Below, in pieces: positions 1 to 42,856 of a stretch of 42,856 bases of DNA. The stretch is from Flavobacteriales bacterium (GTDB lineage: Bacteria; Bacteroidota; Bacteroidia; Flavobacteriales_D; Sanyastnellaceae). The stretch is from positions 1 to 42,856 of the forward strand of contig JAIXWP010000009.1 of the NCBI GenBank assembly GCA_027491215.1, read 5' to 3'. The notes under the pieces are model-generated. The model made no database searches, was not told the DNA's origin, and worked only from the letters and a program-made list of their open reading frames with translations. The translations under genes and the position numbers were made by a program. Every line of letters begins with the position of its first letter. Position 1 is the first letter of the stretch.

Positions 1-1
1 A

Positions 2-415
2 TCAAAAGAAATTGGAACAGATCAATTTGATAAAATAAAATTCAAAGAAAAGCTTGAAGGAATCAGATTAAAGGATGGAAAATCACAAAATTTCTCCTTT
101 GAAAGATTACAAAAAATATGTGCTGAAAGCGGAGTCGCCCTTGTGCAAACCCCAAATATTGCCAAAGCTCCTATTAAAGCGGCAGCGCGTTGGATTCATA
201 AAAAACCAGTTATCCAACTCTCTAATAAATTCCATTCAGATAATGAATTCTGGATGATTTTCTTTCATGAAGTAGCCCACATACTACTACATGGCAAGAA
301 AGAAATTTTTCTTGAAGCCACTGAGGGATTCACTGTAAATGAAGCAAAAGAAGCTGAGGCAACACAATATGCAGTGAAACTAATGCAAAGAGTGAAGGGC
401 AGCAAACACTATTAA
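2..415 (+). CDS. HigA-like antitoxin with ImmA/IrrE metalloprotease domain, C-terminal part (partial at left edge)
   Basis: The frame is open from the first bases of the window to TAA at 413-415, so only the C-terminal 137 residues are present. The HExxH zinc motif HEVAH is encoded at 266-280, followed by an acidic EAKEAEA segment, as in ImmA/IrrE (COG2856) peptidase domains. The stretch before it (LQKICAESGVALVQTP, then KAPIKAAARW) resembles the linker of two-domain proteins that carry an N-terminal XRE/HigA helix-turn-helix, which would lie outside the window. In that family the protein acts as antitoxin and autoregulator of a HigBA pair. The tail after EAEA is short, so the C-terminus may be eroded. 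The stop overlaps the end of the convergent DUF2461 gene by 4 bases. The family call is good; the antitoxin role is inferred. Confidence 0.75.
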   Translation, partial: SKEIGTDQFDKIKFKEKLEGIRLKDGKSQNFSFERLQKICAESGVALVQTPNIAKAPIKAAARWIHKKPVIQLSNKFHSDNEFWMIFFHEVAHILLHGKKEIFLEATEGFTVNEAKEAEATQYAVKLMQRVKGSKHY

Positions 416-1086
416 CCCAACGCCTTATTAATAAAGCGAATCAATGGAAGGGTGGACTCGTATGCTTTGAAAATTTTCTTTTCTGCTTTTCCAGAAATCA
501 GCTCTTCGTCTGAAAAGGTGAGATAGGTGAAGAACCCTTTCATTCGAATGTATTCTTCCGCTGGATCATTTGCGTCGAATCCTTTCGGCACGCGTGTCAA
601 TATTTCTGGCGCTTGAACTCCGTCTGGAAAAACTTTTAAAAACGATTTATCCTCAGCAATTTTTTTCCATTCTGGCAAATGATAGTGGATCTCTTTTCGA
701 ATATCCAATAGATCATTTGGCTCGGGCATGTAAACTCCCCCGCCCACAAAACTATTTCCAGGTTGTAGTTGGAAAAAATATCCCGCCAAATTGCTTTTCT
801 TTCCTCCTTGATTGATGATGGAAAAGAAATTGGTTTTGTATGGGGTTTTATCTTTTGAAAAACGGATATCCCTATTGATTCTCGAAACACATTTCTTCGC
901 CTCAATTTCTGCAGCCGCAAACTCATCATCAAAAGAGGATATTCCTCTAATTAATGAAGCCGTGTATTCAATAAAATTTTGCTTCGCCGCATCATACGTC
1001 GCACGATTGGCATCAAACCACTCTTTGTTATTATTCTTCTTTAGCTTTTTTAAAAAATCCAAAGTCCCCGCTTCTATTTTCAACAT
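412..1086 (-). CDS. DUF2461 (TIGR02453) family protein
   Basis: About 224 residues, the usual size for DUF2461 proteins, which are widespread in Bacteroidota and have no firmly established biochemical role. Recognisable family features are the N-terminal TLDFLKKLKKNNNKEWFDANR segment, the central RINRDIRFSKDKTPYKTNF block and the GGGVYMP motif. No signal peptide or membrane segment is seen, so it should be cytoplasmic. An ATG 18 bases upstream (1104) is also in frame; I prefer 1086 because the family usually begins a few residues before TLDFL. It is convergent with the ImmA/IrrE gene and is followed upstream by the heptamer repeat region. Confidence 0.85.
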   Translation of the reverse strand: MLKIEAGTLDFLKKLKKNNNKEWFDANRATYDAAKQNFIEYTASLIRGISSFDDEFAAAEIEAKKCVSRINRDIRFSKDKTPYKTNFFSIINQGGKKSNLAGYFFQLQPGNSFVGGGVYMPEPNDLLDIRKEIHYHLPEWKKIAEDKSFLKVFPDGVQAPEILTRVPKGFDANDPAEEYIRMKGFFTYLTFSDEELISGKAEKKIFKAYESTLPLIRFINKALG

Positions 1087-1125
1087 ACCCTCAATTTTCC
1101 ACAAACTTAATCACTATCTGAAATG

Positions 1126-1220
1126 GTCATTCGTAATTCGTAATTCGTAATTTGTAATTTGTCATTTGTTCTCGGCAAAGCCGAGATCATTTGTCATTTG
1201 TAATTTGTAATTTGTCATTT
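1126..1220. repeat. Heptamer (7-bp) tandem repeat array interrupted by a hairpin
   Basis: The intergenic region reads as consecutive 7-base units of consensus GTMATTY: gtcattc, gtaattc, gtaattc, gtaattt, gtaattt, gtcattt (1126-1167), then a 17-base perfect hairpin, then tcattt, gtcattt, gtaattt, gtaattt, gtcattt (1187-1220). The 21 bases at 1147-1167 are repeated exactly at 1200-1220. The hairpin sits inside one heptad. The array lies between the divergent DUF2461 and mutS genes. The period resembles the short tandemly repeated repetitive heptamers of cyanobacteria, but the sequence differs. Confidence 0.9.
1170..1186. other. Perfect 7-bp-stem hairpin inside the heptamer array
   Basis: TCTCGGC, loop AAA, GCCGAGA. 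It is GC-rich compared with the AT-rich repeats around it and is not followed by a T-run, so it is not a standard intrinsic terminator. It looks inserted between the GT and the CATTT of one repeat unit. Confidence 0.85.
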
Positions 1221-1285
1221 TCCATTGTTGATGACTTGTGAATAACTCAAGCGGGTTTTGAACAGTGAAATAAAGCCGTAGTTCT

Positions 1286-1293
1286 TACGTTTG
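1286..1293 (+). promoter_or_regulatory. Candidate mutS promoter -7 element (TAcgTTTG)
   Basis: An exact match to the Bacteroidota -7 consensus TAnnTTTG, 16 bases before the ATG at 1310. No convincing -33 TTTG is present at the usual distance; a TTTTG lies 25 bases upstream. Comparable spacings (16-21 bases) are seen before several other genes in this window. Confidence 0.5.
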
Positions 1294-1309
1294 ACGCAAC
1301 GATTTTTAC

Positions 1310-4024
1310 ATGATTAGCGAGGCTGCCGTCTTCTTCAATGAGGCGGCAGTTTTGCTTTTTAATCCAGTGAGTACAAACGAAGAACATATCGAATCTACCC
1401 CCAGCAATGGAATCGTCGAGACTCCTTTGATGAAGCAATACAATAGCATCAAAGTGAAATATCCCGATGCGCTTTTGCTATTTCGTGTGGGCGATTTCTA
1501 CGAAACGTTTGGAGAAGATGCCGTTCGCGCTTCGCGCATATTAGGAATTACACTCACCAAGAGAAAAAACGGTGCAGCAGCATACGTCGAACTCGCTGGT
1601 TTTCCGCATCACAGTCTTGACACCTATTTACCAAAGCTCGTTAAAGCAGGAAATCGTGTAGCGATTTGTGATCAATTGGAAGATCCTAAGCTCACCAAGA
1701 AAATTGTGAAACGCGGTATCACCGAACTCGTGACACCTGGCGTTTCTTACAATGATAAAACCATCGATGCTGCTAGAAATAATTTCTTAGCAGCTGTTTC
1801 TTTTGGTGGCACGCCCAACGCTCCGCAACAAGCGGGCGTCGCCTTTCTCGATATCACCACAGGTGAATTCGTTACCGCGCAAGGCTCGATTGATTATATC
1901 GATAAACTCATTCAAAGCTTTCGCCCCAATGAAGTGCTTTATCAAAAACAATTTGATCAAGCTTTCAAATCCGCTTTCGGCGATCGTTTCTATACGTTTC
2001 GATTGGATGAATGGGTTTTTACAAAAGAATTTGGAGTTGAAATTTTAACCAAACACTTCGGCACAAAATCGCTGAAGGGATTCGGTATCGAAGAATTACC
2101 TCTCGGGATTGTGGCTTCTGGCGCGGTATTGCATTACCTCGCGGAAACGCAACACGACAAGGTCGCTCACATTGCCACCCTCGGTCGTATCGAAGAGGAT
2201 AGATATGTTTGGCTAGATAAATTTACCATTCGCAATCTCGAACTCATCGGTAGTGCGAATGAAAATGCGAAAACACTCATTGACATCATTGATGAAACGA
2301 CCTCCCCGATGGGCGGACGTCTTCTTCGCAGATGGTTGTTATTGCCGTTGAAGGAGATCAATTTGATCGAACAACGTTTGTCCGTAGTAGATCATCTTCA
2401 TCGTCACCAAGAACTCCTCGACCAACTCACATCAGAGTTGAAACAAGTGGGCGATCTAGAGCGATTGATCTCGAAAGTAGCGGTAGGTCGCATCAATCCC
2501 CGCGAAGTGCAACAAATTCGCAGAGCGCTTGAAGCGATTCAACCGATCAAAGACTGGTGCGTACAATCCGACAACAAAGAACTCGCTGCGTTAGGACATC
2601 AATTAAACGCATGTAAAGACATAAGTGAACGCATAGCGCGTGAAGTTCATTCCGATCCACCTATAGCCCTTAATAAAGGCCAAGTGATAGCGGATGGCGT
2701 AAATGCTGAACTCGATGAACTGCGCACATTGGCATTTTCTGGAAAAGAAGTACTCCTTCAAATCCAACATCGTGAAGCAGAACGTACCGAAATTCCTTCG
2801 CTAAAAATATCTTATAATAATGTCTTCGGATATTATTTAGAAGTTAGAAATACCCACAAGGATAAAGTCCCAAAAGACTGGATCCGCAAGCAAACGCTGA
2901 CTCAAGCAGAGCGCTACATCACCGAGGAGCTCAAAGAATACGAGACAAAAATTCTCGGTGCCGAGGAAAAAATCGGTTCGATTGAATTGCGACTATTCAA
3001 TGAATTGGTGGCTGCTATCATGGAATACACTTCATCGATTCAGCTCAACGCTCAACTGCTCGCGCGCATTGACTGCATGATGTCGTTTGCAAAAGTGGCA
3101 ACGAAATACAACTATGTAAAACCTTCGGTGAATGATTCGAAGGTCATCAAAATATTAAACGGTCGCCACCCTGTGATCGAACGTTCTTTACCAACAGGTG
3201 AAGAATATGTCAGCAATGATATTTATCTGGACAATGACACCCAGCAGATCATGATGATCACTGGACCCAACATGTCGGGTAAATCTGCTGTATTGCGTCA
3301 GACGGCGCTCATCGTGCTATTGGCGCAAGTTGGAGCATTCGTTCCTGCTAGTGCTGCCGACATTGGTATTGTCGACAAAATTTTCACCCGCGTTGGTGCG
3401 AGTGATAATATATCAAGTGGTGAATCTACGTTCATGGTTGAAATGAATGAGACCGCGAGCATCCTCAATAACTTGAGCGATCGCAGCCTTATCCTCCTCG
3501 ATGAAATCGGACGTGGCACTTCCACTTACGATGGTATTTCCATTGCGTGGTCGATTGCTGAATACATTCACGAACATCCGAAGACAAAAGGAAAAACACT
3601 TTTCGCAACGCACTATCATGAACTCAATGAAATGGAAGGCATTTTCAAACGCATCCGAAATTTCAATGTGAGCGTGAAAGAAGTGGGACAGAAAATTATT
3701 TTCCTAAGAAAACTTGCGCAAGGCGGAAGCAATCACAGCTTCGGTATTCACGTTGCGAAATTGGCAGGGATGCCGAGCAAAGTCGTGGAGCGCTCGAAAG
3801 AAGTATTAGCACAACTTGAAAAATCTCACTCTAAGGAAAATCTTACGGGCGCTATTGAGCGCGTAGCCAATGATGCAAGCATGCAATTGAGTTTCTTTCA
3901 ATTGGATGATCCAATGCTCGAACAAATTCGTGAGGAAATTTTACATCTCGATATTAATACTCTCACACCTGTTGAAGCGTTGATGAAGCTCAACGAAATA
4001 AAGCGTCTACTCAGCGGGAAATAG
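1310..4024 (+). CDS. mutS: DNA mismatch repair protein MutS
   Basis: MutS recognises mismatches as a clamp and recruits MutL. The mismatch-reading motif [10 protein letters not shown] (Phe63, Glu65) lies in the N-terminal domain, with connector, core/lever and clamp regions following. The ATPase has Walker A GPNMSGKS near residue 652 and Walker B with [12 protein letters not shown] near 731, then THYHE. Length is 904 residues from ATG 1310, about 20-30 longer than usual for the family. The first 19 residues are hydrophobic, overlap a terminator-like hairpin and are not recognisable MutS sequence. GTG at 1367 (885 residues) is the main alternative. I keep 1310 because it lies 16 bases after a TAcgTTTG element. 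No mutL is nearby. Confidence 0.97.
1323..1360 (+). terminator. Terminator-like hairpin at the start of mutS (possible attenuator)
   Basis: CTGCCGTCTT (1323-1332) pairs with GAGGCGGCAG (1340-1349) over ten pairs, including two G-U pairs, with a 7-base loop. It is followed by an interrupted T tract (1350-1360). It has the shape of an intrinsic terminator on the + strand only. It lies between the candidate mutS promoter and the alternative GTG start at 1367, and inside the reading frame if ATG 1310 is used. Either it limits mutS transcription or it ends a short leader RNA. Confidence 0.55.
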
Positions 4025-4057
4025 TCATTTCACCGACAAATCATCCCCTTTCACAGA

Positions 4058-4089
4058 TAGTGATAGTTTATCGCTAAACGATAGCACTA
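4058..4089. promoter_or_regulatory. Imperfect inverted repeat before the ABC/LytSR operon (possible operator)
   Basis: TAGTGATAGTTTA (4058-4070) and TAAACgaTAGCACTA (4075-4089) are inverted copies with one mismatch and a two-base bulge around TCGC. The right arm ends on the first bases of a TAcgTTTG element, which is a position typical of an operator. It could also be a weak terminator for mutS, but no T-run follows directly. Confidence 0.4.
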
Positions 4090-4095
4090 CGTTTG
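4088..4095 (+). promoter_or_regulatory. Candidate promoter -7 element (TAcgTTTG) for the ABC/LytSR operon
   Basis: An exact TAnnTTTG match 17 bases before the ATG at 4113. No clear -33 TTTG is seen; the upstream position is occupied by the inverted repeat. Confidence 0.5.
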
Positions 4096-4112
4096 AAGAA
4101 ATATTTTTCCAA

Positions 4113-5027
4113 ATGAAAAATGCTATTCAAACAAACGGACTAGTTCATAGTTACGAGGGAAAGGAACTCGTCATTAATGAATTGAACTTATGTGTTCCCG
4201 AAGGATCAATTTTCGGATTCCTTGGACCGAATGGTGCGGGCAAAACAACCACACTACGCCTTCTTCTTGGCTTGATTAAAATCCAATCAGGCGAAGTCAA
4301 AATCTTCGATCAATCGCTTGCATCACATCGCATTGAAATATTAAAGCGCGTGGGATCATTAATCGAAAGCCCTTCGATTTACGGCCATCTCACTGCTCGG
4401 GAAAATCTATTGATTTGGCAAAAAATTTATCAATGTCCGATGTCACGCCTTGATGAAGTATTACAATGGGTTGGATTGAGTGGTACTGGAAAAAAGAAAG
4501 CCGGTAAATTCTCTTTAGGAATGAAACAGCGATTGAGCATCGCAATTTCATTACTTCACTCTCCTCAATTATTAATTCTCGACGAGCCCACGAATGGCCT
4601 AGATCCACAAGGGATCTTGGAGATGCGTGAGCTATTGAAAGAACTCAACTCTAAGCACGGAATCACCATTTTAGTGTCAAGTCATTTGCTATCAGAGATT
4701 GAAAGACTCGTGACACACGTTGCGATCATTGATAAAGGAAAATTAAAATTTCAAGGCACACTTCAAGCCTTGACGAGCGTACAACGTCAATCTGAATTTT
4801 TAATCTTCGATACATCTGATAATATTCAAGCATTGCATCTCATTGGCAAGCGCGGAATGGAAGGATATATCGACAACGGTAAAATTCATACATCCTTAAT
4901 GTCGCGTCAGCAGATCGCTACAGCAAATCACCTCATCATTTCTAATGGCATTGAATTATATGAATGCGCTGCTGGAAGAAATGACCTGGAATCCATTTTT
5001 ATGAACCTTATACAACACGAATCATGA
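4113..5027 (+). CDS. ABC transporter ATP-binding protein (BcrA/ABC-2 type)
   Basis: Powers an ABC-2 exporter at the inner membrane. Walker A GPNGAGKTT is at residues 39-47, the signature FSLGMKQR at 133-140, Walker B LLILDE at 153-158 with the D-loop NGLDPQG after it, and the switch histidine SSHLLSE near 191. The roughly 90 residues after the ATPase core form the C-terminal extension usual in BcrA-like proteins of 300 residues. It overlaps the permease gene by 4 bases (ATGA), so the two are translationally coupled, and a LytS/LytTR pair follows. That setting is typical of export or immunity systems for antimicrobial peptides, but the substrate cannot be read from the sequence. Confidence 0.93.
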   Translation: MKNAIQTNGLVHSYEGKELVINELNLCVPEGSIFGFLGPNGAGKTTTLRLLLGLIKIQSGEVKIFDQSLASHRIEILKRVGSLIESPSIYGHLTARENLLIWQKIYQCPMSRLDEVLQWVGLSGTGKKKAGKFSLGMKQRLSIAISLLHSPQLLILDEPTNGLDPQGILEMRELLKELNSKHGITILVSSHLLSEIERLVTHVAIIDKGKLKFQGTLQALTSVQRQSEFLIFDTSDNIQALHLIGKRGMEGYIDNGKIHTSLMSRQQIATANHLIISNGIELYECAAGRNDLESIFMNLIQHES

Positions 5028-5806
5028 TCACCACATTCATCCACAGCTTGCAAAGCGAACGCATCAAAATGCGCAGAAGCGCTGCCTTCTGGTTGGTGGT
5101 GGCAGGCGCTTTGTTCATCCCCACTATACTAACAATTGTACAAATTATTTATCCCGATAAATTCTCGCCACTAGCAATGCAAGGTGAATACTGGCGTTTG
5201 TTGTACAAACATTCATGGGAAACTATGGCCATACTTCTCCTACCAATAGGTGTTATTTTATCTACTAGTTTGATCACACAAATGGAGTTCAAAAACAATA
5301 CTTGGAAACAAGTATATGCTTCGCCGCAAAGTTTAAGCACCATATTTCTTTCAAAGCTCACCATCACTCTCTTGATGATGCTTGCCTTCTTCATTTTATT
5401 TACTCTTGGTATGCTCATCTCTGCTTATTTGCCTCCTCTTTTGAATGGCACTAATGTTTTTCCATCCGCGGATATTCCTATAGATTTATTCGTTTGGGGA
5501 ACACTGAAATTCTTTGTCGCCTGCCTTCCAATTGTAGCTATTCAATATTTCATTAGCATGCAATTCAAAAATTTCTTGGTGTCCGTTGGATTTGGATTAG
5601 TGATGATCGTGGGAAGCATCTTCGCATTGCAATGGAAGTATGGCTATACATTTCCTTATAGTTATTCTGCACTACAATTCTTTGAAGTAAATGGAAATCC
5701 GCGCCATCCGGCTAATATCTCCACCATGTATTGGTCGTTCGGATACTTCTTGTTTTTTACCATGGTGCATTATATCACTTACATTTATAGAAAAGAAAGA
5801 GGTTAG
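5024..5806 (+). CDS. ABC-2 type transporter permease
   Basis: 260 residues with about six hydrophobic segments (near residues 20-40, 70-87, 112-135, 155-175, 183-203 and 237-255). The N-terminus SLQSERIKMRRSAAFWLVV is typical of ABC-2 permeases of the lantibiotic-immunity or multidrug type, in which a cytoplasmic basic helix precedes the first membrane span. It is the membrane partner of the preceding ATPase, with which it overlaps by 4 bases. The histidine kinase gene starts 5 bases downstream. The family assignment rests on topology and context more than on a distinctive motif. Confidence 0.85.
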   Translation: MITTFIHSLQSERIKMRRSAAFWLVVAGALFIPTILTIVQIIYPDKFSPLAMQGEYWRLLYKHSWETMAILLLPIGVILSTSLITQMEFKNNTWKQVYASPQSLSTIFLSKLTITLLMMLAFFILFTLGMLISAYLPPLLNGTNVFPSADIPIDLFVWGTLKFFVACLPIVAIQYFISMQFKNFLVSVGFGLVMIVGSIFALQWKYGYTFPYSYSALQFFEVNGNPRHPANISTMYWSFGYFLFFTMVHYITYIYRKERG

Positions 5807-5811
5807 TATTC

Positions 5812-6867
5812 ATGATTAAAAAATCGCTCATCGTTCTCTTGCACATTGGCTACTGGTCATTGTATCTCTTTTTGCTCTTTATCATTTTCGTTCTCACCAT
5901 TGCTTCACAAGGTGGAGCAAAAGGACAATTCTGGCCGATGCTATATGAATGGTCCGAGTTCATGCTTGTCATTGCAATAGTTCCTGGCGCTATTGGATTC
6001 TATGTTGGATACTCCATTCTATTCAAAAGATTTTTTGCAAGAAAAAAAATAATAAAGCTCCTGCTAGCAATGGCAGCAACCGCTCTTGTATGCTCCGCAG
6101 TTGGATTTTTAATGGCGCAAATCATCTACTCTGAGTTTCGTCTTTCACAAATTACCATTGAGGGAATCATTGCACAAGTGTTACTCATTTCATTCATGTC
6201 TGGCATCAACATGACCATCGGCATTATCATGCAAGGCTTCATTACCGCGTATTCTGATATCGCCGTGAAAGAAGAATTGACTAGAAAAAACACTGAAATA
6301 GAACTAGCCCTTGTTCGATCGCAATTGAATCCTCACTTTTTATTCAACACCATTAATAATATCGATGTGCTCATTCAAATCGATCCTGATAGAGCATCTC
6401 GTTATCTCAATGAACTTTCGCACATCATGCGTTACATGTTGTATGAAACCAAGACCGAGCGAGTGCCACTTTCAAGAGAAATTGATTACATGCACAAATA
6501 CATTGCACTTCAAAAAATAAGAACCTCCATTGAGAATTATGTAGTCTTCGAAGTGAAGGGCGATGTGGAAAGTGCGCGCATAGAACCCATGATACTATTG
6601 CCTTTTCTTGAAAATGCATTTAAACATGCAGAGAAAAATAAAAAAGAAAATGCTATTAAGGTCAGCCTCTCCGTGGAAGCGCAGCGTATATATTTTAAAT
6701 GTGAAAATACTTTTTTGAAAAAATTGGTAGTTCCTACAATTTCCAAGTCTAATGGGTTGGGCAATGAGCTCATCCAAAAACGAATTAGCTTGCTTTACGG
6801 TGAACATGAATTGCGTATGTATGAGCTAGACGAAGTGTATCATGTCGAATTAATTTTGCCAAGATGA
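5812..6867 (+). CDS. LytS/YehU-type sensor histidine kinase
   Basis: Four predicted membrane spans (about residues 8-30, 48-70, 82-104 and 118-142) are followed by a short linker and a His_kinase (PF06580) domain. The phosphoacceptor block is LRSQLNPHFLFN-like, with His175 and the EIDYMHKYIALQKIR segment after it. ATP-binding motifs are PFLENAFKHA (N box) and NGLGNELIQKRISLLYG (G-box region). There is no separate extracellular sensory domain, so the membrane part, perhaps together with the adjacent ABC permease, is the likely sensor. It overlaps the response regulator gene by 4 bases. Confidence 0.93.
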   Translation: MIKKSLIVLLHIGYWSLYLFLLFIIFVLTIASQGGAKGQFWPMLYEWSEFMLVIAIVPGAIGFYVGYSILFKRFFARKKIIKLLLAMAATALVCSAVGFLMAQIIYSEFRLSQITIEGIIAQVLLISFMSGINMTIGIIMQGFITAYSDIAVKEELTRKNTEIELALVRSQLNPHFLFNTINNIDVLIQIDPDRASRYLNELSHIMRYMLYETKTERVPLSREIDYMHKYIALQKIRTSIENYVVFEVKGDVESARIEPMILLPFLENAFKHAEKNKKENAIKVSLSVEAQRIYFKCENTFLKKLVVPTISKSNGLGNELIQKRISLLYGEHELRMYELDEVYHVELILPR

Positions 6868-7538
6868 GTTATACCTGCATCATCATAGAAGACGAGCCAT
6901 TGGCGGCAGAGCGATTGAAAACATATATTTCAAAGCATCGTCTTTTACAATTGACAGGTACGTTTGAATCGGGAAAAACAGGATTAGATTTTCTCAAGAA
7001 AAATGAAATAGACATTGTTTTTCTCGATTTAAATCTCGGAGAAATTTCAGGTATTCGTATTCTTGAAAACAATAGTATTCCTTCTCAAGTCATCATTACC
7101 ACCGCCTATCAAGAGTATGCCTTGAAAGGATTTGAATTAGATGTAGTCGACTATTTATTGAAACCCTTTGTAGAAGAGCGTTGGCTCGTGAGTGTAGAAA
7201 AGGCCATCAATCGGATCGAAGCTAAGCGCTCGGGAAATGATCGTTTCGTGATGATAAAGACCGAGCATCGTTTAGAAAAAGTATTTCTCCGCGACATTGT
7301 ATTCATAGAGGGAATGGGCGATTACCGCAGGATTCACACCATCCACAAAAAGATCATGACCTTACAAACCTTCCGAGAGATGGAAGAAATGTTTGATCAA
7401 TCCGACATTGTGCGCGTGCATAAGTCATACATGGTAGCAAAGAGTCGCATCACTAGCATCAGCAAAGACAAGCTCACCCTCCCCGATCGCGAAATCCCGA
7501 TCTCGGAGAGTTACAGAGGCGTAGTGACAAACGACTAA
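6864..7538 (+). CDS. LytTR family response regulator
   Basis: 224 residues. The receiver domain has the acidic pair IIEDEP near residues 8-12, the phospho-acceptor Asp55 in IVFLDLNLGE, Thr80 and Lys100 in DYLLKPF. A LytTR DNA-binding domain follows from about residue 125 (KVFLRDIVFIEGMGDYRRIH). LytTR proteins bind paired direct repeats upstream of their targets. The inverted repeat at 4058-4089 is the obvious place to look for autoregulation. This is the last gene of the operon; its stop codon lies within the left arm of the long inverted repeat. Confidence 0.95.
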   Translation: MSYTCIIIEDEPLAAERLKTYISKHRLLQLTGTFESGKTGLDFLKKNEIDIVFLDLNLGEISGIRILENNSIPSQVIITTAYQEYALKGFELDVVDYLLKPFVEERWLVSVEKAINRIEAKRSGNDRFVMIKTEHRLEKVFLRDIVFIEGMGDYRRIHTIHKKIMTLQTFREMEEMFDQSDIVRVHKSYMVAKSRITSISKDKLTLPDREIPISESYRGVVTND

Positions 7539-7675
7539 CTTAGTTACTAACTACTAGTTACGAGTGACTAGAGTAAATACTAGATGTGTAGACAGGCAGT
7601 CCCTTATAGACACTATAAAACTATCTCGCTAGTCGTTACTCTAGTCACTAGTCGTTAGTATCTAGTCACTAAGTT
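7537..7675. repeat. Long inverted repeat built of two opposed heptamer arrays
   Basis: The left arm 7537-7576 and the reverse complement of the right arm 7636-7675 agree at 33 of 40 positions; the last 13 bases of the arm (GTGACTAGAGTAA) are perfect. Each arm is itself a run of 7-base units of consensus GTKACTA: left gttacta, actacta, gttacga, gtgacta; right, reversed, gtgacta, gatacta, acgacta, gtgacta. The 59-base spacer contains a small TTATA/TATAA hairpin. Both outer ends include the stop codons of the convergent response regulator and clpX genes. It may end transcription from both sides. Confidence 0.9.
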
Positions 7676-8900
7676 ATGCTACCTTGAGTTGACTTAGTTT
7701 GCTTCTTGAGAATTTCTCTTTCGCGTAGGCCAATGTAACTTTGAATTCTTTTTCTTTTGATGATGGTAATTCGTACATCGCGTCCATCATGATGGCTTCG
7801 CAGATGCCTCGTAGACCGCGCGCACCGAGCTTGTACTCGATGGCTTTTTCTACGATGAAATCCAATACTTTTTTATCGAAGGTGAGTTTTACTCCGTCCA
7901 TTTCAAACAACTTCACATATTGCTTCACCAAAGCATTTTTTGGTTCTGTGAGAATTCTACGAAGTGTAGTTTCGTTTAATGGATCTAAGTGGGTCAATAC
8001 GGGGAAACGTCCGATCAATTCGGGAATCAATCCGAAACGCTTCAAGTCAAGTGGACTCACATACTGCAATAGATTTTCTTTATCTACCGACTCTTCTGAT
8101 TTTGAGCTGTAGCCAATCGCCGCGGTATTCATGCGGCGCTCGATAATTTTATCAATTCCATCAAATGCACCACCGCAAACGAACAACACATTTGCAGTGT
8201 TCACTTGAATCATTTTTTGCTCTGGGTGCTTTCTTCCACCTTGTGGTGGTACGTTAATGATCGAACCTTCCAAAAGCTTCAACAAAGCCTGCTGAACACC
8301 TTCCCCGCTCACGTCACGGGTGATACTTGGATTGTCGCTTTTGCGAGCGATCTTGTCTATTTCATCAATGAATACAATTCCGCGTTCTGCGCGCTGAACA
8401 TCATATTCCGCGTCTTGCAGCAAACGTGAAAGAATACTCTCTACATCCTCCCCAACATATCCTGCCTCTGTAAGCACAGTCGCATCTGCTATGCAGAAGG
8501 GCACGTGCAACATTTTTGCAATGGTCTTCGCAAGCAAAGTTTTACCAGTACCTGTCTCACCCACCAAAATAATATTCGACTTTTCAATTTCTACACCGTC
8601 CGAATCTTTTGCAGATTTCTGCATCAAACGCTTGTAGTGATTATACACCGCAACACTCAACGATTTTTTCGCGTCATCTTGACCAATCACGAATTCGTCA
8701 ATAAAACGCTTGATGTCTGCAGGCTTGTGTAATTCCAAATCCTTATCGCTTGAAGCAGGAAGCTTCGACTTCGACTCCTCACTCACGATTGCATTTGCCT
8801 GAGTAGCACAATCTTCACAAATATGTCCACTGATACCCGCGATGAGAATACTCACCTCGCTTTTTTTACGGCCACAGAATGAACAAGTAATTTCTTTCAT
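7674..8900 (-). CDS. clpX: ATP-dependent Clp protease ATP-binding subunit ClpX
   Basis: ClpX unfolds substrates and feeds them to ClpP. The start chosen (408 residues) gives the family N-terminus [10 protein letters not shown] with the zinc-binding Cys6, Cys9, Cys28 and Cys31. Walker A GETGTGKT is at 114-121, the pore loop GYVGED follows, Walker B is IVFIDEIDK, and the RKHPEQ pore-2 loop is present. The ClpP-docking loop reads IGY instead of the IGF of E. coli. The reading frame continues 27 codons upstream, but those residues are not ClpX-like. clpP is not next to it, unlike in many bacteria. A TAccTTTG promoter lies 21 bases upstream. Confidence 0.98.
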
Positions 8901-8921
8901 TTCGTTGAATTTATCAATATA

Positions 8922-8929
8922 CAAAGGTA
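8922..8929 (-). promoter_or_regulatory. Candidate clpX promoter -7 element (TAccTTTG)
   Basis: An exact TAnnTTTG match on the minus strand, 21 bases before the clpX ATG at 8900. No clear -33 element. Confidence 0.5.
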
Positions 8930-8932
8930 CTA

Positions 8933-8974
8933 CATATCGCGTAAATGCCGAAAAATGGTCATATTCGCGATATG
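8933..8974. promoter_or_regulatory. Perfect 9-bp inverted repeat in the clpX/helicase divergent region
   Basis: CATATCGCG (8933-8941) and CGCGATATG (8966-8974) are perfect inverted copies 24 bases apart. The right copy contains the ATG of the helicase gene and the left copy lies just upstream of the clpX -7 element, so a dimeric regulator bound here could affect both genes. It may also be chance. Confidence 0.45.
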
Positions 8975-11900
8975 AACTCACTTAAAAACTTTTATGTCCT
9001 AAAAAGTTCAGCGGGCAGCGGTAAAACCTATGCTTTGGTGAAATATTACTTGCAGTTGGCACTCCAATCGGAGTCGCCCTATTATTACAAGCACATTCTC
9101 GCCATCACCTTCACCAACGCTGCTGCTAAGGAAATGAAAGAAAGGGTCATCGAACGACTCCGTGAATTCAGTGATGCCAAGAAACTAGAGGAAAGTAAAA
9201 AAGGGTTGTTCAATGAAATTGCAGAAGCCCTCCAACTTCAGCCTCATGAGCTGGAACATCGGGCAAGACAGTGCCTGGTACACATGCTCCACAACTATGG
9301 GCTCATCGCCATATCGACTATCGACAGCTTCACACACAAGATTGTCCGCTCATTTGCACGCGACCTTCGTTTGCATCCCGATTTCAATATTGAAATGGAT
9401 ACCAATGCTTTTTCGGAAAAAATTGTGGACGCCTGCCTTGATGCCATTGGGTCAGATGATGAACTCACTACTTATTTGCAACAATTCACCCTCGAAAATT
9501 ATGAGGATGAAAAAGGCATGAAAGTGCGTGCAGCACTCGAGGATGTAAGCAGGCAGCTTTATAATGAAGATGCGAAGGATGTGCTTCCAACACTCGAACA
9601 CTTGTCGCTGCAAGACTTCCGCACGCTGCAACAAAAATTAAAAAAAGACATTGCTGTTTTTGATGAAAAAATAAAAGCTCCTGCATTGGCTGCAATCGAG
9701 CTTATCCGCTCCAAAAATCTTGAGATAAGTGATTTCGCTTATGGCAAGAGCGGAGCCGTGTCTGTCTTCTTCAAATTTGCCGATGACAACTTTGAAATGG
9801 GCACGCGTTTTACAAACCCTCGAAGCAGCACGAGCCGCTGGTGGAGTAGATCGGGAAATAAAGATGCTATAGAACGGATCCAAGAATTAGAAGAACAACT
9901 CGAGGCTTATCGCTCCATCATGGTCGAGTTGTTTACCTCCGATGAAAAGAAGTCGGTAGAAGTCAAGCGAGCTGCAGTAAAGGTGGTCTATTCAATGGGA
10001 ATGTTGGCGCGTCTATCCACGATTGCACAGCAAATCAAAGAAGAAGAGAACACCATTCTGATCAATGACTTCCAAACCATCATCAATGAAATTGTAAACG
10101 ACAGTCCCGCTCCATTCATTTATGAGCGCGTAGGAGAACGCTATAATCATATCCTCTTCGATGAGTTCCAAGACACTTCTGGAATGCAGTGGAATAACTT
10201 CCTTCCACTCATCGAAAACGCACTTTCAAAAGGCAGTTTTAATTTGATTGTTGGGGATGGAAAACAAGCGATATATCGTTGGAGAAATGGTAAAGCAGAA
10301 CAGTTTGTTTCCTTGCCGGAACTCCTCGGAAACCATCCTCCAGAGCGCAGACAAGCGCTTCAACACAATTATGAAAAAGGTATTTTGAGTGCGAACTATC
10401 GAAGTGCCAAGAATATTATTTCATTCAATAATTCCTTCTTCGATTTTGTGCAAAGTGATCCCAACATGTCATTTATCCAAAAAGTATATGAAGATCAAGC
10501 GCAGGAAGAAAAGAGAGACCGCACAGGCTATGTTGAAGTAAAAATTACTGCGAACAAAGAAGGTAGCGTTCGTGATCAATTTATCCAAGATATTGTATCG
10601 AACGTTCGTTCGGTTTTAGATCAAGGTTACCTCCCGGGCGATATCGCCATCCTGACACGCAAAGCGGGGAAAGAAGCTGGTCCCATTGCGAAAGCATTGC
10701 TAGAAGTGAGTATTGAAGTCGTTACAAGAGAAAGTTTTCTCTTGAGCAATTCGGCCAAGGTGAAGCTCATTATGGCCTATATCCGGTTCTTGTGCCAGCC
10801 TGATCATCTGTATTCGAATGTGAGTATTTGGCAAAACCTATGTGTGTTATATCCCGAAAAATTCGAGTTGAAAAAGCTCGTGGCATCATATACGATTCCA
10901 CACGATAGAACACTCCTTCCCGATATCCAACGTTTTCTTGAAGCCTACTATCCATCAGCCCTAGAGATAGGATTATTGCGCTCCCCCATTGAGATTGCGG
11001 AAAGCATTATTACTTGCTTTGGACTCACCAAAGACCCTTTCGTTGAATTTCTAATGGATCACTTGACTCGACTTTCAACCCAAAAAGACTTGAGCCTTCA
11101 GCAAGTGACTGAGTGGTGGGAAGAACGCCAACATACACTGTACACTTCTTCGCAAGAAAGCAATCAGAAGGTCAATATCATGACCATTCACAAGAGCAAA
11201 GGACTGCAGTTCCCGGTGGTGATATATCCACGATTTGGAACCAAGGATCCCGCACGAACTTTATGGCTTGATGTAGACAAGGAAGAATTGGGTATTGAAA
11301 AAATTCTTTATTCTCAAGGGAAAAATAAAGTAGAAGACGGCATGACCGAAGGAATGATTGCCGATATAGAGAACAGTGCTTTAGACCAAATAAACCTCTG
11401 CTATGTGGCTACGACCCGCCCAGAGGAGCAATTGTATATCGTCATCGAGCAAGACCGAAATGTGGATGCAACCTCCAAGTTGATCATAGCCTTCGCAGAA
11501 AGTAAAATGACCTCAACTGATGGAGTCTACTCCATGGGAGAAAAGCAGGGGCCCGTTTCTAAAAAAATTCACCCACTTGTCACCAAAAAAATTGACGGAA
11601 CGCTAAAACCGAATATTCATTCAGTTCAGCTACGCTATACTTTCTTAAAAGACAAAATTATTTCACAACAAGAACAGCGCTTGCTTGGAACCGTTATTCA
11701 TGAATGTTTATCGATGATTAAAACACCCGTGGATATTCCACGTGCTATTCAATTGATTTTACCGAAATACCCAACGATTCAGCAGAGCCAACGAGAGGAT
11801 ATTGCTGCAGAGCTGCGTCGTATCGTTGATCACGAGTTGCTGCGCAAGTGGTTTAGTGCAGAAGTAGAGATGTACAATGAGCAAGAAATTATACTTCCCA

Positions 11901-12100
11901 ACGGCCATCCTATTCGTCCTGATAGAATTATTATTTCTGAAAATGAATGGGAAGTGATCGATTTTAAGACCGGCGCTCCGTCAAATAAGCATCATTCGCA
12001 GGTAAAAAATTACGTCTTAGAGGTAGAAAAAATAAGTGGTAAAAAAGTGAAGGGCTACTTGGTTTATACGCCAACCATGACCGTCGAAGAAGTGATTTAG
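8972..12100 (+). CDS. UvrD/RecB-like helicase-exonuclease (AddA-like)
   Basis: A 1042-residue superfamily 1A helicase fused to a PD-(D/E)XK nuclease, as in the AddA/RecB subunits that process double-strand breaks. Seen in order: Walker A SSAGSGKT near residue 13, motif Ia [12 protein letters not shown], motif II DEFQDT (Asp397), motif [14 protein letters not shown], motif IV SANYRS, motif [15 protein letters not shown], motif [15 protein letters not shown], and a C-terminal nuclease with Asp984, Asp997 and Lys999 (PDR, DFKTG) followed by a QVKNY segment. The start is taken at [15 protein letters not shown] rather than 9 codons earlier. The AddB-like partner usually found next to it in Bacteroidota is not in the window. 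Confidence 0.93.
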
Positions 12101-12128
12101 TACTAGGATAGACGCGTATAAAATTGCT

Positions 12129-12159
12129 TTTGTTTGCACACAACAAAGTGCATCGTTTG
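12129..12159 (+). promoter_or_regulatory. Candidate promoter for the SRP RNA-like transcript
   Basis: TTTG (12129-12132), a 19-base spacer and ATcgTTTG (12152-12159), which matches the conserved TTTG half of the -7 element but has AT instead of TA. The spacing fits the Bacteroidota -33/-7 pattern better than any other site in the window. Confidence 0.45.
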
Positions 12160-12290
12160 TATTAGATCCACGTATCTTCGGTAAAGAAAATTATTCTAAA
12201 AGATATTTACGAAGCTACAGTGGGTGAAGGAAGTAGCCCAGACTGTAAAGCGAGTGCAAAAAAGCGGCTGTCTTTGGACAGCCGCTTTTT
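12160..12290 (+). ncRNA. ffs: Candidate signal recognition particle RNA (4.5S-like)
   Basis: An uncoded stretch with its own promoter-like site and a strong terminator, about 125-130 bases long. Its centre (12226-12238, GAAGGAAGTAGCC) matches the domain IV core of SRP RNA (E. coli GAAGGAAGCAGCC, from memory), and 12250-12257 (gcgagtgc) matches the downstream GCGUGUGC block at the right distance. TACAGT and ACTGTA pair around the core, with GGGT/GCCC inside. The weak point is the tip: the UCC/GGA stem below the GGAA tetraloop of E. coli is not formed here. No other structured RNA family fits as well. Confidence 0.45.
12258..12290 (+). terminator. Intrinsic terminator
   Basis: A-run, GCGGCTGTC (12264-12272), loop TTTG, GACAGCCGC (12277-12285), then five T. 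The 9-bp stem is perfect. It ends the candidate SRP RNA and rules out the reading frame start upstream of it for the next gene. Confidence 0.9.
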
Positions 12291-12316
12291 ATGGGCTAAA
12301 TTTTCTATATTGCCCC

Positions 12317-12658
12317 GTGTTACGAAATGTCCTTTTATTTCTCCTTTTAGTAATGGCCGCTCGGTCCGTTGCGATTTCGGCACCCCTAAATAATGATAGC
12401 ACCGTATTCTTGATCGGCGACGATCTAGGTACCGTCCAAGATTTTATGGTCGTGAAATTCGCCAATAAAGAATTAGGGGACATCATCATACGTGTAGTGG
12501 ATGAAGAGGGACAAGTCATGAAAGAATATATTGACGCTAGCGTAAAACCTGGATTCCATCAAGCATTCGTCGATGTGAAATCTTTAGAACCGGGCCCCTA
12601 TTCTATCACTTTAATTCATCGCCAACATCGAAAGCAATCGAAATTCGTGAAGAAGTAA
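12317..12658 (+). CDS. Small secreted protein resembling a free-standing sorting/FlgD-like domain
   Basis: The frame is open from 12224, but that part overlaps the terminator and RNA. Starting at GTG 12317 gives 113 residues with a signal peptide (VLRNVLLFLLLVMAARSVAISA) and little else than one beta-rich domain. The pattern IIIRVVDEEGQVMKEYI, then GFHQAFVDVKSLEPGPYSITL and a basic end KQSKFVKK, resembles the Ig-like fold of type A (Por) sorting domains, which normally sit at the end of large type IX secretion cargo. Here there is no cargo portion. ATG 12353 is another possible start but would lose the signal peptide. The function is unknown. Confidence 0.6.
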   Translation: MLRNVLLFLLLVMAARSVAISAPLNNDSTVFLIGDDLGTVQDFMVVKFANKELGDIIIRVVDEEGQVMKEYIDASVKPGFHQAFVDVKSLEPGPYSITLIHRQHRKQSKFVKK

Positions 12659-12753
12659 TTAGTATTCAGAATACTGATCTTTCCATGATTCAATTTTGCC
12701 CCTATGCGGCCCTTGGTAAAAGTTATTTACCTTTACGGTGAAAGAGAATCAGA

Positions 12754-13101
12754 ATGAATAAAGTGCTATATAACGTGACCGTGAGCATTAATCCAGAGGT
12801 CGAAAAAGAATGGCTTGCTTGGATGAAAGAGACACATATACCCGATGTGATGCGAACCGGCTATTTTTTACAAAATAGAATTTGCCGTGTGCAAGACCTA
12901 GAAGAAGAAGGTGGAAAAACCTACGCGATTCAGTATATCTGCAATAGCATGGCTGATTTGCTCACCTATCAAAGCGAATGCGCTCCCGCCTTACAGGCCG
13001 ACCACAATCAACGCTTTCAGGGAAAATTTGCGGCATTCCGAACAGTGCTAGAAATTATTCACGAGCACCCGCAGCCTAACGTGCCAATTAGCTCCAACTA
13101 A
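12754..13101 (+). CDS. DUF4286 family protein
   Basis: 115 residues beginning MNKVLYNVTVSI, with WMKETHIPDVMRTGYF and YAIQY segments and a QRFQGKFAAFRTVLE end, all typical of DUF4286, a small cytoplasmic family common in Bacteroidota with a ferredoxin-like fold resembling that of stress-responsive dimeric alpha-beta barrel proteins. The biochemical role is unknown. A near-consensus TAccTTTA lies at 12728-12735. It is preceded and followed by genes on the same strand but with about 50-95-base gaps, so it is probably its own unit. Confidence 0.85.
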   Translation: MNKVLYNVTVSINPEVEKEWLAWMKETHIPDVMRTGYFLQNRICRVQDLEEEGGKTYAIQYICNSMADLLTYQSECAPALQADHNQRFQGKFAAFRTVLEIIHEHPQPNVPISSN

Positions 13102-13115
13102 TCACTGACCTTTAC

Positions 13116-13123
13116 TACATTTG
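13116..13123 (+). promoter_or_regulatory. Candidate promoter -7 element (TAcaTTTG) for the cytochrome/hflX operon
   Basis: An exact TAnnTTTG match 24 bases before the ATG at 13148. The three following genes are closely spaced. Confidence 0.5.
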
Positions 13124-13147
13124 ACAATAAAATAAAGACCCTCTATT

Positions 13148-13603
13148 ATGATCACAGGCCTTGTACATCTTCACTCTACCCTGCGTTGGGTAGTTTTAAT
13201 TCTTTTGGTGGTAACCATCGCGGACAGCTTGATTCGCATGTATCGTCCAGTTAGCAATGCTGAAAAGAAACTTGCTCTCTTCACATTGGCTTCTGTTCAC
13301 CTTCAGATCCTCATTGGATTAGCATTATACTTCTTTGGCGACCATGTAACAGAGATGATTGCACAAGGAGATGTGATGAAGGATTCAGTAAGTCGCTTCT
13401 GGGTGGTAGAACACTTCGCAGGAATGGTGATCGCAGCAGTATTTATTACTGTTGGTTACTCAAGAGCAAAGCGTCAAGCAGAGAAGTGGGCGAAACATCG
13501 TATGATTTTCATTTACTATCTCGTTGGATTGTTACTCATTCTCGCTTCAATTCCATGGCCTTTCAGAGAGGCAGCTAAAGCATTAGGAATAGGATGGATT
13601 TAA
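13148..13603 (+). CDS. Cytochrome b-like four-helix membrane protein
   Basis: 151 residues with four membrane spans (about 12-30, 44-65, 87-106 and 120-140). Histidines at the ends of helices (HLH near the start, then His in SVHLQ, VEHFAG and AKHRM) could bind heme. Proteins of this type are annotated as cytochrome b in Flavobacteriia. Its end overlaps the following cytochrome c gene by 10 bases, which supports an electron-transfer role for both at the membrane. Heme binding is inferred, not shown. Confidence 0.7.
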   Translation: MITGLVHLHSTLRWVVLILLVVTIADSLIRMYRPVSNAEKKLALFTLASVHLQILIGLALYFFGDHVTEMIAQGDVMKDSVSRFWVVEHFAGMVIAAVFITVGYSRAKRQAEKWAKHRMIFIYYLVGLLLILASIPWPFREAAKALGIGWI

Positions 13604-13938
13604 AAAATATGTTCGTTGTTGCAGGACTTGCAACATTGATCTTCGCATGTGGAAACTCAAGCCAACCGAACGAACGTTCGGTTGCTTCTTCTGGTGAAGA
13701 CCAAAAAGAATTGGTAGAAAAAAACTATGGTCGCAAGTGCTCTATCTGTCACGGCAGAAATGGCAAACTTGGCGCATCTGGTTCTCCAGACCTCACGGCT
13801 AGCAAGCTCGACAAGGATGGTGTGATCGCCATCATCACTGCGGGGAAAGGCAAAATGCCTCCACAAAAAGATGTGCTATCAACACAAGAAATAGCAGATC
13901 TCGCAGACTACGTGATCAATTTAAGGAACGCTCAATAG
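13594..13938 (+). CDS. Lipoprotein c-type cytochrome
   Basis: 114 residues. The signal sequence ends in a lipobox (LIFAC|G), so the mature protein should be lipid-anchored, facing the periplasm or outer side. One heme-binding CSICH motif lies near residue 51, with GKMPP supplying the likely distal methionine, as in mono-heme class I cytochromes c. It overlaps the preceding cytochrome b-like gene by 10 bases and hflX starts 4 bases after its stop, so all three are probably co-transcribed. Confidence 0.88.
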   Translation: MDLKNMFVVAGLATLIFACGNSSQPNERSVASSGEDQKELVEKNYGRKCSICHGRNGKLGASGSPDLTASKLDKDGVIAIITAGKGKMPPQKDVLSTQEIADLADYVINLRNAQ

Positions 13939-13942
13939 AATC

Positions 13943-15172
13943 GTGCAGAAGAAAAATCAATTATTTGAAACCGCGAAGAAGCAAGAAAATTGCGTACTCG
14001 TGGGTATCATCACAAAACAACAGTCTAGAGATTTACTAGAAGAATATTTGGACGAGTTGGCCTTTTTAGCGTTGACGGCCAATGCTGTTTGTCTAAAGCG
14101 ATTCACGCAATCGTTAGACCATCCCGATTCGCGCACCTTTGTAGGAAGTGGAAAGCTCAACGAAATCAAAGAATACGTTGAAGAGCATAAACCAGATATG
14201 ATCATCTTCGATGATGAATTATCGCCTTCACAGCTTCGAAATCTTGAAAAAGAATTCAAGGACAAAGGAGTGAAAGTACTTGATCGCAACAATCTTATTC
14301 TCGACATTTTTGCGAGCCGAGCTCGCACAGCGCACGCGAAGACTCAAGTAGAGCTTGCGCAATATGAGTATATGCTGCCGCGACTCACGCGCATGTGGAC
14401 TCACTTGGAAAAGCAACGTGGAGGTATTGGTATGCGCGGTCCTGGAGAGCAAGAAATCGAAACCGACCGACGTATTGTTCGAGATCGTATTGCTCGTCTA
14501 AAAGAAGAACTCAAAGAAATTGATAAGCAAAAGGCCATTCAACGCGGAAATCGCGGAGCCTTGGTGCGCGTGGCTTTGGTTGGATATACCAACGTTGGGA
14601 AAAGCACCATCATGAATGTGCTTTCGAAATCGGATGTATTCGCTGAGAATAAACTTTTCGCAACACTAGATACAACAGTTCGAAAAGTGGTATTAAAAAA
14701 CTTACCATTTCTTCTTTCCGATACCGTTGGATTTATTCGCAAGCTTCCACACCAATTGATTGAATCATTCAAGTCAACCTTGGATGAAACCAGAGAAGCA
14801 GATCTATTGGTACACGTCGTAGATATCTCTCACCCACAATTTGAAGATCATTTTAATGTGGTGAATGAGACCTTGCGCGAGATTGGTAGTGGTGACAAAC
14901 CTACTATTGTAGTCTTCAATAAAATCGATGCCTACCAGCACGTTCCAAAAGCCGAAGATGATCTCACTCCAGCCACCAAGGAAAATATCACGCTAGAAGA
15001 ATTGAAAAAATCTTGGATGGCAAAAATGAATGACGTGGATGTCATTTTCATTTCAGCTCAAGAAAAATCGAATATTGATTCGTTTAGAAATCTATTATAC
15101 GATCGCGTGCGTGAATTACACATCACACGATTCCCGTTCAATGATTTCCTTTACGATGATCCAGAGGCCTGA
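13943..15172 (+). CDS. hflX: GTPase HflX
   Basis: HflX is a ribosome-associated GTPase that splits stalled 70S ribosomes after stress. 409 residues starting with GTG, 4 bases after the cytochrome c stop. The N-terminal HflX domain contains DDELSPSQLRNLE and the glycine-rich GGIGMRGPGEQEIETDRR block. The G domain has G1 GYTNVGKST, G2/G3 region TLDTTVRKV and SDTVGFIRKLP, and G4 NKID. The position behind two cytochrome genes is unusual for the family. It is convergent with the mannose-1-phosphate guanylyltransferase gene with only 3 bases between stops. Confidence 0.97.
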   Translation: MQKKNQLFETAKKQENCVLVGIITKQQSRDLLEEYLDELAFLALTANAVCLKRFTQSLDHPDSRTFVGSGKLNEIKEYVEEHKPDMIIFDDELSPSQLRNLEKEFKDKGVKVLDRNNLILDIFASRARTAHAKTQVELAQYEYMLPRLTRMWTHLEKQRGGIGMRGPGEQEIETDRRIVRDRIARLKEELKEIDKQKAIQRGNRGALVRVALVGYTNVGKSTIMNVLSKSDVFAENKLFATLDTTVRKVVLKNLPFLLSDTVGFIRKLPHQLIESFKSTLDETREADLLVHVVDISHPQFEDHFNVVNETLREIGSGDKPTIVVFNKIDAYQHVPKAEDDLTPATKENITLEELKKSWMAKMNDVDVIFISAQEKSNIDSFRNLLYDRVRELHITRFPFNDFLYDDPEA

Positions 15173-15175
15173 GTA

Positions 15176-16264
15176 CTATACATACTCTTCGCCCAACTGA
15201 ATCTTGATATCGTTTACGAATTGTTTGATTTTTTGCTCGTCTTCCTTCTTGCAAACAAGAAGTGTATTGCCTGAATCTACTACGATATAGCCATTCAATC
15301 CATGCAATACTACCAGCTTATCATTCGGAACATTAACGACATTGTCGGCGCAGTGATAAAGCAACACCTTCTTTCCTACAACGCCGTTTGAACGATCGTC
15401 TTGTGCAAGGTGTGTATGCAATGATCCCCAAGTTCCGAGGTCGCTCCAGCCGAAATCGCTAAGAATAACATTTACGTTCTTCGCTTTTTCCATAATACCA
15501 TAGTCAATGGAAATATTATCGCAAGAGCTGTAAGTTCTCTCTATGAATTCCGCCTCTTCCGATGTTCCATACACTCCAGCGCCATCGCTGAAAGCTTTGA
15601 ACATATCTGGAAGATATTTTTGAAACGCGTTGAGAATAGAAGGCAGTGTCCAGATAAAAATTCCAGAGTTCCAGTAGAAGTCGCCGCTTTCTAAAAAGTC
15701 TTTTGCCAATTCGATATCTGGTTTTTCGGTGAATGTTTTCACCTTCTTTACGCGACCATCGAATGCATCTTTTACGTCAGCCCATTGGATATAGCCATAC
15801 CCAGTATCAGGGCGTGTTGGTTTGATACCAAGTGTTACAAGATTTCCGCTATCCGTTGCTTGCTTTACGCTGATATCAATGATGCGTAAAAACTCATCAT
15901 TGTTAAGAATCAAGTGATCACTTGGAGCGACCATGATATTAGCATCCGGTTCGCGATCAGCAATCCAAAAAGCAGCGTATGCCACGCAAGGCGCGGTGTT
16001 TCGCATGTAAGGCTCACACAATACTTGCTCCGGCATTAAATCTGGAAGTTGTTCAAGTACGATTGATTTGTATCGTTCGTTCGTTACGATGAGGATATTC
16101 TCTTTCGGCACAATCGGTAAGAAACGATCGTAGGTCATTTGAATCAACGTACGACCAACACCAAGGATATCGTGAAATTGTTTCGGAAAAGCTGTTTTGC
16201 TCATTGGCCAAAAGCGTGATCCCACGCCACCGGCCATGATTACACAGTAGTTTTTTGAATTCAT
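15176..16264 (-). CDS. manC: Mannose-1-phosphate guanylyltransferase
   Basis: Makes GDP-mannose from mannose 1-phosphate and GTP for glycan synthesis. 362 residues, covering the nucleotidyltransferase domain without the C-terminal isomerase domain of the bifunctional form. Motifs: VIMAGGVGSRFWPMSKTAFPKQF at the N-terminus (pyrophosphorylase signature, conserved GG, R and PKQ), PSDHLI and a late FTEKP. The aminotransferase gene lies 7 bases upstream on the same strand, so the two are probably co-transcribed, although no metabolic link between them is evident. Confidence 0.95.
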   Translation of the reverse strand: MNSKNYCVIMAGGVGSRFWPMSKTAFPKQFHDILGVGRTLIQMTYDRFLPIVPKENILIVTNERYKSIVLEQLPDLMPEQVLCEPYMRNTAPCVAYAAFWIADREPDANIMVAPSDHLILNNDEFLRIIDISVKQATDSGNLVTLGIKPTRPDTGYGYIQWADVKDAFDGRVKKVKTFTEKPDIELAKDFLESGDFYWNSGIFIWTLPSILNAFQKYLPDMFKAFSDGAGVYGTSEEAEFIERTYSSCDNISIDYGIMEKAKNVNVILSDFGWSDLGTWGSLHTHLAQDDRSNGVVGKKVLLYHCADNVVNVPNDKLVVLHGLNGYIVVDSGNTLLVCKKEDEQKIKQFVNDIKIQLGEEYV

Positions 16265-16271
16265 CGTAATT

Positions 16272-17558
16272 TTATGAAAGCTTGTTTAATGCCACTCGAA
16301 GGCTGGCTATAGATTCAGTCACGTCATTCATCGTAGCAGTGCCAACTGATAAGCGATACCACGGACTGGACTTAGAAGCACCGAATGCGTAGAATGGAAC
16401 TACTGCGAGTTTTGCTTCTGATAATAAATAATTTGTTACTGCTTCTGTCGTGTCGAGGACATGACCATCAGCCGTAGTTTTTCCTTTCAAATCAAATTTT
16501 ACGGTAAGATAAATAGCGGCCATTGGCGCGATTGCATCCACCTGCAAACCTTCTGATCTGAGGGTTTGAATACCATTATAAAAACCTACGAGGCGATCTT
16601 CTAATTGTTTTTTGAAATCACCCAAGAAGCGGTCAACAGCAGTTTCATTTTGTAAGAAACGTGCAGAAGCCATTTGCTCAGCCTTTGGAGACCATGCCCC
16701 AACGTGACCGAGGATAGATTTCATTTTATCAATGATCTTCTTCGGACCAAATGCCCAACCTACACGAACACCAGTAGCGGCCATTGATTTAGAAATACCA
16801 TCTACAAAAATCGTGTACGGACGAAGTTCTGGACGAAGAGAAACTGGATCAAAGTGAACCGTTTCACCATAGGTGAGAGTCCAATAGATTTGATCGTACA
16901 TAACATACAAAGGCTTCTCATCGGCAGATCTGCGTTGGTTTTCAGCGATCACCATATCACAGATAGCCTCTAATTGTTCTTTAGAAAAAACAGTTCCTGT
17001 TGGATTAAGAGGAGAACAAAGCGCGAGCAATGTTGCCTTTTGAATATGCGGTGCCAACTCTTCAACGGTTGGCATAAAGTTGTTCTCTGGTAAAGTTTCT
17101 ACAAACGCTTGCTGCGCATGCGACAAGTGCGTGTAGTGATTGTTGTTCCAGCTTGGCACAGGGAATAACACTATATCCGTAGGGTCAACCAATGCTTGGT
17201 AGATCGCATAGATGATAGGACGAGCGCCGCCTGCGATGAGTATTTCATTCTCGGCATAGGTAAGACCTTGACCATTCTTGATAAGCTTAGCCACTTCCTT
17301 GCGCAATTCGGCCATACCGTCTGCAGCAGGATAGTTTGTCTCATCATTGATGTATGCTTGAATAATTTCCTCTTTCAGCTCTGCTGGAATTGGGAAAACT
17401 TTTGGGTCAAAATCCCCAATTGTGAAATTATAAATACGCTCACCTTTAGCAATGAGCTCCTTTATCTCTCCGGCCAATTTAATAATCTCAGAACCTATCA
17501 GGTTTTCAGCCATTTTGGAAACCTTCAATTCTGCTTGTGGCGTGCTTGTGTTGCTCAT
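16272..17558 (-). CDS. Class I/II pyridoxal phosphate-dependent aminotransferase
   Basis: 428 residues of fold type I. The PLP lysine lies in the DGISKSMAATGVRVGW block, which fits the S-K-x-x-x-x-x-G-x-R-x-G signature of class I aminotransferases. LCSPLNPTGTVFS and the late RLSVG segment provide further PLP and substrate contacts. The overall sequence resembles aspartate aminotransferase-like enzymes, but the substrate is not certain. It is the first gene of a two-gene unit with manC, with a TAccTTTG promoter about 40 bases upstream. Confidence 0.92.
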   Translation of the reverse strand: MSNTSTPQAELKVSKMAENLIGSEIIKLAGEIKELIAKGERIYNFTIGDFDPKVFPIPAELKEEIIQAYINDETNYPAADGMAELRKEVAKLIKNGQGLTYAENEILIAGGARPIIYAIYQALVDPTDIVLFPVPSWNNNHYTHLSHAQQAFVETLPENNFMPTVEELAPHIQKATLLALCSPLNPTGTVFSKEQLEAICDMVIAENQRRSADEKPLYVMYDQIYWTLTYGETVHFDPVSLRPELRPYTIFVDGISKSMAATGVRVGWAFGPKKIIDKMKSILGHVGAWSPKAEQMASARFLQNETAVDRFLGDFKKQLEDRLVGFYNGIQTLRSEGLQVDAIAPMAAIYLTVKFDLKGKTTADGHVLDTTEAVTNYLLSEAKLAVVPFYAFGASKSSPWYRLSVGTATMNDVTESIASLRVALNKLS

Positions 17559-17598
17559 TATCCCCGCGGTATTTCTCTGTGCTCTTTTTTAACGAGTG

Positions 17599-17606
17599 CA
17601 AAGGTA
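17599..17606 (-). promoter_or_regulatory. Candidate promoter -7 element (TAccTTTG) for the aminotransferase/manC unit
   Basis: An exact TAnnTTTG match on the minus strand, 40 bases before the ATG at 17558. No clear -33 element. Confidence 0.45.
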
Positions 17607-17733
17607 GTTTTTTCCTGCTAAACTCTATGCCCTGAAAGGTATAAAATACCGATTGTTAATCACTTGTAACCAAAAGTAAAAACTTATTTGGATTTATTGG
17701 TTTGATTTGCATTTATAAATATCCATTACTTAC

Positions 17734-18204
17734 ATGACACGATTGATTCTTCTTACCGCATTCGTAATCTCTTCTGTATGCTCTTTCGCACAACAAAAGC
17801 CAGATGAGAATTTTAAAAACATTGCTTTTGCAGTTTCAAAAAACTTCGGATCTCTTAAGGGCGCGGCAACAGCTGACGGCTTTGAATCCAATATTAAATA
17901 TGAAAACGCCAATGCTACAACCATTGAAAAGGATAAGCTTGGTAAAGGCAGCTACTTGAAGATTACTTACTTCAACGAAGATGCTGCTATGTGCCAAACC
18001 ATCTTGAATCGTGTGATTCCTTATTTGGAATTCTCTTTACCCATGGCAGACTTTGAAAAGTCTGAGCAACCAAGTCCCGCTTTCAATAGCGGTAAACGAG
18101 TGGTCTATAATCCTAAGTCCAGCTCAACCAAATACCGAGTAGAGATGGGAGTTGTAAAAGGTAAAAGCGGGTATGAAGGTGTAATTTTATATTTCCCACT
18201 ATAA
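17734..18204 (+). CDS. Secreted protein of unknown function
   Basis: 156 residues with a clear signal peptide (MTRLILLTAFVISSVCSFAQQ, cut after SFA). The mature part is short and mixed alpha/beta, with one cysteine, and I do not recognise a family. It has no sorting domain and no lipobox, so a periplasmic location is most likely. It stands alone between the divergent aminotransferase gene and convergent fumC, and is followed by a strong bidirectional terminator. No TAnnTTTG match is seen in the 175-base upstream region, which is AT-rich and otherwise featureless. Confidence 0.8.
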   Translation: MTRLILLTAFVISSVCSFAQQKPDENFKNIAFAVSKNFGSLKGAATADGFESNIKYENANATTIEKDKLGKGSYLKITYFNEDAAMCQTILNRVIPYLEFSLPMADFEKSEQPSPAFNSGKRVVYNPKSSSTKYRVEMGVVKGKSGYEGVILYFPL

Positions 18205-18221
18205 GAACAAAAAGCCATATC

Positions 18222-18259
18222 AAAAAAAATCCCCTTGTCGTTGACAAGGGGATTTTTTT
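18222..18259. terminator. Bidirectional intrinsic terminator
   Basis: A-run, TCCCCTTGTC (18230-18239), loop GTT, GACAAGGGGA (18243-18252), T-run to 18259. The 10-bp stem is perfect and has A and T tracts on both sides, so it can serve both the secreted protein gene and fumC. Confidence 0.93.
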
Positions 18260-18272
18260 ATCTCAATAATTC

Positions 18273-19667
18273 TTAGTGGAGTTTTCCAACCATTTTCGCT
18301 GGAACCACTATTTGATCATACTCTTCTTCTGTAACATAGCCCAAGCGAATTGCTTCCTCACGAAGTGTAGTGCCATTTTTATGCGCTGTCTTCGCGATTT
18401 CCGCCGCTTTGTAATATCCAATCTTCGTATTCAACGAAGTCACAAGCATCAATGAATTATTTACAAGCTCATTGATTCTATCATGATTTGGTTCGATACC
18501 AACTGCGCAATGATCATTGAATGACACGCATGCATCACCCAACAATTCCGCTGATTGCAAGAAATTGTAAGCCATCATTGGTTTGAACACATTCAATTCA
18601 TAATGACCTTGTGTACCACCCACAGTGATAGCTACATCATTTCCCATTACTTGAGCGCACACCATCGTCAATGCTTCGCATTGAGTAGGATTTACTTTAC
18701 CCGGCATAATGCTAGATCCTGGCTCATTTTCAGGAATATAAATTTCACCGATTCCACTTCTTGGACCACTCGCCATCATACGAATGTCGTTTGCGATTTT
18801 ATTTAAAGAAACAGCCAATTGCTTCAATGCACCGTGTGTTTCAACGATACCATCGTGCGCTGCCAGCGCCTCAAATTTATTAGGAGCAGAAACCAATGGA
18901 AGGCTAGAGAATTCTGCGATTTTTTTCGCTACTAATTCAGAATATCCTTCCGGTGTATTGATTCCAGTACCAACCGCAGTGCCACCCAATGCAAGTTCAC
19001 TTAAATGCGAAAGTGTATTCTTCACAGCGCGCATTCCATGATCCAATTGAGCAACGTAGCCGCTCAATTCTTGGCCTAATGTGATAGGCGTTGCATCCAT
19101 CAAGTGCGTACGTCCAATTTTTACCACATTCATAAATTCTACGCTCTTTGCATGAAGCGTATCGCGAAGTTTTTGAACACCTGGCAATGTTTTCTCTACT
19201 ACAGATTTGTATGCAGCAATGTGCATTGCAGTAGGATATGTATCATTTGATGATTGTGATTTATTTACGTCATCATTTGGATTCAAGACACCTGCTTCGC
19301 CCAATTGACCGCCATTTAGAACATGCGCTCTATTTGCAATTACCTCATTCAAATTCATATTTGACTGAGTACCCGAACCAGTTTGCCAAATCACGAGAGG
19401 GAACTGATCAGCTAATTTTCCTTCTAAAATTTCATCACAAACTTTAGAAATCAAATCACGCTTCTCCGAGGGTAAAACTCCTAATTCACAGTTTGCGTGA
19501 GCTGCAGCTTTTTTCAAAATTGCAAACGCAGAAATAATTTCCTTAGGCATGCTTGCCTCTGGACCAATTTTGAAATTATTGCGAGAGCGTTCTGTTTGAG
19601 CGCCCCAATACACATGAGCAGGAACTTTTACTTCCCCCATTGTGTCTTTTTCAATGCGATATTCCAT
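18273..19667 (-). CDS. fumC: Class II fumarate hydratase
   Basis: TCA cycle enzyme converting fumarate to malate without an iron-sulfur cluster. 464 residues, the usual length. The fumarase/aspartase signature [11 protein letters not shown] is present, as are [13 protein letters not shown] near the N-terminus and [14 protein letters not shown] in the middle, which hold the active-site residues. It lies 23 bases after prfB on the same strand and may be co-transcribed with it. Confidence 0.98.
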
Positions 19668-19690
19668 TATTTTTTTATTAAATATTCCAA

Positions 19691-20792
19691 TTAAACATTC
19701 GCTGCATTTCCTTGAGCCATCAAGAATGCTTTCAAAAATTCTCCAATGTCACCATCCATGACACCGTCTACATCGCTTGTCTCATGGCCTGTTCGCACAT
19801 CCTTCACAAGTTTGTATGGCTGCATGACGTAGTTTCTAATTTGAGAACCCCATTCAATTTTTTTCTTACCAGCTTCAATTTCATCGCGCGCAGCATTGCG
19901 CTTTGCCAACTCCATTTCATAGAGCTGCGATTTCAATAATTGAATCGCCTTTTCTTTGTTTTGTAATTGAGAACGGGTTTCAGTATTATCGATAACAATT
20001 CCAGAAGGTTTGTGTTTCAAACGCACCCCGGTTTCTACCTTGTTTACGTTCTGTCCACCAGCACCGCCACTTCGGAAGGTGTCCCAAGTAATATCAGAAG
20101 GATTGATATCGATATCAATCGTATCATCAACGAGAGGATAAACATATACCGATACGAAACTTGTGTGGCGACGAGCATTGCTATCAAATGGAGAAATGCG
20201 CACCAAGCGGTGAACACCGTTTTCCCCTTTCAGCATACCAAATGCAAACTCTCCAGAGAACTCCAGTGTACATTGTTTTACACCTGCAACTTCACCCTCT
20301 TGCATGTCGAGTTCTTTAACGGTGTAGCCGTTCTTTTCGCCCCACATGATATACATACGCATGAGCATACCTGCCCAGTCGCAGCTTTCAGTTCCTCCGG
20401 CACCTGATGTGATTTGAAGAACAGCGTTCAAGCTATCTTCTTCGGCACTAAGCATATTTTTAAACTCAAGGTCTTCGATGCGTTGAGCAGCTAGCTTGAA
20501 TTGAGCTTGCACTTCCTCTTCAGAAGCAGCGCCTTCTTTAAAAAATTCTTGGATAACTTGAAGATCATCTATGGCCGTAACGCATTGTTGAAATGCATCT
20601 GTCCAGACTTTCTTATTTCTGATTTGTTTCATCACCAATTCCGCCTTCTTTGGGTCATCCCAGAATCCGGGGTCTTGCGTGTGTTTTTCGTCTTCTATGA
20701 TTTGGAGCAACTTAGTGTCCACGTCAAAGATACCTCCTGAGCGCCAATAGGCGTTCATTCAGCTCATGGATCGCATCTGCGGTTACATTCAT
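19691..20792 (-). CDS. prfB: Peptide chain release factor 2, with programmed +1 frameshift
   Basis: RF2 ends translation at UGA and UAA. The stop-reading SPF motif is in [12 protein letters not shown] and the catalytic GGQ in [12 protein letters not shown] 22-codon first frame begins at ATG 20792 ([16 protein letters not shown]) and ends at TGA 20726-20724 in the context AGGAGG-TAT-CTT-TGA-C. After a +1 shift at CTT the protein continues [10 protein letters not shown], giving about 366 residues, matching E. coli RF2 (365). The AGGAGG spaced just before CTTTGA is the classical stimulator. Low RF2 would favour the shift, giving autoregulation. The ATG at 20758 in the second frame is not a real start. 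Confidence 0.97.
20720..20740 (-). promoter_or_regulatory. prfB programmed frameshift site
   Basis: On the minus strand the order is AGGAGG, TAT, CTT, TGA, C. The anti-Shine-Dalgarno-binding AGGAGG three bases before CTT and the slow UGA-C stop are the known elements of RF2 autoregulation. This is striking in a genome where genes otherwise lack Shine-Dalgarno sequences. Confidence 0.93.
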
Positions 20793-20821
20793 TTTCCTTG
20801 CTGAAATTGTGATTTGCGCGG

Positions 20822-20829
20822 CAAATGTA
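20822..20829 (-). promoter_or_regulatory. Candidate prfB promoter -7 element (TAcaTTTG)
   Basis: An exact TAnnTTTG match on the minus strand, 29 bases before the true prfB start at 20792. A one-mismatch TAccTTcG faces the other way at 20842-20849 for the membrane protein gene. Confidence 0.45.
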
Positions 20830-20870
20830 GTGTATTTTAACTACCTTCGGGTTCACTAATCCCTTATACT

Positions 20871-21554
20871 ATGATTGTACTAGACGAACCAAATCCAACC
20901 AATGAATCTTGGAAAAACCCTGAAAATGTCATTAGAGATGGTTATAATTTCCGCTTAGAAACTTATGTTTCACAAGGCATCCAACTCTTTAAAAAAGACA
21001 TCGGAAATTTTGTGCTTTTCACATTAGTTTTCACAGCTATTTCTGTAGTCATTAATCTAATTCCATTCTTGGGTACGATCGGGGGGCTAATCGTTAATCC
21101 TCCTTTGGCTGCTGGATATTTCTTGGTCGCTGATAAAATCAGAAGAGGCGAATCTTATACGTTTAATAATTTTTTCGACGGCTTTAAAGTTCACATCGGA
21201 AATCTAATTGTGATATCCTTGTTAACGGGAGTTTTCACCATTATTGGCACCATTCTCTGCATCCTGCCGGGTATATACCTGGCAGTTGCTTATAGCATTG
21301 CAGTTCCTATGCTTCTCTTTATCAAACTTGAGTTTTGGGAATCTATGGAAGCAAGTAGAAAAGTCATTGGGAAAAATTTCTTTTCGTGGTTGGGCTTTTT
21401 TATTGTGATCTGGTTGGGAGCATTGATTATCGGAGCACTTGCTTGTGGCGTAGGCTTGTTATTCACTGTCCCTGTTGCAATATTGGCAACCTATAGCGCA
21501 TTCGTTGATATTATGTCAGCACCAGCAGAAAGTGATTCGACTAATATTAGCTAA
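20871..21554 (+). CDS. Multi-pass membrane protein (DUF975 / GPDPase-membrane-domain-like)
   Basis: 227 residues with a soluble N-terminal 45 residues and about five to six membrane spans rich in Ile, Gly and Val. The segments FLGTIGGLIVNPPLAAGYF and ILCILPGIYLAVAYS, with a following EASRKVIGKNF, are typical of the DUF975/GPDPase_memb-like proteins found widely in Bacteroidota, where some have been labelled as beta-carotene monooxygenases without good reason. No catalytic motif is visible, so a structural or transport role is as likely as an enzymatic one. Its 3' end overlaps recX by 8 bases, tail to tail. Confidence 0.75.
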   Translation: MIVLDEPNPTNESWKNPENVIRDGYNFRLETYVSQGIQLFKKDIGNFVLFTLVFTAISVVINLIPFLGTIGGLIVNPPLAAGYFLVADKIRRGESYTFNNFFDGFKVHIGNLIVISLLTGVFTIIGTILCILPGIYLAVAYSIAVPMLLFIKLEFWESMEASRKVIGKNFFSWLGFFIVIWLGALIIGALACGVGLLFTVPVAILATYSAFVDIMSAPAESDSTNIS

Positions 21555-22020
21555 TCCCCTCAAGCATTTTCCAAATCAAAGAAGACTCGTAGCCCCGGGA
21601 AATAAAGTACCGGGCTACTTTCATTTTGCGCTGCCACACAGGGATTCCCGCTGTTTTTAACCAGCGCTTTTCAATTAATTCCTTAAGACCATCCTCATAT
21701 TCTGCTGGAACGATTTTAGCGATTGCATCGCGAATATTTCGATCACTCACCCCTTTCATTTTCAGGGCTTGTTCGATTTTTTTTACACCCCACTTATTGA
21801 AGCGATATTTATCATTTACAAATGCCTCAGCATATCGTTCCTCGTTCAGGAGATTTTCAGAAATGAGGACCATCATAATTTGATCGCGTTCTTCACTATT
21901 CATACCCCATCTAATCAACTTCGACAATACATCCTTATGAGCCCGCTCTGCCTTATCGCAGTAGCGCTTGGCTTTGAGTGTCACCGCTGAAAACGAATAT
22001 TTTGGGGTATAATCTTCCAT
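21547..22020 (-). CDS. recX: Regulatory protein RecX
   Basis: RecX modulates RecA filaments. 157 residues from ATG 22020, made of repeated three-helix units: KAKRYCDKAERAHKDVLSKL, then LLNEERYAEAFVNDKYRFNKWGVKKIEQALKMKGV, then the terminal YFISRGYESSLIWKML. The open frame runs a further 41 codons upstream, but that part is hydrophobic and unlike RecX. recA is not in the window. It is divergent from the DUF349 gene. Confidence 0.92.
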   Translation of the reverse strand: MEDYTPKYSFSAVTLKAKRYCDKAERAHKDVLSKLIRWGMNSEERDQIMMVLISENLLNEERYAEAFVNDKYRFNKWGVKKIEQALKMKGVSDRNIRDAIAKIVPAEYEDGLKELIEKRWLKTAGIPVWQRKMKVARYFISRGYESSLIWKMLEGIS

Positions 22021-22151
22021 GGTTTTTTCAAGCTGCCAAGATAGGATGCTCGGCATAAAAAAATAGATATTCGAAATAATCGCAGTTAAAGTGTAACCAA
22101 GACACCTATTATATCCGTTAAATAACCGATAAAAAATATCCAACCTTTAAC

Positions 22152-22159
22152 TACTTTTG
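22152..22159 (+). promoter_or_regulatory. Candidate promoter -7 element (TActTTTG) for the DUF349 gene
   Basis: An exact TAnnTTTG match, 42 bases before the ATG at 22202. It implies a leader of about 35 bases. Confidence 0.4.
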
Positions 22160-22201
22160 TCACTTGGAACGATAAACCCGAGTGAGCATAAACACGTTTT
22201 G

Positions 22202-23902
22202 ATGAAAACTACATTGATTGAGAAACTGCACGGTTTGCTTCAGACCGAAGACATTATGTCTATCAGAGAAGCAATTCGTGAGATCCGCAACGATTGGAAA
22301 GCGGAATCTGCAAAAGAAAGACAGCTTCAGTTGGAAGCTTACAATACCCAACCAGTTGAAGAAGGCGCTGAAAAGCCTCCATTTACATATGTTCCCCATG
22401 AATTGGAGGAACGTTTTCAAGAACTTCTCAAAGTCTACGAGGACCGTATAGAAGAACATGGAAAATTATTAGCAGCCGAGCGCCAAAAGAATTTGGAAGC
22501 TAAAAATGCTATAATAAAAGAATTCGAAACGCTTGTTACAAGCGAAGAAAACATCGGAAAGGCATTCAGTACGCACAAGGCACTCAAAGAAAGATGGGAT
22601 GCAATTGGCGATGTTCCTGGTGATAAATACCACGACCTGCAAGAGGCGTGGGCTAAGCTCAATCACTCTTTCTTCTACAATATAAATATCTACAAATCAT
22701 TGCAAGACCATGATTTGAAGATCAATCAAAAGAAGAAAGAAGAATTAATTGAAGAGGTTAAAGCCCTTGGATCTGTCGAGCTGATTTCTGATCTAGAAAT
22801 GTTGGTGAAAAAATTCCAACGTGAATGGATGAATGTAGGTCCATCTCCAAGAGAAACCTACAAAGAACTCGGCGATACATTCTTCGGAATTCTGCGTGAA
22901 TCTCAAAACAGAATTCAAGCACATTATGATGTTATTCATGCTAATAGCGAGGAAAACTTAGCAAAGAAAAAAGCATTGGTGGAGAAAATGAAGGAAATCC
23001 TTCAAATGGAAATCACCAATAGCGCTACTTGGAACCGTTGGACTGAAGAAGTCATTAAACTTCAAGAAGAATGGCGCACGATCGGTTGGGCGAAGAAAAA
23101 AGACAACGAGGAAGTGTGGCAAGAATTCAGAGGTCTTTGTGATTTGTTCTTCAGCAAGCGCAAAGAGCAATATGAAGTAAAGCGCAATTCTTTCAAAGAA
23201 CATAAAGACAAAAAAGAAGCACTTATTGCAAAAGCAAAAGAACTTCAGGATAGCGCCGATTGGAAAGCTACGACTGAAAGTTTGAAAAAATTACAGGAAC
23301 AGTGGAAGTCTATTGGCAGCGCTGATCCGCGTGATGAGCAAAAGCTATGGCAGCGCTTCCGCTCCGCATGTGACATTTTCTTCCAAAAGAAAAAAGAGCA
23401 TTTCGGGGAAATGGTGAATCAACAAGAAGAAAACCTTCGACTGAAGACTGCCCTTCTTGAAGAAATCGAATCCACAGAATTGACAGGCAACAAGTCGGAA
23501 GACTTGAGTTTCTTAAAAACATTCAGCGAGCGCTGGCATGCAGTAGGTTTTGTTCCGAAGGATCACATTAAAAATGTGATGGATCGATACAATGCAGCTT
23601 TGGACAATAAATACGGCCAAATCAATGCAGAGCGCGAACAACGTGAAATGAGCGCCTTCCGATCTAGAGTAGATAATATCAAATCTTCTGGAGGTGGTGA
23701 TCAAGGTGTTAGAAGAGAAAAAATGGTATTGAAAGACAAGCTCGACAAGCTTTTCCTTCAAATCAAACAATATGAAAACAACATGGGATTCTTCACTGGT
23801 AAGGGTGCTGAAGCCATGAGAAAAGAAATTGAGAAAAAAATCAAGACTACCGAAAGAGAAATTGAAGATCTCAAGAAAAAGATGGAATTGCTAGAGCAAT
23901 AA
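22202..23902 (+). CDS. DUF349 repeat protein
   Basis: 566 residues from the ATG at 22202 (MKTTLIEKLHGLL). The protein is almost wholly helical and highly charged, built from about five DUF349 units of some 70 residues, each containing a W-x-x-[IV]-G turn (RWDAIGDVP, EWMNVGPSP, EWRTIGWAKK, QWKSIGSADP, RWHAVGFVP). The end is a long coiled coil (TERE-IEDLKKK). DUF349 proteins are common in Bacteroidota and Actinobacteria, but no molecular role is firmly established. The frame is open 15 codons further upstream, through the promoter-like element, so that extension is rejected. Confidence 0.9.
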   Translation: MKTTLIEKLHGLLQTEDIMSIREAIREIRNDWKAESAKERQLQLEAYNTQPVEEGAEKPPFTYVPHELEERFQELLKVYEDRIEEHGKLLAAERQKNLEAKNAIIKEFETLVTSEENIGKAFSTHKALKERWDAIGDVPGDKYHDLQEAWAKLNHSFFYNINIYKSLQDHDLKINQKKKEELIEEVKALGSVELISDLEMLVKKFQREWMNVGPSPRETYKELGDTFFGILRESQNRIQAHYDVIHANSEENLAKKKALVEKMKEILQMEITNSATWNRWTEEVIKLQEEWRTIGWAKKKDNEEVWQEFRGLCDLFFSKRKEQYEVKRNSFKEHKDKKEALIAKAKELQDSADWKATTESLKKLQEQWKSIGSADPRDEQKLWQRFRSACDIFFQKKKEHFGEMVNQQEENLRLKTALLEEIESTELTGNKSEDLSFLKTFSERWHAVGFVPKDHIKNVMDRYNAALDNKYGQINAEREQREMSAFRSRVDNIKSSGGGDQGVRREKMVLKDKLDKLFLQIKQYENNMGFFTGKGAEAMRKEIEKKIKTTEREIEDLKKKMELLEQ

Positions 23903-23922
23903 GCTTTTCAGAAAGAGAAAGG

Positions 23923-23962
23923 GCCCTTTCGGCTTGGAAAACCAAGTTGAAAGGGCTTTTTT
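23923..23962 (+). terminator. Intrinsic terminator after the DUF349 gene
   Basis: GCCCTTTC (23923-23930) pairs with GAAAGGGC (23949-23956), with a further GCTTGG/CCAAGT pairing inside and an AAAA loop, then six T. Confidence 0.93.
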
Positions 23963-24041
23963 CTTTCCTAAATATTATTTTAACAGTAGGGTTATGTTTA
24001 TTTAATGAGTATTTTCGACACACCTTAAATTAATCATTCGG

Positions 24042-26015
24042 ATGAAAAGAATTTACTCAATTATTGGAACAGTCCTAATTGCTGCAGTTGCAAACGCACA
24101 AGGCGGACTAAGACCAGCTGATCAATTTGAAATCAGCGTGTCAAATCAAAGAGGTGCTGAAGCACTTAGCGCAAATCGCGGTGGGTCAGTAGATTTCTTC
24201 TGCGAAGACTTCGCAAACGGTCTAGCTGGAAACAACAGTGTTGGTGCTTGGACAACAGGCGGAAACAACGGAAGTGTTTGGGCACTTGCTACTGCCAACA
24301 GCCCTGCTGGATTCTATTCAAGCTCACTTAACGCTATGGCATCTCCAACAGCTGCAAACGGTTGGATGATTTTCGATGCTGACTTAGCTCAAGGTGGTCA
24401 GATTACTGCTGCTAACCCAGCTGAAGTAATGTCTGGTTACATCCAAACTCCGGTTTTGGATATGTCATCTTTAGAAAACGTGAAAGTTGATTTCAATCAA
24501 TATTTCCGTTACTGCTGCGCGCAGCTTTCTCCACTTTCTGTTCAAGTATCGAACGACGGTGGTGCTACGTTCACAGAATTTGGTGCAACTGGTATTCTTA
24601 TCACTTCTGCTAACCAACTTTCTGCTAACCCATTGAATACTATCATCGATGTATCTTGTGTTGCTGCATTGCAATCTGAAGTAGTAATTCGTTGGTCATA
24701 CAATGCGGATTTCGCAGATGGATATAGCCACTATTTCTGGGGTCTAGATGATATCTGTATCTATGAAACAGCTGTTGAAAATGACCTTGAAATCACTCAA
24801 GTAACAAACGGTGACATCTTGAACCTTTGGGAATACAAGGTGACTCCTTTGGACCAAGCAATCACTGAAGCTGATGGCGGTATGGTTGCAGGTGTTATCT
24901 GGAGAAACAACGGTCGTCAAGATCAAACAAACTGTAACATCGTTATTGAAATCTTAGATGAGGCTGGAACAACAGTTCTAAACACTACGAACGTTCCTAC
25001 GTTTGATATGCCAGCTCCAGCAAACGAAATCATTTGTCCAGCACCTGTGCTTGATACGATTTTTGTTCAAACTGGTTGGGTTCCATCTGACAACGGAATT
25101 TACCAAGTTCGTGCAACACTTACTAGCGACCAAACAGATGATCTTCCAGACAACAACGTACGTACACGTGTTATCGAATACACATCGGACGAATATGGTC
25201 ACAATGATGTAGCATTGACTACTGGTGAGCTTCGTGGACGTGCAAGTGCAGACAACCCAGATCTATTCGTTCCTTTCGGAGTAGGTAACATCTACACCTT
25301 CCCTAATGCTGGTAGCACTGCTTATGGTCTAACTGTAGAATTCGGTCCTAATACAACAGGAGCGACTCAAACAGCTCAAGGAGCAAACTTCCTTGCTGCA
25401 CTTTACTCAGATCAAAGTACTACAACTGCTCAGGTATATGAACTAGTAGAATTCGGATACCACATGGTTCAACCACAGTGGATAGACGCTGGTCCAATCT
25501 ACTTCCCTTTCGACAACTCAGCTGAATGTATCGTTGATGAAGTTTACCTTTGCTCTGTTGAAACAGAAGAAGAAACTGTTGAAGAATTGACAGTAACTGC
25601 TGAACCAAACAGTGACAACGATAACTCAACTGCACGTAAGGATTTTAACTCAAACCAAGTTTTGACATGGTTCTTCCGTAACAGCTACTCACCATCTGTT
25701 CGCTTGATTCTTTCTGAGCGCACTATTGGTGTTAATGAAACTGCAGTTACAAACTTGTCTGGTCTTCAATTATTCCCTAACCCAGCGGTAGATAACACTC
25801 GTATTCAATTCAATTTGAATGAAGCGTCTAACGTTGCTTACGAAGTGCGTGATATCAATGGTAAATTGATCATGTGGGATAACATCGGCAAGCATGCTGC
25901 TGGATCAAACAGCTTTAACCTAAACGTATCTGAACTACCAGCTGGTAACTATGTTATCGGTGTAGTAACAGGCGGTAAGAATATTACTCACGAGAAATTG
26001 ATGATCGTTAGATAA
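24042..26015 (+). CDS. Secreted protein with type IX secretion type A (Por) sorting domain
   Basis: 657 residues. Signal peptide MKRIYSIIGTVLIAAVANAQ, then a jelly-roll-like domain (about residues 45-245) resembling the choice-of-anchor/MAM-like modules of Bacteroidota surface proteins, with several cysteines (FRYCCAQL, DDICIY), a CARDB-like beta domain around 245-380, a further beta domain, and a C-terminal 80-residue Por sorting domain (LFPNPAVDNTRIQF, then GKLIMWDNI, LPAGNYVIGV, ending KLMIVR). It should cross the outer membrane by the type IX system and be retained or released after cleavage. It has no enzymatic motif. The frequent use of GCT, GGT, AAC and GTT codons suggests strong expression. 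Its own terminator follows. Confidence 0.93.
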   Translation: MKRIYSIIGTVLIAAVANAQGGLRPADQFEISVSNQRGAEALSANRGGSVDFFCEDFANGLAGNNSVGAWTTGGNNGSVWALATANSPAGFYSSSLNAMASPTAANGWMIFDADLAQGGQITAANPAEVMSGYIQTPVLDMSSLENVKVDFNQYFRYCCAQLSPLSVQVSNDGGATFTEFGATGILITSANQLSANPLNTIIDVSCVAALQSEVVIRWSYNADFADGYSHYFWGLDDICIYETAVENDLEITQVTNGDILNLWEYKVTPLDQAITEADGGMVAGVIWRNNGRQDQTNCNIVIEILDEAGTTVLNTTNVPTFDMPAPANEIICPAPVLDTIFVQTGWVPSDNGIYQVRATLTSDQTDDLPDNNVRTRVIEYTSDEYGHNDVALTTGELRGRASADNPDLFVPFGVGNIYTFPNAGSTAYGLTVEFGPNTTGATQTAQGANFLAALYSDQSTTTAQVYELVEFGYHMVQPQWIDAGPIYFPFDNSAECIVDEVYLCSVETEEETVEELTVTAEPNSDNDNSTARKDFNSNQVLTWFFRNSYSPSVRLILSERTIGVNETAVTNLSGLQLFPNPAVDNTRIQFNLNEASNVAYEVRDINGKLIMWDNIGKHAAGSNSFNLNVSELPAGNYVIGVVTGGKNITHEKLMIVR

Positions 26016-26037
26016 TTCAATTTTTCTCAAAGAGATT

Positions 26038-26073
26038 AAAAACTCTCTCACTTCGGTGAGAGAGTTTTTTTTT
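26038..26073 (+). terminator. Intrinsic terminator with TTCG loop
   Basis: AACTCTCTCAC (26041-26051), loop TTCG, GTGAGAGAGTT (26056-26066), then a long T-run. The stem is perfect and flanked by an A-run. It ends the secreted protein transcript. Confidence 0.95.
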
Positions 26074-26103
26074 ATACCTACTCCATTGTGGCACGCTTAA
26101 AAC

Positions 26104-26111
26104 TACATTTG
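26104..26111 (+). promoter_or_regulatory. Candidate ribF promoter -7 element (TAcaTTTG)
   Basis: An exact TAnnTTTG match 20 bases before the TTG start of ribF, with TTG at 26086-26088 as a possible -33 element at a short 15-base spacing. Confidence 0.5.
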
Positions 26112-26131
26112 CACGGTTAATTTGACGCACA

Positions 26132-27061
26132 TTGAAGATTCACACTGATTTTTCTAGTTTTAATAATGGCAAACGAAGTGTTGTAACCATCGGCACATTT
26201 GATGGTGTTCATCTTGGGCACAAGGCCATTATTAATCGATTAAAAGAAAGTGCTGAGGCAGTTAATGGTTCTTCAGTGATCCTCACTTTTTACCCCCATC
26301 CCAGAATGGTTCTTTACCCCGATGATCATGGGTTAAAGCTATTGAACACCCCGGAGGAAAAAGCTGCGCTCCTAGAACAGGCCGGAGTAGATCACCTTAT
26401 GATCTACCCTTTTTCTACTGATTTTTCTAGAATTTCTGCTTACGACTATGTGCGCAATCTCCTAGTAACAGGCTTGAATGCACAAAAAGTAATTGTTGGA
26501 TATGATCATCGTTTTGGCCGCAACCGAGAAGGTGATTTCAAAACACTTTCGGAATGGGCCGAGCTATTCGATTTTGAAGTGGAGGAAATTCCAGTTCAGG
26601 AAATAGATGATGTGAATGTGAGTTCTACAAAGATCCGACAGTGCCTGGCCTCTGGTGATCTTGAAACGGCGAACTCTTATTTGGGATATCGCTATAGTAT
26701 TTCTGGAAAGGTTATTCACGGTGCCAAGAAAGGTTCAACCATCGGCTTCCCGACTGCAAATATTTCTGTTGATTATGCGTACAAATTAATCCCGGCTAAT
26801 GGTGTCTATGCAATCTATGCAGATGTTAATGCGTCTAGGTATAAAGGAGTAATGAATATTGGCCATCGCCCCACGGTTGAGCAGACTTCACAGCTTCACC
26901 TCGAAGCGCACCTTTTTGATTTTAATGAGGATATTTATGATCAAAATATCCGCGTAGAACTTGTAAGCAGAATCAGAGAAGAGAAAAAATTTGGCTCGAT
27001 TGATGAACTAAAATATCAAATCTTCGTTGACGTAGCTTCAGCTAAAAGCATTTTATCATGA
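26132..27061 (+). CDS. ribF: Bifunctional riboflavin kinase/FAD synthetase
   Basis: Makes FMN and FAD from riboflavin. 309 residues. The FAD synthetase domain has GTFDGVHLGHKAII, YDHRFGRNREGDF and the SSTKIRQCL segment; the kinase domain has GKKGSTIGFPTANI and HLEAHLFDF. The start codon is TTG: it gives MKIHTDFSSF, which fits the MKI-x-x-x-x-x-F start usual in Flavobacteriia, and no ATG or GTG lies at a suitable place. The LRR gene overlaps its stop by 4 bases (ATGA). Confidence 0.96.
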   Translation: MKIHTDFSSFNNGKRSVVTIGTFDGVHLGHKAIINRLKESAEAVNGSSVILTFYPHPRMVLYPDDHGLKLLNTPEEKAALLEQAGVDHLMIYPFSTDFSRISAYDYVRNLLVTGLNAQKVIVGYDHRFGRNREGDFKTLSEWAELFDFEVEEIPVQEIDDVNVSSTKIRQCLASGDLETANSYLGYRYSISGKVIHGAKKGSTIGFPTANISVDYAYKLIPANGVYAIYADVNASRYKGVMNIGHRPTVEQTSQLHLEAHLFDFNEDIYDQNIRVELVSRIREEKKFGSIDELKYQIFVDVASAKSILS

Positions 27062-27657
27062 AATGGATTGTCTTTATTTTTCTTGGACTAATAAGCGTAG
27101 CCTCTAGTGGCCAGCTTTTGTCTTTGGAAGCCCTTGACACCACCAAAGTATTTAGATCTATAGAAAGCGCTCTAATCAATCCAAATGAGGTTTATCGATT
27201 GGATCTTTCAAAACAAAAACTAGAAGAGTTTCCGAAAGAAGTTTTTGAATTCAAAAATTTGCAAGAACTCAATTTGTCAAAGAATAAAATTCAAGTCATC
27301 CCAGATGAGATCATCAAATTAAAAAATCTCCAAAGGATCAATTTTTCAAAGAATAAAATTTCTGAAATACCTGAAGCAATGTTGGTACTATCCAATATGA
27401 AATCGGTCGATCTAAGTGATAATTTTTTAGATAGAATTCCTGAAAACATCAATCAGTTAAAGTCATTAAAAATCTTGATTCTTTGGGACAACCCAATCTC
27501 TGTGTACCCTAATTCTCTGGGGCTTTTAGAAGAGTTGGAAATTCTAGATTTACTAAATAACCAAATGAATTCAGACACTCAGACAAGGCTGAATAACATT
27601 CTTCCTCAGACAAGAATTATTATGTCTCCTCCCTGTCGATGTCAGGATGGTGAGTAG
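27058..27657 (+). CDS. Secreted leucine-rich repeat protein
   Basis: 199 residues with a signal peptide (MKWIVFIFLGLISVASSG) and about six leucine-rich repeats of 23 residues, pattern LxxLxLSxNxIxxIPxxI (VYRLDLSKQKLEEFP, LQELNLSKNKIQVIP, LQRINFSKNKISEIP, MKSVDLSDNFLDRIP, LKILILWDNPISVYP). It ends in CRCQDGE. The repeats should form a small binding surface in the periplasm or at the cell surface; a partner cannot be named. It overlaps ribF by 4 bases, and its 3' end overlaps convergent rsmI by 38 bases. The link with ribF is probably only transcriptional. Confidence 0.88.
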   Translation: MKWIVFIFLGLISVASSGQLLSLEALDTTKVFRSIESALINPNEVYRLDLSKQKLEEFPKEVFEFKNLQELNLSKNKIQVIPDEIIKLKNLQRINFSKNKISEIPEAMLVLSNMKSVDLSDNFLDRIPENINQLKSLKILILWDNPISVYPNSLGLLEELEILDLLNNQMNSDTQTRLNNILPQTRIIMSPPCRCQDGE

Positions 27658-28333
27658 ATGAAAAATCCTTTCCTCCGATTACAATTACAAACTCTCCTCG
27701 AGGCTCGTTCTTCTTGAAATGAGCAAGCACTTCTTCCGCTGTGCCACGAACAGTCTCTTCGAATTTCTTCGAAATTTCGCGTGAAACCGACACTTCTCTT
27801 TGTGGTCCACAGAATGTCACCAGTGATTCCAAAGCCTTCACCAATCGATGCGGCGATTCATAGAGCACCGTTGTTTTCTCTTCTTGGGCGATTGCTTTAA
27901 ATCGCGTTTCTCTTCCCTTTTTATGAGGTAAAAATCCTTCGTAGACAAATTTTTCGCATGGAATGCCGCTCTGGACAAGGGCTGGAACGAAAGCCGTTGG
28001 TCCGGGTAGCGTAAAAACTTCAATGCCCTGTTTGATACACTCTCTAACTAATAGGTATCCCGGATCAGAAATGGCCGGGGTTCCAGCATCTGAGACAAGA
28101 GCAACGGATTGCGTATGGCGGATTTTCTCGACCAACGACTTCACCACTTGATGCTCATTATTGAGGTGGTAGCTCACGAGCTGATTATCGATGCTAAAAT
28201 GTTGGAAGAGCTTTCTCGTCTCTCTTGTGTCCTCCGCCAATACAAAATCAGCTTCTTTGAGCAAACGAATAGCTCTAAGAGTAATATCTTCTAGATTGCC
28301 GATTGGCGTAGGGATAACATATAGTACTGCCAC
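27620..28333 (-). CDS. rsmI: 16S rRNA (cytidine(1402)-2'-O)-methyltransferase
   Basis: Adds the 2'-O-methyl group to C1402 in the ribosomal decoding centre. 237 residues of the SAM-dependent tetrapyrrole methylase fold. Motifs: YVIPTPIGNLEDITLRAI at the N-terminus, AEDTRETRKL, SDAGTPAISDPG and LPGPTAFVPALVQSG. The start is GTG at 28333, 2 bases after the stop of the upstream hypothetical gene. The last 38 bases overlap the LRR gene on the other strand. Confidence 0.96.
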   Translation of the reverse strand: MAVLYVIPTPIGNLEDITLRAIRLLKEADFVLAEDTRETRKLFQHFSIDNQLVSYHLNNEHQVVKSLVEKIRHTQSVALVSDAGTPAISDPGYLLVRECIKQGIEVFTLPGPTAFVPALVQSGIPCEKFVYEGFLPHKKGRETRFKAIAQEEKTTVLYESPHRLVKALESLVTFCGPQREVSVSREISKKFEETVRGTAEEVLAHFKKNEPRGEFVIVIGGKDFSSTHHPDIDREET

Positions 28334-28335
28334 GG

Positions 28336-29121
28336 TTAGCCTTGGTGACGACGTTCGATAAGCTCAATGAAATCCTGTGTCACTTGCGACTCATTGTTCC
28401 AAACATATTTCGATTTTAGTTGCTCCAATTGGCGCAATGCCTCTTCACGCGAAGTATTGTTGAGACGATCAATCGCTACTTCATATTCTTGGTTGTTTCC
28501 CTTAAATAATTCTTTTGAGAATTGGAAACGTTGGTTCAAGGTGATTGCTCGCTTTAGATCAGGAATTGGAGTGTGTTCCATTTTCTGAGCAACAGTGCTA
28601 GTACTACCTACACTCTTGCTCAATCGATCATTCAATGATTCCTGAGGAGTGATGCTCTGCATTACTTGATTGATGCTCTGAGCAACATTAGCAGCAGGTT
28701 GAGCCATTTTAGGTTCTTCTGGAACCTCAATTGTAAACTCTATCTCGTGCTTAGCCGCAAGTTCATTGATTGTTGGCTCATATGCAGCAGGTTCTTGCTG
28801 TGCAGCAGGTTCTACGCTTTGAGCGGTAACCTCTTCAATAGCATCAATCAATGAAACCTGGTTGGGAGTTGCCGCTGAACTCAGTTTGAACGGGACAGAA
28901 AAATCTCCCTCATCTTCCTTTTTTACTTCGGCAGATTTTTTTACCTCCGTATCATAAGCCTTGTATTTCAATATCACCATACGCTCATAGAGCTCACGGC
29001 TATGATCGGTTAAACTATCGAGTTGTTCGATGGTAAGCTTGCCAATATTTAGCTCGTCCAATCCTTCTTGGAGTGCACTTACAAGCTCCTGTAGGCGTTT
29101 GAATTTTACTTGATCGTTCAT
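28336..29121 (-). CDS. Conserved hypothetical protein with coiled-coil N-terminus and low-complexity middle
   Basis: 261 residues, no signal peptide. About 70 N-terminal residues are helical, probably coiled coil (QELVSALQEGLDELNIGK); the middle (about 70-180) is rich in Ala, Glu, Gln and Pro and probably disordered. The C-terminal 80 residues form a conserved-looking block (LNDRLSKSV, then IPDLKRAITLNQRFQFSKELFKGNNQEYEVAIDRLN). I recall similar proteins in Flavobacteriia near rsmI or other housekeeping genes, but no function is known to me. rsmI starts 2 bases after its stop, so the two are translationally linked. Confidence 0.8.
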   Translation of the reverse strand: MNDQVKFKRLQELVSALQEGLDELNIGKLTIEQLDSLTDHSRELYERMVILKYKAYDTEVKKSAEVKKEDEGDFSVPFKLSSAATPNQVSLIDAIEEVTAQSVEPAAQQEPAAYEPTINELAAKHEIEFTIEVPEEPKMAQPAANVAQSINQVMQSITPQESLNDRLSKSVGSTSTVAQKMEHTPIPDLKRAITLNQRFQFSKELFKGNNQEYEVAIDRLNNTSREEALRQLEQLKSKYVWNNESQVTQDFIELIERRHQG

Positions 29122-29162
29122 GATGTGAAATTAGAAAATCCCTGAACGGTAAATCAAGGGTA

Positions 29163-29181
29163 GGTTAATGACTTATTAACC
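29163..29181. other. Perfect 7-bp inverted repeat
   Basis: GGTTAAT, GACTT, ATTAACC. It lies downstream of the MmcQ/YjbR gene and upstream of the conserved hypothetical gene. There is no T-run, so it may be an operator-like site for the hypothetical/rsmI pair or a simple RNA hairpin. Confidence 0.4.
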
Positions 29182-29201
29182 AAAGAAATCAACCAAAATT
29201 G

Positions 29202-29552
29202 TTAAGATAATATTGCTTCTCTAACCTTTTTAGGGAGGCTCTGAAAGACGAGCTCATAGCTGTGATCTATCAACTCTAAAATGAGTTTATCCGAAACAGA
29301 ACCCTTTACATCCACTGTATTCCAGTGCTTCTTGCTCATGTGATATCCGGGGCGAATTCCATCATATTGCTCTCTTAATTCTTCTGCCCTTTCAGGATCA
29401 CATTTAAGATTTATGCCCTCAAATTTATTGATGTCGCAAAGGGCAAACATTTTATCAGCCACCTTAAATACAAGGGTATTTTCATCAAACGGAAGATGCT
29501 CCGAAGTAGCTGGTTTGCTGAGGCAATATTCTCTGTAAAATTCGATATTCAT
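29202..29552 (-). CDS. MmcQ/YjbR family protein
   Basis: 116 residues beginning MNIEFYREYCLSKPATSEHLPF, the standard N-terminus of the MmcQ/YjbR (CyaY-like fold) family. VFKVADKMFALCDI, then KCDPERAEELREQY and MSKKHWNTV complete the family pattern. These small cytoplasmic proteins are often called DNA-binding, but the function is not settled. The start is ATG 29552; a TTG two codons upstream is less likely. It begins 9 bases after the PorP/SprF stop on the same strand, so it may be the last gene of that unit. Confidence 0.9.
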   Translation of the reverse strand: MNIEFYREYCLSKPATSEHLPFDENTLVFKVADKMFALCDINKFEGINLKCDPERAEELREQYDGIRPGYHMSKKHWNTVDVKGSVSDKLILELIDHSYELVFQSLPKKVREAILS

Positions 29553-29561
29553 GCTCAAATA

Positions 29562-30485
29562 TCAATCATATGCAGCACATCTTGTATGCGTTTCTGAGCT
29601 TCCGCCGCACGCCCTTATTCCCAAAATAAATTCGTGAGTAGGACCTCCTTCAAACCTCATCTTTGAAAGTGTTAAATCATAAGCATAGGCTGCGGTGAGA
29701 AATCCAAGAAAGTCGATTTTTAGTAAAGCCGACATTCCTGAGCCAGAGCGCCCTCCAATACCGAAGGCCACTTTTTCGCGATAACTCAATATCGCCTGCG
29801 CCTCTAATGAAGCCTTTGATTGGGCAACATAATTTAATAGGAATGCTGGTTTGAATGCTAAATCATCTGTCATTTTAATAGACCTTCCGTAAGCAAGAGT
29901 CCAGTGATTTAAGAGTTCACCGTCATTGATACCTTCAACACTTGACTTATTCATTTGTCGCATCGAAACGCCGTAAAATCGGTCCTTGTTATAAAGCCAC
30001 AAACCGAAATTTACCACCGGGAAAATAAAATCGCTGGCATTATTCTGAATAACAGGATCTATATCTTGTTGCTCCATGGTTATCTGCGAGAAATTGACCC
30101 GGTACTGCTTGAATCCAAGGCCTATACCCGAACTAAGCATGTATCCCTTTCTCATTCTCATGTGATATGCGTAATTCAGATTAAGTCCAGTATAGCTAAA
30201 TGGTCCCGCTTTATCATTTTCAATGACAGCACCAATACCATGATAATTGAACTTCTTCTTGCCAAATCTTCCGTGTACACTCGCAAAACCAGTACTTGGC
30301 GCTCCCTCCAAACCAGTCCATTGTCTTCGAGCCCCCAACTTCAATTCCAAACATTCTGTATTTCCTGTCACCGCTGGATTATACTGAATGTAATTGTAAG
30401 TAAAATAGGAGAACTGTGGCAGCTGCTGCGAAAATGCTGACCAAATTATCATGCTCAATAGCATGGAAAGAACAATCTTTTTCAT
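29562..30485 (-). CDS. PorP/SprF family type IX secretion membrane protein
   Basis: 307 residues with a signal peptide (MKKIVLSMLLSMIIWSAFSQ) and a beta-barrel outer membrane protein pattern. The N-terminal YFTYNYIQYNPAVTGN is the hallmark of PorP/SprF proteins. RRQWTGLEGAP and GRFGKKKFNYHGIGAVIENDKAGPFS follow, as is typical. In F. johnsoniae SprF is needed for secretion of SprB; family members pair with cargo that carries type B sorting domains. Such a cargo gene lies immediately upstream with 2 bases between stop and start, strongly suggesting the pair works together. Confidence 0.95.
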   Translation of the reverse strand: MKKIVLSMLLSMIIWSAFSQQLPQFSYFTYNYIQYNPAVTGNTECLELKLGARRQWTGLEGAPSTGFASVHGRFGKKKFNYHGIGAVIENDKAGPFSYTGLNLNYAYHMRMRKGYMLSSGIGLGFKQYRVNFSQITMEQQDIDPVIQNNASDFIFPVVNFGLWLYNKDRFYGVSMRQMNKSSVEGINDGELLNHWTLAYGRSIKMTDDLAFKPAFLLNYVAQSKASLEAQAILSYREKVAFGIGGRSGSGMSALLKIDFLGFLTAAYAYDLTLSKMRFEGGPTHEFILGIRACGGSSETHTRCAAYD

Positions 30486-30487
30486 AC

Positions 30488-31462
30488 TTATTTGAGAATT
30501 GATACTACTCCGGTTAATGGCTCAATTCGCACTGCCAACGAGTTGAGCTCGACTACATAATAATATGCCCCCATTGGTAATGACTTGCCTTTATTAGTGC
30601 CATCCCACGGTTGCGCATATCCTGTTGACTTAAATACTGGCTGTCCCCAGCGATCGTAAACTGTTACAACAGCAGATTCAAATCTTTCTATTCCTTGGAT
30701 CACCCATGAGTCGTTAATAGCATCTCCATTTGGGGTAAGGCCAGTGTAAATAATGATTGGAGGGCCTACCGTCACCGTAGCTTCTCCAGACACTTCGCAT
30801 GTTCCTACGGTCCCAGAAACAGTGTAGACAGTCGTTTCTTCAGGTGTACTTAATGGGTTTTGAATGAAGGCATCATCCAAGTAATCAGCGGGCGTCCATT
30901 GATAAGAATCCCCATTATAAGCTCCAAGCTGAGCTGAACCGCCGAGATAAATCACAAATGGCTCCACCGATGTTCCAATGTCCACCGCAGTTCCAGTAAT
31001 AGAAATCGAAAACTCACATGGCCCATACTGAGAGAGGTGATCCGAGCCAACAATTACCAAATAATCGGTGTTCGATTGTAAATTATTAATCGTATGAGTA
31101 TAGGAAGTTTCTGAACCCTCGCAACCGCTTGGATTGGTGTACAACAAAGGATTGCATGGATCAGCCCCAGCAGGTATTTCAACTAAAAGAGTGAAAATTT
31201 CATTTGGGCCTGTGAAGTCGTCACAATCACCTGGAGTCACAGTAATACTCACAAAACCATCACTCAAACTACCCGTGGTGAAAGTGGTGTAATATGTCAT
31301 CTGCGAATTGAAGCAGCCATAACCCAATGGATTTACCACCAGCGAATCTTGAATTCCAGGGCTGTCAGCACACAGAATGTTGTCACTAACTTCTGAACAC
31401 GATTGTCCATATCCTATGGACGACATGAGTAGTAGTAAGGCTATAATTAATTTCGTCTTCAT
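30488..31462 (-). CDS. Secreted protein with gliding motility-associated (type B) C-terminal sorting domain
   Basis: 324 residues. Signal peptide MKTKLIIALLLLMSSIGYGQ, a cysteine-containing beta-rich domain (about 20-160), an Ig-like segment (SAQLGAYNGDSYQWTP, typical of PKD/SprB-like repeats) and a C-terminal CHU_C-type domain of some 85 residues: GLTPNGDAINDSWVI, then VVTVYDRWGQPVFKS, WDGTNKGKSLPMGAYYYVV. Type B domains direct export by the type IX system with the help of a PorP/SprF partner, here encoded 2 bases downstream. Compared with SprB-like adhesins this is short. Function beyond surface display cannot be read. Confidence 0.94.
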   Translation of the reverse strand: MKTKLIIALLLLMSSIGYGQSCSEVSDNILCADSPGIQDSLVVNPLGYGCFNSQMTYYTTFTTGSLSDGFVSITVTPGDCDDFTGPNEIFTLLVEIPAGADPCNPLLYTNPSGCEGSETSYTHTINNLQSNTDYLVIVGSDHLSQYGPCEFSISITGTAVDIGTSVEPFVIYLGGSAQLGAYNGDSYQWTPADYLDDAFIQNPLSTPEETTVYTVSGTVGTCEVSGEATVTVGPPIIIYTGLTPNGDAINDSWVIQGIERFESAVVTVYDRWGQPVFKSTGYAQPWDGTNKGKSLPMGAYYYVVELNSLAVRIEPLTGVVSILK

Positions 31463-31623
31463 TTATCCTTTTCGTGCGATACATCCTACGGAACCATCGC
31501 TTTTACGTTTCACAAATGTTGAAAAGAAGATGGGAATATTTCATCCACTCTATTTTCTTTTTAAACAAGCGGATGTGCAGCACTACAGGCAAAACGAAAA
31601 ACGGCTGAGCAATGTTGCCTTAC

Positions 31624-32127
31624 CTATTCAAACTCAATCAAAATGGTGTTCTTCTCTACCGCAACACCTTGATTAACGCCCACTCGCTTGACAGTCCCAT
31701 CTATTGGACTTTTGATGACGTTTTCCATCTTCATTGCTTCTAGAATGATCAGGGCCTGATCCTTAGCTACAACAGCCCCAGCCTCAATCATGATATTGAG
31801 CACCATACCAGGCATAGGTGCCTTGATCTCGCGAACCTTCGCTTGGCCAGCACCTTCCATACCCAAGCTCTTCAAAAGATCATCTAAACGATCCTTTAGC
31901 TGAACGGTATGAAGATTATTATTCACGCGGATAATCATCTGCTTCTCGGCCTTCTTGATTTCCACGACTTCGACATTATAAGATTCGTTATTGTACAAAA
32001 TATGGTAGCGACCATTTTCTTCCACCACATCCAATTGATAGTTCTCGCCATTTAGCTTACCTGTATAGCCAGAAGCATCTGGTTCTACGTCCCACTTTGA
32101 TGAATTATTTACCGTTGCGTGATACAT
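31624..32127 (-). CDS. Biotin carboxyl carrier (biotin/lipoyl-containing) protein
   Basis: 167 residues from ATG 32127. The C-terminal biotinyl domain carries ILEAMKMENVI, with Lys in the AMKM motif as the biotin site, followed by the IDGTVKRVGVNQGVAVEKN hairpin. The N-terminal 90 residues (beta-rich, LNGENYQLDVVEENGRYHILYN) match the carrier proteins of the acetyl-CoA/propionyl-CoA-type carboxylases of Bacteroidota rather than the AccB of fatty acid synthesis. The carboxylase subunits are not in the window. The frame runs 64 codons further upstream, antisense to hemW; that part is rejected. Confidence 0.92.
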   Translation of the reverse strand: MYHATVNNSSKWDVEPDASGYTGKLNGENYQLDVVEENGRYHILYNNESYNVEVVEIKKAEKQMIIRVNNNLHTVQLKDRLDDLLKSLGMEGAGQAKVREIKAPMPGMVLNIMIEAGAVVAKDQALIILEAMKMENVIKSPIDGTVKRVGVNQGVAVEKNTILIEFE

Positions 32128-32155
32128 TGTCTTATAATTGTGACGCGAAGCTAAA

Positions 32156-32163
32156 TATTTTTG
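32156..32163 (+). promoter_or_regulatory. Candidate hemW promoter -7 element (TAttTTTG)
   Basis: An exact TAnnTTTG match whose last base lies only 5 bases before the chosen GTG start of hemW. TTG at 32138-32140 is a possible -33 element with a 15-base spacer. If real, the mRNA would have almost no leader. Confidence 0.45.
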
Positions 32164-32168
32164 GCGCT

Positions 32169-33308
32169 GTGTCGGGCATTTATATACACATACCTTTCTG
32201 CAAGCAAGCGTGTCACTATTGCGACTTTCATTTTTCAACCCAACTGACAAGGCGGACAGAAATGGTGGAGGCAATTTGTCTTGAGCTAAAATCAAGGCAT
32301 TTAGAGAATGCCAGCCCATCTATTGAAACGATATACTTCGGTGGCGGCACACCTAGCTTGCTTTCTTCAAGTGAAATTTCTGTTATTATTGAAACGATTT
32401 ACAAGCATTTCAATGTCGGAAATGACGCAGAAATCACATTAGAGGCCAATCCAGATGACCTCACTGCTGGTAAACTTAAAGAACTCCGAACTTCTCAAGT
32501 GAATCGATTGAGCATCGGGATTCAAAGTTTTCGAGACCAAGATTTGAAATTCATGAATCGTGCGCACAATGCACAAGAAGCGGACAGATGCGTAAAGACC
32601 GCACAAGACATCGGTTTTGAAAACATCACCATCGACCTGATCTATGCTATTCCTGGTTTAGAGAAGACCGATTGGATTAAAAACATCACAACTGCCCTTG
32701 GACTAAATGTTCCACATATCAGCAGTTATTGCATGACTATTGAGGAAAAAACAGTGTTCGGGAACAGGGAGAAAAAAGGCTTGCTCAAACCAACAGAAGA
32801 TGATCATGCTCTTGAGCAATACATCTTACTATCATCGATGCTTAGGGAAAATGAATACTCGCATTATGAAGTATCGAATTTTGCCAAAAAAGGCTTTGAG
32901 TCAAAACACAACACGAGTTACTGGAGCGGCAAGCCCTATCTCGGTGTAGGACCATCCGCTCATAGTTTTGACGGCATCTCCACACGCAGATGGAACATTT
33001 CGAATAATGCGGTCTATCTAAAGAAAATATATGATAACGAAAAATATTTCGAATCAGAATTACTCAACTCTAGCGAACGATACAATGAAACCGTCATGAC
33101 ATCTTTGCGAACGGCAAAAGGCATCGACACTGATCAAGTAAAGGCCCTTTTCGGAATTGACATAAAGAAAGAATTTTCTCAAGAAATTTCAGAATATCAA
33201 TCCGTTGGCTGGCTCTTATCTGAAGCGAAAGGAATTCGTTTGACAGAAGAAGGTTTCTTCCGAGGCGATACTATTGCTTCTGATTTTTTTAAAGTTGAAG
33301 AAAAATGA
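32169..33308 (+). CDS. hemW: Radical SAM heme chaperone HemW
   Basis: HemW binds heme and passes it to target proteins; it is related to the oxygen-independent coproporphyrinogen oxidase HemN. 379 residues from GTG 32169 (reading SGIYIHIPFCKQACHYCDFHF). The iron-sulfur motif is C-x3-C-x2-C with Phe two residues after the third cysteine, as in HemW; HemN has a fourth cysteine there. EANPDDLT, NRLSIGIQSF and TIDLIYAIPG follow. The frame is open 24 codons further upstream but overlaps the divergent carrier protein gene. It overlaps the cyclase gene by 4 bases. Confidence 0.95.
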   Translation: MSGIYIHIPFCKQACHYCDFHFSTQLTRRTEMVEAICLELKSRHLENASPSIETIYFGGGTPSLLSSSEISVIIETIYKHFNVGNDAEITLEANPDDLTAGKLKELRTSQVNRLSIGIQSFRDQDLKFMNRAHNAQEADRCVKTAQDIGFENITIDLIYAIPGLEKTDWIKNITTALGLNVPHISSYCMTIEEKTVFGNREKKGLLKPTEDDHALEQYILLSSMLRENEYSHYEVSNFAKKGFESKHNTSYWSGKPYLGVGPSAHSFDGISTRRWNISNNAVYLKKIYDNEKYFESELLNSSERYNETVMTSLRTAKGIDTDQVKALFGIDIKKEFSQEISEYQSVGWLLSEAKGIRLTEEGFFRGDTIASDFFKVEEK

Positions 33309-34051
33309 AAGTAGAACTAACGATAGCAAACACTGCATATAAAGCTGATCTAACAGCTCCGATTGATATTTCCATTCCATTATCTCCTGAAGGTCCACGC
33401 GCATGGTATGTTGACCGAATGATCATTCGGCCAGTACAAGGTGAGGGCTTTATTGGTGATGTATCTCAAGGAGGATCTGTTAATTTTCGAGATATACACT
33501 TTAATCCTCACGGCCATGGAACTCATACGGAATCGTATGAACACGTAGCTGCAGTATCACGGCCTGTGGGAACACTGTTATCAAAATATTTCTTTACATC
33601 GCAGGTAGTTACTATCACTCCGATTTCAAGTGATGGGGATCATGTAATCACTGCACAACAACTGAAGAGCTTGACCATAGATGCAGTGGAGGCTTTAGTA
33701 GTAAGAACACAACCCAATCTTTTAGAAAAAAAATCTAAGAATTATTCTGATAGCAACTTCCCCTACTTCGAAGCTGATGCGCTAGAATACCTTGCTGAAA
33801 GGAATATTCAGCATCTGCTCGTGGATCTCCCATCAGTGGATCGTGAACACGACGAGGGAAAGCTTGCTGCACACAAAGCATTTTGGAAAAATGGCGACCT
33901 CTCGAGAGAGCAATGCACCATTACGGAGTTCATATTTGTTCCTGACGAAATACAGGATGGACTTTATTTATTGGAACTTCAATTTCCTGCATTTGTAAAT
34001 GACGCCTCGCCCAGTCGTCCTGTCCTCTATCAATTATTTGAATCCCGCTGA
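33305..34051 (+). CDS. Cyclase family protein (kynurenine formamidase-like)
   Basis: 248 residues of the PF04199 cyclase family of metal-dependent hydrolases, which includes kynurenine formamidase. The metal-binding motif HGHGTHTES is present near residue 75 (HxGTHxE, where the family more often has HxGTHxD), with the late VDLPSVDREHDEGKLAAHKAFW segment supplying the other conserved Asp and His. No signal peptide. It overlaps hemW by 4 bases (ATGA) and its end overlaps the convergent secreted protein gene by 18 bases. The substrate is not known. Confidence 0.9.
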   Translation: MKVELTIANTAYKADLTAPIDISIPLSPEGPRAWYVDRMIIRPVQGEGFIGDVSQGGSVNFRDIHFNPHGHGTHTESYEHVAAVSRPVGTLLSKYFFTSQVVTITPISSDGDHVITAQQLKSLTIDAVEALVVRTQPNLLEKKSKNYSDSNFPYFEADALEYLAERNIQHLLVDLPSVDREHDEGKLAAHKAFWKNGDLSREQCTITEFIFVPDEIQDGLYLLELQFPAFVNDASPSRPVLYQLFESR

Positions 34052-34930
34052 TTCGGGACAAGGAAACATTGCTACATCCTGCGACGGGAAAAAGCACGAA
34101 CCCGTTGCTAGCAGTTGTTTGAACACTTCAGACAGTTCGAGTTCACGTCCTTTCTTTACATATAAAATCAAAGTGACAGTGCTATTTAGTACCACGGCAT
34201 AATCGTCCAGCAACCCTTGTTGTTTTAGCTCCTTGCAATAGGCCTCAGCTACCGAACGATCATTCGGTGTATCCTTGACATACATATATCCTGAATTCAT
34301 CAGTGGTACTTCATAGCGCCTAGGATCGACGAGTCTGACAATAGGAAAAGAATCCAGCTTAATTTTTTTTCTAAAAGTTGTTTGACCTTTCAAAGTCTCA
34401 TGTTTAAAATAATATACCATGGGACTGTCTTCACCTTCTTCTTTGATGCTGTGACACAACATTTTTTTTCGAAGAAAAACCGCATCTTGTCCGATGGTAA
34501 GGTCTTGCATTTTGGAATCTTCTCTTCCATCAGAGTAAACCATTGTTTGAAATTCTCCATCTCGAATTCCAACTGGATTAGAAAAATAGACACACGCACC
34601 ATTCTTTATTCTAAATGGAAAACTGCCTTGCAAATAAAGGCTATCATCTAAAGGCTCAAATCCCGGTAGTGTCCCTTGAAAACGAAAACGCTTGTAAACT
34701 GAATATTTCCAGTCCTTTTTTTCTGCAGACCTGAATACTCCTGGTCCATAACTTCCTAATGGAAATACGTCGCTCCACACCATTTTTACCCCATTCACTG
34801 TAAAGTTTAGGCTGTCCGAATCAACATCCTTCGGCAATTCCCATTTTACATATAGCACAGAATCTAAAATACCTATTTGACTTTGGGCTCCGAAACAGCA
34901 AAGGCTAAAAAGAAGAGCTAGTACTTTCAT
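34034..34930 (-). CDS. Secreted protein of unknown function
   Basis: 298 residues from ATG 34930 (MKVLALLFSLCCFGAQSQ signal peptide); an ATG 9 bases upstream is also in frame. The mature part is mixed alpha/beta with several acidic and aromatic segments (MYVKDTPNDRSVAEAYCKELKQQGLLDDYAVVLN) and three or four cysteines. No lipobox and no sorting domain. I do not recognise a family. It is divergent from the radical SAM gene, and its 3' end overlaps the cyclase gene by 18 bases. Confidence 0.8.
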   Translation of the reverse strand: MKVLALLFSLCCFGAQSQIGILDSVLYVKWELPKDVDSDSLNFTVNGVKMVWSDVFPLGSYGPGVFRSAEKKDWKYSVYKRFRFQGTLPGFEPLDDSLYLQGSFPFRIKNGACVYFSNPVGIRDGEFQTMVYSDGREDSKMQDLTIGQDAVFLRKKMLCHSIKEEGEDSPMVYYFKHETLKGQTTFRKKIKLDSFPIVRLVDPRRYEVPLMNSGYMYVKDTPNDRSVAEAYCKELKQQGLLDDYAVVLNSTVTLILYVKKGRELELSEVFKQLLATGSCFFPSQDVAMFPCPESAGFK

Positions 34931-34986
34931 ATGGCGCAATTTACTTGGATTACAGTTAACATAGATATTGTTTCATTTTTCATCGC

Positions 34987-34994
34987 TAAATTTG
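34987..34994 (+). promoter_or_regulatory. Candidate promoter -7 element (TAaaTTTG) for the radical SAM gene
   Basis: An exact TAnnTTTG match ending 7 bases before the TTG start at 35002. A TTG lies 16 bases upstream of it. Confidence 0.5.
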
Positions 34995-35001
34995 TACCAT
35001 C

Positions 35002-37185
35002 TTGTCAGACATACTCCTATTCATACCGCCACTCACGCAGCTCAATACTCCGTATCCAGCTACTGCCTATTTAAAGGGCTTTTTGGATTCGCAGCAAGTG
35101 CCGTGCAGACAAGCGGATATCGGGTTGGACATGGTACTTCGTGTTTTCAATCATCCAGGTCTAGTGAATCTTTTTGATGAAATCGAGAAACGAGATTTCA
35201 AATTGTCACCACCGCTTCAGCAGATGGTGTTTCATCGCAAAGCCTACGAGGAAACCATAGACTCTGTGATCTCCTTTCTTCAAAACGCGAACTACACTTT
35301 AGGTTATCGCATCGCCAACCGACAATATCTTCCAGAAAGCACTCGATTCAGGCATTTAAAGGACCTTGAATGGTTTTTTGGAAATATCGGCACGCATGAT
35401 AAAGCTCGCTACATCTGTACGATGTATTTGGAGGATTTGAGCGATTTGATTCAAGCCACCGTTGGTCCACACTTTGGCTTTTCGAAATATGCAGAGCGTA
35501 TTGCGCGTACAGCTGTATCGTTTGACCCTATCGAAGAGGCATTGCTGGCGCCTTTGAACTATTTAGATGAAATTCTTATTTCCTCTGCTGCTAAATATTT
35601 CGAAGAAAAAATACCAGCGATGGTAGGCTTCACAGTTCCGTTTGGAGGAAACCTCTACGGGGCTTTAAAAGTTGGACAATGGATTAAGGCCAACTACCCT
35701 GAGGTAAAAATCGTTCTTGGTGGAGGTTATGCCAATACTGAGTTGCGCGATTTAACAGACCCAAAAGTATTTGACTACGTTGACTTTATAACATTAGATG
35801 ACGGTGAAGGCCCGATTCTCAATCTATACAAAAACATCCACACCAATAATCCTAATCCTCAATACAAGCGAACGTTCGTTCGGTTAGATGGAAAAGTTGT
35901 TTTGGTGAATGATCTAAAAGGTGGCGACTTCGGTCATGCGCAATTACCTGCACCGAGTTACAGAGGACTTCGATTGAATGAATACCTTTCGATGTTTGAT
36001 GTTCCAAATCCTATGCATCGTTTGTGGAATGATGGCCGTTGGAACAAGCTTACCATTGCTCATGGTTGCTATTGGAAGCGTTGTAGCTTCTGTGATATTT
36101 CACTCGACTATATTGGCAGATATGAAAATAGCACAGCTGTCCATTTAGTCGATCAAATGGAACAGCTTATTGCAGAAACGGGTGAAACAGGTTTTCACTT
36201 TGTAGATGAAGCAGCTCCGCCGCTTGCATTGCGCGACTTGGCATTAGAAATACTTAAGCGAGGACTACAAGTAAGCTGGTGGACAAATATTCGATTCGAA
36301 AAAACATTCACTGAAGATCTATGTAAGCTATTAGCCGCTTCAGGATGTATCGCTGTTACAGGTGGATTAGAAGTAGCGAGTCAAAGACTTCTTGATCTCA
36401 TGGAAAAAGGAATTACCATTGAGCAAGTGGCCCGAGTGTGTAAAGGTTTTAGAGATGCGGGAATTTTAGTTCATGCTTACTTGATGTATGGCTTCCCTAC
36501 TGAGACAGAGCAAGAGACTATTGATTCATTAGAAATTGTCCGACAACTTTTTGAAAACAATTTATTGCAATCCGCCTTCTGGCATCAATTTGCAATGACA
36601 GTGCATAGCCCTGTTGGATTGAATCCTGAGAAATACAAAGTCATACGCACTGGTCCTGAATTCAAGGGATTCGCCAACAACGATCTTTATCATGAAGATC
36701 CTACAGGTGCAGATCATGAAAAGTACTCCGCGGGATTGAAGAAAGCACTTTACAACTATATGCACGGAAATGGAATGGATTTTCCGTTTAGTAAATTCTT
36801 CGATTTCAAAACACCGCCGACAACCGTTCCAAATAAATTGATTGCTAAGCATATCAAGAAGCCACTGCCAGACTCCTTCTCTACCCCAGGGTATTATGTG
36901 ATGTGGTATCGGGTAAGTATGCGACTTGAAAATGCGAAACAAAATAATGTCGACGTCATTTTCCAAAAACCAAAAGGAAGCGCCCGAATGACGCTTCCCT
37001 CTGTAGTAGCTGATTACCTCGTTAACAATAAAGATCGTTTTCCTCTCGGAAACCCCGAGCCTATTGCGCTTTCAGAATTAGCTGATGCTCTTTCGCAACT
37101 CACATCTTTACCACTGGATGAAATGATCCGTCAAGAATGGTGGTTGAATCTTCGCAAGGATGTGTTGTGGGTACTGAAGAAATAA
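35002..37185 (+). CDS. B12-binding domain radical SAM protein
   Basis: 727 residues. The N-terminal part (ILLFIPPLTQLNTPYPATAYL, then VKIVLGGGYANTEL) is of the B12-binding type but without an obvious DxHxxG motif. The radical SAM core begins at AHGCYWKRCSFCD, with Cys356, Cys361 and Cys364 spaced C-x4-C-x2-C rather than C-x3-C-x2-C. GFHFVDEAAPP, VTGGLEVASQRLLDLMEKG and VHAYLMYGFPTET are typical of this superfamily. The start is TTG; no ATG or GTG precedes the conserved residues. Substrate and product are unknown. It stands alone, with 6 bases to the convergent SIMPL gene. Confidence 0.88.
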   Translation: MSDILLFIPPLTQLNTPYPATAYLKGFLDSQQVPCRQADIGLDMVLRVFNHPGLVNLFDEIEKRDFKLSPPLQQMVFHRKAYEETIDSVISFLQNANYTLGYRIANRQYLPESTRFRHLKDLEWFFGNIGTHDKARYICTMYLEDLSDLIQATVGPHFGFSKYAERIARTAVSFDPIEEALLAPLNYLDEILISSAAKYFEEKIPAMVGFTVPFGGNLYGALKVGQWIKANYPEVKIVLGGGYANTELRDLTDPKVFDYVDFITLDDGEGPILNLYKNIHTNNPNPQYKRTFVRLDGKVVLVNDLKGGDFGHAQLPAPSYRGLRLNEYLSMFDVPNPMHRLWNDGRWNKLTIAHGCYWKRCSFCDISLDYIGRYENSTAVHLVDQMEQLIAETGETGFHFVDEAAPPLALRDLALEILKRGLQVSWWTNIRFEKTFTEDLCKLLAASGCIAVTGGLEVASQRLLDLMEKGITIEQVARVCKGFRDAGILVHAYLMYGFPTETEQETIDSLEIVRQLFENNLLQSAFWHQFAMTVHSPVGLNPEKYKVIRTGPEFKGFANNDLYHEDPTGADHEKYSAGLKKALYNYMHGNGMDFPFSKFFDFKTPPTTVPNKLIAKHIKKPLPDSFSTPGYYVMWYRVSMRLENAKQNNVDVIFQKPKGSARMTLPSVVADYLVNNKDRFPLGNPEPIALSELADALSQLTSLPLDEMIRQEWWLNLRKDVLWVLKK

Positions 37186-37191
37186 GCTGAA

Positions 37192-38262
37192 TTACAATTT
37201 TCCATTTTCCAATTTCTTCATTTTTCTTATTTGCTTCTTTGTCATTCCAGCATATCGTTGATTCTGTTTATTCAACACCTTATTCTCCTCCGACATCTTA
37301 TACTGTTCATCAGTCATGATGCTGTATCCCACTTGTAGCGTATAGAAAAACTGGATGCATGGCTCCGCTACGTCTGAGTTTAATACTTTATCAAATTGAT
37401 TGTAAGGCATACGATCATAGAAAATCGTTTTGTTTTTTTCCGAAGTTTGAATCGTAAACTCTCGATTCAACCTATCTAGCTGGGCGGTTCTTTGTGCTTT
37501 ATCAAGATTAGCATCCAGGTCCGCTGTAATCATGGATACCATGTAAGGCGAGGCACCAGAGTGAAACGCAGTGTATGACTTGTATCGTTCCATAGGATAA
37601 GAAACATTGAATCCATCAGCAACATTATATGATACAAGGTGAAATTGAAGTTGGCTATAGGTTTCCTTTTTCGTCTCAATCACAGATAGAGCAGCCTTTC
37701 TGAGTTCCTCATAATAAGTTTGAGCACCATCAATGTTGTATTCCACTTTCACCATATCATAGACATTAGCATAAGCCATTTCTGAAATGATTTTATCGAG
37801 CAAATCATGCTTTTTAAATAGAACGTGAATATTCTTTTTCATTTCGAAACCAGTAGGGATTTCTGTTGACGTAGTGCTAAATTTTTTACGCTCGATGCGA
37901 TACTCATATGTTGGCACTACAGATACCGCATCCACATGAATGTCTGCGTCAGAAACACCAAGCTGTGCTAGCCCCATTCGGATGTGTCGAAGACGCAGCC
38001 CCATAATAGAGTCCACTTCAAATGCATCTGCACCTGATTGTGTCATAGCAAAGATTACAGTGTATGATGAAGCCTTTACATTCATCATCACCTCTGCTTT
38101 TAAATTAACAGTAGAGCCATTGCTAGTATTGACTAAAATTGGAACCTTGTCAGCTGATACAGATGATGTATTGTATAGATAATTGCCAGCTGACTGGGCC
38201 ATTGAAGCTAGTTGAAGACCGATAAGGACTACCGCTAGAAATAACGTTCTAAAAATTTTCAT
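37192..38262 (-). CDS. SIMPL (DUF541) domain-containing secreted protein
   Basis: 356 residues with signal peptide MKIFRTLFLAVVLIGLQLASMAQ. The region 45-240 has the SIMPL pattern: VNLKAEVMMNVKASSYTVIFAM, then LAQLGVSDADIHVDAVSVVPTYEYR and EMKKNIHVLFKKHDLLDKIISEMAYANVYDMVKVEYNI. These periplasmic or outer-membrane-associated proteins have no clear enzymatic role. The C-terminus is basic (MTKKQIRKMKKLENGKL), which is unusual for the family. It lies after the SdiA-regulated-type gene, separated by a 63-base structured gap. Confidence 0.8.
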   Translation of the reverse strand: MKIFRTLFLAVVLIGLQLASMAQSAGNYLYNTSSVSADKVPILVNTSNGSTVNLKAEVMMNVKASSYTVIFAMTQSGADAFEVDSIMGLRLRHIRMGLAQLGVSDADIHVDAVSVVPTYEYRIERKKFSTTSTEIPTGFEMKKNIHVLFKKHDLLDKIISEMAYANVYDMVKVEYNIDGAQTYYEELRKAALSVIETKKETYSQLQFHLVSYNVADGFNVSYPMERYKSYTAFHSGASPYMVSMITADLDANLDKAQRTAQLDRLNREFTIQTSEKNKTIFYDRMPYNQFDKVLNSDVAEPCIQFFYTLQVGYSIMTDEQYKMSEENKVLNKQNQRYAGMTKKQIRKMKKLENGKL

Positions 38263-38275
38263 GGTTTTGATTATT

Positions 38276-38320
38276 TGATTTGAGAGGTCTTACCGACCAG
38301 ATCCTCAAACGTTCAAATCA
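38276..38320. other. Long imperfect inverted repeat between the SIMPL and SdiA_reg genes
   Basis: TGATTTGA (38276-38283) pairs with TCAAATCA (38313-38320). Inside it TTTGAG pairs with CTCAAA and GGTC with GACC in an alternative longer stem. There is no T-run next to it on the minus strand, so it may be a weak terminator, a leader structure of the SIMPL gene or a binding site. Confidence 0.45.
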
Positions 38321-38325
38321 ATCCA

Positions 38326-39204
38326 TTAATTTTTAAAAAAAAGCAATGTAGGCTTTTTGTCTTGTCCTTCATTCGTAATCCACATATCACCATTCTCAAG
38401 AATAGTAATGCCTTCCGCCTTATTGAAAGTCTTCGGATCAAGGACCTTTATATCCTTTAGTGCTCCGTCATATGAGCACACGAAGAGCATGTGATCTGTG
38501 GCACTCAATATATATAACTCCTTTGTTATTGGATGAATAGCAATAGCACTGATTTGGAACTTTAGCACATCCATCATTTCCTTATTCTTAGGATGCTCAC
38601 GTTGAGGAAGAGTAATATTCATTTCTCGAGCGAAAGCTTTTACACTCTCCACATCAAATTCAAAAACAGGTTTTTCAGATAGCTCATTCGTGTTAAGATC
38701 AAAAGCATATATGGCCCTTAAATTTTTGAATTCCTTTCCTTTGCCAATTTTACTTTTACATCCAATCAAAATTCTATTCCCAGCTTTATCATAGCATAGA
38801 CCTTCATTGTTGGTCGCTGGAATAGGCGTTGAATATGAAGTAATATCTTTTTCTCTATTTTCAAAATTTTTCCATTCGAATAAGACCCCGTCGCTTTGTA
38901 GCATATAAAGTGAAGTTCCCACTTTTGCGATTCCTTCAAAATCTCCCGGACCGCTGAACTCCATCTGATCAATAATTTCAGCTTTATGAAGATCAAGAAA
39001 GAAAACAACCCCTTGCTCATCCTGAATGCATGCAGCCACATTTGAGTCTAGTGCAACCAAACCGGATATTTCGTGTAAGATATCTGGCAGCACCAGTATT
39101 TTCTGCGGTGTATTAAAATCGAAAACTGATGCTCTCTCCTTTGGAATTTCTCCTCCTGTTGAGCAACTCGCAAGTATTATTACAAAACCAACGATGTACT
39201 TCAT
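38326..39204 (-). CDS. SdiA-regulated domain-type lipoprotein (beta-propeller)
   Basis: 292 residues. The signal peptide ends in a lipobox (ILASC|S), so the protein should be lipid-anchored. The body repeats the propeller pattern of the SdiA_reg family: LHEISGLVALDSN, FEGIAKVGTSLYML, NNEGLCYDKAGNRILIG, ISAIAIHPITKELYIL and KAEGITILENGDMWITNEG. Such proteins resemble soluble esterase or phytase propellers, but the role is unknown. It overlaps the AlgJ-like gene by 4 bases, so it belongs to the O-acetylation operon. Confidence 0.87.
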   Translation of the reverse strand: MKYIVGFVIILASCSTGGEIPKERASVFDFNTPQKILVLPDILHEISGLVALDSNVAACIQDEQGVVFFLDLHKAEIIDQMEFSGPGDFEGIAKVGTSLYMLQSDGVLFEWKNFENREKDITSYSTPIPATNNEGLCYDKAGNRILIGCKSKIGKGKEFKNLRAIYAFDLNTNELSEKPVFEFDVESVKAFAREMNITLPQREHPKNKEMMDVLKFQISAIAIHPITKELYILSATDHMLFVCSYDGALKDIKVLDPKTFNKAEGITILENGDMWITNEGQDKKPTLLFFKN

Positions 39205-40325
39205 TTTTTGTAAAATAAATCATACGACTCCTCAATGAAATCCCAGCCGTATTCCGAAAGGTTTGCCTCAGTGCCTAAAATGATAAAAACATCATGATTT
39301 TCTATTTCCTCTGATAAAATTAAATCAGAATGTTTCTGAAACCCACGGGATGTTGCAGGATAAATATCATGATAATAATACCAAAACTGATTCTCTCCAA
39401 AAGCATTCGTAAACCCTTTGGTATAAATCACCCAATAAAAACTATCTGAAATGGAAACCATACGAGGAAGGTCCTTTCCTTCCTTTGGCTCCCAGTTTAC
39501 CGTTGGAATCGCAGTCGTATCGCTGCATAAAGACTCGAATAAATTCATTGAACTCCCTATATCAAAATCGGTATCCTGTGACCTATCTCTTTTCAATTCT
39601 GAGATAGAGAAATTAGGCATGTCTATATTTCGAATATGTTCTATGTAGCGAATTAGAGAATCTTGAACTAAGTGTCCGCTATAAATACTCCAGTGAATTC
39701 CATACTTCGGGTAAAGCGAGTGAACGGCACTATTTTTTTGTTCTAAAAACCATGATTGGAAATCTATAAAATTCAGATGCCAAAGTTCAGCGTACTTTTT
39801 ATGTTCAGCATAATTCGTTTTTCCCACCTTTGACTTCAACTGGTCTGGCAGATAATCACTATAAAAGGACGCCTTGCCTGGAGCAAAAACCAAGATTAAA
39901 TTCTTTCCAAGTTTATTTAGAGTGTCCGAAACCATTCTTGCCTTTTCCATTCTTTGAAAGACCAAAGAATCGCCGATATAATCCTTACCACGATAGGCCT
40001 TGATATAATCTTCTTCAAATAGATAATCTTCCTTACCTACAATTACTCCATTCACATGCGATGTGTGAAAAACACTCCATCCAATCTGATGATCAAACCT
40101 TACAAATGAACTTCGAAATCCAAAAGTATTCGTCAATTCTACTTCCTTCTTATCTTGATATTCTGCAGACCACCACTTTTCCCATGAAAATGTCACCTTA
40201 TCAAATGGCGGAGAATATCCTTTCAATGGCTCTTCTTGTATTATAGGAAAATAATCTTGATAGAAGATAACTCCGAAACCCAATAAAATCGAGCAAAGGA
40301 GGGCAATATGTAGTGCACGCTTCAT
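39201..40325 (-). CDS. AlgJ/AlgX-like SGNH-hydrolase-type acetyltransferase
   Basis: 374 residues with a single N-terminal membrane anchor (ALHIALLCSILLGFGVIFY), the rest periplasmic. The AlgX/AlgJ pattern is visible: NTFGFRSSFVRF, KEDYLFE, then YGIHWSIYSG (His of the catalytic set) and VSISDSFYW (nucleophilic serine in a DS motif). In alginate systems AlgJ and AlgX accept acetyl groups exported by AlgI and place them on the polymer. The ATG at 40325 overlaps the stop of the MBOAT gene, so the two are coupled. No polymer synthase is nearby, so the acceptor is unknown. Confidence 0.88.
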   Translation of the reverse strand: MKRALHIALLCSILLGFGVIFYQDYFPIIQEEPLKGYSPPFDKVTFSWEKWWSAEYQDKKEVELTNTFGFRSSFVRFDHQIGWSVFHTSHVNGVIVGKEDYLFEEDYIKAYRGKDYIGDSLVFQRMEKARMVSDTLNKLGKNLILVFAPGKASFYSDYLPDQLKSKVGKTNYAEHKKYAELWHLNFIDFQSWFLEQKNSAVHSLYPKYGIHWSIYSGHLVQDSLIRYIEHIRNIDMPNFSISELKRDRSQDTDFDIGSSMNLFESLCSDTTAIPTVNWEPKEGKDLPRMVSISDSFYWVIYTKGFTNAFGENQFWYYYHDIYPATSRGFQKHSDLILSEEIENHDVFIILGTEANLSEYGWDFIEESYDLFYKK

Positions 40326-41749
40326 CAAAATCTGAAGTAGATAAATGAATTATAACCCAATGAGGCGATGGATGCCACGCATAAAGCAAGGAATATCATC
40401 GCTAGCATCGTTGCAGTGATATACCCTAAAGAAGAATAGGATTCTGTAAGTACTTTCTTTTGAAAACGTTGTGACCATTTCATTAGTCCAAAGAATGAGA
40501 AAAAGCCTGCGATAATGAAATAGAAGACATACTCTGGGTTTAAATAAAAAACATCCTTCACATTCCAACTAAATAATCTCGAGATAAAATAAGTTGCGTC
40601 TGAAAACGACTCTATTCGAAAGAATACCCATCCTATAGCAATTACTATAAAGTTGTACAATACCGAACAAACATTCGGTATTCGTTCGAGATACTTTCCT
40701 AAAAACATTCTTTCAATCACCAGAAAAAACCCATGATATGCTCCCCAGAAGAGAAAGTTCCAAGATGCTCCATGCCAGAAGCCTGAGAGTAGGAAGACGA
40801 GCCATAAATTGAAATAGAGCCTGACTTTTGAGTCAACGCGATTTCCTCCTAATGGGATATATAGATAATTTCTCATCCAATTTCCGAGAGAAATGTGCCA
40901 TCGTCTCCAGAATTCGGTGACACTGCGAGCAATATATGGGTTGTCGAAATTCTCTGGTAATCTGAATCCCATCATACGAGCTAGTCCTAGAGCCATATCA
41001 CTATATCCAGAAAAGTCAAAGTAGATCTGAAATGTATAGGCCAAGATTCCAATCCAGGCTGTTGGGGTAGTCCAATCTTCGTGAGGCAATGCGAAAATTT
41101 GGTCAGCCACAAATCCCATGTGGTTTGCAATCAAAACCTTCTTAGCAAGACCTATTGTAAAACGATAAAAACCAAGGAGACGATTTTCGTTTGTCTCATG
41201 CTTTTCTCTGTCATTGATCTGATCTGCCATATCATGATAGCGCACAATTGGACCCGCCACCAATTTTGGAAAGAAAATAATATAGAGGAGGTAGTCCGTA
41301 AAGACAGTGAGCGGCTTGTGCACTCTTCGATAAACATCGACTACGTAAGTGATCGTTTCGAAAGTGTAAAATGAGATACCTATCGGCAGCGCTAATTTCA
41401 CCCACTCCGTGCGTTCATAACCCCAAAGTGCTAGTGCCGATTGAATGTTTTCTATGAAAAAATTAGAATACTTGAAATAAAAAAGTAGTCCCAAATTCAC
41501 CCCCACAGACCCTATTAGCAGCCACTTCCGGACCTTTATGGAATCTGAAGAATCCATCTTTCTTACAATAAAAAAATCAAGAAGTGTGGTGAAAAGAATG
41601 ACAAAAATAAATTTCGGCGCACCCCAGCTATAGAAGAATATACTTCCCAAAACTATGATGATATTTCTCCATTTTTTGGGTGAAAGAAAATAGACCGTAA
41701 AGAACAGTGGAAGAAAATAAAGTATAAAAACTATACTACTAAAGACCAT
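40325..41749 (-). CDS. MBOAT family O-acyltransferase (AlgI-like)
   Basis: 474 residues with about eleven membrane spans. AlgI-like sequence throughout: PLFFTVYFLSPKKWRN at the N-terminus, GISFYTFETITYVVDVYR, LVAGPIVRYHDM, WRRWHISLGNWMRNYLYIPLGGNR and the catalytic histidine block LLSGFWHGASWNFLFWGAYHG. The protein moves acetyl groups across the inner membrane for glycan O-acetylation, with the AlgJ-like protein encoded directly downstream. The sensor kinase gene lies 18 bases upstream on the same strand. Confidence 0.95.
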   Translation of the reverse strand: MVFSSIVFILYFLPLFFTVYFLSPKKWRNIIIVLGSIFFYSWGAPKFIFVILFTTLLDFFIVRKMDSSDSIKVRKWLLIGSVGVNLGLLFYFKYSNFFIENIQSALALWGYERTEWVKLALPIGISFYTFETITYVVDVYRRVHKPLTVFTDYLLYIIFFPKLVAGPIVRYHDMADQINDREKHETNENRLLGFYRFTIGLAKKVLIANHMGFVADQIFALPHEDWTTPTAWIGILAYTFQIYFDFSGYSDMALGLARMMGFRLPENFDNPYIARSVTEFWRRWHISLGNWMRNYLYIPLGGNRVDSKVRLYFNLWLVFLLSGFWHGASWNFLFWGAYHGFFLVIERMFLGKYLERIPNVCSVLYNFIVIAIGWVFFRIESFSDATYFISRLFSWNVKDVFYLNPEYVFYFIIAGFFSFFGLMKWSQRFQKKVLTESYSSLGYITATMLAMIFLALCVASIASLGYNSFIYFRF

Positions 41750-41767
41750 ATTTCATGGTTTCGGTGC

Positions 41768-42856
41768 TTATATGCTTCTCGGAAAATCGAGGTAAAACGA
41801 CGCTCCTTTCCCTTCTTTGCTCCAAAAAAACACTCTACCTCCGCATTGAATCATTATGCTTTTTACCATGGCTAAACCAAGTCCTGTACCTGTGCTCTTT
41901 GTTGTAAAATTCGGGACAAATATTTTTGATTTTCCTTCTTCGCTAATACCGACACCCTTATCATTTACCCTAATAATGATTCGGTTTTTCCAAGCACGTA
42001 CCGACACCATCACACATGGTTTTGAATCGAGCTTTGACGCTTGAATTGCATTCGTTACGAGGTTGATGAGCACTCGCATCAACTGCTCCCTGTCTGCAGT
42101 CACCATTGGGTTTTCTATCGATCCAATTCTTAACTGAAAATCATACTGCTCCTGATTATCAAACATTTCGAGTGTGCTTTTTGTAAGTTCTACAATATCC
42201 AATTCCTGCAAATTAGGTTTCGGCATTTTGGCAAAATTCGAAAACTCATTTGCGATATGGCTCAGCGCATCAATTTGCTGTGTCATGCTATCAACGTAGA
42301 CTTTCAGCTTTTGATCAAACTCAGGTGCTTTATCATTCCAAGAGCGCTGCAATTGCTGAACGCGCAGTTTCATCGGAGTCAATGGATTCTTGATTTCATG
42401 CGCCACTTGTTTCGCCATTTCGCGCCAAGCACTTTCTCGTTCCTCTTGAGCGAGAAGAGTTGCTGATTTCTCTAGCTCTCTCACCATTCGATTGTATTGT
42501 TCTACCAACGCACCAATCTCATCATTACTTTCCCATGTCAGCACATCGTTCTTTCCACCGAGCTGCACATTCTTCATTCGTTGACCTACTTCCTGCAGCG
42601 AACTTGTGATATAGGTGCTCAATAGGTAAGCCACAAATGAAGCCATCAAAAAAAGTAGTATATAACTCTGTACTAAGTCTTCAAGGAAGACAAAGACGTC
42701 ATTCCCTTCCATCTTCGTGTTCTCATAAACGACCGATGTCACAGCAATCGGTTTCTGATCTTGATCTTTGAAATGCCAATAGGCATATGAATATTGCTGG
42801 TCACCTACCATTTTTGAAGTCACCGCTCGCTGATTACCAGTAATAAGCTGTTTGAG
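41768..42856 (-). CDS. NtrY-like sensor histidine kinase, C-terminal part (partial at right edge)
   Basis: The frame is open to the right edge, so the N-terminus is missing (at least 362 residues present). Seen: a periplasmic stretch, one membrane span (SYILLFLMASFVAYLLSTYI), a HAMP domain, a HisKA helix with His in MAKQVAHEIKNPLTPMKLR, and an ATPase domain with NLVTNAIQAS, NDKGVGISEEGKSKIF and STGTGLGLAMVKSIM. HEIKNPLTPMKL is typical of NtrY/AtoS-like kinases, which usually pair with an NtrC-type regulator; none is in the window. It sits 18 bases before the MBOAT gene and could be co-transcribed, but shared function is unproven. Confidence 0.93.
   Translation of the reverse strand, partial: LKQLITGNQRAVTSKMVGDQQYSYAYWHFKDQDQKPIAVTSVVYENTKMEGNDVFVFLEDLVQSYILLFLMASFVAYLLSTYITSSLQEVGQRMKNVQLGGKNDVLTWESNDEIGALVEQYNRMVRELEKSATLLAQEERESAWREMAKQVAHEIKNPLTPMKLRVQQLQRSWNDKAPEFDQKLKVYVDSMTQQIDALSHIANEFSNFAKMPKPNLQELDIVELTKSTLEMFDNQEQYDFQLRIGSIENPMVTADREQLMRVLINLVTNAIQASKLDSKPCVMVSVRAWKNRIIIRVNDKGVGISEEGKSKIFVPNFTTKSTGTGLGLAMVKSIMIQCGGRVFFWSKEGKGASFYLDFPRSI

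Follow-up and report, generated by a model that had tools for sequence, protein, structure and literature searches.

What is the pair of inverted heptad arrays that separates a response regulator gene from clpX in the window, the 42,856-nucleotide stretch of DNA analysed here, and how did it come to lie there? The arms at 7537-7576 and 7636-7675 match in inverted orientation at 33 of 40 positions, and the extended arms at 7536-7583 and 7629-7676 match at 39 of 48. Each arm has a period of seven bases, with a lag-7 identity of 29/57 in the left arm (7520-7583) and 22/41 in the right arm (7629-7676), in both cases the highest fraction among lags 4-12. The arms run to both flanking stop codons. 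The original prediction had described this arrangement, and had named a random-sequence control as a possible refutation. The inverted-alignment score of 30 is the maximum of the 42.8-kb window, in which the runner-up, at an unrelated place, scores 17, and 20 windows generated by a first-order Markov model reach at most 19, which leaves the prediction standing.

Structure and setting of the element next to clpX

The element is 141 bp long and non-coding, and consists of two inverted heptad arrays around a core of fixed length. The features of the locus are as follows.

6864-7538, + strand: LytTR response regulator gene (Pfam Response_reg and LytTR, ORF), whose stop codon (7536-7538) lies within the left end of the element
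7536-7676, no strand assigned: complete miniature hairpin element; this copy, one of seven complete ones, lacks the S23 gene described below; inverted arms 39/48
7536-7575, + strand: left arm, made of heptads of ACTA plus three bases (period 7) and ending in the inner motif GTGACTAGAGTA (7564-7575)
7576-7636, + strand: core of 61 nt separating the two inner motifs; the alignment shows it to be partly conserved from copy to copy
7637-7676, - strand: right arm, with the inner motif TACTCTAGTCAC (7637-7648) and inverted heptads, recognised by arm match, motif and period
7674-8981, - strand: clpX (Pfam zf-C4_ClpX and AAA_2), whose stop codon (7674-7676) lies within the right end of the element
1310-4024, + strand: mutS (Pfam), ending 3.5 kb from the element
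1129-1220, + strand: second heptad array, upstream of mutS, with ATTCGTA and TCATTTG (ATTTGTC) units around the palindrome TTCTCGGCAAAGCCGAGATC (TRF and sequence)

A long hairpin from either strand had been predicted and is found: the element folds at -48.7 kcal/mol as + strand RNA and at -54.1 kcal/mol as - strand RNA (z = -5.0 each), and none of 200 shuffled sequences folds as low. It has stops in all six frames. Between 6800 and 8400 of the window no Rfam match reaches the gathering threshold, the single IS009 match, upstream of the element, being far below it; phage records gave no match to 6900-8900. As a separate observation, the TTCTCGGCAAAGCCGAGATC palindrome of the second array recurs in both arms of an S23 unit (L219).

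As judged from gene order, the junction that holds the element has been rearranged: two sister species have clpX and mutS in an order that is broken at this point. In both G002 (by tblastn) and G001 (by reading the sequence), mutS directly follows clpX on the same strand, without heptads. In the window it is the element that comes after clpX, with mutS past four other genes and on the opposite relative strand. The clpX product ends in KVA before the stop in the window and in both sister species (read from the sequence), and the terminator-like hairpin found 3' of clpX in the sisters now precedes the mutS start in the window genome. A lack of heptad periodicity in relatives had been named as evidence that would count against the feature; the sister species do have heptad arrays, though none at the clpX junction.

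Copies in the genome and empty sites in sister species

A genome-wide search was run on the 3.17-Mb assembly (150 contigs) with a 153-base stretch as query. It finds seven complete copies including that of the window, to which the other six are 76-82% identical, together with many places that hold an arm only. Both inner motifs are present in all seven copies, with one mismatch at one end in the copy on contig C22. The span over both motifs is 85 nt in six copies and 86 nt in one, with a core of ~61 nt, whereas the heptads of the arms (ACTA plus a triplet) vary from copy to copy in both number and kind. The interior between the arms is also part of the recurrent element, which a single stretch could not have revealed. 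Five copies lie between convergent genes, one in a co-directional setting (C39) and one in a divergent setting (C31); for C39 and C42 the setting was determined by manual reading. In the genome_contigs set, the exact pattern of two inner motifs at that spacing had no match, and in a BLAST search of 60 relatives matches to the element are confined to the genus (3 of 60 genomes). The alignment of the copies folds as one hairpin, in which two of 44 pairs are changed on both sides (covariation term +0.45). Since this covariation is weak, we take the symmetry to be maintained in the DNA repeats themselves and not by selection on RNA pairs.

Eleven protein segments from genes flanking six of the copies were searched in G001 (69% complete) and G002, and the junctions were read. 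Empty sites are seen for C133 and C22 in both sister species and for C39 in G001. At the C133 locus, two genes of the sister species converge on a short heptad-free spacer; in the window genome the element directly follows a terminator-like T-run, and the right-hand protein ends in KGT/LVTSD as against EGKKV and HGSKVVSS. At the C22 locus, a LuxE-like gene and a response regulator gene are adjacent in both sisters and the element unit lies between them here, the LuxE-like protein ending in CNL/LVTSY as against CNLMVV and CNLMVI (the regulator side is based on the contig's last bases, which are common to contig C115). At the C39 locus, two genes that are 16 bp apart in G001 have the element between them here, and the left protein ends in GK/ISD as against GQLK. 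Because the flanking genes are adjacent without the element in sister species at these three copies, we conclude that it was inserted at gene 3' ends. On this comparison of junctions, the arms supply new last codons and stops that replace the native protein ends. For C31 and C115 no clear empty site was found in G001 or G002, the neighbours being unmatched or paralogous. No target-site duplication was seen by eye in the junctions read, whose flanks have diverged. The earlier idea of a recombination product holds in that the window copy sits at a rearranged junction, but what sits there is a dispersed inserted unit and not a one-off by-product.

In C22 and C133 the element end CTAA abuts an A-run, which in C133 is the other strand of the T-run of the terminator-like hairpin; in C39 an A-run borders CTC, the outer end of the array. 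These junctions (L067, L074, L073) hint at a preference of the element for A/T tracts.

S23 genes between inverted heptad arms

The unit on contig C22 carries, between cognate heptad arms, a PF05635 gene (23S_rRNA_IVP) encoding an S23 four-helix bundle protein with sequence similarity to an unnamed protein of solved structure (2rld). The spacer of G002 that matches the S23-less copy on contig C42 holds a 70% identical S23 gene with long ACTA arrays on either side, and one of the neighbouring genes has the reverse orientation there. Nine of the ten PF05635 matches in the genus have repeat arrays on both sides; the tenth (L220) has them on one side and reaches the contig end. Eight of these nine two-sided loci have heptads, of several sequence families, and one (L217) has REP-like palindromes. 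In a set of ten S23 loci, no Rfam match reaches gathering. The ends of the miniature elements resemble those of the S23 units, and the miniature interior shows short similarity to S23-unit ends, with scores of 14-18 against shuffled maxima of 13-15 (inner motifs included).

We also considered C115 as a derivative of C22 from which S23 had been deleted. The alignment fits, but the ~100 identical bases shared by the two look like an assembly fork, and we do not rely on it. In the regions compared (C22, L067 2067-2412; C115, L068 760-1104), the identical stretch comes after element ends that are more diverged, and has the look of a forked assembly, of a duplication or of variation between strains.

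At the level of sequence, then, there are dispersed copies, empty sites, and a site that is S23-less here yet S23-bearing in a sister species. We consider it probable that the feature is a MITE-like, S23-less member of a repeat family whose fuller member carries the PF05635 gene within like arms. That the window copy itself has no S23 gene was counted against this reading.

Sequence comparison shows inverted heptad arrays framing S23 genes in several phyla. In the family there are 131 PF05635 matches in 39 of 114 genomes. From these, 75 loci were chosen by score and genome and not by their flanks; eight were dropped because their flanks were shorter than 150 bp, and eight of the remaining 67 are the genus loci that prompted the idea. 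Strong inverted flanks (score of at least 25) occur at 47 of the 67 loci, or 39 of 59 without the genus loci, as compared with 0 of 27 clpX loci and 0 of 30 genes of the window; as a control, clpX is one gene, a long one, whose size and setting are not matched to those of S23. Among lags 4-12, lag 7 comes out best at 38/67 S23 loci versus 3/27 clpX loci, and strong period-7 arrays are found at 25/67 versus 1/27, with another period at up to 7/67. Strong arms are lacking at 20 of the family loci, and periods of 6 or 8 are seen at some family loci.

Of 296 genomes sampled across the phylum, each at least 90% complete, 235 have PF05635 matches. The pattern is weaker in a phylum-wide sample of 30 S23 loci taken from among the best-scoring matches: strong inverted flanks are present at four, and lag 7 is best at 19. 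The inverted scores nevertheless exceed those of swapped pairs (p ~3e-7, as against p 0.90 for clpX).

A tblastn search of named plasmids with the S23 protein of C22 gave 26 places in 25 records, of which the best place per record was examined. Twenty records are cyanobacterial, 11 of them from Nostoc, and the rest come from Bernardetia, Treponema, Monoglobus and two Chlorohelix. Strong inverted arms frame 20 of these 25 S23 loci, compared with 2 of 85 other CDS taken from two of these plasmids, and lag 7 is best at 24/25 versus 22/85; a Planktothrix set and three Nostoc plasmids are near relatives, so the 25 loci represent fewer than 25 independent events. In Nostoc sp. C052, four AATTCGT-type heptads per arm are perfectly symmetric around the S23 gene.

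Some of the plasmid S23 genes (L348-L372) are embedded in gene sets for defence or mobility: two are found between cas2 and cas1 (L357, L360), one between drmD of DISARM and a PglX gene (L356), one between genes for type I R-M subunits (L371), and two near XisH/XisI (L358, L365).

The sequence of the arms tracks the S23 lineage. Flank sequence is shared (score of at least 30) in 27 of 28 S23 pairs that are at least 60% identical, in 0 of 12 pairs at 50-60% identity, and in 1-5% of pairs below 50%. Many of the pairs that share flanks are orthologous loci, which is the trivial case. In four pairs (L212/L214, L246/L280, L268/L270 and L273/L281), however, arm or inner scores are 31-125 while outer flanks score 12-13, so either the arms move with S23 or S23 finds them. 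We examined the idea that the arms are merely a pre-existing target; it is disfavoured by same-lineage S23 genes with similar arms at non-homologous loci. It is possible that S23 seeks out its own kind of arm.

A different origin would be growth of the heptad arrays by slippage, with inversion through template switching and S23 genes merely landing in repeat-rich neutral spacers. Polymerase slippage has been proposed for heptamers (accessible text of PMC4692102), and ACTAGT is self-palindromic, which would make flips easy. At three contig ends of G002 (L131, L137 and L138), arrays of ~40-55 ACTA heptads are S23-free in the stretch read; these arrays run to the contig ends, so the repeats break assemblies and the lengths seen may differ from the true ones. 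Arrays of four ACTARNN units are also patchy in the order (57 of 399 genomes), and the reversed control pattern occurs in 20 of 399, so many other heptad families exist. Slippage, however, cannot make an inner span fixed at 85-86 nt with a partly conserved core in seven copies, and the arms follow the S23 lineage at non-homologous loci as well. The inverted arrangement is also commoner than direct flank similarity (47 versus 18 of 67 family loci, 20 versus 7 of 25 plasmid loci), and the other plasmid CDS scarcely share it. We regard slippage as an unlikely explanation.

Mode of spread and relation to known systems

The original prediction offered a two-way terminator as one role for the hairpin, and the element might indeed be a bidirectional terminator or an mRNA 3'-end stabiliser, with a REP-like function selected between convergent genes. 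The five convergent settings among seven copies and the strong hairpin on both strands agree with this, as does the parting of clpX from the terminator-like hairpin of the sister species. But convergent spacers are also simply tolerant sites, one copy each is divergent and co-directional, and the weak covariation does not favour selection on the RNA. No terminator-like site or U-tract was found at 7400-7800, and the element does not show the G+C-rich stem followed by a U-tract of an intrinsic terminator. At C133 and C22, moreover, a separate terminator-like hairpin is kept beside the element. Termination as the reason for its existence is not supported, and we think a terminator or stabiliser improbable. 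A role as an RNase III site, also suggested at the outset, is plausible by analogy with the 23S rRNA intervening sequence (IVS).

Under the favoured reading of an S23-less member of an S23 family, the element would be a selfish hairpin that S23 moves or that travels along with S23. The units may be relatives of the 23S rRNA IVS that spread outside rRNA as hairpin units. S23, or an enzyme recruited by it, would recognise the hairpin or the heptads and move both full and S23-less copies, and we infer that S23 moves the element. Each of the eight listed heptad types gives stops in all six frames. Persistence at gene 3' ends would follow from the stops that the arms place in all frames, and the transcript would fold as a long stem that RNase III could trim without harm, as in the rRNA IVS; tolerance at these sites would then be due to both properties. 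Slippage of heptads would lengthen and alter the arms, and inverted copies may promote local inversions. To our knowledge, S23/IVP proteins have no agreed function, and neither a nuclease nor a transposase activity has been described for S23. PF05635 resembles Avd, the helper of diversity-generating retroelements (accessible text of PMC10053308), so a role of S23 with a nucleic-acid-copying partner is possible.

More tentatively, and short of an even chance in our judgement, S23, inverted heptad arms and S23-less miniatures may form a mobile class that crosses phyla, with S23 as its mobility factor and the rRNA IVS as its best-known landing site; the heptamers of Cyanobacteria and Bacteroidota would then largely be its arms and footprints. 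S23/IVP proteins are widespread, and the spread of the IVS and the reason for bacterial heptamer repeats are old questions. If true, the rule that S23 lies within inverted heptads, together with lineage-tracking arms and S23-less copies, would unite the puzzles of S23, the IVS and the heptamers in one testable system and would supply substrates that can be put to the test in assays of binding and mobility. There is a warning in it too: heptad arrays alter gene ends and break assemblies.

IVSs of 23S rRNA with an S23p ORF occur in Leptospira and others. In Coxiella, the accessible text of PMC4990558 describes an S23p ORF in the loop of a 28-bp terminal stem, an IVS removed by RNase III, and two or three GACAGAT heptads upstream of the ORF. 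It also recounts older proposals in which the IVS is what remains of a transposition, or is a mobile element that relies on its ORF for movement. The S23p ORF between terminal inverted repeats, the long stem and the upstream heptamers are thus points of likeness (same source). The window element has terminal inverted repeats that form a long stem; an S23p ORF is absent from it and present in the cognate C22 unit, and it lies between a response regulator gene and clpX instead of in a 23S rRNA gene. The units here differ from the IVS in lying between protein genes, in being multi-copy, in having arms of many unrelated repeat sequences and in having an S23-less miniature form.

With MITEs the element shares its short length (141 bp), its dispersal in seven complete copies, the lack of an ORF of its own, its terminal inverted repeats and the empty sites in relatives, which are seen at C133, C22 and C39, the window copy's own junction being rearranged. 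It differs in that its arms are tandem heptads, no target duplication was seen, and the partner gene is S23 and not a known transposase. The feature is MITE-like by structure and IVS-like by partner gene, and by strict tests a full member of neither. The original prediction knew of no named element with this structure; none fits fully, and these two kinds come nearest.

The STRR of cyanobacteria are heptamer repeats in intergenic 7-bp tandem arrays. Arrays of this kind are also known from Beggiatoaceae, Bacteroidetes and Xanthomonas (accessible text of PMC4679880 and PMC4692102), and the intergenic tandem organisation of the STRR, the TAACTGA repeats (PMC4679880) and the GGGAATC repeats of Xanthomonas (PMC4692102) resembles that seen here. 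As far as the accessible text goes, GGGAATC repeats form inverted pairs in two Xanthomonas genomes (70 and 75 cases; PMC4692102), and TAACTGA repeats lie mostly just upstream of start codons (PMC4679880), whereas the window has ACTA+NNN units, placed at the 3' ends of a pair of genes. In their accessible parts, neither of these two papers contains the terms S23 or four helix, and those of PMC5524665 and PMC10910872 hold nothing on S23 flanks. A literature search, with most subscription journals outside its scope, found no S23 genes with flanking inverted heptad arrays outside rRNA, which leaves novelty unproven.

A further system for comparison is that of REPINs and RAYTs, in which a gene is flanked by inverted repeats, doublets of the same repeat are dispersed, and the arms go with the gene lineage. 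All three traits are paralleled here, and the two inverted arms around a spacer, in dispersed extragenic copies, would suit a REPIN-like element that a RAYT-type Y1 transposase mobilises, as would the small REP-like palindromes also present in the window genome. The framed gene here instead encodes a four-helix bundle protein, and the cognate PF01797 protein was found in 0 of 3 genus genomes (one 69% complete) against 5 of 14 control genomes in the same search, which makes this origin very unlikely.

The small REP-like palindromes themselves (CGAGCGAAGCGAGTACC and its kin; L070, L069, L071, L072, L217) come after some of the single heptad arms, and one S23 gene is flanked by them.
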